DNA of 64,000 nucleotides from Pedobacter ghigonis. Its GTDB lineage: Bacteria; Bacteroidota; Bacteroidia; Sphingobacteriales; Sphingobacteriaceae. The notes under the pieces were generated by a model that saw only the letters and a list, made by a program, of their open reading frames with translations, was not told the DNA's origin and made no database searches. Shown here one piece after another: positions 1-64,000 of this stretch. The position numbers and the translations under genes were made by a program. How positions within the stretch are numbered: position 1 is the stretch's first letter; every line of letters begins with the position of its first letter. The stretch lies in contig NZ_CAESCM010000005.1 in assembly GCF_903166585.1 (NCBI RefSeq), positions 62,001-126,000 on the forward strand, read 5' to 3'.

Positions 1-261
1 ACGATGAGGTCCTCTTGTGTCTTAAATCCATACGACAATTTATCTCCATCATCATTCAGAAACAGAAATAATTTTAATACTATTACTATACTCTATCTAT
101 ACTTTAGGTATGCTTTAACTATGCTTTAGCCATATATAATGCTACTATATACCAGCCGTGGTATTTACATGGCACAACTGCACCCTTAACATGTCCTTAA
201 TGCACGCTGTTTAAACGAAAACTGCGAAGTAATTTTACATAAGCCAACGAAATGATAAGGG
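1..261. other. AT-rich left-edge region with no supported gene
   Basis: No reading frame here has a convincing start and protein-like composition. A minus-strand frame over about 1-90 looks protein-like but has no ATG, GTG or TTG at its upstream end before a stop, so a gene crossing the left edge cannot be shown. Positions 102-134 hold three imperfect 11-bp tandem copies of CTTTAnnnATG. The 3' part is presumably the promoter region of the gene at 262. Confidence 0.4.
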
Positions 262-675
262 ATGAAAAAAGACTTAATAGCAACCGTTTTGATAGAAAAA
301 CCAATTGATGAGGTATGGAATCACTGGACAAATCCACTTTCTATAAAAATTTGGAACATCCCTTTTGAAGATTGGCATTGCCCCAAAGTAATCAATAATC
401 TGAAAGATGGAGGTTCATTCTTTTTCAGAATGGAGCATATAAATGGTCATGATGGTTTTGATTACACAGGAATTTATGATAAAATAATTCGTTACGAATC
501 AATAGCAAGTACCTGCAATGATGGCAGGCGAAATTTAGTAGAATTTCAGTCATCAGCAAACAATACCATTATCAAAGAAACTTTTGAACCGGATAAAACA
601 ACACCCTTAGCAGTTCAGCAGGATTTTACAGATTCCGTTTTGAAGCGGTTTAAACGGTTTGTGGAACAACAATAA
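262..675 (+). CDS. SRPBCC/AHSA1-type ligand-binding protein
   Basis: A 137-residue soluble protein of the START-like SRPBCC superfamily (AHSA1-like). The N-terminus has the usual beta-strand then helix signature, with IEKPIDEVWNHWTNP at about residues 11-25. A Gly-rich turn (DGGSFFFRM) follows, and the C-terminus is a long amphipathic helix ending KRFKRFVEQQ, which in this fold closes the hydrophobic pocket. The length matches the family norm of 135-160. There is no signal peptide, so it is cytoplasmic. The ligand cannot be read from sequence; relatives range from Hsp90 cochaperone-like proteins to polyketide cyclase-like and stress proteins. It is monocistronic, with about 130 bp to the next gene. 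Confidence 0.75.
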   Translation: MKKDLIATVLIEKPIDEVWNHWTNPLSIKIWNIPFEDWHCPKVINNLKDGGSFFFRMEHINGHDGFDYTGIYDKIIRYESIASTCNDGRRNLVEFQSSANNTIIKETFEPDKTTPLAVQQDFTDSVLKRFKRFVEQQ

Positions 676-804
676 AAACTTTCTGTAAAGTTCTAAATAT
701 TATTACTTTAGCGGTTGAAAAAAGATAAATACTGCCTTAATTTTCATTAACCAAATAAATTATAACAACAATCTACACCTATCACTTACCTACCTATTAG
801 CTTT

Positions 805-1932
805 ATGAAAAACAAAATTAACCCCAAACACCTTGCGGTGCTCAGTTTGGCGCTATTATTTATTGGATGCGCTAAAACGGAACCCGTACCTGAAGTAACT
901 GTACCAACTTCCCCTACTTATTCTTTTTCAGGTACCTCGCCTGATGAGCTTATGTTTGAGGATGGTGAAGCCATGTCGGTAATGACCAACGAAAGCAGAA
1001 GATTTGATGTCAGCAATGTTTTACGTGTTACTGCTGTGAATAATACAACTATCGAGATCGCCAATTTTGCCCCGGTTGATATTTCTGATGCCACAATCGT
1101 TGTATCTATTGTTGGTCAGCCAGAAAAGGTCAAATTATTACATATTGGAACGATCAAAGGGCATAGGATTAAACAAATCCAGTATCCCTTTATTAGCGGA
1201 CAGGTTGAATATCCTGACGTTAATAATAAAACTGTAAATCTGTCGGCCTACAAAGAAGCAGGTATCAATCCAACAGCCATCAGTTTTGAATTTACAGGAA
1301 CAACGCCATTAATTACTAAGCTTAAAAAGTTGAGTATTATTAAATGGCAACCTAAAATGCACGATTTTGACCCGGAGAATTTAGATAACAACTGGCTGGA
1401 TGAGCCTACTGCAAAGCAATTCAGGATGTTTACGGGTTTCATGATCAATTTTGCTTACATGTACACCGATGCAACCATGCGCGGGCGTATAGTTGATGAA
1501 TTAATAATAGGCAATGATGGTGTAACTGCGCTCACTACAGCTGAAAAAGAGGCCGATTGGATAAAAGCCCAAACGCGTACAAAAATCAATTGCGGTTTAA
1601 CAGATACGCGTAAAGTTTCGGGCTTAGGCGGCGGGAGCACTTTCGGTATCCCGGATTGGGTTACTTTAAATTTTATGACCAATAGCTATACCACTCCTTT
1701 TCATGAAATGGGGCATGTTTTGGGTTATAATCATAGTTCATCTATGACTTATCCTCAGAACAGCAGGGGGAATGTACCGGTATTTATGGCCCGGCAGGAT
1801 GAAATGAATAAAGCCGGTGATTTTCCGGTAACGTTAAGCAATTATTATAAACCTGATGATGTACCGGCACCAAAAGCTATCACCTCTGGCTTAGTACAAA
1901 AGCTTGGAATGAAAGACGAATGTATTTATTGA
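805..1932 (+). CDS. Metzincin-like zinc metalloprotease lipoprotein
   Basis: A 375-residue protein beginning with a lipoprotein signal peptide (hydrophobic stretch then LFIGC, lipobox Cys about residue 22), so it should be membrane-anchored and face outward. The key motif is HEMGHVLGYNH at residues 300-310, an exact HExxHxxGxxH zinc site of the metzincin clan. SSSMTYP follows shortly after and is a plausible Met-turn. Residues 30-190 are beta-rich and of unknown fold, probably a substrate or surface-binding domain or propeptide. By family knowledge it should be an endopeptidase acting outside the cytoplasm; the substrate is unknown. It is a single gene bounded downstream by a strong palindromic terminator. 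Confidence 0.75.
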   Translation: MKNKINPKHLAVLSLALLFIGCAKTEPVPEVTVPTSPTYSFSGTSPDELMFEDGEAMSVMTNESRRFDVSNVLRVTAVNNTTIEIANFAPVDISDATIVVSIVGQPEKVKLLHIGTIKGHRIKQIQYPFISGQVEYPDVNNKTVNLSAYKEAGINPTAISFEFTGTTPLITKLKKLSIIKWQPKMHDFDPENLDNNWLDEPTAKQFRMFTGFMINFAYMYTDATMRGRIVDELIIGNDGVTALTTAEKEADWIKAQTRTKINCGLTDTRKVSGLGGGSTFGIPDWVTLNFMTNSYTTPFHEMGHVLGYNHSSSMTYPQNSRGNVPVFMARQDEMNKAGDFPVTLSNYYKPDDVPAPKAITSGLVQKLGMKDECIY

Positions 1933-1975
1933 TTTGTGGTTATACCGGAATGTAGAATCGGCAATTATAAACTAA

Positions 1976-2018
1976 AACTGGAAGCCTGAAATCGCTCGAT
2001 TTCAGGCTTCCAGTTTTT
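1976..2018. terminator. Bidirectional intrinsic terminator
   Basis: A perfect 19-bp stem (AACTGGAAGCCTGAAATCG and its complement) around a CT centre, with A and T runs on the two sides. It sits between the convergent genes ending at 1932 (+) and 2082 (-) and can serve both. Confidence 0.85.
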
Positions 2019-2081
2019 AATGCTAATATGGTGTAGCCTTATGTCTTAGAGAGGTTTGCTAAATTATAGTTGCCCGAATAT

Positions 2082-2831
2082 TTAAAATTTAATCGATAGT
2101 TTTTCCGATACCAAAGCGTTATCCTTATAATATTCAAAAAACCAGTTACCGTCTTTTTTTAAAACCACTCCGTTAGTACTGGTATTGCTGGCGATATAAT
2201 AATCGGCTACAGTCGTTTTTAGCAAAGTAAGTACAATTTTAGGTGCTGAATCGATCAGTTGGTAACCATTGTTGATGGGTTGCGCATATAAAAGGGCTTC
2301 CGATTGTTTGGTGGTAGCTACAGCAGGTTGAGTAACAGGAGCAGGTGCAACTGTTTTTACTTCTTGGGTAGGTGTAACAGGGGTTGAATTAACCACAGCA
2401 GTACTGCCCGCTTCATAATGTAGATCGCCAAAAGAAGCAAAAGCATCTCTCATCGCAGCATTGTACGATTGCTTGTATTCTTTCTCTCTGCTTTTACCTT
2501 CTTTACTTTTCAGTACAATATTTCCTTTACAATCTTTAAGCACAAAGGTAAGATTGGTTACAAACATGCTGTTGTGTTCTTCTACGTCAATTACCAGAGC
2601 CTTACATCTGTCGGTTGCAATTTCTGAAGGTATTTCGGTGTTATCGTAATATACAGTGAAGCCTTTATCTTCAAAAAGCGCTTTGGCCAGTACATTTAAA
2701 TTATACTGATTAGGCTGTTTGAGAAAGCCGAATTTTTCAGGTACAATTAAATACTTATAATTAATAGCGGCCGACTGTCCTTTTGCTGTAAATGATAAGG
2801 CCAAAAGAATGATAAAAAAATATGTTTTCAT
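2082..2831 (-). CDS. Secreted protein of unknown function
   Basis: A 249-residue protein with a clear Sec signal peptide (MKTYFFIILLALSFTAKGQS), so it is periplasmic or outer-membrane associated. The mature part has two segments. Residues 20-135 are a beta/alpha stretch with many charged residues, and residues 190-249 are a small beta-rich domain containing YIASNTSTNGVVLKKDGNWFF. A Pro/Thr/Val-rich linker (about residues 145-175) joins them. I do not recognise a named family. It is monocistronic, with a long upstream region. Confidence 0.65.
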   Translation of the reverse strand: MKTYFFIILLALSFTAKGQSAAINYKYLIVPEKFGFLKQPNQYNLNVLAKALFEDKGFTVYYDNTEIPSEIATDRCKALVIDVEEHNSMFVTNLTFVLKDCKGNIVLKSKEGKSREKEYKQSYNAAMRDAFASFGDLHYEAGSTAVVNSTPVTPTQEVKTVAPAPVTQPAVATTKQSEALLYAQPINNGYQLIDSAPKIVLTLLKTTVADYYIASNTSTNGVVLKKDGNWFFEYYKDNALVSEKLSIKF

Positions 2832-3154
2832 AACAGATATTTCGGTGAGGAATAAGATTCATGTTGAAGTTATGCAATGAATTAGAGAAAATCAAATTTG
2901 ATAAATGTTAGCTGATTTAAATCTACGCTTTGTCGTCTGCTGGGACGCTAATTTTAATGATTTTTTTACCGTGTTTCTGGTATCAACATCCTGTAATTCA
3001 CAACTTTATTGATATTTTTGCTTGAATGTGTATAAATATTCATACTACATCTATTAATTTGTGGTGTTGGTCTATTTGTGTCGCTTTAAATCACAGTGAA
3101 TAATACCTTTATAATAAGAATCAAATCAACGGGACGATTTAGAAATCTTATTTG
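2832..3154. other. Intergenic region, possible small RNA locus
   Basis: No open reading frame of note. It lies upstream of the minus-strand gene at 2082-2831. Its 3' side ends in a terminator (3155-3184) oriented for plus-strand transcription, although no plus-strand gene lies between. TTTG at 3075-3078 and TAccTTTa at 3104-3111 resemble promoter elements, but the spacing (25 nt) is longer than the Bacteroidota norm. Confidence 0.3.
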
Positions 3155-3184
3155 GGCTCCACAGCAATGTGGAGCCTTTTTTTA
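3155..3184 (+). terminator. Orphan plus-strand intrinsic terminator
   Basis: A perfect 9-bp stem GGCTCCACA / TGTGGAGCC with a GCAA tetraloop, followed directly on the plus strand by eight T residues. The minus-strand side has no T-run. Both flanking genes are on the minus strand, so it has no protein-coding transcript to terminate. Confidence 0.8.
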
Positions 3185-3210
3185 TTTTTGAAACTCAAAA
3201 TATTTAGCCC

Positions 3211-4080
3211 TTAAAACTTATCCTGCATGCCAAATAAGCCCATTAAGCCTCCGGTGTGGATAGCCAAAATACGTTCATCGCGGTGCAGTTTCCCTTCTTT
3301 TTCTAAATCGCAAATGGCATAAAACATTTTTGCCGTGTAAACCGGGTCTAAAAGCAATCCTGTTTGCGCAGTAAACGTTTTAATAAAATGAATCAGCTCT
3401 GGAGTATTTTTGGCGTAGCCGCCGAAGTGATAGTCTAAATGCAGTTCTAATTGTTTATCTATTGGAGTGTATCGGGCAATTTCGTCTGCTATAAATGCGC
3501 CACCTTTTAAAACCGGTATAACATGAAGTTTGGTATGGAGTTGTTGTTTTTGCAAACCTTTAAGTAAGCCGGCAGCGGTAGTTCCGGTTCCGGCCGCACA
3601 AAAAATATGATCGTAGGTTTCGGTTAATTCGCCAATTATTTCGGCACAGCCAAGGGTAGCTTCTATTGATGCGCCACCTTCATCTACAAAAAAGGCTTGT
3701 TGATTATCTGCAAAGTGATTTTCGAAAAGCTGGTGTTTATTGCGGTAGCTTTCGCGGTCGGTAAAAATAAGTTCCATACCGAATAAACTGCACAGCAAGA
3801 GCATTTCGTTTTTTACGGCTTCGCCACGCACAAAGGCCGTAGCTTTTAAATCTGACCTTGCTGCGGCAGCAGCAGTGGCGACCAGGTGGTTAGAATAAGC
3901 CCCGCCAAAAGTAACCAGGTGTGTTTTGTTTTCGGCTTTCGCTTTGGCAAGTATGTATTTCAGTTTACGCCATTTATTGCCAGAAATGTAAGGATCGATC
4001 AGGTCGTCGCGCTTTACCGATAAATGGCTGAAAGGGGCAAAGCTTACTTTTTGTTCCGGGCTGTAGATTTCTTTAAACAC
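3211..4080 (-). CDS. ACC deaminase / D-cysteine desulfhydrase family PLP enzyme
   Basis: A 289-residue fold-type II PLP enzyme of the 1-aminocyclopropane-1-carboxylate deaminase/D-cysteine desulfhydrase group. The N-terminal RDDLIDPYISGNKWRKLKY (about residues 24-42) contains the Schiff-base lysine in the GNKWRKL motif, and FGGAYSNHL follows, the conserved substrate-contact loop. AAGTGTTAAGLLKG near residue 165 is the phosphate-binding glycine loop. It is shorter than true ACC deaminases (about 335-340), so D-cysteine or another amino acid is at least as likely a substrate. Cytoplasmic. It is separated from its upstream neighbour by a terminator, so it is probably transcribed alone. Confidence 0.85.
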   Translation of the reverse strand: MFKEIYSPEQKVSFAPFSHLSVKRDDLIDPYISGNKWRKLKYILAKAKAENKTHLVTFGGAYSNHLVATAAAAARSDLKATAFVRGEAVKNEMLLLCSLFGMELIFTDRESYRNKHQLFENHFADNQQAFFVDEGGASIEATLGCAEIIGELTETYDHIFCAAGTGTTAAGLLKGLQKQQLHTKLHVIPVLKGGAFIADEIARYTPIDKQLELHLDYHFGGYAKNTPELIHFIKTFTAQTGLLLDPVYTAKMFYAICDLEKEGKLHRDERILAIHTGGLMGLFGMQDKF

Positions 4081-4092
4081 ATGTAAAAATAA

Positions 4093-4126
4093 AAAACACC
4101 CGGGTATTTCGGGTGTTTTTTATTTT
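4093..4126. terminator. Intrinsic terminator
   Basis: A 10-bp perfect stem AAAACACCCG / CGGGTGTTTT with a 7-nt loop and T-rich tails on both strands. It should end the minus-strand transcript of the gene at 4161-5189. Confidence 0.8.
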
Positions 4127-4160
4127 AATCAGTCAGGCTTGTAAACCTGCGGTTATGTTT

Positions 4161-5189
4161 TTATTTCCCAATACCGAATCCAAAACCGGCATTAACTACA
4201 CTGTACTTGGCCTGGGTATATGAGGTATAAAATTTAAAGAAACCGAATTTTAACTGGAAACCTAAACTTCCCCTCACGCCATCTATATCGGTTTGTTTAA
4301 CCGCTACCGGGTCAACATAGGTAGCATTGGTTCCGCCATCGGTAAACTGATAAGTACCTAAAGCTTTTAAATTGGTGTTCGAGGTCTGGTAACCTACACT
4401 GGCAAAAGGAGTGAAAAACAAGATTTTTTTCGAAACAATGGCATCGAAATTTACGCCGTTAAATTTCGCATCAATGCGTTGGTTCGAATTACCCGTATTG
4501 TTGATGTCTAAAGGCAGATCGTACTTGTATTGTGTAAAACCTCCTGCTATGGCAACATCTACCGGAAACAGTTTCTCGGTTGTTGAACCCATAAACAAAG
4601 GCAATAACTCAACCTTTGCACCAAAACCGATCATCGATAAGCTTCCTAAATCGCTACCCAGTTTTATTTTAGGCATGGCCCTTAAGGTAACATCGATGTT
4701 TTTAGGTAGGCCAAGTGTAGCCTGTATTTGTAATGCAGGTACCACATGGAAACCCACACCTTGTGGCAGGTTGAAAAATTTACCTGTAGGCGTACCACTG
4801 CTGGTATAAATTTGCATTTTGCCACCTTCGTGGTCATCGCCAAAAGCAGTTGGCCCAATTGAAGAAGCTCCGGGAGCGGGTTTAATGTTGCCCAAACCCA
4901 GGGTATTTACATCGTAACTTCTGCCTGCTTGTGGTACAAAAGATGCTGAAGCCGATACCCTTACATCAAATTTTAAGAATCCTTTCGATTTGGCGGTGTT
5001 GGTCCAGCCATCGGTTAAACCCAGTCCTAAACCTTTGTACAAAGGATCGAAATAGGCATTAATTAATTTGGTCGCATCGGCAGGACCCGAAACAAATAAG
5101 CTTCCAACATCCTGCTGTGCACTTACTTTTTGAGCGGTTACCAATAAAAATAAGGCACATAATGCCTTTAAAGCGTAGCATTTTCTCAT
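4161..5189 (-). CDS. DUF6588-like outer-membrane beta-barrel protein
   Basis: A 342-residue protein with a signal peptide (cleavage after KVSAQ, about residue 25). The rest alternates polar and hydrophobic residues with many Gly and aromatic strand ends, closing with YTQAKYSVVNAGFGFGIGK, typical of a Bacteroidota outer-membrane barrel. The overall pattern resembles the DUF6588 family found in this phylum; I assign that from memory of the pattern, not from a search. Function unknown. Its promoter is shared divergently with the pseudouridine synthase gene at 5284. Confidence 0.6.
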   Translation of the reverse strand: MRKCYALKALCALFLLVTAQKVSAQQDVGSLFVSGPADATKLINAYFDPLYKGLGLGLTDGWTNTAKSKGFLKFDVRVSASASFVPQAGRSYDVNTLGLGNIKPAPGASSIGPTAFGDDHEGGKMQIYTSSGTPTGKFFNLPQGVGFHVVPALQIQATLGLPKNIDVTLRAMPKIKLGSDLGSLSMIGFGAKVELLPLFMGSTTEKLFPVDVAIAGGFTQYKYDLPLDINNTGNSNQRIDAKFNGVNFDAIVSKKILFFTPFASVGYQTSNTNLKALGTYQFTDGGTNATYVDPVAVKQTDIDGVRGSLGFQLKFGFFKFYTSYTQAKYSVVNAGFGFGIGK

Positions 5190-5283
5190 ATATAATAATT
5201 TGATTTAGAGTAAAGATAGAGCTGTTTTTCGCAAAACTGTAATCATTAAACAATTCTTGCTGTTAAAAGTTTATTTTTGCACC

Positions 5284-6312
5284 ATGGAAAATGTGGTCGA
5301 ATTGCAGGAATCGGAAGAGCAGGAATTATATGAACATTTAAAAATTATTGTCGATAAAGGGCAGTCTTTGCTACGCATCGATAAATTTTTGATGGTTCGT
5401 GTAGAAAATGCCTCGCGAAACCGTATTCAGAATGCCATTGATGCAGGTAATGTGCTGGTTAACCAGAAGCAAATCAAATCGAGTTATAAGGTTAAACCTT
5501 TTGATGAGATTTCGATTGTGTTGCCTCATCCGCCACGCGATACCGAAGTTTATCCAGAAGATATTCCACTGGATATTATTTATGAAGACAGCGATTTGCT
5601 GGTGGTAAATAAATCCGCCGGTATGGTGGTGCACCCCGGTTTTAACAATTATACTGGCACGCTGGTTAATGCTTTGGCTTTTCACTTTGAGCAGTTGCCG
5701 CAGTTGCCGGGCAATGATGGTCGCCCGGGTTTGGTACACCGCATTGATAAGGATACTTCGGGTTTGTTGCTGATCAGTAAAAACGAGAAATCGATTACTC
5801 ATCTTGCCCGTCAGTTTTTCGATCACAGCATTACACGTAGGTACATTGCCTTGGTTTGGGGCGATATCGAAAACGACGGTACCGTAACAGGCTATATTGG
5901 CCGAAGTGCGAAAGATCGCCGTGTGATGGATATTTACGATGATGAAGAAAAAGGTAAATGGTCGGTAACCCACTATAAGGTTTTAAAGCGCTTGGGCTAC
6001 GTTACGTTAATTAGCTGCGAACTCGAAACCGGCCGTACGCATCAAATCAGGGCACACATGCAGCACATTGGGCATCCGCTGTTTAGCGATGCCATGTACG
6101 GCGGCGATAAGATTTTAAAAGGAACTACGTTTAACAAGTACAAACAGTTTGTTGAAAATTGTTTTGAGTTATTGCCCCGACAGGCTTTACACGCGCAGAG
6201 TTTAGGTTTTATACATCCAACAACGAAAGAATATATGTACTTTGAATCGCCGCTACCCGACGATTTTAAAGCTGGTTTAACTAAATGGGAAAATTATATC
6301 GCTACATCATAA
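5284..6312 (+). CDS. RluA-family 23S rRNA pseudouridine synthase
   Basis: A 342-residue enzyme that converts specific uridines in rRNA to pseudouridine. An N-terminal S4 RNA-binding domain (SRNRIQNAIDAGNVLVN) is followed by the RluA catalytic domain, with GLVHRIDKDTSGLLL carrying the catalytic Asp of the HRLDxxTSG motif (here HRIDKDTSG). RTHQIRAHMQHIGHPL is the conserved C-terminal signature. The S4 domain makes RluD (helix 69 of 23S rRNA) the most likely subtype. I chose the ATG at 5284, because the frame opens at a TTG 27 nt earlier with no homology-like sequence. The aminotransferase gene follows after 3 nt, implying one operon. Confidence 0.88.
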   Translation: MENVVELQESEEQELYEHLKIIVDKGQSLLRIDKFLMVRVENASRNRIQNAIDAGNVLVNQKQIKSSYKVKPFDEISIVLPHPPRDTEVYPEDIPLDIIYEDSDLLVVNKSAGMVVHPGFNNYTGTLVNALAFHFEQLPQLPGNDGRPGLVHRIDKDTSGLLLISKNEKSITHLARQFFDHSITRRYIALVWGDIENDGTVTGYIGRSAKDRRVMDIYDDEEKGKWSVTHYKVLKRLGYVTLISCELETGRTHQIRAHMQHIGHPLFSDAMYGGDKILKGTTFNKYKQFVENCFELLPRQALHAQSLGFIHPTTKEYMYFESPLPDDFKAGLTKWENYIATS

Positions 6313-6315
6313 AAT

Positions 6316-7155
6316 ATGCTTCAACAGTACCTTTTATTTAATGATGAATTTCATGCGACAGATGCACCTGTTTTAAATGCCTCTAACCGGGCTTTCAAAT
6401 TTGGCGATGGTTTGTTTGAAAGCATGCGGATGATTAACAACAAGCTACAGTTTGCCGATTTACATGCCGATAGGTTAACCGCTGGTATGAAAGCCCTGAA
6501 AATGGACGGACATGCCCTAATGGACGATTATTTTTTACGCCAGAAAACTGCCGATCTGGCCAAAAGGAACAAGTGGAATGGTAACGTGCGCTTTCGCCTT
6601 TCGGTTTACAGAGAAGGGGCAGGCGTTTATACACCTGAAATCAATAAAGCAGGTTACGTGCTGGAAGGGATTCCTTTAACTGCTTCAACATACGAATTAA
6701 ACGGCAAGGGCCTCATTATCGATGTTTTTGATGAAATGACCAAGCCGGTTAACAAGCTGTCTAATTTTAAAACCTCAAACGCCTTGCTGTATGTAATGGC
6801 CGGGCTTTTTAAAAGTCAGAACCGTTTGGATGAGGCCATGATCTTAAACCAGCATGGTTTTCTGTGCGAAAGCATTAGCGCCAATGTTTTTGTGGTTTAC
6901 AATAAGCAGGTTTACACCCCGGCATTAACCGAGGGGTGTGTAAGTGGTGTTATGCGCACAGCCATTATGCAGCTGTGCAAAATGAACGATATTCCGTTAA
7001 TCGAAGCCCAGATTAATCCTGAAATATTAAAAGCGGCCGAGGAAGTTTTTATTACCAATGCCACTCAGGGAATACAATGGGTAATGGGCTATGGCCGTAA
7101 ACGCTACTTTAACGAAGTTTCGAAGGTTTTAATCGATAAGCTGAACGCTCTATAG
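6316..7155 (+). CDS. Class IV aminotransferase
   Basis: A 279-residue fold-type IV PLP enzyme, the group that includes branched-chain aminotransferase, D-amino-acid aminotransferase and aminodeoxychorismate lyase. The PLP lysine is in KLSNFKTSNALL (about residue 153). ESISANVFVV and GCVSGVMRTAI are the phosphate and cofactor-binding segments of the family. The length is close to PabC and D-amino-acid aminotransferases (about 270-290) and shorter than IlvE (about 300-360), so 4-amino-4-deoxychorismate lyase is a good guess but not provable here. It begins 3 nt after the pseudouridine synthase stop, so the two are probably cotranscribed. Confidence 0.82.
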   Translation: MLQQYLLFNDEFHATDAPVLNASNRAFKFGDGLFESMRMINNKLQFADLHADRLTAGMKALKMDGHALMDDYFLRQKTADLAKRNKWNGNVRFRLSVYREGAGVYTPEINKAGYVLEGIPLTASTYELNGKGLIIDVFDEMTKPVNKLSNFKTSNALLYVMAGLFKSQNRLDEAMILNQHGFLCESISANVFVVYNKQVYTPALTEGCVSGVMRTAIMQLCKMNDIPLIEAQINPEILKAAEEVFITNATQGIQWVMGYGRKRYFNEVSKVLIDKLNAL

Positions 7156-7231
7156 CCGTAATCAGTGATAAGTTTATGAGGCAAATTTCTTTTGCTTCGT
7201 TGATGTTACATTTTATTCCTACGGATTTGTG

Positions 7232-7261
7232 TTTGCCTGAACTATATTTTTAGTATTATTG
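7232..7261 (+). promoter_or_regulatory. Near-consensus Bacteroidota promoter
   Basis: TTTG at 7232-7235, then an 18-nt gap, then TATTATTG at 7254-7261, one base from TAnnTTTG. The gene starts at 7286, about 20 nt downstream of the predicted transcription start. Confidence 0.45.
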
Positions 7262-7285
7262 GTTACACACACAAATTTAATCGAA

Positions 7286-8032
7286 ATGAAAAAATTACTC
7301 ATTCTCGTAATGGCTTGCTATGGCCTGAACGCACGTTCACAACAGTTGAACGAATCCAGAAACTTTCTGTATATCTATTCAGATTCTACAGTTTATGCAC
7401 AAAAGATCAGATTACGCCCCGATTTTAGCGGCGGGTGGTCGCTCCGGGCCGATTCCAGGCGGGTGCCGGTATCGCAGGTCAAATTTTTCAACAATGAGGA
7501 TGGTTTCTTTGCCAATACCCGGAAACTCAATCTTTTGGGACAAGCTTCCTTTGCTGAGCGGATAATTGAAGGTAAACTCAATATTTATCAGGAAGTGGTT
7601 TACGATGATACTCCCATTGATGCCGAATACTACGGTTTTAGAGATTACAGGAGGCAAGTGGTGAACAACCGAATGTTCATGAACAAAGGCTATAACGACC
7701 TGAAAAAAGCAAACTACCGCAATTTAAACGAGGCCATGGCCGATAATCCTAAAAGTTTAGCGTTATTAAGGCAGTACAGAAACACCAAAATTACCGGCAT
7801 TGCCATGTATGTAGCAGCCGGGGCTGCAATTATTGCCAGTGGGGTTACACTGATGTCGGAGGGTAAACAAGTAGGAACCACATTCGGTGGTATGCCCAAA
7901 TATGCAGACCGTAGTTATACCGGCAGTTTTGTTTTGCTGGGGCTTGGTGCTGCTTTGAGTATAGGTGGTTATTTTGTCGGCGAATCTGGTAAAAAAAATA
8001 TCGAAAGGGCTGTCGATAATTATAACCGCTAG
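7286..8032 (+). CDS. Exported protein with two C-terminal membrane segments, unknown function
   Basis: A 248-residue protein. The ATG at 7286 gives a proper signal peptide (MKKLLILVMACYGLNARSQQ); the frame opens earlier at a TTG, but that adds only ten unlikely residues. Residues 20-150 are polar with an RRQVVNNRMF segment. Then come two hydrophobic stretches (ITGIAMYVAAGAAIIASGV and YTGSFVLLGLGAALSIGGYF), and the protein ends with a short polar tail. This layout is common among uncharacterised Bacteroidota envelope proteins. I recognise no catalytic motif. It is monocistronic with its own promoter and terminator. Confidence 0.6.
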   Translation: MKKLLILVMACYGLNARSQQLNESRNFLYIYSDSTVYAQKIRLRPDFSGGWSLRADSRRVPVSQVKFFNNEDGFFANTRKLNLLGQASFAERIIEGKLNIYQEVVYDDTPIDAEYYGFRDYRRQVVNNRMFMNKGYNDLKKANYRNLNEAMADNPKSLALLRQYRNTKITGIAMYVAAGAAIIASGVTLMSEGKQVGTTFGGMPKYADRSYTGSFVLLGLGAALSIGGYFVGESGKKNIERAVDNYNR

Positions 8033-8043
8033 GGTTTAAAATG

Positions 8044-8086
8044 ATAACCAGACAGCAACTAATTAAGCCTGTCTGGTTATTTTTTA
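8044..8086. terminator. Bidirectional intrinsic terminator
   Basis: A perfect 12-bp stem ATAACCAGACAG / CTGTCTGGTTAT with a 13-nt loop and a T-run, placed between convergent genes ending at 8032 (+) and 8091 (-). Confidence 0.8.
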
Positions 8087-8090
8087 AGCT

Positions 8091-8999
8091 TTACAAACGC
8101 ATTCCCCTTAAGAAATCTTCAATCAACATGCGCTTTTTACCTTCGTACTGGATGTCTAAAAGTTTAATGAAGCCATCTTTAGCGGCAAATTTTAAATAGG
8201 TTTTGCCATCTGTTAAAAAGCCTCCGGCAACAATACCCGGTTCCTTATCTTCGAATTCTGCCTTGAAAACTTTCAGGGTTTTATCATTTAAAAAAGTAAA
8301 TGCAGTAGGGTATGGGCTCAAACCACGGATCAAATTATAAATGGTTTGCGCCTGGTTGTTCCAGTCGATTTTACAATCGTCTTTAAAAATTTTAGGTGCA
8401 TGTTTTAAATCTCCGCTTTGTGGTTGCGGTTGTTCACTTACCTCACCTGCTTCAATCGCTTTAAGCGTTTTTACCAACAGGTTGGCACCAATATGCATCA
8501 ATTTATCGTGCAGGCCGCCAGCGGTTTCATCATCAGCAATGGCAACACTGTCGCTAAGGATAATATTACCTGTATCAATTTCATGCGTAAGGAAAAAGGT
8601 TGTTACACCACTCTCTTTTTCGCCGTTTATAATGGCGTGATTTATAGGGGCAGCGCCGCGGTATTGGGGTAAAAGCGATCCGTGCAGGTTAATCGTTCCT
8701 TTAGGAGGCATATTCCATACCACTTCTGGTAGCATTCTAAAAGCTACTACCACCTGTAAATCGGCTTTGTAGCTGGCTAGGGTTTCTAAAAATTCGGCGT
8801 TCTTAAGTTTTTCGGGCTGAAGCACTGGTATATGCTTTTCAACCGCGTATTTTTTTACTGCACTTTCGTTAAGCTTTTGCCCACGTCCGGCTGGCCGGTC
8901 TGGTGCTGTTACTACCGCAACAACATCAAAATTGGCTTGTACCAGTGCATCTAACGAAGCTACAGCAAAATCGGGGGTGCCCATAAAAACTATTCTCAT
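8091..8999 (-). CDS. fmt: Methionyl-tRNA formyltransferase
   Basis: A 302-residue enzyme that formylates Met-tRNA of the initiator using 10-formyltetrahydrofolate. It begins MRIVFMGTPDFAVASLDAL, the standard Fmt N-terminus, so I chose the ATG at 8999 and not the GTG 39 nt upstream. LHGSLLPQYRGAAPINHAI holds the catalytic Asn/His/Asp region together with HEIDTGNI, which has the conserved Asp. The C-terminal OB-like domain begins about residue 205. Family length is about 310, so it appears complete. It is divergent from topB1-like at 9088, with an 88-bp shared promoter region. Confidence 0.93.
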   Translation of the reverse strand: MRIVFMGTPDFAVASLDALVQANFDVVAVVTAPDRPAGRGQKLNESAVKKYAVEKHIPVLQPEKLKNAEFLETLASYKADLQVVVAFRMLPEVVWNMPPKGTINLHGSLLPQYRGAAPINHAIINGEKESGVTTFFLTHEIDTGNIILSDSVAIADDETAGGLHDKLMHIGANLLVKTLKAIEAGEVSEQPQPQSGDLKHAPKIFKDDCKIDWNNQAQTIYNLIRGLSPYPTAFTFLNDKTLKVFKAEFEDKEPGIVAGGFLTDGKTYLKFAAKDGFIKLLDIQYEGKKRMLIEDFLRGMRL

Positions 9000-9087
9000 A
9001 AGAAAGTGTTGTGTTTTAAAAATAACGTGGCTGGCCACTTAAAGTTTTGCAAAATAACTAAAAATAAACCCATACGTAAAGGTAAAA

Positions 9088-10131
9088 ATGGTACAAGGCA
9101 AAGATGTTGTAAAAGCAAGTGGATTGGTGTACGTAACCGACAGTATGCCTGGTATATACCGGAAGGGCAAACCCGGTAAATTTCATTATGAAGATAAAGA
9201 CGGTAAAAAAGTTACTGAAGACAAACATCTCGACCGGATTAAAGCCCTGGTAATTCCGCCCGCCTGGCAAAACGTATGGATTGCCAATAAACCCAATGCT
9301 TATTTGCAGGTTACGGGAATTGATGCCGCCGGGCGTAAGCAGTACAAATACCATCAAAAATGGACCAGCCGCCGCTCTGAAGATAAATATTTTCGTTTGC
9401 TCGAATTTGGCAAAGCCCTGCCCAAAGCCCGGAAAAACTTGCAGAAAGACCTCCGTCGAAAAGATTTCGACGAACGTAAGGTATTGGCCATTTCGGTTGA
9501 TGTCCTCCAAAAAACACTCATCAGGGTAGGGAACGAAAGTTACAAGCAGCTTTATGGCTCTTTCGGACTAACCACCCTGCGCGACAAGCATGTAAAAATA
9601 CAAGGCAGTAAAATTATCATGGATTTTGTTGGTAAAAAAGGAGTACAGCAGAAAGTAGAGCTGAACGACCGGACATTGGCCAAACTGGTTAAAAAATGCA
9701 GGGATATTCCCGGGCAGGAGCTTTTTCAGTTTTACACCAATGGAAGCGAACATAAAAGTATCGATTCTGGAAAAATAAATGCCTACATCAAAGAAATTAC
9801 CGGCGATGATTTTACTGCAAAAGATTTCAGGACCTGGGGCGGAACACTCGAAGCCATGCGGCAGTTTGCCCAGTGTAAGCTTAATGAAAATGCCGAATTA
9901 AACAGTAAAAAAACAATTGTTGCCGTTTTAGATTGTGTAGCTAAAAAACTCGGCAATACCCGGGCGGTGTGTAAGAGTTCTTACGTTTACCCGCTTTTGC
10001 TTACAGCTTACGAAAACAATGAGCTGGAAAAATACCTGAAAAAGATGAATAATAATTTGCTTAAAGGGAACATTAGTCTGGAGCACAACGAAAAAGTGTT
10101 ATTATCTTTTTTAAAATCAGGTAGCAAGTAA
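9088..10131 (+). CDS. Type IB DNA topoisomerase
   Basis: A 347-residue eukaryote/poxvirus-type topoisomerase that relaxes supercoils through a 3'-phosphotyrosyl intermediate. The N-terminal domain shows VIPPAWQNVWIANKPNAYLQ and GRKQYKYHQKW, and the catalytic domain shows LRDKHVKIQGSKI and DFRTWGGTLEAM. The nucleophile is Tyr299 in CKSSYVYP, at the expected place. The length is normal for bacterial TopIB. The N-terminus follows directly after the intergenic region with no alternative start. The next gene, a sensor kinase, begins 33 nt later; it has its own TATATTTG element, so cotranscription is uncertain. Confidence 0.9.
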   Translation: MVQGKDVVKASGLVYVTDSMPGIYRKGKPGKFHYEDKDGKKVTEDKHLDRIKALVIPPAWQNVWIANKPNAYLQVTGIDAAGRKQYKYHQKWTSRRSEDKYFRLLEFGKALPKARKNLQKDLRRKDFDERKVLAISVDVLQKTLIRVGNESYKQLYGSFGLTTLRDKHVKIQGSKIIMDFVGKKGVQQKVELNDRTLAKLVKKCRDIPGQELFQFYTNGSEHKSIDSGKINAYIKEITGDDFTAKDFRTWGGTLEAMRQFAQCKLNENAELNSKKTIVAVLDCVAKKLGNTRAVCKSSYVYPLLLTAYENNELEKYLKKMNNNLLKGNISLEHNEKVLLSFLKSGSK

Positions 10132-10141
10132 AAAAACCGAT

Positions 10142-10149
10142 TATATTTG
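10142..10149 (+). promoter_or_regulatory. Possible -7 element of the sensor kinase
   Basis: TATATTTG matches the TAnnTTTG -7 element exactly, but no TTTG lies at the -33 spacing. The start codon at 10164 is only 15 nt downstream. Confidence 0.3.
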
Positions 10150-10163
10150 TTTTTTATCCTGTT

Positions 10164-12023
10164 ATGCAAATCAACCTCGACGATAAAGCCAATATTTTTA
10201 ATACGCTTATAGAAGAGTCTCCAATGCCGATAGCGCTTTATGTTGGCGAAAATATGGTTATTCAGGTAGCCAACAGGGCTATGCTTAAAGCCTGGGGCAG
10301 AGATGCATCGGTAATAGGTAAAGAACTGGCCCTTGCACTGCCCGAGTTAAAAGATCAGCCCTTTCTTAATATACTTAATCAGGTAAGAACTACCGCGGTG
10401 GCTTACGAAGCCAAAGAAGATAAGGTGGTACTTTTAAACGATAATGTACTCCAAACCTTCTATTTCGATTTTATATACAAACCACTAATGGATACCGACG
10501 GAAAGGTGTGGGGGATTTTAAATAACGCTACTGACGTAACCGAACTGGTAAATGCAAAGTTTAAGGTTGAGCAGAGTGAAGCCCTGTTCCGGCAGATGAT
10601 TTATGATGCGCCTGTAGCTATTGGTATTTTGAGGGGAAGGGATCTCGTTATTGAAGATGCCAATGATGATTTGCTAAAAATATGGGGAAAAAGTAAAGCT
10701 GTAATCGGACTGAAACTTTTAGATGGCTTGCCCGAAATTATTGGCCAGCCTTTTCCTGATCTTTTATTGCAGGTGTACGATAGCGGAGTTGCCCACTATG
10801 GTTACGAAACAATGGCCCGGCTGGAGCGCAATGGCGTTTTAGGCGATTTCTATTTCAACTTTGTGTACGATCCGGTATTTGGTCAAGACGGACAGGTAGC
10901 CGGTATTATGGTTGTTGCCAACGAAGTTACGGCCCAGGTAATTTCCAAAATGGAAGCTGCCAAAAGTGAAGAACGTTTTCGCAATTTTCTGTACGATATA
11001 CCAATGGCTACTGCCTACTACGAAACGGAAAACATCATCATCAGTCTGGCAAATGATGAAATGCTCTGTTTTTGGAACAAGGATAAAAGTGTAATTGGCA
11101 AGACCGTTGTAGAGGCCATACCCGAATTGAATGTTCAGCCTTTTGTAGGGATTTTAAAGGATGTGTACCGCACGGGAGTTACTTATCATGCCGATCAGGA
11201 AGAAGCCCGGTTATGGGTTAATGGTAAGGAAGAAAAACGTTGGTTCAGTTTTACCTATAAACCGCTAAAGGATTCGAATGGTAGGGTTTATGCCATTATC
11301 CATGCCGCAATGGATGTAACCAAGCAAGTGCATTTACAACAACAAAAAGACGAATTTTTGGGTATAGCGAGCCACGAATTAAAAACACCCGTAACCAGTA
11401 TAAAAGCCTACGCGCAAGTGCTCGAACGCATGATCAGGAATGAGGGCGACGAGAAAAAGGCAAGCATGGTGCGTAAAATGGATCAGCAGCTAAACCGCCT
11501 AACCGGATTGATTGGCGATTTACTGGATGTAACCAAAATTCAGTCGGGTAAAATGACCTTTAATCCGGTAGAATTTGATTTTGATGCTGCGGTTGAAGAA
11601 ATTGTAGAAGAAATGCAGCACATCAGTTCCAAGCATAAAATTATTTGTGGTTTAGCAAGTAATGCGATTGTTTTTGCAGATAGAGAGCGCATTGGACAGG
11701 TAATTACCAATTTTTTATCGAATGCGATTAAATACTCTACTGATTCCAGTGAGATAGATGTAACAACCTTTACCCAAGGTAGGGAAGTTATTTTGAGTGT
11801 TAAAGATTATGGCATCGGAATTTCGGCAGATATGCAACACCTTGTATTCGATCAGTTTTACCGCGTAGATGGAAATTTACAGCATACCTATCCGGGATTG
11901 GGCTTAGGCCTTTATATCTCGGCTGAAATTATCAAAAGTGAGGGCGGCAGGATCTGGGTAGAAAGTACAGCGGACCAAGGGGCTACTTTTTTCTTTGCGC
12001 TTAAAATAAAATCGTTCAGATAA
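10164..12023 (+). CDS. Cytoplasmic PAS-PAS-PAS sensor histidine kinase
   Basis: A 619-residue kinase with no transmembrane segment. Three similar PAS domains (about residues 10-125, 140-255 and 270-385) each begin with a variant of the LFRQMIYDAPVAIGIL pattern and probably arose by duplication. HisKA follows, with the phospho-acceptor His404 in GIASHELKTP. The HATPase domain has an N-box (VITNFLSNAIKYS), G1 (VKDYGIGIS) and a G2-like GLGLGLYIS. No receiver domain is attached, and no response regulator gene lies next to it, so the partner is unknown. The signal could be a small molecule, redox state or light, which PAS domains commonly sense. Confidence 0.88.
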   Translation: MQINLDDKANIFNTLIEESPMPIALYVGENMVIQVANRAMLKAWGRDASVIGKELALALPELKDQPFLNILNQVRTTAVAYEAKEDKVVLLNDNVLQTFYFDFIYKPLMDTDGKVWGILNNATDVTELVNAKFKVEQSEALFRQMIYDAPVAIGILRGRDLVIEDANDDLLKIWGKSKAVIGLKLLDGLPEIIGQPFPDLLLQVYDSGVAHYGYETMARLERNGVLGDFYFNFVYDPVFGQDGQVAGIMVVANEVTAQVISKMEAAKSEERFRNFLYDIPMATAYYETENIIISLANDEMLCFWNKDKSVIGKTVVEAIPELNVQPFVGILKDVYRTGVTYHADQEEARLWVNGKEEKRWFSFTYKPLKDSNGRVYAIIHAAMDVTKQVHLQQQKDEFLGIASHELKTPVTSIKAYAQVLERMIRNEGDEKKASMVRKMDQQLNRLTGLIGDLLDVTKIQSGKMTFNPVEFDFDAAVEEIVEEMQHISSKHKIICGLASNAIVFADRERIGQVITNFLSNAIKYSTDSSEIDVTTFTQGREVILSVKDYGIGISADMQHLVFDQFYRVDGNLQHTYPGLGLGLYISAEIIKSEGGRIWVESTADQGATFFFALKIKSFR

Positions 12024-12050
12024 TACAATTACTGCAATCTGAACGATTAT
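12010..12050. terminator. Intrinsic terminator overlapping the kinase stop codon
   Basis: Perfect 12-bp arms AATCGTTCAGAT (12010-12021) and ATCTGAACGATT (12037-12048). The left arm includes the last codons of the kinase gene. The convergent small gene at 12051 ends beside it. Confidence 0.65.
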
Positions 12051-12257
12051 TTATGCTTTTGGAGCTTTTTTGATCGGGTGCACAGGTTGCTCTTCATTTT
12101 CACGCTGTTGAGCCGGATTATTTGTTCTAACAGGCTTATTGGGTAAACTGTCGTTTGCTTTTCTTACAGTTTTGTGATCAACAGGTTCCCTGCCTTTAGG
12201 TACTTCTTCCTGGTAATTGCTTCCTGGTTTGCTGCTTTTAACTTTTGGACCGCTCAT
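12051..12257 (-). CDS. Small polar protein, unknown function
   Basis: A 68-residue ORF that is almost wholly polar and rich in Lys, Pro, Asn, Gln and Glu, with no hydrophobic core. It is therefore likely disordered if made. It starts MSGPKVKSSKPGSNYQEEVP and ends KKAPKA. The ATG is followed by even codon use similar to its neighbours, and the gene is neatly framed by a terminator downstream. I recognise no family. It may be a real small cytoplasmic protein, but a spurious ORF cannot be excluded. Confidence 0.4.
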   Translation of the reverse strand: MSGPKVKSSKPGSNYQEEVPKGREPVDHKTVRKANDSLPNKPVRTNNPAQQRENEEQPVHPIKKAPKA

Positions 12258-12466
12258 TGCTTAATGATTAAATGAATGAATTTTGAATGTTTAAGCTTCT
12301 AAAGTTGAATGTTTCAGGTTTTAATGTTGACAACACTCAACAGAATACGCTATTTAATAACAATGCTTAATCTGTTAAGTTTGAAAAATTGTCTTATCAT
12401 TCTTCCATTCAATCAATCAATCAGCCATTCAGTCGTTCTCTCATTCCATCATCCCTCATTCAAGAG
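12258..12466. repeat. AATG/ATCA-rich low-complexity spacer
   Basis: Short irregular simple-sequence runs: repeated GAATG-type words around 12265-12340 and ATCAATCAATCA then CATTC words around 12405-12465. No gene or stem-loop of note. Confidence 0.5.
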
Positions 12467-13735
12467 CTACGGATAAAGCAGATACTTTTTACGCATGGTT
12501 TTATACGCGCTCAGGCCTGGTTCCCAGCTAGCCCTGATTTCGGCTTCACTTTTTCCATCAATAATCTGTTGCCTGAAATCACCAACACCCACCAGTCTTT
12601 CAATGGTACCCATTTCTTTGCTTAACTTAGAATTAAAGAAATCTTCTTTTTTAGGCGATGCCCGGTATAATGAAATTAACCACGACAAATTAACCTGCCT
12701 GCTCTTGCGCAGTTCGGCTGTATCGTAGGTTCTTAAATCCAGTCCGTAACAAACCTGATCCTGAAACAGTGGTGTTTCAGACATGCCTTTTATACTTTTG
12801 GGTGTAAAGCTAAAATCGAATTTACCTTCCAGATATGGTGCACCAACCACCGTAAACGGGAATTGAGTACCCCGACCATGATTTAAGTACGTGCCTTCAA
12901 ATAAACAGGTAGATGGATAAAGTAAAATAGCTTGTTGTGTATTTAAGTTTGGAGAAGGTTTAACCGGTAAAGTGTACTCCATATCGTGTTTATAATTGGC
13001 ATTTTTAATAACCGTAATCTTACATTTCACCTTATCCTTTAACCAGCCCTCGCCGTTTAACATTTGTGCATATTCGCCAACGGTTAAACCGTGTGCAATG
13101 GGAATAGGCTGTATGCCAATGCCCGATTTATACTTAGGATCTAAAATTGGTCCGTCAATTAAATAACCGTTCGGGTTTGGCCGGTCTAAAATCAACAAAG
13201 TTTTTTTGTTGGCTGCACAAGCTTCCATGACATGTTGCAACGTATTAATGTAGGTGTAAAACCGAACGCCAACATCCTGTATATCGAAAACCATGATGTC
13301 GATATCGGCGAGATCTTCTGCCGTAGGTGTACTGTGTTTGCCATAAAGCGAAATGGCTTTAATCCCCGTTTTAGTGTCTACATCATCGTTTACCGTAACA
13401 CCGGCACTTGCATTTCCCCTGAAGCCATGCTCCGGACCAAATATTTTCTGAATTTTAACGCCTAATTTTAACAGGCTATCTACCGAAGTTTGTGTGCCGA
13501 TAACGGAAGTGGGGTTAACTACCATGCCCACCCGTTTGCCTTTTAAAAGGGACAAATATTTCTCTGTTTGCTCGGCACCTGTTTTAAGTTCAGATGGAAG
13601 TTTCATCTTCCTGATCATCAGTTTTTTGTTTTCGAGGCCCTTGCCACCGGCAACTTCTTGTTCAAGCGGTTTGGGTTGGCCACAGGCCGATAAGGCAATT
13701 AAACTGGTTAAAGCAAAGCTGAGGTATTGTTTCAT
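12467..13735 (-). CDS. DUF1343 lipoprotein, NamZ-type exo-N-acetylmuramidase
   Basis: A 422-residue lipoprotein (signal peptide with ALSAC, lipobox Cys at residue 18) of the DUF1343 family. A characterised member, NamZ, removes N-acetylmuramic acid from the non-reducing ends of peptidoglycan fragments. Family segments visible are GVKIQKIFGPEHGFRG, the DIDIMVFDIQDVGVRFYTY region with acidic active-site residues, and CLFEGTYLNHGRGTQFPF. The full length and lipidation suggest cell-wall recycling in the periplasm or at the outer membrane. It is divergent from the permease gene at about 13901. The specific role is inferred from the family, not tested. Confidence 0.85.
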   Translation of the reverse strand: MKQYLSFALTSLIALSACGQPKPLEQEVAGGKGLENKKLMIRKMKLPSELKTGAEQTEKYLSLLKGKRVGMVVNPTSVIGTQTSVDSLLKLGVKIQKIFGPEHGFRGNASAGVTVNDDVDTKTGIKAISLYGKHSTPTAEDLADIDIMVFDIQDVGVRFYTYINTLQHVMEACAANKKTLLILDRPNPNGYLIDGPILDPKYKSGIGIQPIPIAHGLTVGEYAQMLNGEGWLKDKVKCKITVIKNANYKHDMEYTLPVKPSPNLNTQQAILLYPSTCLFEGTYLNHGRGTQFPFTVVGAPYLEGKFDFSFTPKSIKGMSETPLFQDQVCYGLDLRTYDTAELRKSRQVNLSWLISLYRASPKKEDFFNSKLSKEMGTIERLVGVGDFRQQIIDGKSEAEIRASWEPGLSAYKTMRKKYLLYP

Positions 13736-13900
13736 ATCCGGTATATTCTAATCTTATGCAGCCGCGGCAAAACAACTTACCAGGGTTAATGGTATTTGCT
13801 TCAGGCAGGCTGCATGATTTTTAAAGTTGGTTATTTATTTTCGAAAATGCCATTTTTTAAAAGGAATTGAGCATTTTTGTTACTTAGAAACCTGTTAAAA

Positions 13901-15121
13901 TTGAATTTCGAATATTTTATAGCCGGGCGGATAGCCGTTAAATCAGAACGTACTTTTTCAAAGCTCATTGTTCGCATTGCGATAGCAGGCGTAATGCTGA
14001 GTTTGGCGGTTATGATCCTTTCTATAGCCATTATTAAAGGTTTTAAAACCCAGATTCAGGATAAAGTGCGCGGTTATTTGGGCGATGTACAAATTACACG
14101 CTACGACCTGAATAATTCTTTTGAGCATTCGCCATTTGTTTTAGATGATACCACTAAAAACGACCTGAAAAACAATCCCAATATCGAATATTTTTATCCT
14201 TTCGCTACTAAACCTGCAATTCTTTCGGCCAATAACGAAATAGAAGGGATTAATTTTAAGGGAGTAGATAAAAGTTATAACTGGGATTACATTAAACAAC
14301 ATCTTATTAGCGGAACCATCATCAATTTTGCTGATAGTACCAGGGCGATGCAAGAACTGTTGATTTCAAATTATACGGCCAACCGCTTAAAATTAAAAAC
14401 AGGCGATGATTTTATCATTTACTTTGTACAAAACCAGTTGCGCCCGCGGAAATTTAAAATTGTGGGTATTTACGATATTGGCGTAGAAGATATCGATAAA
14501 GGTTTTGTATTGGGCAACCTGAATATTGTTAAACGCTTAAACAACTGGGAACCTAACGAAATTGGAGGGGTAGAGATCAGAATTAAAGATTTTAATAAAC
14601 TTCAACCCGTTGCCGATGAGATTTACGAAAAACTACCACGTAATCTACGTTCCTTTTCTATTGAAGAAAATTTCCCTAATATTTTTACCTGGCTGGGGCT
14701 GCTTGATGTAAATACCAATGTGTTGCTCATTTTAATGCTGATTGTAGGGGTAATTAACATGGTTACCGCCTTGTTGATCATGATTTTAGAGCGCACGAAC
14801 ATGATTGGGATGCTTAAATCGTTTGGGGCAACAAACTGGAGCATCATGAAGATTTTTCTTTACAATGCTGCTTATCTGATTGGTATTGGCTTATTGCTCG
14901 GTAATATTTTAGGTCTTGGGCTTGGCTTTTTTCAGCAGGCTACTCACATTTTCAAACTCAACCAGGCTTCGTATTTTTTAGCCTATGTGCCAATCGAATT
15001 TCATTTTATTGATGTGCTGTTACTCAATGTAGTTACTGTAGTGGTATGTTTAACGGTGTTGATTATCCCTTCGCTTTTAATCAGTAAAGTTTCACCATTA
15101 AAAGCAATCCGCTTTAAATAA
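13901..15121 (+). CDS. FtsX/LolE-like ABC transporter permease
   Basis: A permease of about 406 residues of the MacB/LolCE type. It has a first membrane helix near residues 25-50 (IAIAGVMLSLAVMILSIAII), a large periplasmic domain of about 200 residues, and three C-terminal helices (NVLLILMLIVGVINMVTALL; AAYLIGIGLLLGNILGLGLG; VLLLNVVTVVVCLTVLIIP). The GMLKSFGATNWSIMKIF loop is typical of lipoprotein-release permeases. Its ATPase partner is not next to it. No ATG fits the start: TTG at 13901 gives MNFEYFIAGRIA, which looks like the family N-terminus, while TTG at 13877 would add eight residues. A role in lipoprotein trafficking is inferred from the family. Confidence 0.82.
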   Translation: MNFEYFIAGRIAVKSERTFSKLIVRIAIAGVMLSLAVMILSIAIIKGFKTQIQDKVRGYLGDVQITRYDLNNSFEHSPFVLDDTTKNDLKNNPNIEYFYPFATKPAILSANNEIEGINFKGVDKSYNWDYIKQHLISGTIINFADSTRAMQELLISNYTANRLKLKTGDDFIIYFVQNQLRPRKFKIVGIYDIGVEDIDKGFVLGNLNIVKRLNNWEPNEIGGVEIRIKDFNKLQPVADEIYEKLPRNLRSFSIEENFPNIFTWLGLLDVNTNVLLILMLIVGVINMVTALLIMILERTNMIGMLKSFGATNWSIMKIFLYNAAYLIGIGLLLGNILGLGLGFFQQATHIFKLNQASYFLAYVPIEFHFIDVLLLNVVTVVVCLTVLIIPSLLISKVSPLKAIRFK

Positions 15122-15124
15122 GAC

Positions 15125-15171
15125 ATAAAAAAGCCTGGGTCATCAAATCAGATCATTTTCGATGCCCAGGC
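15125..15171 (-). terminator. Intrinsic terminator
   Basis: The stem GCCTGGG..CATC / GATG.CCCAGGC (15133-15171) has a one-base bulge. The A-run at 15125-15132 is a T-run on the minus strand, so it terminates the gene at 15199-15642. Confidence 0.65.
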
Positions 15172-15198
15172 AACCTAAACCTAACTTTTATTCTCTTG

Positions 15199-15642
15199 CT
15201 AGTTAACTTTTTTCAAAATGTATTCATATTGCAGGTAAGCGTATGAGGTAGCCGGTAAGTTTTCGGTAGCTGCCGGCTTAAACTTCTTTTTAAGCGTAAG
15301 ATCGGTCGCATTGCTTTTAACCTCGTATTCGCCATTTAAAATCATGTTCCAGTCAAAATCGGCGGTATAAACACCTTCATTAACAAAAACAGCAAGCCCT
15401 TTATCAAAAGTATATGTACCTGATCCTGCTGTAGGTTTGCTGGTATTTTTGTAAGAAATACTGAACTGTCCGTTCTTTAATGAAGCAACTACAGGATAAG
15501 TGCTCGGTACCGATTTTACACTGTTGGTTACCACCAGTAAGCCGGTATAATCGCCATCGTTTACCACATCAACCTTATTGGGCTTCTTACAGCCTAGTGA
15601 CATGCCAAGGGTAAATAAAAGGATGATGATTTTAGCTTTCAT
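15199..15642 (-). CDS. Small lipoprotein, unknown function
   Basis: A 147-residue protein with a lipoprotein signal (LFTLGMSLGC, Cys at residue 18). The mature region is predicted to be beta-rich (YTGLLVVTNSV, GQFSISYKN, GTYTFDKGLAVFVNEGVYTADFDWNMI). The layout is that of a small lipocalin-like or immunoglobulin-like lipoprotein common in Bacteroidota, but I recognise no family. It is adjacent to truA on the same strand with 30 bp between them, so it may be downstream in that transcript. Confidence 0.65.
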   Translation of the reverse strand: MKAKIIILLFTLGMSLGCKKPNKVDVVNDGDYTGLLVVTNSVKSVPSTYPVVASLKNGQFSISYKNTSKPTAGSGTYTFDKGLAVFVNEGVYTADFDWNMILNGEYEVKSNATDLTLKKKFKPAATENLPATSYAYLQYEYILKKVN

Positions 15643-15672
15643 ACTCCTTAAACGGAATCCGAAAGTAAAACG

Positions 15673-16479
15673 CTACAGTCTAACCGAAATCCATTCAATT
15701 CCTTGCGTGCTATGTAAAAACTCGGTTCTGGGTGGGAGATTTAAATAGGGGTAGGTTACTTTAGAAAGGTATAGACCCGTAGGGTGCGCCGGATCTAAAG
15801 TTTTAGGTGTTTGCAGGTTAATTAGCAAGCTTTCAAATTCATCTAAACTCAGTTCGCCTAATCCGGTTTTTAAGATTTTTCCCATTAAAATACGGATCAT
15901 TTTGCTTAAAAAGCGGTTGCTGGCAATGTGAAAGCGAATGCGGTCGCCTTTTTCGTTAACAAATAAGTCAGCTTCCATTACATTACAGATGGTATGTTCG
16001 TATTTGTTGGGCTGGGTACAAAATGCGCGGTAATCTTTATATTGTGGAAGCAGATTCACTGCCGCTTTCATCTTTTGAAGATCAAGTTGCGGAGTCTGGT
16101 AAAAAGAACTTTGGTTGCTTAAGAAAGGATCTTTATAAGTATGGATAAAATAATCGTACCTCCGTTGAACAGCATCGAAGCGGGCATGTGGGAGGCCTTC
16201 CATTGGAATGATATCGAAAACGGCGATGTTTTGCGGTAGCGCTTTGTTTAAGCGATAAAGCAGATCGAAATCGAAGGCTTTATCAATATCGGCATGAAAG
16301 AAAAACTGACTGGCATGAACATGTGCATCGGTTCTGCCACAACCAATAATTGGAACTTGCTGTTTTAAAATTTGTTCCAGTGCTTTTTCAATTACCGCCT
16401 GTACGCTAATGGCACCTGGTTGTTTTTGCCAGCCATTGTAATGCTGACCCTGATAAGCAATGTGGAAGAAGTATCTCAT
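15673..16479 (-). CDS. truA: tRNA pseudouridine(38-40) synthase TruA
   Basis: A 268-residue enzyme that forms pseudouridine at positions 38-40 of the tRNA anticodon arm. The catalytic Asp is in GCGRTDAHVHASQF, the signature motif near residue 50. YDYFIHTYKDPF and SKMIRILMGKILKTGLG are further family segments. I start at the ATG at 16479 (MRYFFHIAYQG), because the five extra residues from 16494 are not typical of the family. The size is normal (about 250-270). The small lipoprotein gene lies 30 bp downstream on the same strand. Divergent from the YchJ-like gene at 16556. Confidence 0.93.
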   Translation of the reverse strand: MRYFFHIAYQGQHYNGWQKQPGAISVQAVIEKALEQILKQQVPIIGCGRTDAHVHASQFFFHADIDKAFDFDLLYRLNKALPQNIAVFDIIPMEGLPHARFDAVQRRYDYFIHTYKDPFLSNQSSFYQTPQLDLQKMKAAVNLLPQYKDYRAFCTQPNKYEHTICNVMEADLFVNEKGDRIRFHIASNRFLSKMIRILMGKILKTGLGELSLDEFESLLINLQTPKTLDPAHPTGLYLSKVTYPYLNLPPRTEFLHSTQGIEWISVRL

Positions 16480-16506
16480 TATTTTGGATTGCAATTTTAC
16501 GGAAAT

Positions 16507-16538
16507 TTTGGCATCAAGGACATTAAATTCATAATTTG
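16507..16538 (+). promoter_or_regulatory. Weak promoter candidate for the YchJ-like gene
   Basis: TTTG at 16507-16510 and ATAATTTG at 16531-16538, 20 nt apart. The -7 box keeps TTTG but not the leading TA. The gene starts at 16556. Confidence 0.3.
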
Positions 16539-16555
16539 CCGCTCAAATAATCGAG

Positions 16556-16939
16556 ATGAACATTACCAATTGTCCCTGCGGGAGCGGTTTACTTTACCAA
16601 AACTGCTGTAAACCATACCATTTAAAGCAACAAATCGCACCTACAGCCGAAGCCTTGATGCGTTCGCGGTACTCGGCTTTTGTAGTGTATGATGGTGATT
16701 ATCTAGTTGAAACCACACACCGCAGCAAACGGAAGGGCAATAGCAAAGATGCCTATTTAAAAAGCGCAAAAAATACCAAATGGCTTAAACTCGAAATTGT
16801 TGCGGCAACTTTTGATACCGTAGAATTTAAAGCTTATTATCTCAATAAGAAATTCCAAACCGAAGTACTGCACGAAAAATCTAACTTTAAGTTAGAAGAC
16901 GGGAAATGGTATTATGTTGATGGGGAATTCTATAGTTAA
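16556..16939 (+). CDS. YchJ-family SEC-C motif protein
   Basis: A 127-residue protein of the YchJ/UPF0225 family. An N-terminal SEC-C type zinc motif, CPCGSGLLYQNCCKPYH (Cys at residues 6, 8, 17 and 18), is followed by an NTF2-like alpha/beta domain with TAEALMRSRYSAFVVYDGDYL. Family function is not established; zinc binding is expected from the motif. It is cytoplasmic. Divergent from truA and convergent with mazG, with two small hairpin repeats between it and mazG. Identification is firm, the role is not. Confidence 0.85.
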   Translation: MNITNCPCGSGLLYQNCCKPYHLKQQIAPTAEALMRSRYSAFVVYDGDYLVETTHRSKRKGNSKDAYLKSAKNTKWLKLEIVAATFDTVEFKAYYLNKKFQTEVLHEKSNFKLEDGKWYYVDGEFYS

Positions 16940-16945
16940 GGTAAA

Positions 16946-17020
16946 ATCGCAGATTTAATATAAATTTTGCGAATTGAATCGCAAATTTCACATGAGTTTT
17001 GCGAATGTAATCGCAAATTT
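16946..17020. repeat. 32-bp-period tandem repeat with internal hairpins
   Basis: ATCGCAnATTT occurs at 16946, 16978 and 17010, exactly 32 bp apart. Between them lie two hairpins, TTTGCGA-6 nt-TCGCAAA, at 16966-16985 and 16998-17017. It sits between convergent genes and may act as a terminator. There are too few and too short units for a CRISPR array. Confidence 0.7.
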
Positions 17021-17063
17021 AATAAAAACGACTTTTCATGGCTTGTTGTGAAAGGTAAGAAAA

Positions 17064-17870
17064 CTATACTTTTTTTGCCTCATTCCAATACACGTCCATT
17101 TCGGCAAGGGTCATGTCAGCCAATGTTTTACCGTTTTCTTTTGCCTTACTTTCGAGGTACTGAAAACGTTTAATAAATTTTTTATTGGTTTTTTCTAAGG
17201 CATTTTCAGGATTGATATTAATGAAACGAGCGTAATTGATCAGCGAGAAAAGTACATCTCCAAATTCTGACTCGGCTTTTTCTACATCAATAGCGATATT
17301 ATCGGCTACGTTAAATTCCGATCTAAATTCCTGTAGTTCTTCCTCTACTTTTTCCCAAACCTGGTTTTTATTTTCCCAATCGAAACCCACTCCACGGGCT
17401 TTCTCCTGAATACGGGAAGCCTTAACGAGTGCGGGTAATGAACCCGGAACACCAGCCAGAACCGATTTGTTGCCTTCTTTAAGTTTAATCTGCTCCCAGT
17501 TACGTTTTACATCTTCTTCATTTTGCACTTCTATGTCGCCATAAATATGCGGGTGGCGGTTAACCAGTTTATCGCAAACTCCGTTTAAAACATCTGTAAT
17601 ATTAAATCCGTTGGTTTCTGAAGCAATACGCGAATAAAAAACCAGGTGCATCATTACATCGCCCAGTTCCTTTTTAATTTCATCCAGATCGCCTTCCAAA
17701 ATTGCATCACTTAACTCATAAGTTTCTTCAATGGTTAAATGGCGCAGGGTTTCCATGGTTTGTTTTTTATCCCATGGGCATTGGGTACGTAAGGTATCTA
17801 AAACGGTTAGCAAACGCATAAAAGCGTCGGCAGGATTATTTGCACTGGCTGGAATTGGATTGTTAGGCAT
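17064..17870 (-). CDS. mazG: Nucleoside triphosphate pyrophosphohydrolase MazG
   Basis: A 268-residue all-alpha NTP pyrophosphohydrolase with two MazG domains. The first (about residues 12-125) has CPWDKKQTMETLRHLTIEET and the acidic metal-binding helix ELGDVMMHLVFYSRIA. The second (about residues 160-262) has KVEEELQEFR and ESEFGDVLFSLINYAR. Both keep the ExxE...ExxD metal-ligand pattern. In known members it hydrolyses NTPs and dNTPs to monophosphates and helps clear damaged nucleotides or lower (p)ppGpp. Cytoplasmic. It is convergent with the YchJ-like gene and unlinked to any mazEF pair. Confidence 0.92.
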   Translation of the reverse strand: MPNNPIPASANNPADAFMRLLTVLDTLRTQCPWDKKQTMETLRHLTIEETYELSDAILEGDLDEIKKELGDVMMHLVFYSRIASETNGFNITDVLNGVCDKLVNRHPHIYGDIEVQNEEDVKRNWEQIKLKEGNKSVLAGVPGSLPALVKASRIQEKARGVGFDWENKNQVWEKVEEELQEFRSEFNVADNIAIDVEKAESEFGDVLFSLINYARFININPENALEKTNKKFIKRFQYLESKAKENGKTLADMTLAEMDVYWNEAKKV

Positions 17871-17909
17871 GTTTTATGGTGTTTTTACAACAGGGTGTGT
17901 AATTAGCTG

Positions 17910-18359
17910 TTAACGAATGCTAAAATACCAAACCCAGGCGATTAAGAAAAGCTGAAAGGGAATTCTGAACCATAAATATTTAATACCTGGTCCGGGTTTA
18001 TATAAATCTTCGTAATTGATGCGGTGCTTTGCCGCATAAATATTGGATGGTACAACGGCAAGCAGAAAAAGCATTACTGCGAAGCCGGTGTAGTATCTGA
18101 TGCTTTCAATCTGAAGGGCAATGGCAAACAAAATTTCGAGTACGCCGGTAATCAGGATAATTTCGACCTTTTTGGGAATAAAAAGGGGAATCATAGCGGC
18201 CATACTGGTTTTAAACTTAAAGTGGCCAATAGCCGTAAAAAGCAACATCACGCCCATAGCCATATTGCCAGCAAAAATATTTCCTTTATCGAATGTGGTA
18301 TGCCCGCCAAAGGCAAGCAGGGCAACATAAACAACGAGTAATACGAACAAAGGTTTCAT
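17910..18359 (-). CDS. DoxX-like membrane protein
   Basis: A 149-residue inner-membrane protein with four predicted helices (LFVLLVVYVALLAFGGH, AGNMAMGVMLLFTAIGHF, ILITGVLEILFAIALQ and AVMLFLLAVVPSNIYAA). It ends with a fifth hydrophobic stretch, IPFQLFLIAWVWYFS. The order and HF/GVLE positions fit the DoxX-like family. No cofactor or transport motif is visible, and the family role is not defined. It lies 39 bp downstream (on the minus strand it precedes) of mazG and could be cotranscribed with it. Confidence 0.7.
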   Translation of the reverse strand: MKPLFVLLVVYVALLAFGGHTTFDKGNIFAGNMAMGVMLLFTAIGHFKFKTSMAAMIPLFIPKKVEIILITGVLEILFAIALQIESIRYYTGFAVMLFLLAVVPSNIYAAKHRINYEDLYKPGPGIKYLWFRIPFQLFLIAWVWYFSIR

Positions 18360-18422
18360 GCCTCAAATATGTAAATTAACAGGCAAATACGTTTAAAACC
18401 TGGTGTAATGGAGTTGTAAAAA

Positions 18423-18719
18423 TCACGAAATCAAATTAAAGGCAATTAATATAGTGGCGATAAACAGCACCACTAATCCTGAAAGGAAAATAAAATCTGC
18501 ACTTTTTTCAAGCCTTTGACTTACCGCATCGCCTTTTCTCATCGAAATAAAAGATAAAATACAACTGGTCATAAATAGGATAACGGCTGCAACGGCAAAC
18601 TCATCAATAATCGAACTATCGGCGAGGTTTAGTTTTTTTAAAGAGGTGAGCACAATAAAACAAATCCCCAGTAAATTGGCCGAAGTACTTAAAATGTGTG
18701 GCGAACGGTTCTCTGCCAT
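18423..18719 (-). CDS. Small three-helix membrane protein, unknown function
   Basis: A 98-residue protein with three hydrophobic segments (LLGICFIVLTSLKKL, FAVAAVILFMTSCILSFIS and FIFLSGLVVLFIATILIAF). It has charged residues at the helix ends and an N-terminal MAENRSPHILST. No known family recognised. It follows the AI-2E family transporter on the same strand with 1 bp between stop and start, so translation is probably coupled and a functional link is possible. Confidence 0.65.
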   Translation of the reverse strand: MAENRSPHILSTSANLLGICFIVLTSLKKLNLADSSIIDEFAVAAVILFMTSCILSFISMRKGDAVSQRLEKSADFIFLSGLVVLFIATILIAFNLIS

Positions 18720-18720
18720 G

Positions 18721-19830
18721 CTAATCTTTTTCCTCCAGTTTAATTTTTTTAGTAATGCGGTAAACCCGTTTTTTCTTCTCGGGTTTATGTTCTTCGCCCA
18801 TTAAAATACCCCAGGGTTTAAGGTTGTCGATCCGGTCGAAAATGATTTTGAGCATAGCGAGGTAGGGAATACACAAAAACATACCCGAAATACCCCATAT
18901 CATTTCGCCAACCACAATACCTATAAAGGCAAACAGTGCATTGATTTTTACTTTAGAGCCCACCACCAATGGCATTAAAATATTCCCGTCAATAGCATGA
19001 ACACCAACAAAAGCAATTAAAACCAATAAAACTTTACCTGCACCTGCAGTGGCGAAAGTAATTAAACAGCTAATGAGTAAGGCAAAGAAAATGCCCAGAT
19101 ACGGAACCACATTAAAAATGCCTGCCACCAAACCCAATAAAACTGCATATTTTACCCCTAAAAGGCTGAGTACGGTAATCATTAAGATGGTTACGATTAG
19201 CATTTGCAAGAACAAACCAATAATGTATTTCTTAATGATATACTGGATTTGCGATACAATTTCGCTTACCTTTTCTTTGTGTTCTTCTTTAAATACTGAT
19301 GTTAAAAAGGTAAAAAGTACCCTGCGGTAGTTTAGAATAAAAAAGGTAAACAAGAGGGTGAAGCCCAGGAATAACAGGGTTGAAGATAACGTAGCCAGCG
19401 TGGTAGCTACAATAGCAGCACTGGTTGCGAGGGCTTTTTCGGTACTATCGTTCAGGTAAGCTAGCTGTTTTTCGGAGTTTACATGAAAGGTTTTCGAAAT
19501 CCAATGTTGCAGTTCATGGTAAGATACATCTGCTTTTTCCTTTAACAAAGGCCAGTCTGCCCACAAATCGCTCAACTGATTTCCGAAAAAATATACAATA
19601 CCGCCAATTACCGCGATCATTAATATCACTGAAAGCAGTGTTGATAAACTTCTTTTAAATTTAAACCGTTGTTCCAGAAAATTGGCTACCGGAAGCAATA
19701 GTATGCCCATTAAAAAGGAGAAAAGAAGTGGAGCGAGGAGCGACTGCCCTAAAATGGCTATGTAGGTTAAGCTAATTAAACAGAAAAGTACCAGCGCAAG
19801 CTTAGGCAGGAATGATAATTTGTCTTTCAT
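18721..19830 (-). CDS. AI-2E family (PerM/TqsA-like) membrane protein
   Basis: A 369-residue inner-membrane protein of the AI-2E transporter superfamily. Eight hydrophobic segments are arranged as a pair near residues 10-55, one at 62-85, one at 150-175, and four between 210 and 340, with a long soluble stretch (about 85-145) after helix 3. Family signatures are VLLGLVAGIFNVVPYLGIFF and GNILMPLVVGSKVKINAL. Members export small molecules or act as ion exchangers; the substrate cannot be told from sequence. The C-terminus is strongly basic. It probably forms a two-gene operon with the small membrane protein at 18423. Confidence 0.88.
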   Translation of the reverse strand: MKDKLSFLPKLALVLFCLISLTYIAILGQSLLAPLLFSFLMGILLLPVANFLEQRFKFKRSLSTLLSVILMIAVIGGIVYFFGNQLSDLWADWPLLKEKADVSYHELQHWISKTFHVNSEKQLAYLNDSTEKALATSAAIVATTLATLSSTLLFLGFTLLFTFFILNYRRVLFTFLTSVFKEEHKEKVSEIVSQIQYIIKKYIIGLFLQMLIVTILMITVLSLLGVKYAVLLGLVAGIFNVVPYLGIFFALLISCLITFATAGAGKVLLVLIAFVGVHAIDGNILMPLVVGSKVKINALFAFIGIVVGEMIWGISGMFLCIPYLAMLKIIFDRIDNLKPWGILMGEEHKPEKKKRVYRITKKIKLEEKD

Positions 19831-20295
19831 AAAAATAAGTTCTGTTTAATACAATCAGGCTGGCTAAATGTTTTAATCTATGTAGCGGTAAAATACCTGT
19901 ACAAAATATTAATATTATCTGTCTTTTTTTGAAAAATATCGGAATTATAAAGGATATAGCTGGTAGAGTAGTTATTACAGATGTAAATAATTTCTTAAAG
20001 AGCTGTGACACGCGGGGATGGGTAACGTTATTGCTTCAGTTGTATTCATGGGGGCTCCGCCATTTTCTTTCGAAGCAAGTGAGATGGCTGGGGCTGTGGA
20101 GGCCGAAAAATTTATTAGGCCGGATTTAAGTAGAATTGAGATACTTTTCTAAGGCCTTGTTGGATGGAAATGCATAAACGATTATTGAATAGTGTTAATG
20201 ATAGCTTATCGAATGACTCCCGCTCAAATAACCTCAAGGTGCTTCGATTACCTGTCCCAATTTTTCATCGGGAGGCTCTAATTGACAAATTTTAA
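19831..20295. other. Intergenic region without a supported gene
   Basis: About 465 bp between a divergent-side minus gene and the AKR gene terminator. The longest frame, on the plus strand over 19929-20129, has basic, Trp-rich C-terminal composition unlike its neighbours and no RNA or repeat structure, so I do not call it. Confidence 0.5.
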
Positions 20296-20322
20296 GAGAA
20301 CCAACCTTACAGGATGGTTCTC
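20296..20322 (-). terminator. Intrinsic terminator
   Basis: An 8-bp perfect stem GAGAACCA / TGGTTCTC with an 11-nt loop, 12 bp past the stop of the minus-strand AKR gene. The minus-strand tail is TTAAAATTT, a weak U-tract. Confidence 0.6.
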
Positions 20323-20334
20323 CATTAAAACTTT

Positions 20335-21282
20335 TTAATAAACACTGGCTTTATCCAGTAGCGAAATATCTTCTGCGCTTAACTTTAAATTAGCAGCTTC
20401 GGTAAAAGATTTGAGTTGGTTTAAATCGGTAACGCTGGCAATTGGGGCTGTAACCGACGGATGGTAAAGCAGCCAGGCCAATGCTACCGATGCCTGTTCT
20501 ACGCCATGTGTTTCTGCAACCTGATCTAATGCCCCAAGGATTTTAAAACCCCGGTCGTTCAGGTATTTTTTTGCGCCACCTCCCCGCTGACTTTTACTTA
20601 AATCGGCTTCGCTGCGGTACTTTCCGCTTAAAAAACCACTGGCCAGCGCATAATAGGTAACTACGCCCAGGTTATGTTCCAGACAAGTTTTTTCGTGTTC
20701 TGCTTCAAATCCTTCACGATCGTATAGGTTGTAACCCGGCTGGTACACTTCGTAACGGGGTAAATTATGCTCGTTCGAGAAAATTAACGACTCTTTTAAT
20801 CGATTGGCCGAAAAGTTCGATGCGCCGATCCAGCGTACTTTGCCGGCTTTAATCAGGCTATCGTAAGCGCTTAGGGTTTCTTCTACTGGTGTATTTTCAT
20901 CATCATAATGCGAAAAATACAAGTCTATATAATCAGTTTGCAGGCGGTTTAATGAATGCTCGACCTGGTTAATGATGTAATCTTTTTTAAGCGATTTGCC
21001 CTGGCCCATATCTGAGCCTACTTTGGTGGCAATAATTACATCGTGCCGTTTGCCATGCGTTTTTAACCAGTTTCCAATAATGGTTTCCGATTCTCCGCCT
21101 TTATTGCCAGGCACCCAACGCGAGTAAACATCGGCTGTATCTATACAATTAAAGCCACTTTCGATAAAATGGTCTAAAATTTCGAATGATTTTGCCTGAT
21201 CAATGGTCCAGCCAAAAACGTTGCCGCCAAAAACAACCGGTGCTATATTTAAATCTGATTTACCTAATATTCTTTTTTGCAT
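20335..21282 (-). CDS. Aldo/keto reductase
   Basis: A 315-residue (beta/alpha)8 NADPH-dependent oxidoreductase. The catalytic tetrad is visible: Asp and Tyr in FNCIDTADVYSRW (about residues 44-56), Lys in VIIATKVGS and His in YFSHYDDENTPV. RWIGASNFSANRL and the C-terminal VTAPIASVTDLNQL are family segments involved in cofactor binding. The length is typical of the AKR11/AKR12-like bacterial group (about 310-330). Substrate unknown; it probably reduces aldehydes or sugar ketones in the cytoplasm. Monocistronic. Confidence 0.9.
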   Translation of the reverse strand: MQKRILGKSDLNIAPVVFGGNVFGWTIDQAKSFEILDHFIESGFNCIDTADVYSRWVPGNKGGESETIIGNWLKTHGKRHDVIIATKVGSDMGQGKSLKKDYIINQVEHSLNRLQTDYIDLYFSHYDDENTPVEETLSAYDSLIKAGKVRWIGASNFSANRLKESLIFSNEHNLPRYEVYQPGYNLYDREGFEAEHEKTCLEHNLGVVTYYALASGFLSGKYRSEADLSKSQRGGGAKKYLNDRGFKILGALDQVAETHGVEQASVALAWLLYHPSVTAPIASVTDLNQLKSFTEAANLKLSAEDISLLDKASVY

Positions 21283-21409
21283 GATTTGAATTTTATAATA
21301 GGATTAACAAACAGAATTAAATGCAGTTTTAAGAAAAGGTCTTGTTAATGTCAGTGTTTGTTTCAGTTATCAAGATTTAACCATCATCTTCCCTCATCCA
21401 TTTTCCATC

Positions 21410-22075
21410 TTACGTCCCCTTTACTGCTCTCAGCATCTCCCTCTTTCCAGGTGCACCAGGTAGTTTTTCGATGTTAAAGCCACAGGCTTTTACGGCCCGT
21501 TTTAATTTTCCGGTAATGGCGTAGGTTACAAAAGTACCCCCGGGCTTTAAAAAACTGCAGGCATGGGCAATAATCTCATCACTCCACATCTCGGGCTGAT
21601 GCTGCACAGAAAAGGCATCGTAATAAATAATGTCGAATTTTTTAGGCGTATTAAATGCGGCTAAGGTAGTATGCGGAATTTCGAGTGTGCTTAACGCCGA
21701 TAGTGACTGAGGGGCTTGAAGGGCTGCCTCATAGTTATTGATAAAAGTATTCCAAATGGCTTGCGGTACATAGACCGAATAACCCGTTTGTTCAATTAAT
21801 GTTGTTGATAAGGGAAAGGCCTCGATACTGGTGTAATCGAGTTGAATATTATGGATTTCGCAGTATTCGAGGCTTAAAATAAAATTTAAACCCGTTCCAA
21901 AACCGACTTCCAGAACAGCTATTTCAGGCTTGCCGGCAGAAGCAAATTTTAACCCAGCCTCAATAAATACGTGTTTGCTTTCCTGCAAGGCACCATGTTT
22001 GCTATGGTAATGTTCGCCTATGGTTTCGTTGTAAAGGGTATTCGAACCATCAGCGGTTGGGGTTATAATGTTCAT
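21410..22075 (-). CDS. mnmD: tRNA 5-methylaminomethyl-2-thiouridine methyltransferase (MnmD)
   Basis: A 222-residue SAM-dependent methyltransferase, the stand-alone MnmC2-type enzyme that performs the last methylation at the wobble uridine of some tRNAs. LEVGFGTGLNFIL is the SAM-binding motif I. FDIIYYDAFSVQHQPEMWSDE is the active-site region, and CSFLKPGGTFVTYAITGKLKRA is the downstream strand and helix. I start at the ATG at 22075 (MNIITPTADGSNTL), since the 16 extra residues from 22123 look non-coding. It has no fused oxidoreductase domain, unlike Escherichia coli MnmC. Divergent from the MmcQ/YjbR gene. Confidence 0.88.
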   Translation of the reverse strand: MNIITPTADGSNTLYNETIGEHYHSKHGALQESKHVFIEAGLKFASAGKPEIAVLEVGFGTGLNFILSLEYCEIHNIQLDYTSIEAFPLSTTLIEQTGYSVYVPQAIWNTFINNYEAALQAPQSLSALSTLEIPHTTLAAFNTPKKFDIIYYDAFSVQHQPEMWSDEIIAHACSFLKPGGTFVTYAITGKLKRAVKACGFNIEKLPGAPGKREMLRAVKGT

Positions 22076-22175
22076 GGGGCCTGGTGGAATTAATGATTTC
22101 TTTATGGAGGGCAAAATTAGCATTTTCTATCTGCCTTTCGGCTTTTGTTATTAGCTTTGCCTTAAATCTTTAAAA

Positions 22176-22514
22176 ATGGATATCGAAACCTTCAGAGAAT
22201 ATTGTTTGAGTTTGCCCGGTACAACAGAGGGTATGAAATGGGGCCATTTGTGTTTCATGATCGAAGAAAAAATGTTCTTCATTATCGCCATTGACGAAGA
22301 TAACAGTTTCTCGATCAAATGCGATCCGGAAGAATTTGATGCCCTAACTGTAAGAGATGGCATACAACAAGCTCACCACATGGCTAAACGCCAATGGATC
22401 CGTGTAGCCAATTTAGAGGTATTTAACGATACTGAACTAAAAAGCAGGGTAGAAGCATCGCGCGCCATGGTATTGGCTAAACTATCAAAGAAAGTTCAAG
22501 CTAAATACGCGTAG
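22176..22514 (+). CDS. MmcQ/YjbR family protein
   Basis: A 112-residue protein of the MmcQ/YjbR family (double-wing fold, structurally akin to CyaY). Recognisable are MDIETFREYCLSLPGTTEG, KWGHLCFMIEEKMFFII and WIRVANLEVFNDTELKSRVE. The size matches the family (about 110-120). DNA binding is suggested for the fold, but the function is unproven. TAGCTTTG at 22152-22159 matches the Bacteroidota -7 element, though no good -33 accompanies it. It is transcribed divergently from mnmD. Confidence 0.83.
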   Translation: MDIETFREYCLSLPGTTEGMKWGHLCFMIEEKMFFIIAIDEDNSFSIKCDPEEFDALTVRDGIQQAHHMAKRQWIRVANLEVFNDTELKSRVEASRAMVLAKLSKKVQAKYA

Positions 22515-22571
22515 TTTATTCGCGGAGCCACAAAATTATAGAGTTTTGCAGATGCAATTTTCAGCTAAGCA

Positions 22572-23369
22572 TTATTGCTCGGTTTTGGGTTCCTCTTTTT
22601 TCGAGTTGTCTTTTTTTATGCCTTTATCAGCATTCAATTCCTTCGACTTCATGATATTAAAACGGTACATTTCTTCGATTCCAACTAGTTTGCGGGTACA
22701 TTTTTCAATATCAGTGCCTTCTTCCCACAGGTAAGGGCGGAAGCTGTAGGTTTTGGTGCCATCTAAATTGGCAATGAACTGGTTCCAGCTACTCCAGCGT
22801 AAGCCTTTGTAAAAATTAGACAGGTCGCTGTCGAAACAGAAAACCAAAAACTCGCCATAACCTGCACCAAGCGGTTGCCAGCTTAAACTGTTGGGCTCCA
22901 GGTAATATACGTTTTTAATATCAGGGCCTAAACCGCCATAGTTAATGGCAAAAAAACCACCAACGGCATCATCGGCAACCAACAGATAAGGCATGTTATC
23001 GCCATATTCTTTAATGGTTTTGCCTTTATTCCATTCAGAAACAGAGCGGTTTAAACGCTCGCTTCCCGAACCTAGAATCCTGATCCAGCCATTATCAACC
23101 ATTATACCTCCGGTATTGTAAATTACCGAACCCAGGGTAGAGTAGGTAGAAATCTGCGTATTGTATAACACTTCTTTAGCTTTTGTCGAATCAACCGACA
23201 GAATCTCGACCTTGTTTTTGGCAGAATCGATCCATTTTTTTACCAGGGGCCACGCCGGATCTTTTTTATTAATTAATTCTTCGGCACTAAACAGTTTGTT
23301 TTGTGCAAAGCCGGTTAAAGAAACAAAAGTTAAAGCCAGGATGGAAAGTGTTTTGATTGCGCTTTTCAT
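22572..23369 (-). CDS. DUF2625 domain secreted protein
   Basis: A 265-residue protein with a signal peptide (MKSAIKTLSILALTFVSLTGFAQ). It is followed by a DUF2625 region. Segments typical of the family are TLGSVIYNTGGIMVDNGWIRI, DDAVGGFFAINYGGLG and FYKGLRWSSWNQFIANLDG. The C-terminus is a charged, Lys- and Glu-rich tail (KGIKKDNSKKEEPKTEQ). Most DUF2625 members known to me are about 200-240 residues and cytoplasmic, so export here is notable. The family has no assigned reaction. A terminator at 23470-23497 separates it from the upstream peptidase gene, so it has its own promoter. Confidence 0.75.
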   Translation of the reverse strand: MKSAIKTLSILALTFVSLTGFAQNKLFSAEELINKKDPAWPLVKKWIDSAKNKVEILSVDSTKAKEVLYNTQISTYSTLGSVIYNTGGIMVDNGWIRILGSGSERLNRSVSEWNKGKTIKEYGDNMPYLLVADDAVGGFFAINYGGLGPDIKNVYYLEPNSLSWQPLGAGYGEFLVFCFDSDLSNFYKGLRWSSWNQFIANLDGTKTYSFRPYLWEEGTDIEKCTRKLVGIEEMYRFNIMKSKELNADKGIKKDNSKKEEPKTEQ

Positions 23370-23469
23370 GGTATGATGGAATGTTTTTTCAAAGATAGAA
23401 TGATATTTAACAATAGCCGAAAGGAGGACAATTAATTTTTGAATGTTAACCAGAAATCAATATAAAAAC

Positions 23470-23497
23470 AAACGCCCCAATTAAAATCGGGGCGTTT
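23470..23497 (-). terminator. Intrinsic terminator
   Basis: A perfect 9-bp GC-rich stem AAACGCCCC / GGGGCGTTT with a 10-nt loop and a minus-strand T-rich tail. It ends the M13 peptidase transcript. Confidence 0.85.
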
Positions 23498-23581
23498 ACA
23501 ATATAGGGATGAAATATTCTGTAGGTTTTGGCAAGTTGGTAAAAGCCTTACGCCTTCAACCTTTATGCACTTCACCTTAAA

Positions 23582-25618
23582 TTACCACATTCTGATCCTG
23601 TCTTCTGGTTTTTTATATAATTTATCACCAGGTTTAACATCAAAGGCGTTGTACCAGGCATCCATGTTTACAGGGGCACCAATTGTACGGTACGGGCCTG
23701 GAGAGTGAGGATCGGTTTTAATTAACTGGGCAGCACTTTCTGGTAAGATGTTACCTCTCCAAACCTGTGCCCAGGCCAGGAAGAAACGTTGATCTGGCGT
23801 AAAACCATCAATTTTTTCATTGCTCTGGCCTTGTTTGGTCATTTTGAAAGCGGTATAAGCTGCATTTAAACCACCTAAATCGCCAATGTTTTCACCCATG
23901 GTTAATTTACCAATTACATGTACGGTATCCAATACGGTGTAAGCGTCAAACTGTTCGCCAAGGGCTTTTGTCTTAGCATCAAATTTAGCTTTATCATCGG
24001 CAGTCCACCAGTTTTTTAGGTTACCTGCAGCATCGTACTGGCTTCCGCTATCGTCAAAACCATGACTCATTTCGTGACCAATTACTGCACCAATACCGCC
24101 ATAGTTAACGGCATCATCGGCATTAGGATCGAAGAAAGGGAATTGTAAAATACCTGCAGGGAAAACAATTTCGTTTAGCGTTGGGCTATAATAAGCATTT
24201 ACTGTTGGCGGAGTCATGCCGAAGCGTTTGCGGTCAACAGGTTTACCCAATTGATTAACCATTTCGTTATAGCTCCAAACACTTGCATTGCGTAAGTTTT
24301 GGAAGTAAGTACCTTTATTGATCACTAAACCATCGTAGTTTTTCCATTTTTCAGGATAACCTACTTTTGGTGTAAAAGCATGTAGTTTAGCCAGTGCTTT
24401 CTGTTTGGTTTCAGGGCTCATCCACTCTAAACCATTAATTCTGATTTCGAAAGCTTTACGCAGGTTCACAATCATCTGGTTCATGCGTTCCTTCGCCTCT
24501 GGTTTAAAATATTTGGCTACATAAAGCTGGCCCAATAATTCGCCAATGGTGCCATCGGTTAACGACGACATGCGTTGCCAGCGTGGTGTTTGTACTTTCT
24601 GGCCGGTTTGTGCCTGGGTAAAGGCGAAACTGGCTTTCACAAAGGGAGAACTTAAGCTGGATGCCGATCCTTTTAAAATGTTCCATTCCAAATAGGTTTT
24701 CCAATCGGCTACAGAAACTGATTTTAACATGCCATCTAAGCTTGCCATAAACTTAGGCGACGATACTAATACAGTATCCTGACCTTTAATTTTAAATTTT
24801 GGCAGGTAGGCTGACCAATTGATATCTGGTGTTTTTTTATTGAGCTCGGCAACAGTAAGTTTGTTATAAGTGGCGTAAGGATCACGCATTTCCAAACGGC
24901 TCATCTGTGCTTCTGCAAATTGCTTTTCGATGGCAAAAACAGTTGCTGCCTTTTGTTTGGCCTCTTCTGCACTGCTACCGGTTAAGGTAAACAGGGTAAC
25001 CATATAGGTATTGTAAGCCTCGCGGATTTTGACACTGCGGGCATCGTCTTTTAAATAATAATCGCGATCGGGTAAAGTGGTACCACCCTGACCAATGTTA
25101 ACCATGTATTTGTTTACATTTTTACGGTCCTGGCCTACACCTACACCAAACATGGCGCCGGCTAAACCATTTACGCGCATGTACGCCACCTGATCCAGAA
25201 CGCCCGGGATATCTTTAATTTGCTGAATTTTAGCTAAATCGGCTTTGATTGGAGTATAGCCTAAATTTTCGATGGTTAAGCTATCCATTGCAGCGGTGTA
25301 AAAATCGCCCACCCTGCGTTTTACTGATCCGGCAGGTGCTGTTTTATCGGCTGCAGCATCTTCAACAAGTGTTTTTACTGCGTTGATGTTGAAATCGCGA
25401 AGTTCGTTGAAAGAGCCCCAGCGTGTTTCTTTAGCCGGAACAGGATTGTTTTTTACCCAGGTACCACTTGCATATTGGTAAAAATCATCGCCCGGCTTAA
25501 CCGATAAATCCATATTGGCTGGGTCGATAAATTTTTTGATGGTTTGTGCGTTTGCAGAAAAGCCAGCAGCAACTATACCCAGTGCCGCAAAATATCTTTT
25601 CAAATTTTGGTATTTCAT
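23582..25618 (-). CDS. M13 family (neprilysin/PepO-like) metalloendopeptidase
   Basis: A 678-residue exported zinc peptidase. The signal peptide is MKYQNLKRYFAALGIVAAGFSANAQ, and the N-terminal M13 domain starts at DLSVKPGDDFYQYASGTWV. The catalytic domain holds the zinc motif HEMSH in VIGHEMSHGFDDSG (about residue 515). The third ligand Glu is in GENIGDLGGLNAAY. NAYYSPTLNEIVFPAGIL and the C-terminal FDVKPGDKLYKKPEDRIRMW (Arg and Trp near the end) complete the signature. The length matches bacterial M13 proteins (about 670-690). It probably degrades peptides in the periplasm. No lipobox is present. Confidence 0.93.
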   Translation of the reverse strand: MKYQNLKRYFAALGIVAAGFSANAQTIKKFIDPANMDLSVKPGDDFYQYASGTWVKNNPVPAKETRWGSFNELRDFNINAVKTLVEDAAADKTAPAGSVKRRVGDFYTAAMDSLTIENLGYTPIKADLAKIQQIKDIPGVLDQVAYMRVNGLAGAMFGVGVGQDRKNVNKYMVNIGQGGTTLPDRDYYLKDDARSVKIREAYNTYMVTLFTLTGSSAEEAKQKAATVFAIEKQFAEAQMSRLEMRDPYATYNKLTVAELNKKTPDINWSAYLPKFKIKGQDTVLVSSPKFMASLDGMLKSVSVADWKTYLEWNILKGSASSLSSPFVKASFAFTQAQTGQKVQTPRWQRMSSLTDGTIGELLGQLYVAKYFKPEAKERMNQMIVNLRKAFEIRINGLEWMSPETKQKALAKLHAFTPKVGYPEKWKNYDGLVINKGTYFQNLRNASVWSYNEMVNQLGKPVDRKRFGMTPPTVNAYYSPTLNEIVFPAGILQFPFFDPNADDAVNYGGIGAVIGHEMSHGFDDSGSQYDAAGNLKNWWTADDKAKFDAKTKALGEQFDAYTVLDTVHVIGKLTMGENIGDLGGLNAAYTAFKMTKQGQSNEKIDGFTPDQRFFLAWAQVWRGNILPESAAQLIKTDPHSPGPYRTIGAPVNMDAWYNAFDVKPGDKLYKKPEDRIRMW

Positions 25619-26048
25619 TCGCTTAAAATAAGTTAGTTTATAATGCGAAATTTATGAAATACTAATTAATACTGTGGTAATATATTAGAAATATTACTTG
25701 TAAAACCAGTAGTAAATTTTTGCCAAACCTAGCCGTCTGATCAAATCTGATGCTGAAAATGAGATTTTAATAGATTTCATCTGTTTATATATTTAATGGT
25801 ATTCTTCAGATGGATCCTTTTCTGATTATTTTAATCGTTTGAGGATACATTTTTTAAATCTTTTATACACTATTAACATTTTTTAACAAATTTTATTGTG
25901 TGGCTGTAAAAATTATTGCTATTAAGAATGATTCGGGATAAACCATTTTATTTTCCATAAATTTGATTTCAGATCGTTTAAATACAGTTTAGTATATACC
26001 GGGCTTAAGGGCCGGGGCGTTAAGTAAAGAGGTATAGCATAATAGATA
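25619..26048. other. Intergenic promoter region, divergent genes
   Basis: 430 bp, strongly AT-rich. TAAATTTG at 25958-25965 fits the -7 element for the P-type ATPase gene but has no TTTG at -33. No clear inverted repeat of the ArsR or Zur type stands out. Confidence 0.4.
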
Positions 26049-28034
26049 ATGAGCCACTCACACGATAATCACGATAGCTGTTGTAGCAGCAAAGCACATT
26101 CCGAGCCCAAAAATCAACACCATAACCATTCGCATGACGAAGGCGATGATCACGATCATGACCATGGCGGTGATCCATCTGCCTTTCAAACTTACTTACC
26201 TGCAATTGTTACGCTGGTAATGTTGCTGATTGGGATTGCTTTCGATAATTTTTTTAAGGTACCTGCTTTTCAAACCATCAGGCCATATTGGTACATTTTG
26301 GCTTATTTACCTGTAGGTATTCCGGTATTACGCGAAGTTTGGGAAACCTTTAAAGCTAAGGCCTTCTTTACCGAATTTTCTTTAATGTCTATCGCTACCA
26401 TTGGTGCTTTTGCTATTGGCGAGTATCCCGAAGGCGTAGCTGTAATGCTTTTTTATACCATAGGGGAGCTCTTCCAAATGGCAGCTGTAAACCGCGCAAA
26501 AAGAAATATTTCTGCCTTGCTCGATGTGCGTGCAGATGTGGCGCATGTGATCAGAAACGGAAAATACGAAGATGTAAACCCCGAAAAGGTAGCCATTGGC
26601 GAAACCATACAAGTCAAAGCAGGAGAGAAAATAGCCCTGGATGGCGAAATGTTGTCTGAAAAAAGCAGCTTCAATACGGCTGCATTAACCGGCGAAAGCA
26701 AGCCCAGAACCATAAATAAGGGCGAAAGCGTTTTGGCGGGGATGCTAAACCTGGATAAGGTTATCGAAGTAAAGGTAACCAAAGTTTTTGCTGATAGTGC
26801 TTTATCGCGCATATTGGAGATGGTGCAAAATGCTACTGCGCGCAAAGCCAAAACCGAGCTGTTTATCCGCAAGTTTGCCAAAGTTTATACCCCAATAGTG
26901 TTTTTTCTTGCACTGGCATTGGTTACAATCCCTATTCTGGTTTTAGGCAGCGACTACCATTTCCAAACCTGGTTGTACCGGGGACTGGTTTTTCTGGTTA
27001 TTTCTTGTCCTTGTGCTTTGGTTATTTCTATTCCCCTTGGTTATTTCGGTGGTATCGGGGCTGCGTCGGCAAACGGTATTCTGTTTAAAGGATCTAATTT
27101 TTTAGAGCTCATTACCAAGCTGGATACTGTTGTGATGGACAAAACCGGAACACTTACCAAAGGTGTTTTTAAAGTTCAGAAAATAGAAAGTACAATTAAC
27201 GAGGCAGAGTTTTTAGCGCTACTAACTGCCGTTGAAGCAAAATCGACCCACCCCATTGCCAAAGCGATTGTGGTGTATGCCAACGGAGCAGATCTTCATC
27301 CGGCTACTAATTTGGAGGAAATTGCCGGAATGGGTTTAAAGGGTACGGTAAATGGCAAAACTGTTTTAGCCGGAAACGCAAAACTTTTAGTGAAATTCAA
27401 TATTCCATTCGATCTTAAAATACAAGAGATAGAAGAAAGTATTGTAGTGGTAGCTGTTGATGGGCAATATGTGGGTTATGTTTTAATTGCTGATGAGATT
27501 AAGGAAGACGCTGCAGCTGCGGTTAAACAATTGCACGAAAATGGTGTAAAGCAAGTGGTAATGCTCAGCGGCGATAAAACTACTATTGTTAAAAAAGTTG
27601 CCGGCCAGTTGGGTATCGATGAGTATTATGGCGATTTATTGCCTGAAGATAAAGTGGCGAATCTGGAGAAAATTAAAAGTGATAAAACCAGGGTAGTTGC
27701 TTTTGTCGGCGATGGCATTAATGATACGCCAGTATTGGCTATTAGTGATATAGGTATAGCTATGGGCGCGATGGGAAGTGATGCTGCGATAGAAACGGCT
27801 GATGTGGTAATTCAAACCGACCAACCTTCTAAAATTGCTACCGCGATTAAAATTGGTAAGGCTACAAAAAATGTTGTGATCCAAAATATTACACTCGCCT
27901 TTGCTGTTAAAGCTCTTGTTTTAATTCTGGGTGCCGGTGGATTGGCCACCATGTGGGAAGCGGTTTTTGCAGATGTGGGTGTAGCTTTGCTGGCTATTTT
28001 AAATGCAGTGCGGATTCAGAAAATGAAGTTTTAA
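26049..28034 (+). CDS. Heavy-metal P-type ATPase with His-rich N-terminus (Zn/Cd/Co type)
   Basis: A 661-residue P1B-type ATPase that exports divalent metals. Residues 1-42 are His/Asp-rich (repeats such as NHSHDEGDDHDHDHGG) with a CCSS cysteine pair, a metal-binding tail that replaces the usual ferredoxin-like HMA domain. The CPC ion-binding motif (SCPCALVIS, about residues 318-326), the phosphorylation motif DKTGTLTKG (Asp at about 364), the SxHP motif STHPIAK and GDGINDTPVLAISD are all intact. Eight membrane segments are predicted, three pairs before and after the CPC helix plus the C-terminal pair. CPC and a His-rich tail favour Zn2+, Cd2+ or Co2+. No adjacent metal regulator gene. Confidence 0.9.
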   Translation: MSHSHDNHDSCCSSKAHSEPKNQHHNHSHDEGDDHDHDHGGDPSAFQTYLPAIVTLVMLLIGIAFDNFFKVPAFQTIRPYWYILAYLPVGIPVLREVWETFKAKAFFTEFSLMSIATIGAFAIGEYPEGVAVMLFYTIGELFQMAAVNRAKRNISALLDVRADVAHVIRNGKYEDVNPEKVAIGETIQVKAGEKIALDGEMLSEKSSFNTAALTGESKPRTINKGESVLAGMLNLDKVIEVKVTKVFADSALSRILEMVQNATARKAKTELFIRKFAKVYTPIVFFLALALVTIPILVLGSDYHFQTWLYRGLVFLVISCPCALVISIPLGYFGGIGAASANGILFKGSNFLELITKLDTVVMDKTGTLTKGVFKVQKIESTINEAEFLALLTAVEAKSTHPIAKAIVVYANGADLHPATNLEEIAGMGLKGTVNGKTVLAGNAKLLVKFNIPFDLKIQEIEESIVVVAVDGQYVGYVLIADEIKEDAAAAVKQLHENGVKQVVMLSGDKTTIVKKVAGQLGIDEYYGDLLPEDKVANLEKIKSDKTRVVAFVGDGINDTPVLAISDIGIAMGAMGSDAAIETADVVIQTDQPSKIATAIKIGKATKNVVIQNITLAFAVKALVLILGAGGLATMWEAVFADVGVALLAILNAVRIQKMKF

Positions 28035-28177
28035 TGTCTGCTGGTTTATTATCATTAAGCAATTAAGGTAGTTAAGAAAACTATATCCAATTTTAATGCC
28101 ATTAACTTGTTGATATTGAATGAAATATATGATAAAAAAAATGAGCATACTTATATATTCTCAAAGATTTAGATTAA
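28035..28177. other. AT-rich spacer between convergent genes
   Basis: 143 bp with no gene and no strong stem-loop, only an A/T-rich run at 28133-28141. Confidence 0.5.
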
Positions 28178-28585
28178 TCATTGTTTTGATTCAGGGTGGC
28201 TTGACGTGTTCAAAAATACAATTGCAGTTAATACACAAATCAATATAAAATTATACTCTGTACCATTTCTTCCACCACCTACCACAAACCAGCCTTCTTT
28301 AAAGTGCACCATAATAATGCCCATTATTAAAACAAATATGCTGGCAAAACAGGCCAGGCGGATGTATTTATTAAAAATCAGCAGCAAGGCGCAAAGTACA
28401 TGCGAGAGTTTAATGCTCCAGGCAAGGGCCACACCAAAAGGAGCAAAGCCAACTTTGTTCAGGTATAAATTTCCGAAATCGTTAATGCCGCCATCAAACA
28501 TGCCAAACACGCTGTGCGATAATAAGATAATGGCTACAGAAAAGCGTAAAATGGCATAGCCAATGCTTAAGTTTTTAGCGTTCAT
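28178..28585 (-). CDS. DoxX family membrane protein
   Basis: A 135-residue inner-membrane protein. I start at the ATG at 28585 (MNAKNLSIGYAILRF), because the frame's 23-residue upstream extension is Cys-rich and unlike the family. Four hydrophobic helices are visible: ILRFSVAIILLSHSVFGM, AWSIKLSHVLCALLLIF, CFASIFVLIMGIIMVHF and FILICVLTAIVFLNT. The loop FGNLYLNKVGFAPFG precedes the second. GRNGTEYN between helices 3 and 4 is a common DoxX motif. No specific function can be given. Divergent from valS, 218 bp away. Confidence 0.75.
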   Translation of the reverse strand: MNAKNLSIGYAILRFSVAIILLSHSVFGMFDGGINDFGNLYLNKVGFAPFGVALAWSIKLSHVLCALLLIFNKYIRLACFASIFVLIMGIIMVHFKEGWFVVGGGRNGTEYNFILICVLTAIVFLNTSSHPESKQ

Positions 28586-28803
28586 ATAGTTTATGCAAGG
28601 GTTTAAAAACATCTCCAGACAAATACTAAAATACAAAAAGCAATACCAACCCAAAAATAGAATGTTAGTTCAGCCTGCTAAGAAATCGAAAACAGGCAGG
28701 CTTCAGTACGTAATGATAAGGTGTTTAGCTGCTTTAGTCTTTCGGTTTCCGCTTTGGTCTTTCAGCTTAATTAGCTATTTTTGGGCTTTTATAACAATTT
28801 TTC

Positions 28804-31470
28804 ATGAGCATTTCCACCAAGTACAATCCTGCAGAAACAGAAGATAAATGGTATAGCTACTGGCTATCTAAAAAGTTTTTCCACTCAGAGCCTGATGAGC
28901 GCGAACCCTACACCATCGTAATTCCGCCACCAAACGTCACAGGAGTACTGCACATGGGGCACATGCTTAACAATACCATTCAGGATGTTTTAATCCGCAA
29001 GGCGCGTATGCAAGGTAAGAACGCCTGCTGGGTGCCCGGAACCGACCATGCTTCTATTGCTACTGAAGCCAAGGTTGTAGCCATGTTAAAAGAACAGGGG
29101 ATCAATAAAAAAGACCTTTCGCGCGAAGAGTTTCTAAAATACGCCTGGGAATGGAAAGAGAAGTACGGCGGTATTATTTTAGAGCAATTGAAGAAACTAG
29201 GAGCAAGCTGCGATTGGGACCGTACACGTTTTACCATGGAGGAAGATCTTTCTGAAGCGGTTATCGATTCGTTTATCCACCTGTACAAAAAAGGCTGGAT
29301 TTATCGCGGTATCCGTATGGTAAACTGGGATCCCGCCGGTAAAACTGCAGTTTCTGATGAAGAAGTAATCCGTAAAGAAGTTAATCAAAAGCTGTATTAT
29401 ATTAAGTATCTGATTTCAGGTACAACAGATCAGTTTTTAACGATTGCAACCACGCGTCCTGAAACCATTATGGCCGATGCGGCGATCTGTATTAACCCTA
29501 ACGACGAACGTTTTACACACTTAAAAGGCAAAAAAGTGTTCGTACCGCTGGTTAACCACGAAATTCCGGTTATTGAAGATGAGTATGTGGATATCGAATT
29601 TGGTACAGGTTGTTTAAAAGTTACCCCTGCACACGATTTGAATGATTATGAGCTGGGTGTAAAACACAATTTACCGGTTACCGATATTCTAAATGATGAT
29701 GGCACCTTAAACGAACTGGCAGTTATTCTGGTGGGCGAAGACCGCTTTGTTGCCCGTAAAAAGATTGCCAAAATGCTTGAAGAGGCTGGTCATTTAGATA
29801 AAGTTGAAGATTATAAATCGCAGGTGGGCTTTTCTGAACGTACCGATGCTGCAATTGAACCTAAACTTTCGATGCAGTGGTTTGTGAAGATGAAAGAAAT
29901 GGCACAACCGGCGCTGAATGATGTATTGAACGGAGAAGTAAACCTGATCCCGAATAAATTTGAAAATACCTACCGCCACTGGATGGAAAATGTACGCGAC
30001 TGGAATATTTCGCGTCAGCTGTGGTGGGGACAACGTATCCCGGCCTGGTACGATGATAAAGGAAACTGGGTTGTTGCCAAAACCAAAGATGAAGCTCTGG
30101 AAGAATTCTGGAAGAAAAAACATTTGGACGAAAGCTGTTCAGATGCTGAGAAAGCAGGCTTTAAACACCAGTTAGAGCCATTTTTACGTCAGGATGAAGA
30201 CGTAATGGATACCTGGTTCTCCTCATGGTTGTGGCCAATTTCTGTTTTTGATGGTTTTAAAGATCCAGATAATAAAGACATTAACTATTACTACCCAACC
30301 AACGATTTGGTTACGGCTCCCGAAATTTTATTCTTCTGGGTGGCCCGTATGATTATGGCAGGACACGAGTTTATGGGCAAAAAACCATTTACCAATGTGT
30401 ATTTAACGGGTATTGTGCGCGATAAGCTGGGACGTAAAATGTCTAAATCGCTGGGTAACTCACCCGATCCGATTGGATTGATCGAAAAATATGGTGCCGA
30501 TGCTGTACGTGTGGGTATGCTTATGTCATCGCCGGCGGGTAACGATTTAATGTTCGATGAAAGCTACTGCGAGCAGGGCCGTAATTTTGCTTCAAAAATA
30601 TGGAATGCCTTCCGTTTGGTTAAAGGTTGGGAAGTAGATGCAAACCTCGAAAACCCAAATAAACAGGCTATTTCTTGGTTCGAAAACCGCTTTAATGCCG
30701 CTTTAGTTGAAATTGAAGACAACTTTAAACAATACCGTTTATCGGAGGCTTTAATGACTACCTATAAACTGGTTTGGGACGATTTCTGTGCCTGGTACCT
30801 GGAAATGGTTAAGCCTGCTTACCAGCAACCGATTGATGCCGAAAGCTATCAGGCTACGGTTGGTTTCTTTGAGCAGATTATTAAACTGTTGCACCCAAAT
30901 ATGCCTTTCTTAACGGAAGAATTGTGGCATGATGATCTGTTTGCTGTACGTGGCGAAATGGATTGCTGTATTGTTGCCGAATTCCCGAAAGGAGGCAGCA
31001 TTGAAGAACAGTTATTGAAAGATGCGGAGGTGATTAAAACTGTTGTTGCCGAGATCAGGAATGTACGTAACCAAAAACAGATTTCACCAAAAGAAGCTTT
31101 GCCTTTAAGTTTGAAGGTAAATTCTGATATCGACTACGAGAAATGGTTAAATATTGTTTTCAAACTGGCCAATGTTTCGGAAGCTGAGATTGTGAACGAT
31201 AAAATTGTAGGTGCAACCGCATTTATGGCTGGTAAGGACGAGTTCTTTATTCCGCTAACCGAGAATGTAGATGTAGATGCAGAACGCACCCGCTTAAATG
31301 CTGATTTGGTGTACTTACAAGGTTTCTTAAAATCGGTTGATTCGAAACTAAGCAACGAACGTTTTGTACAGAATGCAAAACCCGAAATTATTGCCAACGA
31401 ACGCAATAAAAAGGCCGATGCTGAAGCTAAAATTAAAATCATTGAAGAAAGTTTAGCGCTTTTAGGATAA
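28804..31470 (+). CDS. valS: Valyl-tRNA synthetase
   Basis: An 888-residue class I aminoacyl-tRNA synthetase charging tRNA-Val. It has the HIGH-type motif HMGH in PPPNVTGVLHMGHMLNN (about residues 39-55) and KMSKS in GRKMSKSLGNSPDP (about residue 545). The editing domain CP1 lies between them (TTRPETIMADAAICINP, GTGCLKVTPAHDLNDYELG). The C-terminal coiled coil after about residue 810 is rich in Glu and Lys (LNADLVYLQGFLKSVDSKL), as in other ValRS. The length is normal for the type. Terminated by the palindrome at 31487. Confidence 0.97.
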   Translation: MSISTKYNPAETEDKWYSYWLSKKFFHSEPDEREPYTIVIPPPNVTGVLHMGHMLNNTIQDVLIRKARMQGKNACWVPGTDHASIATEAKVVAMLKEQGINKKDLSREEFLKYAWEWKEKYGGIILEQLKKLGASCDWDRTRFTMEEDLSEAVIDSFIHLYKKGWIYRGIRMVNWDPAGKTAVSDEEVIRKEVNQKLYYIKYLISGTTDQFLTIATTRPETIMADAAICINPNDERFTHLKGKKVFVPLVNHEIPVIEDEYVDIEFGTGCLKVTPAHDLNDYELGVKHNLPVTDILNDDGTLNELAVILVGEDRFVARKKIAKMLEEAGHLDKVEDYKSQVGFSERTDAAIEPKLSMQWFVKMKEMAQPALNDVLNGEVNLIPNKFENTYRHWMENVRDWNISRQLWWGQRIPAWYDDKGNWVVAKTKDEALEEFWKKKHLDESCSDAEKAGFKHQLEPFLRQDEDVMDTWFSSWLWPISVFDGFKDPDNKDINYYYPTNDLVTAPEILFFWVARMIMAGHEFMGKKPFTNVYLTGIVRDKLGRKMSKSLGNSPDPIGLIEKYGADAVRVGMLMSSPAGNDLMFDESYCEQGRNFASKIWNAFRLVKGWEVDANLENPNKQAISWFENRFNAALVEIEDNFKQYRLSEALMTTYKLVWDDFCAWYLEMVKPAYQQPIDAESYQATVGFFEQIIKLLHPNMPFLTEELWHDDLFAVRGEMDCCIVAEFPKGGSIEEQLLKDAEVIKTVVAEIRNVRNQKQISPKEALPLSLKVNSDIDYEKWLNIVFKLANVSEAEIVNDKIVGATAFMAGKDEFFIPLTENVDVDAERTRLNADLVYLQGFLKSVDSKLSNERFVQNAKPEIIANERNKKADAEAKIKIIEESLALLG

Positions 31471-31486
31471 TCATATAGTCATCAAT

Positions 31487-31515
31487 ACCTGCAAGGTTTT
31501 TAAAACCTTGCAGGT
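31487..31515. terminator. Long perfect palindrome, terminator of valS
   Basis: Two 14-bp arms ACCTGCAAGGTTTT / AAAACCTTGCAGGT around one central T. Such AAGGTTTT-centred palindromes occur widely between genes in this phylum and act as bidirectional terminators. It separates valS from the lipoprotein gene. Confidence 0.75.
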
Positions 31516-31532
31516 ACAATATTTAATAAAGT

Positions 31533-32213
31533 ATGTTACGCTCTCAAACCTTATTATACCTTTCTTTTTGTCTTATGTTTTCTCTTTCTTCTTGTAAAAA
31601 AGAGGATAAAGAAGAAGAATTGAAGTATCCTATTTCCTTGAAATATAAAACATATAGCAAGGCTAAGATGAGAATGTGGACTATAGATGGCGAAATTTTT
31701 GATCAGGAAAAGATCAATAAATTTGTTGGAAATAGTTTTGATAAATCATTTAACGCTGATTTTTACCAGATAAGTTTCAAAAGCCCTGATTCGGCAGATG
31801 TCCGCTTTCCGCCCGCACTACACGGTTTGTGGACATATAAAGTTTTAGATTCTTCCAATATTGAATTTAAAGGCGATGTTCAATTGTTTTTTGCTTCTGT
31901 TTTTGGAGATCAGGCAAGTTTAGACCGGGCATTTTTAATTTATAAATCTAATATTTATACCCAGGGGCTTAGAATCGTTTCAGATCCAAAATTACTTCCT
32001 TCTACTATTTACAGAGCGGATCTTGGGTTCGGCGCTACCGGAAATAAAAAGACACTATCTATTCCAGGATACCTTTATCGTATGCGTTTGTATAAAAGAG
32101 CATCAGTAATGGCGGGGCACATGTATGGAAAATTCAAAGAGAGCTTCCTGAATGAATTACAAGATCGCGATACTTTGGTTATACAAGAAACTAAAAACAA
32201 CTGGGCGCTTTAA
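31533..32213 (+). CDS. Lipoprotein of unknown function
   Basis: A 226-residue lipoprotein: hydrophobic signal and lipobox in FSLSSCKKEDKEEE (Cys about residue 21), followed by an acidic tether. The mature domain is mixed alpha/beta, with repeated Tyr/Lys-rich strands (YKTYSKAKMRMWTIDG) and a C-terminal FNELQDRDTLVIQE. No family recognised. Spacing and the terminators on both sides (31487 and 32249) suggest a single-gene transcript starting from 31516-31532, although the short leader may depend on read-through from valS. Confidence 0.65.
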   Translation: MLRSQTLLYLSFCLMFSLSSCKKEDKEEELKYPISLKYKTYSKAKMRMWTIDGEIFDQEKINKFVGNSFDKSFNADFYQISFKSPDSADVRFPPALHGLWTYKVLDSSNIEFKGDVQLFFASVFGDQASLDRAFLIYKSNIYTQGLRIVSDPKLLPSTIYRADLGFGATGNKKTLSIPGYLYRMRLYKRASVMAGHMYGKFKESFLNELQDRDTLVIQETKNNWAL

Positions 32214-32248
32214 AATATTTTCATTTAACTCTTGGTTTCAAGACCTTG

Positions 32249-32285
32249 AAATCCCTTTAACAGTACATTGTTAAAGGGATTTTTC
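32249..32285 (+). terminator. Intrinsic terminator
   Basis: A perfect 14-bp stem AAATCCCTTTAACA / TGTTAAAGGGATTT with a 6-nt loop and T-run, just past the lipoprotein gene. Confidence 0.9.
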
Positions 32286-32530
32286 GTTTCTCTCTTAAAA
32301 CCCTAAATTATTATTTCAAACGTTTTCCAAAATAATAAGCTTATTGCAATTCCAATTGAAATGGGCTTCAAATCGCTTACTGGATAAGTTTAGAGCAGAT
32401 TAAGCTTTATTGAGCAAAAAATGGTTTCAAGAATAATACCTATTGAGTTTTAGTGCATCTTATTTAAAATACTATTTTAGCTCATTCAATATGGTTTGAT
32501 GAGAAACCTTATTTGTTAATATGGCCAAAT
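32286..32530. other. Upstream region of the oxidoreductase operon
   Basis: 245 bp with no gene and no obvious palindrome. Presumed to carry the promoter of the Gfo/Idh/MocA gene at 32531. Confidence 0.35.
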
Positions 32531-33886
32531 ATGGAAAATTCCAGAAGGAAATTTATTAAGCAATCTGCAATATTTGCTGCGGCAACCTATGCCGGTACAA
32601 TGGGAATGAGTGCTAAAAGTTATGGGCGCATCATCGGTGCAAATGATAGGGTACGGGTAGGCGTTGTTGGGTTTTCCGACCGTTTTAAAGAAACACTTCT
32701 GCCTTGTTTTATGAACCACAATAAAGAGCTGGACTTCGATATTGTTGGTCTTTCTGATTTATGGAATTACCGCAGGGATTTAGGCATTGCCCATTTAAAA
32801 GCAAAATTTGGTCACGACATTAAAGCCTGCCGCAACAACGATGAGCTTTATGCCACTAAAGATCTTGATGCCGTAATTATCAGTACAGCCGATTTTCAGC
32901 ATGCTTTACACACCATCGAAGCCGTTAAAGCCAATTGTGATGCTTATGTAGAAAAACCCTTCGCCGAAACCATGGATGATGCTAAAGCAGCCTTTAAAGC
33001 AGTTAAAGCAAGTAAGCAGATTGTACAGATTGGTTCTCAGCGGAGGAGTGGTGAAAATTATACCAATGCAGCAAAATTTATTCAGGATGGTAAGTTTGGC
33101 CCCATAACCGCGGTGGACCTGGTTTGGAATGTAAACCAGCCCGGTAGGTGGCGCAGGCCAGATTTAGTGGCTAAATTAAAAGAAGAAGATATCGATTGGA
33201 AGCGTTTCTTACTTAACCGGCCGGTTGAGGCTTTCGATCCAAGAAAATACTTAGAGTACAGGTTATTTTGGCCATATTCATCAGGGATGCCCGGACAATG
33301 GATGAGTCACCAGATTGATACCGTCCATTGGTTTACCAATTTAAAGCATCCACGCAGTGTGGTGGCCAACGGAGGCATTTACACCTGGAAAGATGGCCGG
33401 AGAAACTGGGATTCGATGGTTGCCGTATTCGACTATGGTCAGCCCGATACTACCGATGGCTTTCAGGTAACCTTTACCTCGAGAATGCAGAATAGCGTAG
33501 GGGATGTAGGCGAAGTATATTACTCGAACGGTGGCGAGCTCAATCTCATTACCAATAAAGTTTCGCCAAAGGGCGGTTTAAAGGAAAAAGAAGCCGCTGC
33601 AATGGGCTTAAAAGCTAACCTTTTACCCGACTTCGATTTAAGTAAAACCGAAATCAAAGCAGCAACCGGCGCAAATATGGGCGGAGATCCCTTAACCTCG
33701 GGCCACATGCGCAACTGGATGGAATGTGTGCGCAGCCGTAAAACGCCTAATGCACCAGTGGAAGCCGGTTATTCGCATTCAATTGCTAATATCATGACCA
33801 ACGCTGCGGTAAGAACAGGTGCAAAAGCCACCTTTGACGAAGGCAGACAAGAAGTAATCGCAAACGGAAAAGTATTTAAATATTAA
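32531..33886 (+). CDS. Tat-exported Gfo/Idh/MocA oxidoreductase
   Basis: A 451-residue NAD(P)-dependent oxidoreductase. The ATG at 32531 gives MENSRRKFIKQSAIF, a twin-arginine motif with a hydrophobic segment, so it is exported folded, presumably with bound cofactor. The Rossmann start, GVVGFSDRFKETL, differs from the usual GxGxxG. The catalytic Lys142 of the EKP motif (YVEKPFAE) is intact. GQWMSHQIDTVHWF supplies the substrate-side His and Asp. In the pathway described for this group, such enzymes oxidise sugar C3 and feed DUF1080 hydrolases. It is 16 bp upstream of a DUF1080 gene, so the two are probably one operon. Confidence 0.87.
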   Translation: MENSRRKFIKQSAIFAAATYAGTMGMSAKSYGRIIGANDRVRVGVVGFSDRFKETLLPCFMNHNKELDFDIVGLSDLWNYRRDLGIAHLKAKFGHDIKACRNNDELYATKDLDAVIISTADFQHALHTIEAVKANCDAYVEKPFAETMDDAKAAFKAVKASKQIVQIGSQRRSGENYTNAAKFIQDGKFGPITAVDLVWNVNQPGRWRRPDLVAKLKEEDIDWKRFLLNRPVEAFDPRKYLEYRLFWPYSSGMPGQWMSHQIDTVHWFTNLKHPRSVVANGGIYTWKDGRRNWDSMVAVFDYGQPDTTDGFQVTFTSRMQNSVGDVGEVYYSNGGELNLITNKVSPKGGLKEKEAAAMGLKANLLPDFDLSKTEIKAATGANMGGDPLTSGHMRNWMECVRSRKTPNAPVEAGYSHSIANIMTNAAVRTGAKATFDEGRQEVIANGKVFKY

Positions 33887-33902
33887 TTATCCAAAACCAA
33901 TC

Positions 33903-35270
33903 ATGTCAAAAATTAAAAAGTATAGCATTCTTGCTTTTTCTCTAATTAGTTTATCGGCGGCAGCCCAAAAAGCCAAACCCCTGTTTGATGGCAAAACCCT
34001 AACCGGCTGGAAATCGGTAGCTGGTGTAGCTCCATACAAAGTTGAAGAGGGAATGATTGTAGGTACCATGACCAAAGGAACACCTAACTCATTTCTGATT
34101 ACCGAAAAAGAATACGGCAATTTTATTTTAGAACTGGATGTTAAACTTGAAGGCGAAAGTACCAACTCTGGTATTCAGACCCGTAGCCACATTAAACAAG
34201 AAGCCAATAACGGCAGAGGTATGGTTTTTGGCCGTCAGGTAGAAATCGATCCATCGGCGAGGGCATGGAGCGGTGGTATTTACGACGAAGCCAGAAGAAA
34301 CTGGTTATACCCTTTAGAATTAAACCCATCGGCAAGATCTTTATATAAAAAGAACGAGTTTAACCATTACAGAATCGAATGTATTGGTAACGAAACCAAA
34401 ACCTGGTTAAACGGACAGCCGGTAGCCTATGTAATCGATACTTTAGATCAGTCGGGCTTTATTGGTTTGCAGGTTCATGGTATTGGCAACAACACCGAAA
34501 ACGATGGTAAAAAAGTTTATTTCAAAAACATCAATATCCAAACAGAAGGCCTTAAAGCCAAAGCTTTTCCAAAAGGATTTTACGTGGTAAACTTAACCCC
34601 AAATGCTTTATCACCTTTCGAGAAAGCTAATGGTTACAAACTGCTTTTTGATGGTAAAACCAATGCCGGCTGGATTGGCGCTTATAAAACGGCGTTTCCG
34701 GAAAAAGGATGGAAAATTGCCAATGGTACAATCAGTGTTGAACCTTCAGGCGGTGCCGAATCTACCAATGGTGGCGATATTGTAACCAAAGAAGAATATG
34801 CTGCTTTTGATATGTCGTTTGAGTTTAAACTTACTCCCGGCGCCAACAGTGGTGTTAAATACTTTGTTACTTTAAGCGAGAAAAATACAGGCTCTGCCAT
34901 TGGTTTAGAATACCAGGTTTTGGATGATGTACTGCACCCGGATGCGAAATTAGGTCGCGATGGAAACCGCACTTTAGCCTCTTTATACGATTTAATGACG
35001 GCTAAAAAAGAATCAAGATATTTACGTCCGATAGGGAGCTGGAACAACGGTCGTTTGGTGGTGTATCCTAATAACAAAGTAGAACACTATTTAAACGGAG
35101 TTAAAGTTTTAGAATATACCCGCGGCTCAGAAGAGTTTAAAAAACTGGTAGCCATTAGCAAATACAAAGACTGGAAAAACTTTGGTGAAGCACCACAAGG
35201 GCACATTCTGCTACAGGATCATGGCAATAAAGTAGATTTCAGGACCATCAAAATAAAAACCTTAAAATAA
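33903..35270 (+). CDS. Secreted double DUF1080 protein (3-keto-glycoside hydrolase family)
   Basis: A 455-residue exported protein (signal MSKIKKYSILAFSLISLSAAAQ) with two DUF1080 domains in tandem: about residues 25-215 (LFDGKTLTGWKSVAG) and 225-455 (LLFDGKTNAGWIGAY). Both have the concanavalin-like beta-jellyroll patterns NSGIQTRSHIKQE and NSGVKYFVTLSEK. DUF1080 proteins include 3-keto-disaccharide hydrolases, which cleave glycosides after C3 oxidation. Their usual partners are Gfo/Idh/MocA enzymes like the two that flank this gene. The substrate is unknown. Duplication within one chain could give two specificities or carbohydrate binding plus catalysis. Confidence 0.86.
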   Translation: MSKIKKYSILAFSLISLSAAAQKAKPLFDGKTLTGWKSVAGVAPYKVEEGMIVGTMTKGTPNSFLITEKEYGNFILELDVKLEGESTNSGIQTRSHIKQEANNGRGMVFGRQVEIDPSARAWSGGIYDEARRNWLYPLELNPSARSLYKKNEFNHYRIECIGNETKTWLNGQPVAYVIDTLDQSGFIGLQVHGIGNNTENDGKKVYFKNINIQTEGLKAKAFPKGFYVVNLTPNALSPFEKANGYKLLFDGKTNAGWIGAYKTAFPEKGWKIANGTISVEPSGGAESTNGGDIVTKEEYAAFDMSFEFKLTPGANSGVKYFVTLSEKNTGSAIGLEYQVLDDVLHPDAKLGRDGNRTLASLYDLMTAKKESRYLRPIGSWNNGRLVVYPNNKVEHYLNGVKVLEYTRGSEEFKKLVAISKYKDWKNFGEAPQGHILLQDHGNKVDFRTIKIKTLK

Positions 35271-35299
35271 GGTCATCACTCAAATCAGTTAAAAAATAC

Positions 35300-35340
35300 T
35301 GCGAAGTACAGGGTATCAGTTACTTTGTACTTCGCATTTG
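35300..35340 (+). terminator. Stem-loop terminator
   Basis: Perfect 11-bp arms TGCGAAGTACA (35300-35310) and TGTACTTCGCA (35326-35336), loop of 15 nt, followed by TTTG only, so U-tract weak. It separates the DUF1080 gene from the next oxidoreductase. Confidence 0.6.
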
Positions 35341-35475
35341 TGCTTCATGGCATTTGGATTTATAACCGCTTCAAGCCATTAGCCTGCATGTAAAAAGTTA
35401 GAGAGCTCGGGTATTGCCTGTTCACTTTTTACTACCTTTAAAACATAATATTTAAAATAAAATACAATTTATATC

Positions 35476-36669
35476 ATGCATCGTCGATCTTTTGTTAAAC
35501 ATTCCGCGTTATTGGGCTCTGGTTTATTGGTTGGTAATCAGGTTTTTGCTGATTTATACGCCGATCAGGTCATCAATGTGGCCATGATTGGCTGCGGCGA
35601 CAGGGGCAAAGGTGTGTTATCAGTGATTAAATCGATTCCTGCAAAATATAAAATTGTAGCCTATTGCGATCTGCTGGATTTTAGGCTTAAAGAAACCGAA
35701 AAGTATGTTCCGGCCAGTGCAAAGGCCATAAAGGATTACCACAAGGTTTTAGATGATAAAGGTATTGATGCCGTTTTTATTGCAACACCTTTAAGCGAGC
35801 ATTTCAAAATTGCAAAGGATGCCGTACTTGCCGGAAAACATGTATACGTAGAAAAAACCATGACTTATAATATTGAGCAGGCCCTGGCCCTCAAAAAGCT
35901 GGTTAAGCAACACCCTAAGCAGGTTTTTCAGGTAGGTTACCAATATCGTTATTCGCCTTTGTACTTTAAGGTGAAAGATATGATTCAGAGTGGTTATTTG
36001 GGTAAGGTTACTCAAATCGATTGCCGTTGGGACCGCAATGGCAACTGGCGCAGGGCAGTGCCCGATCCGGCTCTGGAAAGGAAAATTAACTGGCGCATGT
36101 ATAAGGAGTATTCAGGTGGATTAGCTGCCGAATTACTTTCGCACCAGATTGATTTTATTAACTGGGCTTTCGAAACACAGCCCGACGAGATTATGGGCTC
36201 GGGTGGTATCGATGTTTTTAAGGATGGCCGAGAAACTTACGATAATATTCAAGCTATTCTACGTTATAACGAAAAAGGGATGATTGGCAACTTTGGTGCC
36301 ACTTGCGGCAATGCGCACGATGGTTACCTGTTTAAAATAAAAGGTACCAAAGGTTCGGTGTCGCTACTTACCAATACCGGTTTATTCTATCCCGAAGAAA
36401 CTACCAAAAAAGAACTGGGTATTGTCGATGGGGTAACGGGTGCTACAAAAATTGTGGTAAATAAAGATGGGGGCATCCCAATTTTGGATAAGCCAACCAT
36501 CGATGGAACCAATTATGCACTCGATGAATTCTATAAATCGATAACTACCGGTAAAGAACCTGCTTCTAATATCAATACCGGTACACAGGCAGCAATATGC
36601 GTGGGGATGTGTAACGAGGCCATTTACTCTGGCGAAAAGCAGGTATGGAAATCAACGTACAGTGTTTAG
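35476..36669 (+). CDS. Second Tat-exported Gfo/Idh/MocA oxidoreductase
   Basis: A 397-residue oxidoreductase starting MHRRSFVKHSALLGSGLLVG, a twin-arginine signal (HRRSFVK) and hydrophobic core. The Rossmann motif is normal here (GCGDRGKGV), and the catalytic lysine is in YVEKTMTY (EKP changed to EKT, Lys kept). AELLSHQIDFINWAF has the active-site His/Asp pair. It has its own upstream region after the 35300 hairpin, so it may be regulated apart from the first gene, but it probably works in the same periplasmic sugar-oxidation route. Substrate unknown. Confidence 0.86.
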   Translation: MHRRSFVKHSALLGSGLLVGNQVFADLYADQVINVAMIGCGDRGKGVLSVIKSIPAKYKIVAYCDLLDFRLKETEKYVPASAKAIKDYHKVLDDKGIDAVFIATPLSEHFKIAKDAVLAGKHVYVEKTMTYNIEQALALKKLVKQHPKQVFQVGYQYRYSPLYFKVKDMIQSGYLGKVTQIDCRWDRNGNWRRAVPDPALERKINWRMYKEYSGGLAAELLSHQIDFINWAFETQPDEIMGSGGIDVFKDGRETYDNIQAILRYNEKGMIGNFGATCGNAHDGYLFKIKGTKGSVSLLTNTGLFYPEETTKKELGIVDGVTGATKIVVNKDGGIPILDKPTIDGTNYALDEFYKSITTGKEPASNINTGTQAAICVGMCNEAIYSGEKQVWKSTYSV

Positions 36670-36680
36670 CGCTTTGCCTA

Positions 36681-36785
36681 GATGATCCACTACGTTGATC
36701 ATCATCCCCTGAAAACGGGAATCTTAAAGCGAGATGCAGGCCTGGTCATAGTATTAAGATTCCCAGGCAAGCTGGGAATGATGGA
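36681..36785. repeat. REPIN-like palindromic repeat doublet, copy 1
   Basis: Two inverted hairpin arms: ATCATCCCC..GGGAATCTTAA (36700-36726) and TTAAGATTCCC..GGGAATGAT (36753-36781). About 26 bp separate them, and CCACTACG precedes the left arm. It matches copy 2 at 41952-42047 over the arms and the CCACTACG flank, with the arms in the opposite order. Confidence 0.7.
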
Positions 36786-36837
36786 TTTTCTATTTGTGAT
36801 CCACTTTTCCGTGTTATCCGTGCTTTCCATGGCTAAA

Positions 36838-37347
36838 TCACAGACTCAAATATTCCGGCATTTCCTCTGCAAAGTTAAAGCTGCCTTTCTCCAGGTCCAT
36901 CTTTGCATAAACATGCTGCAAGCCGTTGGTTAATACAATCCACCTAGCCTGGTGAATAGAATTGTACCGGGCAGCCTGATCAAAAACCGATTGCGTTATT
37001 TTTACTTTGGGTGCTTTGCATTCAATCAACATCAGTTTTTCGCCGGCAGTGTTGTACACTAGAATATCGCTCCGTTTTTGCAGCTGGTTAAGTAACAAAC
37101 CACCCTCAATCTGGATCAGCGTACGCGGAAATTTCTTTGCTGAAATAAGGTTTTGTATAAAATGCTGACGCACCCATTCTTCCGGCGTTAGCACCAGGTG
37201 CTTTTTCCTTAGCTCGTCGAAAATAAAAACCACATTATCCTTTCGTGTAATTTTAAAAGGATAAGGCGGAAGGTTTAGCGGGGTAGGGGTAAATATTTCA
37301 GTTTTCAATTTCAGTTTTTTAGCATTTAAGACCAACGGTGTGCACAA
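36838..37347 (-). CDS. HsdR N-terminal-like nuclease-fold protein
   Basis: A protein of up to 169 residues resembling the stand-alone HsdR N-terminal (HSDR_N_2) family. The PD-(D/E)xK core is visible: Asp in QKRSDILVYNTAG, then LIECKAPKV with Glu and Lys. LPPYPFKITRK and EEWVRQHFIQNL are family segments. It lacks motor and specificity domains, so it is not a restriction enzyme by itself; the role is unknown. The start is uncertain: the frame opens at a TTG overlapping the upstream gene by 22 nt, and TTG at 37308 (MKTEIFTPTPLNLPPYP) would give a more usual length. Confidence 0.75.
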   Translation of the reverse strand: MCTPLVLNAKKLKLKTEIFTPTPLNLPPYPFKITRKDNVVFIFDELRKKHLVLTPEEWVRQHFIQNLISAKKFPRTLIQIEGGLLLNQLQKRSDILVYNTAGEKLMLIECKAPKVKITQSVFDQAARYNSIHQARWIVLTNGLQHVYAKMDLEKGSFNFAEEMPEYLSL

Positions 37348-37673
37348 AATCTACATTGCTTAGCTAAGGGTGTTCTCGCTAGTTTACCACAATTGGGACA
37401 ATTGTTTAAAAATATCTTTTCCTGGTTTAAAATTCTTTGAGCTACCCTTACCTCAAAAGAATCGTAACCATCTTTTAGTAAGTTCAATATGCTTTCATCC
37501 TTCGTAAGCCAGTCAGCTTTTTTATAAATATTTAGTGCCCTCGGCGTTATGGTAGGGTCAGTATCTAATCCAAGTTTAATCAGAGAATGGCTGTGACGAA
37601 TCGCTAGCCGCTCATCTGCAGTTAAGCATTTGGAAAAATAAGTCACAATGTATTTTGCCGTATCCTGATCCAT
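37326..37673 (-). CDS. Zinc-ribbon protein, unknown function
   Basis: A 115-residue protein, mostly helical, starting MDQDTAKYIVTYFSKCL. It ends in a zinc ribbon CPNCGKLARTPLAKQCRFC (CxxC...CxxC, about residues 92-110). The helical part (residues 1-85) has no recognised family. The zinc ribbon could bind RNA, DNA or a protein partner. Its stop codon overlaps the start region of the HsdR-N-like gene, so the two may be coupled, but a functional link is only inferred. The FGE-family gene lies upstream on the same strand. Confidence 0.68.
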   Translation of the reverse strand: MDQDTAKYIVTYFSKCLTADERLAIRHSHSLIKLGLDTDPTITPRALNIYKKADWLTKDESILNLLKDGYDSFEVRVAQRILNQEKIFLNNCPNCGKLARTPLAKQCRFCAHRWS

Positions 37674-37709
37674 TTACTTCAAAGTTATGGCTTTTAAGCC
37701 ATTTACGTT

Positions 37710-38390
37710 TTACAAATTCCTCGCCAGCCTGAAACCCAAATCTTCTATTTTAAATGATTTAGGATGGCTGCGCCGGCGGTTTGTGGCCATACAACCCCGA
37801 TCTTCATCGCTCCAGCCGCCACCACGGATAATGCGGTACGAGCCGTACACGCTTTCATCGTAAATATCCGAGCACCATTCCCAAACATTGCCCAGCATAT
37901 CATATAAGCCCCAGGCATTGGGCATTTTGAGACCCACCTGCTGCGAGGTTTTTCCGGAGTTTGGTTTGTACCAGGCAATCTGATCCAGTTCGCCGTACCT
38001 GATGCCGTTGGTACCTGCTTTACAGGCGTATTCCCATTCGGCCTCTGTAGGCAACCTAAAGCCATTGGCCGCTGGTTTAAATAGCACTTCCTCGGCTTCC
38101 TGGTCAAAAATATAACAAGGGGCTAAATTATTTTTTTCAGATAAGGCATTGCAAAATGCTACGGCATCGCACCAGGTTACGGTTTCTACCGGGTGTTCAT
38201 CTCCGGTAAATGTACTTGGTCTGTTGCCGGTTATTTCAAAATAAAGCGCTTGTGTTACCGCGTATTTTGCTAAGTAAAAAGGTTTTATTTCAACTGTCCA
38301 GCTTTGCTTAATCCGGTCGTCTCTCAGCACAATTTCGCCAGCAGGTATTTCTACCATGGCAATCGCTGAAAGGTTTAATTCGTGCACCAT
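37710..38390 (-). CDS. FGE/sulfatase-modifying-factor family protein, probably not a true FGE
   Basis: A 226-residue protein of the formylglycine-generating-enzyme fold family (SUMF1/EgtB type). Typical segments are GDEHPVETVTWCDAVAFCNAL, FRLPTEAEWEYACKAGT, WGLYDMLGNVWEWCSDIYDE and IIRGGGW. True aerobic FGE uses two cysteines in RGGSWLCxxxxC. Here the sequence is RGGGWSDEDRGC, so the first is Asp and only one Cys remains. It is therefore unlikely to activate the sulfatase at 59466. No signal peptide. A role in an unrelated C-type-lectin-like or EgtB-like reaction is possible. Confidence 0.75.
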   Translation of the reverse strand: MVHELNLSAIAMVEIPAGEIVLRDDRIKQSWTVEIKPFYLAKYAVTQALYFEITGNRPSTFTGDEHPVETVTWCDAVAFCNALSEKNNLAPCYIFDQEAEEVLFKPAANGFRLPTEAEWEYACKAGTNGIRYGELDQIAWYKPNSGKTSQQVGLKMPNAWGLYDMLGNVWEWCSDIYDESVYGSYRIIRGGGWSDEDRGCMATNRRRSHPKSFKIEDLGFRLARNL

Positions 38391-38500
38391 TGTTTTTCTC
38401 TGTAGCTGATCGGTTTATAAACCCCAAAGTTAATATTATGTGCATAAACAAATCAGTTAATTTCTTTAATCGTTCAACCTAAATCGTAATTTTACAGGCC

Positions 38501-39523
38501 ATGACAGCTGCCGAAATAATCAAAGATATTAAAGCCCGAAAATTTAAACCCGTGTATTTACTGCATGGAGAAGAATCATACTACATCGATCAGGTAACCG
38601 ATTACATCGAAGATAAGCTGTTAAATGATGCCGAAAAGGGCTTTAACCAAACGGTGTTGTATGGAAAAGATACCGATATGGCTACGGTTTTAGGTGCGGC
38701 CAAGCGTTACCCCATGATGTCAGACTATCAGGTGGTGATTGTAAAAGAAGCGCAGGATTTAAAATGGGGCAAAGAAGATGGTGGCAGTAAAGAGGGCGAA
38801 TTTGTGCTCAATTATTTCGAAAAGCCTTTACCCAGTACCATTTTAGTGCTCGCTTTCAAATACGCCAATTTCGATAAGCGGAAAAAAATTTATAAAGCCA
38901 TCAGCAAAAGCGGCCTGATCTTTCAGTCAGACCCCGTGCGCGATTACAAACTGGTACCCTGGATCGAAGATTTCATTAAAGAAAAAGGGTATAAAATCGA
39001 TCAGCAGGCGTCGGCATTAATGGCTGAGTATTTGGGTACAGATTTATCTAAAATCGCCAACGAGATCGAAAAACTAATGCTTAATGTACCTAAAGATCAA
39101 ACCATCAATACTGATCTGGTGCAAAAAAACATTGGTATCAGTAAAGAGTACAATGTTTTCGAGTTGCAGAAAGCGCTGGCTATGCGCGATGTACTGAAGT
39201 GCAATAAGATCATCAATTATTTCGCCAGTAACCCCAAAGCCAACCCTACGGTGATGGTGCTGGCCAATTTAGGCGGTTATTTTACCAAGCTGCTCAAATA
39301 TCATTATGTACCCAATAAAGCCGATGCCGCATCAGCATTGGGGGTGCCTCCGTTTTTTATCAAAGATTATGAGGTAGCTGCCCGGAACTACAATACCGGC
39401 AAAGTTTTCCAGATCATAAGCCTGCTGCGCGAGTACGATTTAAAAAGCAAAGGATTAGACAGTACCGGTAATGTTGATGATGGCGAATTGCTGAAAGAAC
39501 TCGTTTTTAAGATTATACATTAA
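38501..39523 (+). CDS. holA: DNA polymerase III subunit delta
   Basis: A 340-residue clamp-loader subunit that opens the beta clamp at the replication fork. The N-terminal HolA domain has KFKPVYLLHGEESYYIDQV and SDYQVVIVKEAQDL. The middle AAA+-like domain shows ALMAEYLGTDLSKIANEIEKL. The C-terminal domain has the usual ALGVPPFFIKDYEVAA pattern. The length is typical (about 330-350). The start ATG is preceded by an ordinary promoter-like region with no clear TTTG. The adjacent HsdR-N-like and FGE-like genes run in the other direction. Confidence 0.92.
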   Translation: MTAAEIIKDIKARKFKPVYLLHGEESYYIDQVTDYIEDKLLNDAEKGFNQTVLYGKDTDMATVLGAAKRYPMMSDYQVVIVKEAQDLKWGKEDGGSKEGEFVLNYFEKPLPSTILVLAFKYANFDKRKKIYKAISKSGLIFQSDPVRDYKLVPWIEDFIKEKGYKIDQQASALMAEYLGTDLSKIANEIEKLMLNVPKDQTINTDLVQKNIGISKEYNVFELQKALAMRDVLKCNKIINYFASNPKANPTVMVLANLGGYFTKLLKYHYVPNKADAASALGVPPFFIKDYEVAARNYNTGKVFQIISLLREYDLKSKGLDSTGNVDDGELLKELVFKIIH

Positions 39524-39559
39524 TCTTTTTTTCGCAAAAATCTATTTTATATTAGCCAT

Positions 39560-39569
39560 CAAACGTTTG
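39560..39569. promoter_or_regulatory. Possible operator palindrome upstream of the GH95-like gene
   Basis: CAAACGTTTG is a perfect 10-bp palindrome with a central CG, similar in form to LacI-type half-site pairs. It lies about 95 bp upstream of the start codon. A single short palindrome is weak evidence. Confidence 0.25.
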
Positions 39570-39662
39570 CGTAATTTTAAGGTGATTTTATTATAATTAA
39601 ATATCGGTATTTTAGAAATTGATACAGTAAACACAAATGCTAATCATTTCTAAAAGAACCAA

Positions 39663-41921
39663 ATGAAAACTAAAATCTCTATCTTTTTATTACTCCTGTG
39701 CTGCACTTTTGGGGGCTATGCACAGCGTTTAAAACCTTACAACCTTTCTTTTCCTAAACTCGCCGATAAGTGGGATGAGGCTATGCCACTGGGTAACGGT
39801 ATGCTGGGTGCATTAATCTGGGAAAAAAACAATAAACTCCGTCTCTCTTTAGATCGTGCCGATTTATGGGACGAGCGCAAAGCGATGGACATCTCGAAAT
39901 TCAACTTTAAATGGGTTGAAGAGCAGGTGCACAAAAACAACTATGGCGCAGTACAAAAACTGGGCGATGAACCTTACGACCGGAGCCCGTTCCCAACCAA
40001 GCTGCCTGCCGCCGCACTTGAATTTGATATGGCTAAACTGGGTAAAGTGGTGGCCAACGATCTTGATATCGAAACCGCTTTGAACACTGTTAAATTCGAT
40101 AACGGAGCCGTATTTAACTGTTACATCCATGCTACCGAACAACGCGGTTATTTCAGCTTTAGCGACTTAAAAGCTACCGATTTATTACCAGCCCTGATTG
40201 TACACAATTACAGCAATAACCAAACCGAGAAAGGCGATAACAGCCACGCCGGGGTGGGCTTGCAAAAGCTTGGTTATGGCAAAGGCACGGTTGTGAACAC
40301 CGCCAATAGTGTACGTTATCACCAACCTACCTACGAAGGCCATTATTTCGAGGTGCTGGTGCAATGGCAAAAAATGGGCAAGAACAAAATTATTGGCTCG
40401 TGGACCATTACCAGCGATAAAGCAGCAAGCTTGCCTGCTATTTCTACAACAGCAAAAGAGCCTACCGGCTGGATTGAACACACCGCCTGGTGGAAAAACT
40501 TCTGGAGTAAATCGAGCATTTCGGTACCCGATGCGCTGATCCAGAAACAATATTACCTCGAAATGTACAAGCTGGGTAGTGTATCTCGTAAAGGTGCGCC
40601 AGCCATTACCTTACAGGCAGTTTGGACAGCCGATAACGGAAGTTTGCCACCCTGGAAAGGCGATTTTCATAACGACCTGAATACACAGTTAAGTTACTGG
40701 CCAACCTATACCGGTAACCACCTGGCAGAAGGCGCCACCTTTACCGATTGGCTTTGGAAAATAAGAGACCGTAACCTGAGCTATACCAAACAGTATTTTG
40801 GCGTTGAGGGCTTGAATGTGCCGGGCGTGGTTACGCTAAACGGCGACCCTATGGGAGGCTGGATTCAGTATTCGCTTTCTCCAACCGTTGGGGCATGGGC
40901 TTCGCAACACTTTTACTGGCAGTGGAAGTACAGTATGGATGATACCTTTCTGAAAACAAGGGCTTATCCTTATATCCACGATGTGGCCACCTATCTCGAA
41001 AACATTACCCGTTTAAAAGATGGTGTGCGTAAATTGCCGCTAAGCTCCAGTCCAGAGTATAACGATAATAGCATCAAAGCCTGGTTTTTAGAATGGACCA
41101 ATTTCGATTTATCGCTAGCTAAGTTTTTATTTAAAGCGGCAGCCGAAGTGAGCCAGGCCAATGGTAAAGAAGCAGAGCGCAAGCACTGGTTAACCATTTT
41201 GAGCCAGTTACCCGAATATGAAGTGAACGAAACCGGCTTTACCATAGCGCCGGGTGCAAATTTAACCAGTTCGCACCGCCACATGTCGCAATATATGGCC
41301 ATTTACCCGCTCGATTTGCTTGATGTTAATAAAGAAAAAGATAAAACGGTAATCGAGAACTCTTTAAAACGCATAGAAGAAATGGGTACCCGGGCCTGGT
41401 GTGGTTACTCTTTTAGCTGGATGGCTTCTTTATACGCCAGGGCTTACCAGGCCGATAAAGCAGTAAAACAACTCGAAATATTTGCCAGTAATTTCTGTTC
41501 GGCAAACAGTTTTCACTTAAACGGCGATCAGAAAGGCGGACAATATTCGGGTTTCACCTACCGTCCTTTTACGCTCGAGGGTAACTTTGCTTTTGCACAG
41601 GGCGTGCAGGAACTGCTGGTACAAAGCCGCAATGGCTATATCCAGGTTTTCCCGGCAGTACCCCAAAGCTGGGCCAACGTTTCTTTTAAAGATTTACGTA
41701 CCGAAGGGGCATTTTTAGTAAGTGCAGCCAAAGAAAATGGTGTGCCTGCTAAAGTAAAAATCTATGCAGAGAAAGGTGGTGTATTGCGCATTAAGCTCCC
41801 TTTTAAAACTTACCTCGCTAAAGATGTACCGGCAGGAAGTGTAAAAATGGGCGATGATGGTATTGCTGAAATAAAGCTTAAAGCAAAGCAAACCGTGACA
41901 TTTGAGAATGGTTATGAGTAG
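39663..41921 (+). CDS. GH95-like glycosidase (alpha-L-fucosidase/galactosidase family)
   Basis: A 752-residue exported glycosidase (signal MKTKISIFLLLLCCTFGGYAQ) resembling family GH95: N-terminal beta-sandwich (WDEAMPLGNGMLGALIWEKN), a linker, then an (alpha/alpha)6 barrel. PLSSSPEYND contains Glu465, the likely general acid. HNDLNTQLSYWP (residues 336-347) aligns with the canonical NxN motif, but the first Asn is Asp338 and the second is Asn340. HRHMSQYMAIYPLDLL corresponds to the C-terminal conserved segment. The Asp substitution makes the specificity (fucose versus another sugar) uncertain. It is flanked by REPIN-like repeats and lies 10 kb from the fucosidase PUL. Confidence 0.78.
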   Translation: MKTKISIFLLLLCCTFGGYAQRLKPYNLSFPKLADKWDEAMPLGNGMLGALIWEKNNKLRLSLDRADLWDERKAMDISKFNFKWVEEQVHKNNYGAVQKLGDEPYDRSPFPTKLPAAALEFDMAKLGKVVANDLDIETALNTVKFDNGAVFNCYIHATEQRGYFSFSDLKATDLLPALIVHNYSNNQTEKGDNSHAGVGLQKLGYGKGTVVNTANSVRYHQPTYEGHYFEVLVQWQKMGKNKIIGSWTITSDKAASLPAISTTAKEPTGWIEHTAWWKNFWSKSSISVPDALIQKQYYLEMYKLGSVSRKGAPAITLQAVWTADNGSLPPWKGDFHNDLNTQLSYWPTYTGNHLAEGATFTDWLWKIRDRNLSYTKQYFGVEGLNVPGVVTLNGDPMGGWIQYSLSPTVGAWASQHFYWQWKYSMDDTFLKTRAYPYIHDVATYLENITRLKDGVRKLPLSSSPEYNDNSIKAWFLEWTNFDLSLAKFLFKAAAEVSQANGKEAERKHWLTILSQLPEYEVNETGFTIAPGANLTSSHRHMSQYMAIYPLDLLDVNKEKDKTVIENSLKRIEEMGTRAWCGYSFSWMASLYARAYQADKAVKQLEIFASNFCSANSFHLNGDQKGGQYSGFTYRPFTLEGNFAFAQGVQELLVQSRNGYIQVFPAVPQSWANVSFKDLRTEGAFLVSAAKENGVPAKVKIYAEKGGVLRIKLPFKTYLAKDVPAGSVKMGDDGIAEIKLKAKQTVTFENGYE

Positions 41922-41951
41922 TTTTTAATTAATCCTTGCAGACTTTATTCT

Positions 41952-42047
41952 GCATTACGATTCCCATTTTCACGGGAATGACGGATCGCCGTAGTGGAAC
42001 ACCTATAGAAAAACCGTCATTCCCAGCTTGACTGGGAATCGTAATGC
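41952..42047. repeat. REPIN-like palindromic repeat doublet, copy 2
   Basis: 96 bp with inverted arms GCATTACGATTCCC... (left) and ...GGGAATCGTAATGC (right). Each arm is a hairpin with GGGAATGACGG / CCGTCATTCCC facing the centre. CGTAGTGG follows the left arm. It matches copy 1 in arm sequence and in the CCACTACG flank. Confidence 0.75.
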
Positions 42048-42103
42048 TAATTGTAATGTTCTTCTCTAGCGGTTCAATGCCCTCTCAAACCACTACCCCA
42101 GTT

Positions 42104-42916
42104 TCACTTCCAATCCACAACCCTGATCTCATCTCCGGTACGGATTAAACCCTGTGCCTGAGGAAGGAGGTTCTGGCCGAACATAATTTTTTTATTGATG
42201 GTGCGGTAGCCGGCTAAGGTGCGCAATGGTTCCTGGCCTTTTTCGCCGGTTTGCTGGTTGATGGTAATGAGCACACAGCGTGCACATGGTTTTACTGCCG
42301 AAAACAGTACATCGCCAATGTAGAAACTTTTAAAGCGGTCTTCCAAGTGTGCTTCGCCACCCGTAAAAACAAAATTAGGGCGAAACCTATCCATCAGTAC
42401 CGGTTCCTGTAATTTTTCGTTAAGCCCGTTTAAGGCCGATTCACCGATCATCAGGCAGGGATAACCATCGGCAAAACTTACAATTTCATCGTTCCCGGCA
42501 TAGTCGCGGTCAACGTAACGCTTCTCTGCCAATGGCATTTTTACCAGCTTTACCTTAAATTGCAGGTAAGCTGAAAACCACTCGCTTACGGCCTGGTTTA
42601 CTTCCAGTCCGGTAGAAGCATCATCCCAGATATTTACTGGTATTTGCTCGCCTGTATCTTCATCCAAAGCAAAAGAAATAGTTACTTCAGGAGTTAGTTT
42701 ATGGACAACAGTTAGCTTTCCATCGGCAATGCTAACCTGTAAAAGTGCCAGTTCAAAATGTTTGCGCTGGGTGATAAACATTCCCGTTTCATTTACAAGC
42801 ATCCACCTTCTGTCGTATTTTAAACCCTTCTCTTCCAAATGCGCTTCGTTAAGTCTAAATCCGCCCAGCGATTTTATCGGGTAAACATATATTGCAGAAA
42901 GGGTAAGCTCGTTCAT
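42104..42916 (-). CDS. MOSC domain protein
   Basis: A 270-residue protein with an N-terminal MOSC beta-barrel domain (about residues 1-120, SAIYVYPIKSLGGFRLNEA) and a C-terminal MOSC domain (about residues 125-265). The conserved Cys of the family is in KPCARCVLITINQQTG, expected to bind the molybdenum cofactor or a sulfur intermediate. It has no ferredoxin domain, unlike E. coli YcbX. Related enzymes are N-hydroxylated-compound reductases (mARC type) or sulfur carriers. Cytoplasmic. The electron donor is not in the window. Confidence 0.85.
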   Translation of the reverse strand: MNELTLSAIYVYPIKSLGGFRLNEAHLEEKGLKYDRRWMLVNETGMFITQRKHFELALLQVSIADGKLTVVHKLTPEVTISFALDEDTGEQIPVNIWDDASTGLEVNQAVSEWFSAYLQFKVKLVKMPLAEKRYVDRDYAGNDEIVSFADGYPCLMIGESALNGLNEKLQEPVLMDRFRPNFVFTGGEAHLEDRFKSFYIGDVLFSAVKPCARCVLITINQQTGEKGQEPLRTLAGYRTINKKIMFGQNLLPQAQGLIRTGDEIRVVDWK

Positions 42917-43038
42917 GCTTTAAAGGTAAAAACAAAGCGGTAATTATTGTGCACAAAGATGAATACAGTTTATGCATTCAAAGCGGCTGTTATGGCAATT
43001 TTTAGGCAGAAGGGAGGAACTTGATAAACAATAGTTGC

Positions 43039-43926
43039 TTACAAGGTAAAGCCTACCGTATAAACCTGTTTTTTATAGGCACCCGGCGACATGCCCGTTA
43101 GCTTTTTAAATGATTTAGAAAAGTAAGAAAGGTTATCGAAACCAGTTTGGGTAGCAATTTCAGAATAAGAGAGGCGGCTGGTGGCTAGCAAATACTGCGC
43201 GCGTTCTATCCGTTTGCCCAGTATGTAAGTAACGGGCCTTTCGCCGGTAAAGGTTTTAAACAGGCGAGAAAAATAATCAGGATGCTGGTTTACACGCGAT
43301 GCCAGCCCGGTTACCGATAATTCCTGATGAAGGTTAACCAGGATATACCCTACTGTTTCGGCTATTTTGACGGGCGTTTGGTGGTTTTCTGACTTAAAGC
43401 ATAGCTGTGGGGCAAGTAAACGGCCCATTAACTGGAGCAATATTCCTTGTGTTTCCAGGTAGCTGGCCACATGTTGCCGGTTATTCAGTTCCTGGTATTC
43501 TTTATAAAAAATGTTTTTTTCGTACACTTTAGGGTCATCAGACCTGTTAATGCCCCGGCCGGGATTAATTTCTAGCAAACGCTTAAAAAGCGCAACATCC
43601 ATGGGGCTCGCCTCAATTTTTGAAACTGTACGGTTTCGCGCAAAAAGTGAAATGCCATCTGCCGATTCTTCAAAAAACTGCACAAAATACTGACTTAAAT
43701 AGTCGTTACAATGCAGGTTGCAGAGGGTAAAACTGGGGATAATATAAAGGTAACCAGCTTCGAGCGGCAAAACCTGCGATTGATCGGATATTTCGCCCGA
43801 GCCACCATCTATGTAATAAATGCGGTAATAGGGACTAATTACGTTGCGGTAATCCCATTTAGCTGAAAGTTTTACATAATCAACATTAAGTAACGAAAAG
43901 GTATGCTGCAATACACGCTTAATCAT
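43039..43926 (-). CDS. AraC family transcriptional regulator
   Basis: A 295-residue regulator. The N-terminal half (about residues 15-150) is a cupin-like sensing domain (YYIDGGSGEISDQSQVLPLEAGYLYIIP pattern). The C-terminus (about residues 190-290) has the two-helix-turn-helix AraC DNA-binding domain. Its recognisable parts are VTGLASRVNQHPDYFSRLF and SEIATQTGFDNLSYFSKSF with KLTGMSPGAYKK. It probably responds to a sugar or metabolite. It is divergent from the operon at 44271, across a 344-bp region, so control of that operon (small protein and propeller-cupredoxin) is a natural inference. Confidence 0.87.
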   Translation of the reverse strand: MIKRVLQHTFSLLNVDYVKLSAKWDYRNVISPYYRIYYIDGGSGEISDQSQVLPLEAGYLYIIPSFTLCNLHCNDYLSQYFVQFFEESADGISLFARNRTVSKIEASPMDVALFKRLLEINPGRGINRSDDPKVYEKNIFYKEYQELNNRQHVASYLETQGILLQLMGRLLAPQLCFKSENHQTPVKIAETVGYILVNLHQELSVTGLASRVNQHPDYFSRLFKTFTGERPVTYILGKRIERAQYLLATSRLSYSEIATQTGFDNLSYFSKSFKKLTGMSPGAYKKQVYTVGFTL

Positions 43927-44197
43927 TTTTTAACAAGTCGGATTTTTACAATAAATAATTGTTGCACGCTGATTTGCGTAGGGTAAGATACTTATTTTTG
44001 ATAATACCGGCCAAATCTGATGCGCAGCCCATTAGGGGATTTATTTTTTACTGGTTAATTTTTAATGCAGCATACCGATGCTATACCATAAACTTATTTA
44101 GCGGCTGTGTAGTTGGGTTGTGCTACCGTTTGCATTGTTTTAATTTGCTGATAATAAGCTTGTTGAATTGAATTTCAAATATTGTTATATCAGATTT
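43927..44197. other. Divergent regulatory region
   Basis: No gene is supported here. It lies between the AraC gene and the perfect promoter of the 44271 operon; the AraC operator, if there is one, should be here. Confidence 0.5.
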
Positions 44198-44228
44198 TTT
44201 GTAAACTGATGTGCTATTAATATATTTG
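44198..44228 (+). promoter_or_regulatory. Consensus Bacteroidota promoter
   Basis: TTTG (44198-44201), exactly 19 nt, then TATATTTG (44221-44228): a full match to TTTG-N19-TAnnTTTG. The predicted start is about 44235 and the ATG is at 44271. It should drive 44271-47034. Confidence 0.85.
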
Positions 44229-44270
44229 TTATGCAACCGATTGTTTTGGTCGCATTAACCAAATAAAACT

Positions 44271-45005
44271 ATGATCTACAAACGATTGATGAGCTGTATG
44301 GCACTTCTTATCTGCTGCGCATCTTATACTATGGGCCAAAATGCGGGTCCTTACGTAATCAACGCAGTAAACAAACCCTATTTATTGAGGAGTTTTCTCC
44401 TGTTTGAAGGAAAGAAACGTACCCATGTTATTTCGGTAGGGACACCCGAAAAGCTAAATTATACCTACGATTTGAAACAAGGTGCCTTGCTGCAGGTGTG
44501 GCGAGGTGATTTTATGGATGTAAAAGAAATGTGGAAAGACAGGGGAGAACCCCAGTTAGCCAAACCTTTGGGGACCGTTTTGCCATTTTCTGCAGCGCCA
44601 GCCCTTGCTGTACTGGCCGATAAGGATGCTGCCTGGCCCGATTCTATTGCTTTTGACGAGCTCCAAAATAAAGGCTATGTGTTAGATAAGAACAAAATGC
44701 CTGAGTTTTTATATGCGGCTAACGGTGCCGATGTAAGCGATAAAATAACCGTTCAAAATGCAGGTGCAGCACTAAACCGTACCATTAGCATCAGCAATGG
44801 CAAGCAGCCACTGTATTGCCGTATTGCCGCTGCGCCAATTATTGATGCTCATAAAAACAATACCTACAGCGTTGGCGATAAAGCATACACCGTAAAAGTT
44901 GCCGATGGCACGAAGGCTTTCATCAGGAAAACCCAAAATGGTAAAGAGTTACTGGTGCTATTGGCCAACCCAACCGATTCGTTAACCTATTCGCTAACCT
45001 GGTAA
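44271..45005 (+). CDS. Secreted protein partnered with propeller-cupredoxin, unknown function
   Basis: A 244-residue protein with a signal peptide (hydrophobic core MSCMALLICCASYTMGQ). The mature protein is beta-rich, with PYLLRSFLLFEGKKRTHVIS and YDLKQGALLQVWRGDFMDVK. The latter pattern occurs in small proteins that accompany heme- or PQQ-type dehydrogenases of the PVC/Bacteroidota kind. No Cys/His cofactor motif is seen. It is 8 bp upstream of the propeller-cupredoxin gene in the same transcript, so I take it as an accessory subunit or chaperone of that protein; that is an inference. Confidence 0.6.
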   Translation: MIYKRLMSCMALLICCASYTMGQNAGPYVINAVNKPYLLRSFLLFEGKKRTHVISVGTPEKLNYTYDLKQGALLQVWRGDFMDVKEMWKDRGEPQLAKPLGTVLPFSAAPALAVLADKDAAWPDSIAFDELQNKGYVLDKNKMPEFLYAANGADVSDKITVQNAGAALNRTISISNGKQPLYCRIAAAPIIDAHKNNTYSVGDKAYTVKVADGTKAFIRKTQNGKELLVLLANPTDSLTYSLTW

Positions 45006-45012
45006 TCAAAAC

Positions 45013-47034
45013 ATGAAAAGAACTAAATACTTATTGTCTCTTTTGTTATTTGGCACAAGCCTTGTAACGGTAAAAGCACAAACCGAAAGCCAGATTTATC
45101 CCATTGTAACCATACCCATACCAAAAGAAATTGCACTTGAAGTTGGCGGCATGACCTTTTTGCCTAACGATGAACTGGCTGTAGCTACCCGTAAAGGTGA
45201 AGTATGGATTATTACCAACCCCTATATGAAAGACGGGCAGCAACCCAAATACCGGTTGTTTGCACATGGTATGCACGAAATATTGGGTTTAAATTATATC
45301 AAGGGTGATATTTACCTTACCCAACGTGCCGAAATTACACGCCTGCGCGATTTGGATGGCGATGGAGAAGCAGATGAATACAGCACCATGTATTCGTGGC
45401 CACTATCAGGCAATTACCACGAATATGCCTATGGCCCTATATTGGATAAGGACGGGAACATGGTGGTTACCCTGAATGTGGGTTGGATTGGCTATGGCGC
45501 AAGTTTATCTAAATGGCACGGCTGGATGCTCAAATTTACGCCCGATTTTAAATTAAAACCCTTTGCAACTGGTTTCCGCTCACCTGCAGCCTTGGCACTC
45601 AATGGCGATGGTGAAATATTTTACGCAGAGAACCAGGGCGACTGGGTAGGATCGGGCAGTATTACCCATGTTGAGGAAGGCGATTTTGTAGGTAACCCTG
45701 CCGGTTTGGTCTGGGCAGACGAACCTGGTTCTCCGGTAAAGCTGCACACGAAAGATATTCCGGATACTGGCGAGCCCAAGTTCGAAGTAGCTAAAAGGGT
45801 ACAGGGATTAAAAAGCCCTTCGGTATGGATTCCGCACTCGATTATGGGTAATTCTACATCGGGCATCTTAAATTATTCGGACAATGGTAATATGGGGCCT
45901 TTTAAAGGACAACTTTTTGTAGGCGACCAATCGCAGAGCAACATTAACAGGGTGTATTTAGAAAAAATTAAAGGTGTGTACCAGGGTGCGGTATTTCCGT
46001 TTCGCCGCGGATTTTCTTCCGGCATACTCAGAATGAACTGGGGTTCAGATGGCAGTATGCTGGTGGGCATGACTTCGAGAGGCTGGTCATCGACCGGAAA
46101 AGCTGAGTATGGCTTGCAACGTTTGACCTGGTCGGGCATTATGCCATTTGAAGTACAAACGGTAAAAGCACAGCCTGATGGTTTTGAACTGGAGTTTACC
46201 CTGCCGGTCGACGAAAAAACAGCCCGCGATGCCGGTACCTATAAATTATCGACTTTTACTTATAAATACCATCATATTTACGGTAGCCCTGTAATTAACC
46301 AGTCGGCGAGGAGCATTAAAGCTGTGGTGGTTTCTCCTGATCATAAACGTGTGCGTTTGGTACTGGACAGTTTAAAAGAAGGTTATATTCACGAAATCAG
46401 AATGGAAGGGTTGCGTGCGGAAAAAGGCAATACACCTTTGCTGCATAATTACGGGTATTATACCTTAAACAGGATTCCGGATGGAGAGAAAATAGCCCTG
46501 ACTGCCGAAAATAAACCCACAGGTAACATGGTGGGAGAGCATGCTATGGCAGGAATGGATCATCACCAAATGGGCAATATGCCCGCAAGCGGCGGGGCTG
46601 TTAAAGGTAATACCGATGCCAGTAAGCATGTAACCACACAACCCGAAAACTGGTCCAAAGGACCTGATAAAACTATTTTGCTGGGAACCAAACCTGGTTT
46701 GAAATTCGATATAACCAATATTACCTTAAAGGCGGGCACAAAAGTGAAGTTAACCTTTGCCAATGCCGACGATATGCTGCACAATTTTGTGCTTACCACG
46801 CCGGGATCGGGTAATGCGGTAGGCGAAATGGCTTTGAAAATGGGACTTGACGGCGAAAAGTATGATTTTGTTCCCGGTAGCACCAAAGTGCTGGCACATA
46901 CCGTATTGCTGCAGCCTGGAAAATCAGATACGATTTATTTTACAGTACCTAAAACCCCTGGCGTATATCCTTTTATTTGCACCTACCCGGGTCATTATAT
47001 GGTGATGAAAGGCCTGATTAAAGTGATTAAATAA
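45013..47034 (+). CDS. Secreted beta-propeller protein fused to a type 1 copper domain
   Basis: A 673-residue exported protein (signal MKRTKYLLSLLLFGTSLVTVKAQ). Residues 30-400 form a six-bladed glucose/sorbosone-dehydrogenase-like propeller (GMTFLPNDELAVATRKGEVW, DLDGDGEADEYSTMYSWP, AENQGDWVGSGSITHVEEGD). Residues 400-500 are an Ig-like or linker region. A His/Met-rich spacer (about residues 506-530, HAMAGMDHHQMGNMP) leads to a C-terminal cupredoxin. Its copper ligands are visible: His590, Cys656, His661 and Met665 (CTYPGHYMVM). This looks like a dehydrogenase passing electrons to its own blue-copper domain. Metal binding is inferred from the ligand set; cofactor and substrate are unknown. 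Confidence 0.78.
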   Translation: MKRTKYLLSLLLFGTSLVTVKAQTESQIYPIVTIPIPKEIALEVGGMTFLPNDELAVATRKGEVWIITNPYMKDGQQPKYRLFAHGMHEILGLNYIKGDIYLTQRAEITRLRDLDGDGEADEYSTMYSWPLSGNYHEYAYGPILDKDGNMVVTLNVGWIGYGASLSKWHGWMLKFTPDFKLKPFATGFRSPAALALNGDGEIFYAENQGDWVGSGSITHVEEGDFVGNPAGLVWADEPGSPVKLHTKDIPDTGEPKFEVAKRVQGLKSPSVWIPHSIMGNSTSGILNYSDNGNMGPFKGQLFVGDQSQSNINRVYLEKIKGVYQGAVFPFRRGFSSGILRMNWGSDGSMLVGMTSRGWSSTGKAEYGLQRLTWSGIMPFEVQTVKAQPDGFELEFTLPVDEKTARDAGTYKLSTFTYKYHHIYGSPVINQSARSIKAVVVSPDHKRVRLVLDSLKEGYIHEIRMEGLRAEKGNTPLLHNYGYYTLNRIPDGEKIALTAENKPTGNMVGEHAMAGMDHHQMGNMPASGGAVKGNTDASKHVTTQPENWSKGPDKTILLGTKPGLKFDITNITLKAGTKVKLTFANADDMLHNFVLTTPGSGNAVGEMALKMGLDGEKYDFVPGSTKVLAHTVLLQPGKSDTIYFTVPKTPGVYPFICTYPGHYMVMKGLIKVIK

Positions 47035-47065
47035 CACTCGCATTTAACAGCCAGTAATTATGAAT

Positions 47066-47108
47066 AAGCAGATTGAGCCTGAATTTAGCGCTTAATCTGC
47101 TTTTTTAT
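47066..47108. terminator. Bidirectional intrinsic terminator
   Basis: A 9-bp stem AAGCAGATT / AATCTGCTT with a 19-nt loop and T-run at 47101-47107, between convergent genes ending at 47034 (+) and 47112 (-). Confidence 0.7.
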
Positions 47109-47111
47109 TCC

Positions 47112-50100
47112 TTAATTTTTAATGTAATGGCTTGGCGTTATGCCATAAACCCTCTTAAACTCGCGGCTGAAGTATTTTACATCATTAAACCCTACCTGTA
47201 CCGCTACCGAAAGAATAGAGGTTTCGCCCTGCTGCAATAATGTAACAGCATGTTTTAAACGCTGTGTTTTAATAAACTCATTTAGTGAAAGGTTGGTGAG
47301 CGCACTGAATTTTTTGTAGAGCACCGATTTACTCATGCCTATTTCTAAAGTAAGGGCAACAATATCAAAATCTGCATTGGCTAAATTCTCGTCAATAATG
47401 AGCTGTAGTTTCGATAATAGTTTTTCATCAGCAGAGGCATTAGGCTGGTGCATCATAGGAGGCAGCTGCAACTGTTCGCTGTATTTCTTTTGCATGGCCG
47501 TTTTTAAAGCCAGCATGTTGTGGATATTGAGTTGAAGGATTTTATTGCTGAATGGTTTGGTTATATAAACATCAGCACCATGCTGCAAGCCTTGTATCTC
47601 ATGTACCTGTGCCGATTTAGCGGTGAGCAGGATTACCGGAATGTGTGAGGTACGGACATCTGTTTTAATTTTTTTGCAAAAGGTTAACCCGTCCATAACC
47701 GGCATCATGATATCGCTGATAATCAAATCAGGCAGGCTGGTACTGGCCGTTTCCCAGCCCTGCAAGCCGTTTTCACTTAGCTGTACCTGGTAATCGTTCT
47801 CCAGCGATTGCTTAATAAAATCCCGCAGTTCGGCATTATCTTCTACAATAAGCACCGAAGGCTTGTTTTTATCAGGGCTTGCAACTGTTTCGGTAAACGG
47901 GATTTCGGGAGCATAATCAGGCTCATACTCCAGCGCATAGCTTTCCGATGTCATCAGCTTATCGGTATAAGCCGTTGTTAAATGGCTGTTGCCCAGTTGC
48001 AATAATACTTTAAAGGCTGTGAAACCCCGTTCGTGCTCAGTAGCTAAGCTGCTGTTTACCTTAACTTCTCCTTTATGCAGTTCTACCAGCTTTTTAGACA
48101 GGGCCAAACCAATACCCGTACCCATGCTTTGGTCTTCCTGATAAAAGTTCTTGAATATATCGTCGATGTTATAAAGCGCAATGCCTTTTCCGTTATCGTT
48201 AACGGTAACACATACTTGTTCAGGGCTGTTTAGCTCAATCACAAGGCTTATTTCGCCATCGGCCGGGGTAAATTTGAATGCATTGGACAGCAAATTGAAG
48301 AACACCTTTTCCATTTGGTTTTTGTCAAAATAAACGGGTATGGCTTCATTTGTAGTTTTAAAAGTATAGCTTATGTTTTTGGCTTCGGCCAGGTGCCTGA
48401 AATTTTCATATACCCCGCGTAAAAAAGCCACTATATCAGTTTCGGTAAAGTATAAACGCAGGCTTTCCGAATCGGCCTTTCTGAAATCAAGCAGCTCGTT
48501 TACCAGGCGGTATAAGCGCTCGGTATTGTTTTTAATGGTTAAAGCGTATTGGTGTACAATGGTGTTATCGCTCGTAAGCTCTTCCAGTTTCTCGAGCGGG
48601 CCTAAAATTAGCGTAAGTGGCGTTCGTATTTCATGCGATATATTGGTGAAGAAATCCAGTTTCATCTGGTAGTTTTTCTTCTGGTGTTCGGCTTCAATAT
48701 GCTCCAGATAGAGCTCTTGTTTCAGTTTGGCTTTCGCCCTGAAAAATTTAATAATGTAGGCCACAATAAAGTAAATGGCTATGGCATAAAGTAAATAAGC
48801 CCAGATGGTTTTCCATATTGGCGGTAAAACGGTAATGGTAACCGATTTGATTTCCTTACTCCAGATACCATCGTTATTGGTTGCCTTAACCAGAAAAGTA
48901 TAGGTTCCTGCCGATAAATTGGTATAGGTGGCAGTAGGTACTTCGACATTGTTCCAGTTGCTTTCAAAACCTTCCAGCTTATAGGCATATTTGTTTTTAC
49001 TCGGTTTTATAAAGTTTAGTGCCGAAAACTCTAAGGTAAAATTGTTCTGCAGGTGGCTAAAGGTGATGTTTTTGCTCAGGTTAATATCTTCGGTAAGCAG
49101 TCCGGTTTCATCGTTAATTTTAACCGGGTTATTAAAAAGCTTTAAGTTCGAAAGCACCACTTGAGGGGCAGTATTGTTTTTTTCTATTTTCTGCGGATCG
49201 AAGGTAACCAGGCCGTTAAAGGTGCCGAAAAACAATGCTCCGTTGGCCGCTTTGTAAAAAGAGCTGGTGTTAAACTGGTTGTCGGGCAAGCCATCCAGCA
49301 TGTTAAAACTCCTGAAAAAGCGGGCTTTACGATCGTATTTTACCAAACCATTATCGGTACCAATCCATAAATTGTTTTGATTGTCTTCAACCAGGCTTAA
49401 AATGTTATCGCTGGGCAGGTTGTTTTTATAGTTAAACAGCTCGAAGGTTTTATTGCGCTGATTGAGCAGGGCTAAACCCTTGTGGTAAGTACCAAGCCAG
49501 ATATTTCCTTCACTATCCTGCTGAATGCAGTTAATATTCAATTTAAATGCATGGTCTGGTTCACCTTTGTAATCTTCAGGCTGTATGGTCAGGTTAGGTG
49601 AGAGGCTGTATAAGCCGGCTGGAGTACCAATCCAGATCTTGTTCTGACGATCCTGAAAGAGTGCAGTAATTTTTTTATTAAATCCGCTGTTGCTACCCGC
49701 TAAATTTAACAGCTGAAAACGTTTGGTTAAAGGATCAAAAAGGTTTAGGCCTTCGTCGGTACCAACCAGTACCTGCTGCCCGCGGCTCACCAGCAGGCAG
49801 TTCACATTATCGGATGCGATATTGTTGCTGTTATTTCCAATCCCCTTGCGCTTGTACACGGTAAATTTTCCGGTTTGGGGATCAAAATAACTTAAGCCTC
49901 CAACTGATGTGCCGATTAGTACATGCTGATACTGATCAATCGCTATCGCTTTAACCAGATTGGAGCTAAGGCTGTTTGGATTGGCTGGCGAATTCTTATA
50001 GCTGATAAATTGATTGCTTTGCCTGTTGAAATAGTTTAAACCACCAGCTTCGGTACCTATCCACAGGTTATGCTGTTTATCTTCTACTATAGCACTTACT

Positions 50101-51176
50101 ATACTGCTGCTGATGCTATTGGGCGAAAGGTTATTCTGATAGCTTTTAAAAGGGGTATTAACCGCATATACCACGTTTACACCACCAAAAAAAGTACCTA
50201 TCCAAACCGAGCCGTCTTTATCCTGAAAAATATCATGAATGGAGTTTTGGCTTAAACTGTTTGCATCGGTAACATCGTGCTGGTAATGCTGAAAAGTAAA
50301 CGAATCCGGATCGCCGATAGAGAGGCCATCCTGTGTGCCAATCCACATCTTGCCATTTTTAACCGCAATGATTTTCCGGATGTTATTGTTAACCAGGGTT
50401 CTTTTATCAGCACCGTTTTTGGCAAAGTGGCTAATCTTTTTGGTGGCCATATCCAGGATTTGTATGCCATTGGTTTTAGTGCCAAACCACAAATTGCCGT
50501 TTTTATCCTGTGCAATGGCTTTAATCTGGTTGCCATAAAATACATCAAACGCAGCTTCCTGATGCAACAGCACCTTTAGCTTTTTGTTGCTGAAAAAAAG
50601 TTCGTATAAGCCAACCGAAGTACCTACCCAGATATGCTGATCCTTATCTTCAAAAATTTCGCTAACCTCGTTACTGCCTTTACCCAGCTGGATGGGAATA
50701 ATTTTTTTACTGTTTGCTGCAATAAATTTTAATCCGGTTAAGGAGGCTATCCAAAGTTGCTTTTGTTTATCCTCTACAATTTTGGTTATCCCCGAGCCAA
50801 TTGGCATAATATGCTCGAAAGATTCGTTAACGGGGTTGTATAGGTCTAAACCACTGTTTATTACCCACATGCGCTGGTCGTTCCTTATTTCCAGGCATTT
50901 AATGAAATCGTTTGAAGAGATTGAACCGGTATTTTGCGGGTCGTTTTTAAAAATCCTGAATGTGCGGCCGTCAAAGCGGTTTAAACCGTATTTTGTGCCC
51001 AGCCAGATATAGCCCGTAGTATCCTGATTGATAGATAACACCGAATTGTTAGACAAGCCGTTGCTGATGTTTAAGTGGTTGAAAATTAGCTGGCTACTTT
51101 GGGCGTGGCTTTTAGTGGCATTAAAAAAAATGCAGTAAAGCCATATCAATACCAATGAAAATCGAAGAGCCTTCAA
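47112..51176 (-). CDS. Hybrid two-component system sensor/regulator (HTCS)
   Basis: A 1354-residue one-protein signalling system. It has a signal peptide, a periplasmic two-component regulator propeller (about 14 blades, residues 30-680, with repeated LWIGTxxGLxxFD-type motifs), and a YYY domain. A single membrane helix lies at about 792-809. Cytoplasmic parts are HisKA (SHEIRTPLTL, His about 846), HATPase (NAFKFTPADG, GTGIGLAL), a receiver (Asp about 1155 in IISDIMMPV) and an AraC HTH at the end. It probably senses an oligosaccharide released by the adjacent PUL and activates it. The start is TTG (51174-51176), giving MKALRFSLVLIWLYC; no ATG is available. Confidence 0.93.
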   Translation of the reverse strand: MKALRFSLVLIWLYCIFFNATKSHAQSSQLIFNHLNISNGLSNNSVLSINQDTTGYIWLGTKYGLNRFDGRTFRIFKNDPQNTGSISSNDFIKCLEIRNDQRMWVINSGLDLYNPVNESFEHIMPIGSGITKIVEDKQKQLWIASLTGLKFIAANSKKIIPIQLGKGSNEVSEIFEDKDQHIWVGTSVGLYELFFSNKKLKVLLHQEAAFDVFYGNQIKAIAQDKNGNLWFGTKTNGIQILDMATKKISHFAKNGADKRTLVNNNIRKIIAVKNGKMWIGTQDGLSIGDPDSFTFQHYQHDVTDANSLSQNSIHDIFQDKDGSVWIGTFFGGVNVVYAVNTPFKSYQNNLSPNSISSSIVSAIVEDKQHNLWIGTEAGGLNYFNRQSNQFISYKNSPANPNSLSSNLVKAIAIDQYQHVLIGTSVGGLSYFDPQTGKFTVYKRKGIGNNSNNIASDNVNCLLVSRGQQVLVGTDEGLNLFDPLTKRFQLLNLAGSNSGFNKKITALFQDRQNKIWIGTPAGLYSLSPNLTIQPEDYKGEPDHAFKLNINCIQQDSEGNIWLGTYHKGLALLNQRNKTFELFNYKNNLPSDNILSLVEDNQNNLWIGTDNGLVKYDRKARFFRSFNMLDGLPDNQFNTSSFYKAANGALFFGTFNGLVTFDPQKIEKNNTAPQVVLSNLKLFNNPVKINDETGLLTEDINLSKNITFSHLQNNFTLEFSALNFIKPSKNKYAYKLEGFESNWNNVEVPTATYTNLSAGTYTFLVKATNNDGIWSKEIKSVTITVLPPIWKTIWAYLLYAIAIYFIVAYIIKFFRAKAKLKQELYLEHIEAEHQKKNYQMKLDFFTNISHEIRTPLTLILGPLEKLEELTSDNTIVHQYALTIKNNTERLYRLVNELLDFRKADSESLRLYFTETDIVAFLRGVYENFRHLAEAKNISYTFKTTNEAIPVYFDKNQMEKVFFNLLSNAFKFTPADGEISLVIELNSPEQVCVTVNDNGKGIALYNIDDIFKNFYQEDQSMGTGIGLALSKKLVELHKGEVKVNSSLATEHERGFTAFKVLLQLGNSHLTTAYTDKLMTSESYALEYEPDYAPEIPFTETVASPDKNKPSVLIVEDNAELRDFIKQSLENDYQVQLSENGLQGWETASTSLPDLIISDIMMPVMDGLTFCKKIKTDVRTSHIPVILLTAKSAQVHEIQGLQHGADVYITKPFSNKILQLNIHNMLALKTAMQKKYSEQLQLPPMMHQPNASADEKLLSKLQLIIDENLANADFDIVALTLEIGMSKSVLYKKFSALTNLSLNEFIKTQRLKHAVTLLQQGETSILSVAVQVGFNDVKYFSREFKRVYGITPSHYIKN

Positions 51177-51309
51177 ATTTTTGTCGTTAAGTTCTGCTTG
51201 TTATTTGGTCTAAATGCTATTGGGTAGCGCTATTATTACTGGCAATCGTTCCTAATATCTAACCGGGATGAAGCGATTTGCATTAGCAATAATCAAATTT
51301 AGGAATGAA

Positions 51310-51349
51310 AAGGAAATATTTACCCTTTTTAAGGAAAAAAATTACCCTT
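51310..51349 (+). promoter_or_regulatory. Inferred HTCS operator at the GH88 promoter
   Basis: Two direct repeats, AAGGAAATATTTACCCTT (51310-51327) and AAGGAAAAAAATTACCCTT (51331-51349), with AAGG boxes 21 bp apart. The same pair occurs before susC. It lies between the HTCS gene and GH88, 147 bp before the GH88 ATG. Confidence 0.55.
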
Positions 51350-51495
51350 CAACTGGCAGAACTACAGCAATTTCGAATAAGACAAAAGGCCGGGTAAACA
51401 GTGCCACATAGAGGCTTACAGCATTTACACCACCTTTTACAAAACGAAAAGAACCGGATACACCTGGAAACAGGCATGCACTAACCAAATTAAAA

Positions 51496-52764
51496 ATGAT
51501 AAAGAGAAATTTACTGATCGCCGCTTTTACTTTTGCTTCGTTAACCACTATAACGAGTACAACCAAAGCCCAAACCGAAGAAAAGTTTATTACACATAAC
51601 CTGGCCCTTTGCCAAAAACGGGTAAAAGAAATGTTGGCCAGCAAAAGCCTTACGGCTACAGCTTTTCCGCAAACAACCGATAAAGAAGGGAAACTGCGCA
51701 GTGGTGGCTTATACGAGTGGACTACCGGCTTTTTTCCGGGCAATCTATGGTATGCTTATGAGACCAATAAAGATGCCGCACTAAAAGCACAGGCCATCCA
51801 GTGGACAGAAAAGTTAGCACCGCTGCAAACCTTTACCGAACACCACGACCTTGGTTTTATGATGTACTGCAGCTATGGCAATGCGTACAGGCTTACCCAA
51901 AACGAGAGTTATAAGCAGGTTTTAATGAATTCGGCCAAAGCATTAAGTACCCGCTTTAACCCGGTTACCGGTTGTATTAAATCGTGGAATGTGTTTAAAT
52001 CGTGGCATGGCAAAGAGAGCTATAATTTCCCTGTAATTATCGATAATATGATTAACCTCGAGTTGCTGTTTTTTGCCTCAAAAGTTTCGGGCGATACCAG
52101 TTTCAGGCATATTGCCATTACGCACGCACTTACTACGATGAAAAACCAGTTCAGACCCGATAACAGTTCGTACCATGTGGTTTGTTACGACGATAAAACC
52201 GGTAAGGTACTGGCACGCGAAACCGCACAAGGCTACGCCGATAATTCTACCTGGGCGCGCGGACAAGCCTGGTCTATATACGGTTATACCATGACCTACC
52301 GCGAAACCAAAGATGTTCGCTTTTTAAAAATGGCACAGGGTTTAGTCAACTATTTTATCGACAGTAAAAATCTGCCTGCCGATTTCGTTCCTTACTGGGA
52401 TTTTAATGCCAACCAGGCAGGTTATACACCGGGTGTAAACTCCAATGCCAATAACATTAACGTAAAATACCGCGATGCTTCGGCAGCAGCGGTTACCGCA
52501 TCGGCCTTGTTAGAACTGAGTACTTATACTACAGGTAAAACTGCCAAAAAGTATAAAGATGCAGCCGTAAAAATGCTTCACTCGCTGGCCACACCAGCAT
52601 ACTTTGCGGCAACAGGTACCAATGCCGATTTTATTCTGAAACACAATGTAGGATCGATTCCGCACAACAGCCAGATCGATGTACCTTTGGTATATGCCGA
52701 TTACTATTTTATGGAGGCATTACTCAGGTACAGGAAGCTAAACGCAGGATTAAAACTGTTTTAA
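51496..52764 (+). CDS. GH88-family unsaturated glucuronyl/galacturonyl hydrolase
   Basis: A 422-residue exported (alpha/alpha)6-barrel hydrolase (signal MIKRNLLIAAFTFASLTT). It removes delta-4,5-unsaturated uronic acids from oligosaccharides left by lyases. The catalytic Asp residues appear in EHHDLGFMMYCSYGNAYRL and VIIDNMINLELLFF. NSTWARGQAWSIYGYTM is a GH88 family segment. The length is normal for GH88. It stands just before the susC gene, and its substrate implies a lyase acting nearby; the only candidate in the window is the beta-helix protein at 57828. It may be cotranscribed with the PUL or run from its own operator. Confidence 0.9.
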   Translation: MIKRNLLIAAFTFASLTTITSTTKAQTEEKFITHNLALCQKRVKEMLASKSLTATAFPQTTDKEGKLRSGGLYEWTTGFFPGNLWYAYETNKDAALKAQAIQWTEKLAPLQTFTEHHDLGFMMYCSYGNAYRLTQNESYKQVLMNSAKALSTRFNPVTGCIKSWNVFKSWHGKESYNFPVIIDNMINLELLFFASKVSGDTSFRHIAITHALTTMKNQFRPDNSSYHVVCYDDKTGKVLARETAQGYADNSTWARGQAWSIYGYTMTYRETKDVRFLKMAQGLVNYFIDSKNLPADFVPYWDFNANQAGYTPGVNSNANNINVKYRDASAAAVTASALLELSTYTTGKTAKKYKDAAVKMLHSLATPAYFAATGTNADFILKHNVGSIPHNSQIDVPLVYADYYFMEALLRYRKLNAGLKLF

Positions 52765-52789
52765 GAAAATTTAACCCAGTGTGGTGAAA

Positions 52790-52829
52790 AAGGATAAATT
52801 TCACCCCTAAAAGGAAAAAAATACCCCCT
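52790..52829 (+). promoter_or_regulatory. Inferred HTCS operator at the susC promoter
   Basis: Two direct repeats, AAGGATAAATTTCACCCCT (52790-52808) and AAGGAAAAAAATACCCCCT (52811-52829), boxes 21 bp apart. They match the pair at 51310-51349. It ends 19 bp before the -7 element at 52848. Confidence 0.58.
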
Positions 52830-52847
52830 AAATTTACAACTGGGGGG

Positions 52848-52855
52848 TAAATTTG
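52848..52855 (+). promoter_or_regulatory. -7 element of the susC promoter
   Basis: TAAATTTG matches TAnnTTTG. The -33 position holds CCCC instead of TTTG, as expected for an activator-dependent promoter. TACCCCC and GGGGGTA flank this segment as an inverted repeat. Confidence 0.5.
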
Positions 52856-52896
52856 ATACCAAACAACCAACTATAAACTTTTATTGAATTAGTGTT

Positions 52897-55800
52897 ATGA
52901 GAAGAATTCTGCTATTTTCAGTCTTCCTACTGACCGTCTTTTCGAGTTCTGCCCAGCAGAGTAAGATAATAACCGGAACTGTTACCGATCAAAAAACCGG
53001 CGAAACCATAGCCGGTGTTAGTATAAGTATTAAGGGCACAACCAAAGGTGGCGTTACCACCAGGGCACAGGGTGAGTACAGCATCAGTATACCTACCGAT
53101 CAGCCAACGGTTTTGGTATTCAGATACGTAGGTTACCACGCCAAAGAGGTAACTGTAAACCAACAAAAAACAATAGATGTAACCTTAGCCGAGCAAAACA
53201 ACGACCTGGATCAGGTGGTGGTAGTAGGCTATGGTACGGTAGCCAAAAAAGACCTTACAGGTTCGGTAAGCTCGGTTAAAATGGCCGAGTTAAACAAAGC
53301 ACCGGTACGTTCTTTCGATGAGGCTTTAGCAGGTCGTGTAGCTGGGGTGCAGGTAACCTCGGCCGATGGCCGCCCGGGTTCAGGTGTTGATATTGTGATC
53401 CGTGGTAATAACTCGGTTACGCAGGCCAACAGTCCTTTGTATGTGGTAGATGGTTTCCTGATCGAAGATCCCAATAACAATGTGGTTAATCCGGCCGATA
53501 TCGAATCGATAGACATTTTAAAGGATGCATCGGCAACCGCTATTTACGGTGCCCGTGGCGCCAATGGGGTAGTGGTAATTACAACCAAAAAAGGTAAACA
53601 GGGCAAACCGGTATTTAGTTTCTCGAGTACATTAGGGGTGCAGCGCATGGCCAAAAAAATGGAAATGATGAGTCCTTACGAGTATGTAAAATACCAGCTA
53701 GAACTTACGCCTGCTTTAACCGGAACACCAGCTACACCTACGCAAATTTATCTTACCGATGGAAAAACCGTTGATTATTACAATGGTGTTAATGCGATTG
53801 ACTGGCAGGATTTGGTTTCGCGCACAGCCGTATACAACAATAACGATTTTGCGGTAAGGGGTGGAACCAAAAAACTGAAATATGCAGTTTCTACTTCAAC
53901 AGTTAACCAAAACGGTATTTTATTAAATTCAAATTATCAGAGATACACTGGTCGTGCGGTGATCGATTATGCCATTACCGATAAGTTAAAAGTAGGTATC
54001 AACGCCAATTACAGCTTCCTTAAACAAAAAGGGATCGACCCCACCAGGGGCGAAAATGGTGCTACTACCAACGTAATGACTTCTATTCTAGGCATGAGAC
54101 CAGTTCCTTCCGAAGTGTTTGATCTCGAAGATTCTTTCCAGGATCCGGATATGAACGCCGCGAACGATTACCGTATCAATCCGGTTATCAGCTTGCAGAA
54201 TTCGTACAATGTAACCACTACACACAACATTACCGCCAATGGTTATGCCGAATATGCAATTCTTAAAGATTTAAAACTGAGATCATCTTTCGGTATCATC
54301 GAAAATAAATCCGAAAATGATGTATTTAACAACACCAAAACCTCTGCAGGTCGCCCGGGAGGAGTAAACGGCGTAAACGGAAGAATCAGCAATAACAATT
54401 ACAGTAACTGGTTAAACGAAAACACGCTTACCTGGGATAAAAAAATAAGTAAAAAGTCGAAATTAAACCTGTTGGGAGGATTTACACTTCAAAAAAGGCA
54501 CACCTGGAGCAATGGCCGCTCCGTAACCCAATTGCCTAACGAAGACCTGATGTTTGATGGTTTTGACCAGGGCGTACAACAAAGGGTCGATCCTTCTGCA
54601 TCCGACTGGACCATGGCTTCTTTTTTAGGTCGCATTAATTACAATTACGATTCGAAATACTTGTTTACAGCCTCTTACCGGGCAGATGGATCTTCTAAAT
54701 TTCCAAGCCAGAACCACTGGGGGTATTTTCCTTCAGCAGCTATTGCCTGGAGGTTTGATCAGGAAAATTTCCTCAAAAAATCTAAAATATTATCAGAAGG
54801 TAAGTTGCGTGTGAGTTACGGACAAACCGGTAACAACCGCGTAGGCGATTTCGATTACCTGACCAATTATTTCAATCCGATTGTAAATACCTACACTTTT
54901 AACAACGAATATGTACCGGGGGTAATCCCTACCAAACTGGGTAATTCCGATTTGAAATGGGAAACCACCGAACAGGTAGATGCCGGTATTGATTTAGGCT
55001 TTTTTAAACAAAGAATTACCTTCAGTGCCGATGTATATAGAAAAGTAACCAAAGATTTATTGTTAAATACCCAATTGCCGCCATCGGCAGGTTTTGGTAC
55101 CGCATTAAAAAACATCGGTAGCGTAGAAAACAGGGGACTGGAGCTAACCTTAACTACCCAAAACATCGTTACTAAAGATTTTACCTGGAGTACCAATGCC
55201 AACATTGCCTTTAACCGCAATAAACTAATTTCGCTGGCCGAAGGTCAGAACACCCTCGAGAGTACCATTAACTGGGATGCCGCATGGCGTAACGTAAGTG
55301 CTTATGTTGCAGAAGTGGGCCAGCCTTTAGGTTCTATGTATGGCTACGAATGGTTGGGTACTTATAAATATGCCGATTTTAATACCTCCGTTAATGGCAG
55401 CGGTGTTACCGTTTATACCTTAAAACCAGAGGTAGCAACCAATGGCAATACAAGGGCAACCATCCAGCCGGGCGATATTAAATACAAAGACCAAAATGGC
55501 GATGGCGTGGTAAATGCCCAGGATTACGTTAAAACCGGAAATGGCTTACCGGCACACACCGGAGGTTTTTCTAATAACTTTACCTATAAAGGTTTCGATT
55601 TAAACATTTTCTTCCAGTGGTCGTACGGTAACGATCTTTTAAATGCCAATAAAATGCTGTTCGAAGGCAATTCAAATGGCTTGGGTAATTTTAATCAATA
55701 TGCAAGCTATGAAAACCGCTGGACGCCACAGAACGCTGAATCTGAAATGTTCCGCACCAGGGGCTTTTTTGGTGGCGGATATTCATCAAACTACGTAGAA

Positions 55801-56046
55801 GATGGTTCTTACCTGAGGCTAAAAACAGTATCGCTGGGCTATAACCTCGATCCGAAACTACTTAAAAAGGTATACCTTAAAACATTAAGGTTCTTTGTGT
55901 CGGCACAAAATTTAGCCACCTGGACCAAATATTCGGGAGCAGACCCTGAGGTAAATACCTACCGTTCTGTTTTAACGCCAGGCTTTGATTTCTCTGCCTA
56001 TCCGCGTGCCCGTACTGTAGTTTTTGGTACAAACCTTACATTTTAA
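52897..56046 (+). CDS. SusC/RagA-type TonB-dependent outer-membrane transporter
   Basis: A 1049-residue outer-membrane importer for oligosaccharides. Order: signal peptide (MRRILLFSVFLLTVFSSSAQ), CarboxypepD-reg-like domain (GTVTDQKTGETIAGVSISIKG), plug (VVVVGYGTVAKKDLTGSVSS, RIRGNNSVTQ-like VIRGNNSVTQ), then a 22-strand barrel ending FGTNLTF with C-terminal Phe. The plug's SRPGSG-type segment (DGRPGSGVDIVIRG) is standard. No STN domain is seen at the N-terminus, so it relies on TonB rather than on a sigma/anti-sigma pair. susD follows 20 bp later; together they bind and import the PUL glycan. Confidence 0.97.
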   Translation: MRRILLFSVFLLTVFSSSAQQSKIITGTVTDQKTGETIAGVSISIKGTTKGGVTTRAQGEYSISIPTDQPTVLVFRYVGYHAKEVTVNQQKTIDVTLAEQNNDLDQVVVVGYGTVAKKDLTGSVSSVKMAELNKAPVRSFDEALAGRVAGVQVTSADGRPGSGVDIVIRGNNSVTQANSPLYVVDGFLIEDPNNNVVNPADIESIDILKDASATAIYGARGANGVVVITTKKGKQGKPVFSFSSTLGVQRMAKKMEMMSPYEYVKYQLELTPALTGTPATPTQIYLTDGKTVDYYNGVNAIDWQDLVSRTAVYNNNDFAVRGGTKKLKYAVSTSTVNQNGILLNSNYQRYTGRAVIDYAITDKLKVGINANYSFLKQKGIDPTRGENGATTNVMTSILGMRPVPSEVFDLEDSFQDPDMNAANDYRINPVISLQNSYNVTTTHNITANGYAEYAILKDLKLRSSFGIIENKSENDVFNNTKTSAGRPGGVNGVNGRISNNNYSNWLNENTLTWDKKISKKSKLNLLGGFTLQKRHTWSNGRSVTQLPNEDLMFDGFDQGVQQRVDPSASDWTMASFLGRINYNYDSKYLFTASYRADGSSKFPSQNHWGYFPSAAIAWRFDQENFLKKSKILSEGKLRVSYGQTGNNRVGDFDYLTNYFNPIVNTYTFNNEYVPGVIPTKLGNSDLKWETTEQVDAGIDLGFFKQRITFSADVYRKVTKDLLLNTQLPPSAGFGTALKNIGSVENRGLELTLTTQNIVTKDFTWSTNANIAFNRNKLISLAEGQNTLESTINWDAAWRNVSAYVAEVGQPLGSMYGYEWLGTYKYADFNTSVNGSGVTVYTLKPEVATNGNTRATIQPGDIKYKDQNGDGVVNAQDYVKTGNGLPAHTGGFSNNFTYKGFDLNIFFQWSYGNDLLNANKMLFEGNSNGLGNFNQYASYENRWTPQNAESEMFRTRGFFGGGYSSNYVEDGSYLRLKTVSLGYNLDPKLLKKVYLKTLRFFVSAQNLATWTKYSGADPEVNTYRSVLTPGFDFSAYPRARTVVFGTNLTF

Positions 56047-56065
56047 TCAAATAAATTATTTCAAG

Positions 56066-57757
56066 ATGAAAAAGATATATGTATTATTAGTTTTGGTGGC
56101 CATTGCCAGCAGCTCTTGTAAGAAATTCTTAGATACCCAGCCAACCGATAAAATTGCACTTGAACAATATTATACCGATGAAACCGGTTTAACCCAGGCT
56201 TTGGCAGGGGTGTACGATCCACTGGGTTCAGGTAATGTGTACGGCAATTTACCAAACGGTTTCGAGGCTTGTACCGACGAGGGTTACTATGCCCGCTCGG
56301 GTCAGGTAACCGGTATACAGGTATTTAATTTCGATCCTTCTAATACCAATGTAACCAGTTTGTGGACCGATCTTTATACCGGAATTAACCGCGCAAACGA
56401 TTTAATTGCACACATCGATGTACCGCAAATGGATGAAGGCAAGCGGCAGATTATATTGGGCGAGGCTTTGTTTTTAAGAGGCTATTACTACTTTATGCTG
56501 GTTACCCGTTTTGGCGATGTACCTTTAAGGTTAGCGCCAACCACAAGTCCTAACGATGTGCAGTTGGCCCGCACCAAAACGGCTGATGTTTATGCCCAGA
56601 TATTGAAAGACATGACCACAGCCGAAACAAAAGTGGCCACTTCTACCGCAATTGGTTATCCCAGCCGCGTTTCAAAAACGGTAGTACAGGGTATTCTGGC
56701 CAGGGTTTGTTTGCAAATGGCAGGTTACCCGCTAAACGATACCGGTAAATATGCCGAGGCACTGGCCTGGACTAAAAAGGTAATCAGCTCGGGCGAACAT
56801 GCCTTAAATACAACCTTTAGTACCGATGCTACCTTTAATGGTTTCAATGAAACTTTGCCATCGGTACCAGCCAATTCCAATAATGCCTATCGCCAGATAT
56901 TTATCAATGCTGCACAAGAGATTTACAACACCAAAGAGAGCATGTGGGAAATTGAATTTAAAGGTAACCGTGCCGATGGTTACTTAGATCTGGGGCCTTT
57001 GGGGAGTCAGGTGGGAATTACCATGACACCATCGGCAGCCAATTCGCCCTTGTATTCCTACCCGGGTTATTGCTATGGTTTTATAAAAGGAACCGCACGT
57101 TTATACAATAAATACGATGCAACCGGAAAAGATTTACGCCGCGATTGGGTACTCACTACTTATACCTGGACCGTTAACAATACTACCAATACCGCTACAA
57201 AAACGGCTATTGCCAAAACCGTACAATACGGCAGGGATATGGCCAAATGGAGAAGAGAGTACGAACTGCTTACGCCTAAAGATAAAAACCAGACCGGAAT
57301 TAACTTCCCGGTGCTGCGGTATGCCGATATCCTGTTGATGTTTGCTGAAGCTGAAAATCAGGTAAATGGTCCAACAGCCGACGCTTACAATGCCATTAAC
57401 CAGGTACGCCGAAGAGGTTACGGGTTGCCGGTTGCGGCAGCAAGTGTTGTGGCAGATTTGACCGGACTTAACAAAGCTACCTTTCAGCAAGCTATAGAAG
57501 ACGAGCGCATGCGCGAGTTGTGTTTTGAAGGTTTACGCCGTATGGATTTAATCCGCTGGAATAAATTTGTAAGCACCATGAATTCGGTTGGCGCCGAAAT
57601 GGGTGCTGCACCTACCACTGGCGCACTAACTTCGGGTAACCAGCAATATGGTGGTTTAGGCGGCAAAAATGTTACGGCAAGAAATTTATTGTTCCCCATT
57701 CCTTCTTTAGAAATGTCGTCGAACAAATTAATTACAGAAAATAACCCGGGCTGGTAA
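56066..57757 (+). CDS. SusD/RagB-type glycan-binding lipoprotein
   Basis: A 563-residue surface lipoprotein that holds glycan over the SusC pore. I start at the ATG at 56066 (MKKIYVLLVLVAIASSSCKKF), which gives a lipobox with Cys18. The track from 56024 would add a spurious 14-residue tail inside susC. Typical segments are FLDTQPTDKIALEQYYTDETGL, GINRANDLIAHID, EALFLRGYYYFMLVTRFGDVPL, PVLRYADILLMFAEAENQV and ALGEKMR-like EDERMRELCFEGLRRMDLIRW. The SusD C-terminus FPIPSLEMSSNKLITENNPGW is intact. Confidence 0.96.
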   Translation: MKKIYVLLVLVAIASSSCKKFLDTQPTDKIALEQYYTDETGLTQALAGVYDPLGSGNVYGNLPNGFEACTDEGYYARSGQVTGIQVFNFDPSNTNVTSLWTDLYTGINRANDLIAHIDVPQMDEGKRQIILGEALFLRGYYYFMLVTRFGDVPLRLAPTTSPNDVQLARTKTADVYAQILKDMTTAETKVATSTAIGYPSRVSKTVVQGILARVCLQMAGYPLNDTGKYAEALAWTKKVISSGEHALNTTFSTDATFNGFNETLPSVPANSNNAYRQIFINAAQEIYNTKESMWEIEFKGNRADGYLDLGPLGSQVGITMTPSAANSPLYSYPGYCYGFIKGTARLYNKYDATGKDLRRDWVLTTYTWTVNNTTNTATKTAIAKTVQYGRDMAKWRREYELLTPKDKNQTGINFPVLRYADILLMFAEAENQVNGPTADAYNAINQVRRRGYGLPVAAASVVADLTGLNKATFQQAIEDERMRELCFEGLRRMDLIRWNKFVSTMNSVGAEMGAAPTTGALTSGNQQYGGLGGKNVTARNLLFPIPSLEMSSNKLITENNPGW

Positions 57758-57773
57758 CAAGCTGCAAGTCAAT

Positions 57774-57805
57774 AAAATCTGCCGGTTTAAACCCGGCAGA
57801 TTTTT
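57774..57805 (+). terminator. Terminator inside the PUL operon
   Basis: A 12-bp stem AAAATCTGCCGG / CCGGCAGATTTT with a 7-nt loop and T-run, 17 bp after the susD stop and 23 bp before the next gene. It could let the susCD pair be expressed more than the downstream genes. Confidence 0.75.
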
Positions 57806-57827
57806 AGCGTAGTATAACAATCAATGT

Positions 57828-59417
57828 ATGGCTTTAAAAAGAATCATTTTAGGTTTAATTACCATTAGCAGTTTATCGCTCCAGGCACAGGAAAGTGCGA
57901 TATGGGAGGATTTTAAAACCGCAAAAAGTACAGGTGCTACGCCTGTTTTGCCCGATTTCTCTTATGCCGGTTACCGCTACAGCGAAGAAGCCATACCCAC
58001 GGTAAATTATAAGGTTTTCGATGTAACCAGCTTTGGAGCCGTTCCAAACGATAATGTATCGGATAAAAAAGCATTTATAAGTGCCATTGCAGCAGCAGAG
58101 GCCAATGGCGAAGGGATTATTTATTTCCCCAAAGGCCGGTACCTGTTTAATACCGCTAACGACGACCAAAAGGTGATCCGCATCTCAGGGTCGAAAATTG
58201 TACTAAGGGGAGCGGGTAACGGAGAAGGTGGGACTGTTTTGTTTTTTGATAAAGATTTGCCTCCCGCCAATCCAAAGCAAATGTGGTCGGTACCGATGGC
58301 CATAAACATTGGTGCAAAGGGTGCGAATAAAAAACTGGCTGATGTAACAGCTAACGCCCCGCGCGAAAGCCACATCATTGAAGTAAGTAATGCCTCTAAA
58401 ATTAAGGCCGGCGACTGGATTATCCTCGAGGTAACCAATAACAGCCCCGAACTAATTAGTTACGATTTAAAGGGCATAAAACCCGATACCAGCTGGGCTT
58501 CGCTGATTAAAAAAGGGGTCCAGGTTAATGAACGCCATCAAGTGGCTAAAGTAGACGGCAACAAGCTTATGCTGGTAGAACCCATCCATTACGATGTGCA
58601 GGCCAAGCACCACTGGACCGTTTTGGGCTTTGCCCATTTAAGCGAGGTAGGGGTCGAAAATATTGCTTTCGAAGGCAACTGGCTAAAGAAATTTGTGCAC
58701 CACCGCTCAGCGCAGGATGATAGCGGATGGAGTATCCTGAGTTTAAACAAATCGGTAAACTCCTGGGTAAGAAACTGCACCTTCCGCAATGTAAACAACG
58801 GTTTAACCATCGGGGCATCGGCAGCCTGTACAGCTATTGATTTGGTTTTTGAGGGCAACATGGGACATAATTCTGTAGATGCCGCTGGTGGTTCGACCGG
58901 TATTTTGCTGGCCAATATTACCGATTTAACCGGTATGCACCATGCTGTAGGCGTAGGTGGCGGAAGTACTACCGCTACCGTAATCTGGCGTTCGAGATAC
59001 CCCGAAAATACCTGTTTCGAATCGCATTCCTCGCAGCCACGCTGCACCTTGCTCGATCTGGTAACCGGCGGCCTGTCTGACGGAAGGGCGGGAGGAGCGA
59101 TATTTAATATGCCCAACCATGGTCGTAATCTGGTGTTGTGGAACTATAAGCAGTTAGGCACTGCCAGAAAGAATTTCGAATTCTGGCCAGCCAAATCAAT
59201 CTGGTGGAAAATAGTGCCGCCCATTATTGTGGGGTATCATGGTGCCGAAACCACCTTCAATAAAGATCAGGTACAGGTATTGGAAAGCCTGGGTAAAGCG
59301 GTACAACCCGAATCGTTGTTTGAAGCCCAATTGGAATTAAGATTAGGTAAATTACCCCAGTGGATAGCCGAAGAGAAAAAGAAAATTAAAGCACAGGATA
59401 ATCTGGCCGAAAAATAA
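57828..59417 (+). CDS. Secreted right-handed parallel beta-helix protein (pectate-lyase superfamily)
   Basis: A 529-residue exported protein (signal MALKRIILGLITISSLSLQAQ). The N-terminal Pectate_lyase_3-like start is VFDVTSFGAVPNDNVSDKKAF with GIIYFPKGRYLFNTA, then beta-helix coils with the usual alternate Asn/Val/Gly pattern through about residue 400 (NVNNGLTIGASAACTAIDLVFEGN). The C-terminal part (FEAQLELRLGKLPQWIAEE) resembles the DUF4955 extension. It is the only lyase candidate near GH88. The catalytic residues cannot be assigned with confidence from sequence, and hydrolase activity is possible too. Confidence 0.75.
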   Translation: MALKRIILGLITISSLSLQAQESAIWEDFKTAKSTGATPVLPDFSYAGYRYSEEAIPTVNYKVFDVTSFGAVPNDNVSDKKAFISAIAAAEANGEGIIYFPKGRYLFNTANDDQKVIRISGSKIVLRGAGNGEGGTVLFFDKDLPPANPKQMWSVPMAINIGAKGANKKLADVTANAPRESHIIEVSNASKIKAGDWIILEVTNNSPELISYDLKGIKPDTSWASLIKKGVQVNERHQVAKVDGNKLMLVEPIHYDVQAKHHWTVLGFAHLSEVGVENIAFEGNWLKKFVHHRSAQDDSGWSILSLNKSVNSWVRNCTFRNVNNGLTIGASAACTAIDLVFEGNMGHNSVDAAGGSTGILLANITDLTGMHHAVGVGGGSTTATVIWRSRYPENTCFESHSSQPRCTLLDLVTGGLSDGRAGGAIFNMPNHGRNLVLWNYKQLGTARKNFEFWPAKSIWWKIVPPIIVGYHGAETTFNKDQVQVLESLGKAVQPESLFEAQLELRLGKLPQWIAEEKKKIKAQDNLAEK

Positions 59418-59465
59418 GAGGAGCAACAGAAAGGAATAAGCACATACCCGGCACAGCTGCCCATA

Positions 59466-60968
59466 ATGAAAACTGATAAAAACCCAAGACGAATGAGCAA
59501 TAAAAAATATCCTCCATATATCCTGTTTTTTCTTTCCCTGTTAGTTGCGTTTCCGGCCGTGGCACAAAAGGGTACTAAAGCTAAAACTAGCCCAAATTTG
59601 TTAATTATCATGGCCGATCAGTGGAGAGGGCAGGCACTGGGTTTCGAAGGCCGTGAGCCGGTATTGACGCCCTATTTAGATCGGTATGCCAAAGAGAGTT
59701 TAGTGCTGAGCCAGATGGTGAGTAATTACCCCGTTTGTTCGCCAGCCAGGGCTATGCTCATGACCGGACAATACCCACTCAAAAACCATGTTTACAGCAA
59801 TGTAAACTCCAGTTCAGCGCCTTTCGGCATCGAACTTCAAAAAGATGCCGTATGCTGGTCGGATGTATTGAAACAGAACGGCTATTCGAACGGTTACATA
59901 GGTAAATGGCATCTCGATTCGCCTTATCAACCTTACATTTCTACTTCAAACAACACCGGAAAAGTAGCCTGGAACGAGTGGACTGACCCAGAGCGCAGGC
60001 ATGGTTTCGATTATTGGTATGCCTATGGTACTTACGATGAACACAACAAACCCATGTACTGGGATACTAATGATAAACGTGACGATTTTAAGTACGTAAA
60101 CCAATGGGGGCCAGAGCACGAAGCCGATAAAGCATTGGCTTACTTTAAAAATGAAAGCGGAAAAATCCGTAAAAATGGTGCGCCTTTCTCATTGGTGGTT
60201 TCCATGAACCCGCCGCACTCTAATTACCGCACCGTACCCGAAAAATACTATAGCCTGTACAAAGATGTTTCTTTGACCGATTTGGTAAAAGATCCCAATA
60301 TCCCGGCAGCAGGTACGGCATTTGGCGATCAGTACCGTAAAGATGTGCGTTATTATTATGCCAATATTACTGGCGTAGATGAGCAGATTGGCCGTATTTT
60401 ACAAGGCTTAAAAGATCAGCACTTGGAGGAGAATACCATTGTGGTCATTATGGCCGATCATGGTAACTGTTTAGGTAAACATGACGAAGAATCCAAAAAC
60501 AACATCTTTGAAGAGTCGCTGCGGATTCCTTTCATTGTTAACTGGAAAGGTCATATCCAGCCCCGTAAAGATGATACCTTTTTAGGCAGTGTGCCTGATA
60601 TTTATCCAACCCTTTTAGATTTGATGGGATTAAAAAATAAAACACCAAAAGACGTAGATGGTAAGAGTTACGCCCAGTATTACCTGAATGGTAAAGGTGA
60701 AAAACCAGCCGAACAGTACATTTTAGGAGCCATTGGCAGCAACAATGTAAACATCAACACCGGTTTCAGGGGCATTCGTACCAAAGACTATAAGCTGGCT
60801 TTTGTGAAGAAAAAGGGCAAAGGCGCTTATGAATTGTACGATTTAAAAGCAGATCCTTTCGAACTTAAAAACATTTATCAGCCGGGGCTGCCCATCGTGA
60901 AAAAGCTGCAGCCAGTTTTGCTGCAGTGGCTCGAAAAAACAAAAGATGTTTTTACGCCCGGCCAATAA
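59466..60968 (+). CDS. S1-family sulfatase
   Basis: A 500-residue exported sulfatase that removes sulfate esters from the PUL glycan. The active-site motif is YPVCSPARAMLMTGQ, with Cys91 (C-S-P-A-R) to be converted to formylglycine. Metal-ligand segments are LIIMADQWRGQA and VVIMADHGNCLGKH. The C-terminus carries the usual FRGIRTKDYKLAFV subdomain. Two starts are possible: ATG 59466, or ATG 59493 (MSNKKYPPYILFF). Either has a signal peptide ending at about FPAVAQKG. The Cys-type motif would need an external maturation enzyme, not found in the window; the FGE-like gene at 37710 lacks the needed cysteine pair. Confidence 0.92.
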   Translation: MKTDKNPRRMSNKKYPPYILFFLSLLVAFPAVAQKGTKAKTSPNLLIIMADQWRGQALGFEGREPVLTPYLDRYAKESLVLSQMVSNYPVCSPARAMLMTGQYPLKNHVYSNVNSSSAPFGIELQKDAVCWSDVLKQNGYSNGYIGKWHLDSPYQPYISTSNNTGKVAWNEWTDPERRHGFDYWYAYGTYDEHNKPMYWDTNDKRDDFKYVNQWGPEHEADKALAYFKNESGKIRKNGAPFSLVVSMNPPHSNYRTVPEKYYSLYKDVSLTDLVKDPNIPAAGTAFGDQYRKDVRYYYANITGVDEQIGRILQGLKDQHLEENTIVVIMADHGNCLGKHDEESKNNIFEESLRIPFIVNWKGHIQPRKDDTFLGSVPDIYPTLLDLMGLKNKTPKDVDGKSYAQYYLNGKGEKPAEQYILGAIGSNNVNINTGFRGIRTKDYKLAFVKKKGKGAYELYDLKADPFELKNIYQPGLPIVKKLQPVLLQWLEKTKDVFTPGQ

Positions 60969-60982
60969 CCTTTTAACCTGTT

Positions 60983-62515
60983 ATGACCAAACAAATGAAA
61001 AGAAACTTAATTTATAAATGCCTGGTATGTTTGCCATTGCTTGGCACTGTTACCCCCGTGCTTGCACAAAATAAAGAAGCTGATAAAGTAAAAATGGAGC
61101 ACGCCCAGATTGGCATTGTTGAAGATGCAAAATCGGGCTACAAGCATACCACCCACCCCGGAGCACAGTGGTTTCCGGAGGCTGGTTTAGGTATGTTTAT
61201 CCATTGGAGCATTTCATCGATTAAACAAATAGACCTCTCGTGGCCCATGATGGCCGGCACCCAGATTGGCTGGCGCTCGCCCAAAATGGATTCGGCATCG
61301 GTTAAAAAGATTATGGATTCGGGCAATTATTTTGCCGGAAATGGCTGCGAAAAAACAAACAGCTGTATTACTCCGCTTGAGTATTGGGCACTGGCCAAAG
61401 ACTTTAATCCTCAAAACTACGACCCCGAAAAATGGATTAAAGCAGCCAAAGCAGCCGGTATGACTTATGCGGTGCTTACAGCAAGACATCATGATGGTTT
61501 TGCCCTGTGGCCAAGCGCTTATGGTAATTTCAATACCAAAAACTACATGGGTGGCCGCGATCTAGTAAAAGATTATGTGGCCGCCTGCAGAAAATATGGG
61601 TTAAAGGTTGGGATTTATTACTCAGGACCAGACTGGCACCAAAATGGAGATTTCCAAAATTTTATGTACTATGGGCTAGGTAGGGATTACCCAAATATCC
61701 CGGTGCTGGATGAAAATTTAAGGCCTCGGACTACCGTAAAAACCGAAGCTGAAAAGCAGGCCCATTACAATGAAATGGCGGCTTACGTAAAAGGGCAGGT
61801 TACGGAACTGTTAAGCAATTACGGGCAGATTGATATGATCTGGTTCGATGGAGCAGCCGATATTCCGCGTGGAAATAAAGCCTGGGATAAATGCATAACC
61901 ATGGCCGAAATCCATAGATTGCAACCTGGCATTGTGGTAAGTCCAAGGTTTTTCGGTTATGGCGATTACAAAACCTTTGAGCAGGATAAAGCATTGCCCA
62001 AAACCAAGCAAGATGGCTGGGCCGAACTTTGTACCACCATTACCGATGGAGGCTGGGGCTATACAGGAAAGCCTTTAAAACCCGTTGCGCTGGTGCTCAA
62101 CAATCTGATTAAGTGCAGGGCCAATAATGCCAATATGCTGTTAAATTACGGGCCAACTAAAGAAGGGGTACTTACTCCTGAAATGTACACCAGTCTGGCC
62201 GAAATTGCCGGTTGGATGAAAGTAAATGGCAGTGCCATAAAAGGTGCACAGGCACTCGATGCCAGCGAATCGGCATCGGTACCGGCCACAGCAGCAGCCA
62301 AGCGCCGCTACCTGTTTTTACTGGCTCATAAAAAGGGTGAAAAACCAGTCGATGAACAGGTGACTTTTAGCACAAAGGGAAGTATTAAAAACGTAAGCCT
62401 GGCAGGCAATAAAGTACCCCTTAAATACAGCGTAGCAAATGGACAGCTTACGGTACAGGTACCGGCAGCATTAAGAACCGTATTGCCTGATGTTATTGAG
62501 CTGGAGTTGAAGTAA
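60983..62515 (+). CDS. Alpha-L-fucosidase, family GH29
   Basis: A 510-residue exported fucosidase (signal MTKQMKRNLIYKCLVCLPLL; an ATG at 60995 gives a shorter n-region). It shows GAQWFPEAGLGMFIHWSISS, the GH29 N-terminal signature, and LTARHHDGFALWPSAYG. QIDMIWFDGAADIPRGN contains the catalytic nucleophile Asp289. Typical of the family, it removes terminal alpha-L-fucose from the glycan. It is the last gene of the PUL and follows the sulfatase by 14 bp, so the two are probably translated from one transcript. It could act after desulfation. Confidence 0.93.
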   Translation: MTKQMKRNLIYKCLVCLPLLGTVTPVLAQNKEADKVKMEHAQIGIVEDAKSGYKHTTHPGAQWFPEAGLGMFIHWSISSIKQIDLSWPMMAGTQIGWRSPKMDSASVKKIMDSGNYFAGNGCEKTNSCITPLEYWALAKDFNPQNYDPEKWIKAAKAAGMTYAVLTARHHDGFALWPSAYGNFNTKNYMGGRDLVKDYVAACRKYGLKVGIYYSGPDWHQNGDFQNFMYYGLGRDYPNIPVLDENLRPRTTVKTEAEKQAHYNEMAAYVKGQVTELLSNYGQIDMIWFDGAADIPRGNKAWDKCITMAEIHRLQPGIVVSPRFFGYGDYKTFEQDKALPKTKQDGWAELCTTITDGGWGYTGKPLKPVALVLNNLIKCRANNANMLLNYGPTKEGVLTPEMYTSLAEIAGWMKVNGSAIKGAQALDASESASVPATAAAKRRYLFLLAHKKGEKPVDEQVTFSTKGSIKNVSLAGNKVPLKYSVANGQLTVQVPAALRTVLPDVIELELK

Positions 62516-62892
62516 GCAGAAATCGGGTTGCTTTATGGACTAACCCACAATAAAGGTTGTAAAGGGCCAAAGAACTTAATAAAAATAAAAATGTTGTTAC
62601 GGAATTGTATCCTTTTCTCTTTAACTTATTGGCTTTTAGTTTTTTTTGCTTTCTGTATTGATAATTAGCTTAGTCATTTGTTAGTTTGAAATAGTGATGA
62701 CAAGACAATGAAAAATCAGCTTAAATAGGTATTCTATATTCCACCACAAAGTGGGCTATAAGGATTTCAGTATAATTGTTTATAGCTTCCATAAAAACAG
62801 TTGTAATAGCAATGTTTACGTTAGGATTATGGATAATAAAGAGAAACCGTATCAGACCTAATGACAAATAAATCTAGGACGGCACAATGAGC
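62516..62892. other. Intergenic region, probable island boundary
   Basis: 377 bp, strongly AT-rich. No ORF, strong terminator or repeat was found. It separates the PUL from the HTH gene and the structured element that follow. Confidence 0.4.
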
Positions 62893-63303
62893 TTATCGTT
62901 TAGCATTATTGTGATACTTAGAAGCAAACTCCTTTAATCGATTCATTAATTCTGGATTATTTACCTTAACATTCACACCCTTTTTCTTGTCAAATTTCTC
63001 AATTTCATAAGGCATACCTACTTCTTTATGTAGCCGTTTCAATTCCGTCTCTAAAGCTTTTGCCAATCCAGTAGTTATTCTTCCCTGTGCTGCTAACAAA
63101 TTTCCATTATCTTCTTCAAGTAATTCTCCTATTTCATTGAGATTTTCGTAGCTAGGTTGTGAAGTGTTGGAATTCCAACCACTAACAGTAGTGTAGTCTA
63201 CATCCACCCAAAGTGATACTAATCGTGAGGAAGCCCCAACTTTTTTTGTTATCAACTTTATCTGATTAATGTTTGTACTTTCCTTTACTGTTTTTCTGCT
63301 CAT
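62893..63303 (-). CDS. Small Xre-like HTH protein
   Basis: A 136-residue protein with an Xre/Cro-type HTH region: residues 13-70 hold LITKKVGASSRLVSLWVDV, then a likely recognition helix YTTVSGWNSNTSQPSYENL. The C-terminal half is charged (KKKGVNVKVNNPELMNRLKEF) and may mediate dimerisation or a ligand. It is rich in Lys and Asn and its codon use is more AT-biased than the neighbours, which fits recent transfer. It starts 18 bp left of a divergent consensus promoter, which it could repress. The DNA-binding call is by pattern, without a search. Confidence 0.65.
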   Translation of the reverse strand: MSRKTVKESTNINQIKLITKKVGASSRLVSLWVDVDYTTVSGWNSNTSQPSYENLNEIGELLEEDNGNLLAAQGRITTGLAKALETELKRLHKEVGMPYEIEKFDKKKGVNVKVNNPELMNRLKEFASKYHNNAKR

Positions 63304-63320
63304 AAAAAAATGGATAGAAG

Positions 63321-63351
63321 TTTGCTTTATGTGCGAACTTTTGTATATTTG
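63321..63351 (+). promoter_or_regulatory. Consensus Bacteroidota promoter of the structured RNA
   Basis: TTTG (63321-63324), exactly 19 nt, then TATATTTG (63344-63351). It reads to the right, away from the HTH gene, and its predicted start is about 63358. No ORF begins within the next 300 bp. Confidence 0.8.
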
Positions 63352-63357
63352 TTAATA

Positions 63358-63600
63358 GTTATTATAGCGACAAATAGGGTTGGGGAAACCTGACTGTTAC
63401 GATGTCACTCATGAATGAAAACCGCTAAATTTTCCACATGAGCCGATCGTGAGTTCGCCATATCTATTGGGTTTTGTTATCTTTGTGATATCTTATATTC
63501 AATAGGGCGACACTCATGTAAGTCTTTTGTGGAACTCAAGCCTTGGCTTGAGCGGTTCTTAGCGGTACCTCATTTAAAAGCATTGAGTTTCGCCCTATTG
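63358..63600 (+). ncRNA. Candidate structured RNA, long irregular hairpin
   Basis: Nested pairings run through the whole region: AATAGGG (63373) with CCCTATT (63593), ACTCA (63407) with TGAGT (63584), ACCGCTAA (63421) with TTAGCGGT (63559), TTCCAC (63432) with GTGGAA (63529). Inside them, CTCATG-type arm ACATGAG (63436) pairs with CTCATGT (63513), and TCGCC-ATAT-CTATTG (63455-63469) with CAATAGGGCGA (63500-63510). A side hairpin CTCAAGC-CTTG-GCTTGAG sits at 63535-63552. CAATAGGGCGA can also pair with TCGCCCTATTG (63590-63600), so the fold has an alternative state. It resembles 6S-like RNA or a retron msr/msd in general form, but I cannot assign a family. Confidence 0.5.
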
Positions 63601-63870
63601 GTTGATACCAATCTGGTTTGCCTCCTGCTTTGTAGAGTTTACATCGTTTTACATAAAAATTAACCGTTTATGAAAACGAAAAAATTAAGCGCCATCAAAA
63701 TGATTCACCTCAAGGAAGTGATTTGTAATTATTCCCTACAACTATTATTAAAGAACGTTATCTGTTCTCCATCGTAATACGTGCCAGAATTCCAAGTTAA
63801 AATATAGCCCAAAAGAGCATAGGCTAGTGTGAGAGAGCGCACAAAGCCCAGCGGGTTAATTTAGCTTGTT
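63601..63870 (+). other. Region downstream of the structured RNA, no supported gene
   Basis: A 35-codon ORF at 63670-63777 starts MKTKKLSAIKMIHLKEV; TTTG at 63617-63620 with TACATCGT 19 nt later is a weak promoter match. The ORF shows no recognisable family and is not called. GTGTG-6 nt-CGCAC and similar small stems lie at 63826-63842. Confidence 0.3.
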
Positions 63871-63999
63871 ACCAGCCCTTTATTGCTAATTAGGCAAAGG
63901 TGCAGCACAATGGTTTTTCGCAATCCCAAGGTAGGTATCTTTTTCCTAATAACAAATATGGTTTACCATATCCGCATATATTAACGCGGAAGGGCTGGT
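63871..63999. repeat. Second inverted-repeat domain at the right edge
   Basis: ACCAGCCCTT (63871-63880) is the exact complement of AAGGGCTGGT (63990-63999). They enclose the hairpin ATATGG-TTTA-CCATAT (63956-63971) and CCGC...GCGG (63972-63989). The pair could close a folded domain of about 129 nt that may continue past the window. Confidence 0.45.
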
Positions 64000-64000
64000 T

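Follow-up and report, generated by a model that had tools for sequence, protein, structure and literature searches.

The locus and its conserved RNA

The stretch analysed here, called the window, comprises 64,000 nucleotides of the Pedobacter ghigonis genome (contig C5, positions 62001-126000; the genome is labelled G000, and the stretch fetched around the locus L005). Close to the window end, a small minus-strand gene and a plus-strand promoter diverge from each other. The promoter reads into a structured RNA that carries a short ORF and closes with a terminator-like hairpin, and genes for an ECF sigma factor and a nuclease-dead Cas12f (dCas12f) follow just beyond the window (Table 1). Ahead of the locus, at 52897-62515 on the + strand, we noted by eye SusC-like receptor, SusD-like, sulfatase-like and fucosidase-like ORFs.

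Table 1. Features of the leader locus. Positions are those of the window unless L005 is named.
Feature	Position	Strand	Basis or remark
136-aa HTH-type regulator gene, divergent from the leader RNA	62893..63303	-	ORF and weak DicA-model match
Inverted repeat resembling an operator, AAGTTTGC-N7-GCGAACTT with one mismatch, spanning the -33 element	63318..63340	.	read from sequence
Bacteroidota-type promoter, TTTG (63321-63324)-N19-TATATTTG (63344-63351)	63321..63351	+	read from sequence
Conserved leader RNA, about 650 nt	63357..64000, U-run ending ~3 nt beyond the window (~64003)	+	BLAST, alignments, fold
Core of the 5' domain, covariance model R1, 44 base pairs	63419..63568	+	31-copy alignment
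Switch arm	63500..63510	+	pairs with 63454-63470 (model R1) or with 63591-63601; column counts for both
Site A	63506..63522	+	17/17 guide match at this place in the C1 leader; window copy differs
Site C, TTCTTAGCGGTAC	63556..63568	+	matched by guides in genome G068
Conserved 35-codon ORF, MKTKKLSAIKMIHLKEVICNYSLQLLLKNVICSPS	63670..63777	+	open in 31/31 aligned copies
5' arm of the terminal hairpin, CCAGCCC	63872..63878	+	fold
Site B	63905..63922	+	at most 2 mismatches from the C10 dCas12f guide
3' arm of the terminal hairpin, GGGCTGG (63992-63998), and start of the U-run	63992..64000	+	fold, sequence
271-aa ECF sigma ORF	L005 2062-2877, past the window end		9n9q_C 'RpoE', E 7e-42 (147 bits)
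365-aa dCas12f	L005 2882-3979, past the window end		9n9c_A 'Nuclease-deactivated Cas12f'

The original prediction placed an RNA of about 230 nt at 63321-63600. The RNA is real, but it does not end at 63600. BLAST against related loci delimited a conserved block at L005 1345-2013, which in most copies runs from the -7 box to the end of the terminator-like hairpin (comparison with 37 fetched stretches and two named contigs), and the predicted RNA is the 5' third of a putative transcript of about 650 nt. Folding bore out its structured nature: the fold energy of 63358-63600 is -81 kcal/mol, whereas shuffled sequences average -55.9 (z -5.96; none of 200 shuffles as good), and the complete RNA gave a z of -5.29 (20 shuffles).

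Thirty-one copies entered the structure alignment; outside it are seven of the 37 stretches (L097-L102 and the truncated leader L088) and both named contigs, L004 and L003, the latter seemingly identical in locus to L089. Across the aligned copies, 96.0% of the cells of the R1 core pair, with two-sided changes at 19 of the 44 pairs. Cells with two-sided changes number 94 against 28.4 in shuffles, and none of 500 shuffles did as well by any measure, figures that shared ancestry inflates, as the tool itself warns. When the structure was slid along the alignment, paired cells dropped to 36-47%. The helices formed by the nested complementary segments, as first read in the window, are therefore supported.

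An arm with two possible partners had also been proposed, and both pairings prove to be conserved, with support from few changes. For the alternative pairing, 340 of 341 cells hold a standard pair, and changes on both sides are seen in two copies at columns 169/266 and in one copy at columns 170/265. At column 169, two copies are unable to form the first pairing. These patterns support a putative shape switch between two conserved pairings of the 5' domain. A long-range pairing between ACGATG (columns 63-68) and sequence before the ORF is nearly invariant and consequently says little.

Promoter, divergent gene and leader ORF

All three parts of the predicted promoter, TTTG, the N19 spacer and TATATTTG, are in place, and together they fit what we take to be the Bacteroidota-type consensus. 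The -7 box, as TANNTTTG, stands at the promoter place in 28 of 30 copies, the window copy counted in (L004, L087 and L088 were left out of the promoter and terminator counts).

As predicted, 18 bp separate the -33 element from the start of the divergent gene (63303). Its helix-turn-helix (HTH) label comes down to a weak profile match (DicA model, E 0.0022, under the model's cut-off), and a Pfam scan of the 136-aa protein matched no HTH model. By tblastn, relatives of this protein occupy the equivalent place beside many leader copies, and dissimilar proteins stand beside others. Counted by length and position, 27 of 33 copies have a minus-strand ORF of at least 70 aa that starts at most 60 nt upstream of the -7 box. 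Longer perfect inverted repeats, of 9-11 bp, cover the promoter stretch in some copies alone (e.g. L070, L071, L084, L082 and L089). An HTH operator in the form of a general inverted repeat was considered and set aside, as it is clear in some copies alone and not significant overall.

The original prediction further held that the RNA contains no protein-coding gene. This stands for 63358-63600, which has no ORF of at least 50 aa, but is wrong for the complete RNA, because the full transcript holds a conserved 35-aa ORF. The frame is open in all aligned copies (34-36 codons) and begins with ATG in 30 of them. In the 27 of 31 copies with exactly 35 codons and ATG, its pN/pS was 0.63, against 0.91 and 1.02 in the other frames. 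Over the last 15 codons, positions 1 and 2 are the best conserved (0.80 and 0.90; position 3, 0.68), and the middle part of the peptide is variable. The leader ORF is under moderate codon constraint. Its start overlaps a conserved hairpin, and the start codon lies inside the predicted hairpin. In other genera, 15 of 20 loci were flagged for a frame of 28-45 codons that ends in a related way (L174 and L185 doubtful), which serves as a lead only because the filter itself sought that ending.

The leader ends at a predicted terminator and mostly precedes SusC operons

The CCAGCCC/GGGCTGG hairpin and its U-run stand before the first gene, as a predicted terminator would in an attenuation leader. 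In other genera, the 3' domain with the terminator is mostly unmatched, and for 19 of 20 loci the nhmmer matches go no further than model position 258-473. TANNTTTG occurs in 2 of 30 copies in the 150 nt that follow the terminator, against 3.3 expected by chance. Since this is at chance level, no separate canonical promoter is evident, and we rejected a promoter of the operon's own at this place.

Of 33 copies, all from the genus but for one from Olivibacter, 27 have a SusC-like gene downstream on the same strand, as do 17 of the 20 from other genera; stretches L090 and L180 end too early to tell. A gene for a TlpA-like thioredoxin, which often precedes the SusC-like one, follows in 24 of 33 and 9 of 20, respectively. 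The genome of the window carries a second leader copy of this kind on contig C1, with 83% identity to the window copy. It heads a TlpA-like protein, a 1060-aa TonB receptor of SusC type, whose first 866 residues match the plug and barrel models of Pfam, and an ORF that is SusD-like by eye.

The window copy is followed not by a SusC operon but by the ECF sigma and dCas12f genes, a pair found after the leader in only 2 of 33 copies (L005 and L067). A retron ncRNA had been offered as one class for this RNA, with a reverse transcriptase or other effector to be sought beyond the window. Looking past 64000 settled the retron question: the next genes are the ECF sigma and the nuclease-dead Cas12f, most other copies have SusC-type operons, and no reverse transcriptase was seen among the downstream proteins scanned (a subset of the ORFs within 8 kb).

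Further on, at L005 4500-4592 (C5 128499-128591, just past the window), an EVE-domain gene stops after its first 31 codons (Pfam EVE, 3.2e-07), and a RadC-like gene comes after the broken EVE gene, as at an insertion junction.

The sigma and dCas12f pair

The 271-aa protein matches the sigma70-ECF model (E 1.2e-19) and is encoded next to the effector. The 365-aa protein is Cas12f-like over its full length, aligning with 9n9c_A across residues 2-364 (E 3.6e-135, 454 bits); the PADLOC models Cas12u3 (E 4.5e-52) and Cas12f (E 1.8e-50) also match it. Aligned with the Cas12f effector 9nzo_B, it reads AEASLS in place of VGVDLG, so that the D is replaced, and the ERL segment falls in a gap, both motifs holding what we take to be catalytic residues of 9nzo_B. 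The alignment stops about 90 residues short of the 9nzo_B end. These differences point to an inactivated RuvC nuclease.

A sigma gene lies directly upstream of dCas12f at three loci, recognised by profile at L005, by tblastn at L067 and by eye at L120. The last of these is the second dCas12f of the same genome (C10:244139-245233), which has the sigma-like ORF upstream and a guide for site B. The nearest solved relatives were deposited together with an RpoE chain (PDB 9N9C, 9N9M, 9N9O and 9N9Q; 'Nuclease-deactivated Cas12f' and 'RpoE'). The locus resembles that dCas12f-sigmaE system in having dCas12f and an ECF sigma side by side, hairpin guide units downstream and a G before the target in most matches. 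It differs in the leader RNA that stands ahead of the effector and whose DNA carries matches to the guides.

Guides match three sites in the leader DNA

RNA-guided transcription by dCas12f-sigmaE, described in 2025 preprints, reportedly needs a 5'-G next to the target and initiates a set distance downstream. At most dCas12f loci of the genus, hairpin guide units lie downstream of the effector, with a core like TAGGGTGAG. The unit after the window's dCas12f ends in GGCGGACTTCATGTTAG. Its 16-nt core has just two places in this genome, the guide gene and the sense strand of the C1 leader; the latter lies at site A, with 17 nt matching in all. Exact matches to the genome's own leader were also found at site A in G010 (16 nt) and G049 (14 nt), and at site B in G010 and G435 (TACTATGGTTTTTCGCAA, 18 nt). 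At site C, guides of G068 match TTCTTGACGGTAC and TTCTTAGCGGTAC, 13 nt each, which are two leader variants carried by G068 itself. All of these guide-leader matches are in sense orientation and start at the scaffold end (GCAAT, ACAAT, ACAAC or ACAGT). The leader base just before the match is G throughout, except for T in G435 at site B, where that of G010 is G.

The guide of the C10 dCas12f has, beyond its own guide gene, a single site in G000 with at most 2 mismatches, which is site B of the window leader; at this fit of 2 mismatches, a reversed control pattern also has one hit in the genome.

How readily such matches arise was gauged with shuffles of the own-genome pairs, G435 not being in this test. 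In six of 16 dCas12f locus-leader pairs, no more than 5 of 300 shuffles reached the longest match: none for G000-L070, G010-L075 and G049-L088, two for G068-L077, three for the C10 guide with the window leader, and five for G068-L071. For the remaining 10 pairs, at least 41 of 300 shuffles did so.

The count of guide units drew on 15 loci of the genus in 13 genomes, of which 12 loci in 10 genomes yielded 24 units; the other three had no guide unit by the search pattern. With the scaffold boundary optimised independently for the plus strand, the minus-strand control and the reversed control, 6 of 24 units fitted an own-genome leader with at most 2 mismatches in 17, and a limit of 3 mismatches raised this to 8. 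Neither control had a unit within 3 mismatches (0 of 24), and at 4 they had 1 and 3, respectively. Eighteen of the 24 units have no fit to an own leader within 2 mismatches, and some of these resemble site A in the leaders of other genomes (G338, 0 mismatches; G027, 2 and 4; G025, 4). A plus-strand match of at least 13 nt to the subset of leader copies compared was absent from all 27 dCas12f loci (24 genomes) outside the genus.

Two other candidates were discarded. The leader RNA could itself have been the dCas12f guide, but just 2 of 33 copies have dCas12f as a neighbour, and the scaffold units of the guides are found downstream of that gene. The sequences GCTCTATTGTAATCC and CCATGGGCTCTATTGATTT hit guide-type loci or coding-like sequence (by eye) across 15 genomes and no leader. 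The guide-like GCTCTATTGTAATCC is itself repeated (L106, L107 and L127-L129; twice in G003 and in G010), with no target found among those 15 genomes.

In the open literature searched, which also lacked the system's own papers, we found no account of the leader as a dCas12f target.

A model for control of the leader and its operon

That the RNA is a leader is well supported. Our preferred reading, to which we give a probability of roughly 60%, is that it is the attenuator-type 5' leader of an HTH-controlled operon and is used by dCas12f-sigmaE as a landing site. From the structure, the conserved ORF, the gene order and the guide matches in the leader DNA we infer the following regulation. The HTH protein would repress the leader promoter. 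Once transcribed, the branched 5' domain could switch between its two pairings, the ORF start could be held in its hairpin, and the terminator would be conditional, with translation of the leader ORF and the state of the 5' domain choosing between termination and read-through. dCas12f-sigmaE, guided to the leader DNA, would start transcription downstream of its target.

Site B starts about 28 nt after the start of the terminator 5' arm and about 90 nt before the 3' arm. A transcript begun between the arms would be unable to form the terminator, and such a start, beyond the 5' arm, would let the operon be expressed independently of the HTH-controlled promoter. This bypass argument holds for site B alone, because sites A and C lie upstream of both arms. 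Starts from these two sites would give transcripts that lack 5' strands of the 5' domain and keep the terminator; their effect may be activation, altered translation of the ORF or a block of the leader.

In the P. ghigonis genome, the C1 TlpA-SusC-SusD-like operon has a leader to which the guide of the window's dCas12f is an exact fit and on which it could act, and the C10 guide, with its 2 mismatches, could act on the window leader. The two fits suggest a possible relay. A bolder version of the model, which we hold tentatively and put clearly below even odds, makes the leader a dedicated docking hub. Its three fixed sites and the guides would evolve together, and the guides would make transcription start anew within the leader, switching on an uptake operon that is otherwise terminated and HTH-repressed; as the window's dCas12f-sigmaE operon shares the leader, the outcome would be an RNA-programmed relay among separate SusCD operons.

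Should the model be true, dCas12f-sigmaE would have a native target that is used again and again, by a concrete mechanism, terminator bypass, and a route would open to understanding the choice that Bacteroidota make between their numerous SusC uptake operons. Sequence matches link the leader RNA to a mode of gene control described only recently, and leader, guide and target occur together in one strain, where the model is testable.

Elements of the leader recall transcription attenuators with a leader peptide (trp-type, such as peTrpL, PMC7298713): shared with these are the promoter, the short ORF, the alternative pairings and the terminator before the operon. The leader described here differs in its length of about 650 nt, its large branched 5' domain, the HTH-type gene at its front, an ORF without a run of one regulatory codon, and the CRISPR-derived guide sites.

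Leader-bound dCas12f might instead act mainly as a roadblock that lowers transcription of the leader and operon, in the manner of the nuclease-dead TnpB regulators called TldR. As this would require, the leader promoter is upstream of sites A, B and C, which all fall within the transcribed part, and TldR proteins, which are related, nuclease-dead and RNA-guided, are described as repressors akin to CRISPR interference (Wiegand 2024, as cited in PMC13418256). In contrast to TldR, however, an ECF sigma is encoded with the effector here, directly upstream at all three dCas12f loci examined, and would be needless for repression; the RpoE chain deposited with the nearest solved relatives argues in the same direction. 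We find this alternative doubtful, if worth keeping in mind.

We regard as unlikely that the RNA of 650 nt acts independently, in trans, as a small RNA, the downstream operon being merely a neighbour expressed from elsewhere. Such an RNA would be expected to have its own promoter and terminator-like end, as this one does; the distance from the 3' end to the next large ORF varies widely, and across genera the 5' domain is conserved with the terminator region mostly unmatched. Set against this are the SusC-like genes on the same strand after 27 of 33 and 17 of 20 copies, the lack of any TANNTTTG excess after the terminator (2 of 30 copies), and the ORF conserved inside the RNA.

Distribution and family status

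The 680 bases from 63321 found matches in 35 of 148 related genomes, some over short stretches alone. The covariance model R1 reached further, to 129 of 399 genomes of the family and 9 of 25 genera, with up to 6 matches per genome. In a class-wide draw, it matched 3 of 295 genomes: that of the window, another from its genus, and G710, which lies outside the family and whose locus the whole-element sequence profile did not match.

6S, GOLLD, ROOL and OLE are classes of large structured RNAs. The leader is alike in being long, highly structured and conserved, but it differs in having an ORF inside, in standing mostly ahead of SusC operons and in matching none of 4227 Rfam families. The window gave no match at gathering score and seven related loci none with E of at most 0.5; up to E 5, the locus returned just snoZ242 and STnc410, which are unrelated and far under their gathering scores. 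A 6S-like RNA, also among the classes first offered, finds no support in this search, and an uncharacterised regulatory RNA is the class that fits. ARAGORN found no tmRNA in L005, L067 or L070. The leader thus represents a structured RNA family absent from Rfam and present in about a third of the family genomes sampled (129 of 399).

We consider it highly improbable that the RNA is a putative mobile or selfish element, or the mRNA of the 35-aa peptide (e.g. a small toxin), with the downstream genes incidental: up to 6 model matches per genome, upstream genes that differ in sequence and length, and the conserved ORF are compatible with this, whereas the absence of any leader match in 50,697 phage and 72,556 plasmid records, the recurrent gene order with SusC operons and the variable middle of the peptide speak against it.

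With a threshold of E at most 1e-20, dCas12f was found in 95 of the 399 genomes of the family, which appear to be the draw scanned with R1. RNA and dCas12f occur together in 70 genomes; the RNA is alone in 59 (of the other 304) and dCas12f alone in 25, an odds ratio of 11.6 that ignores shared ancestry. The genus g67 has dCas12f in 10 genomes and the RNA in 3, with no overlap, and dCas12f therefore probably has other targets there. The genome G002 (L113 and L121-L126) has seven dCas12f match rows, several of them frameshifted or split, and no match to the 680-base leader query, a picture of dCas12f copies multiplying and decaying.
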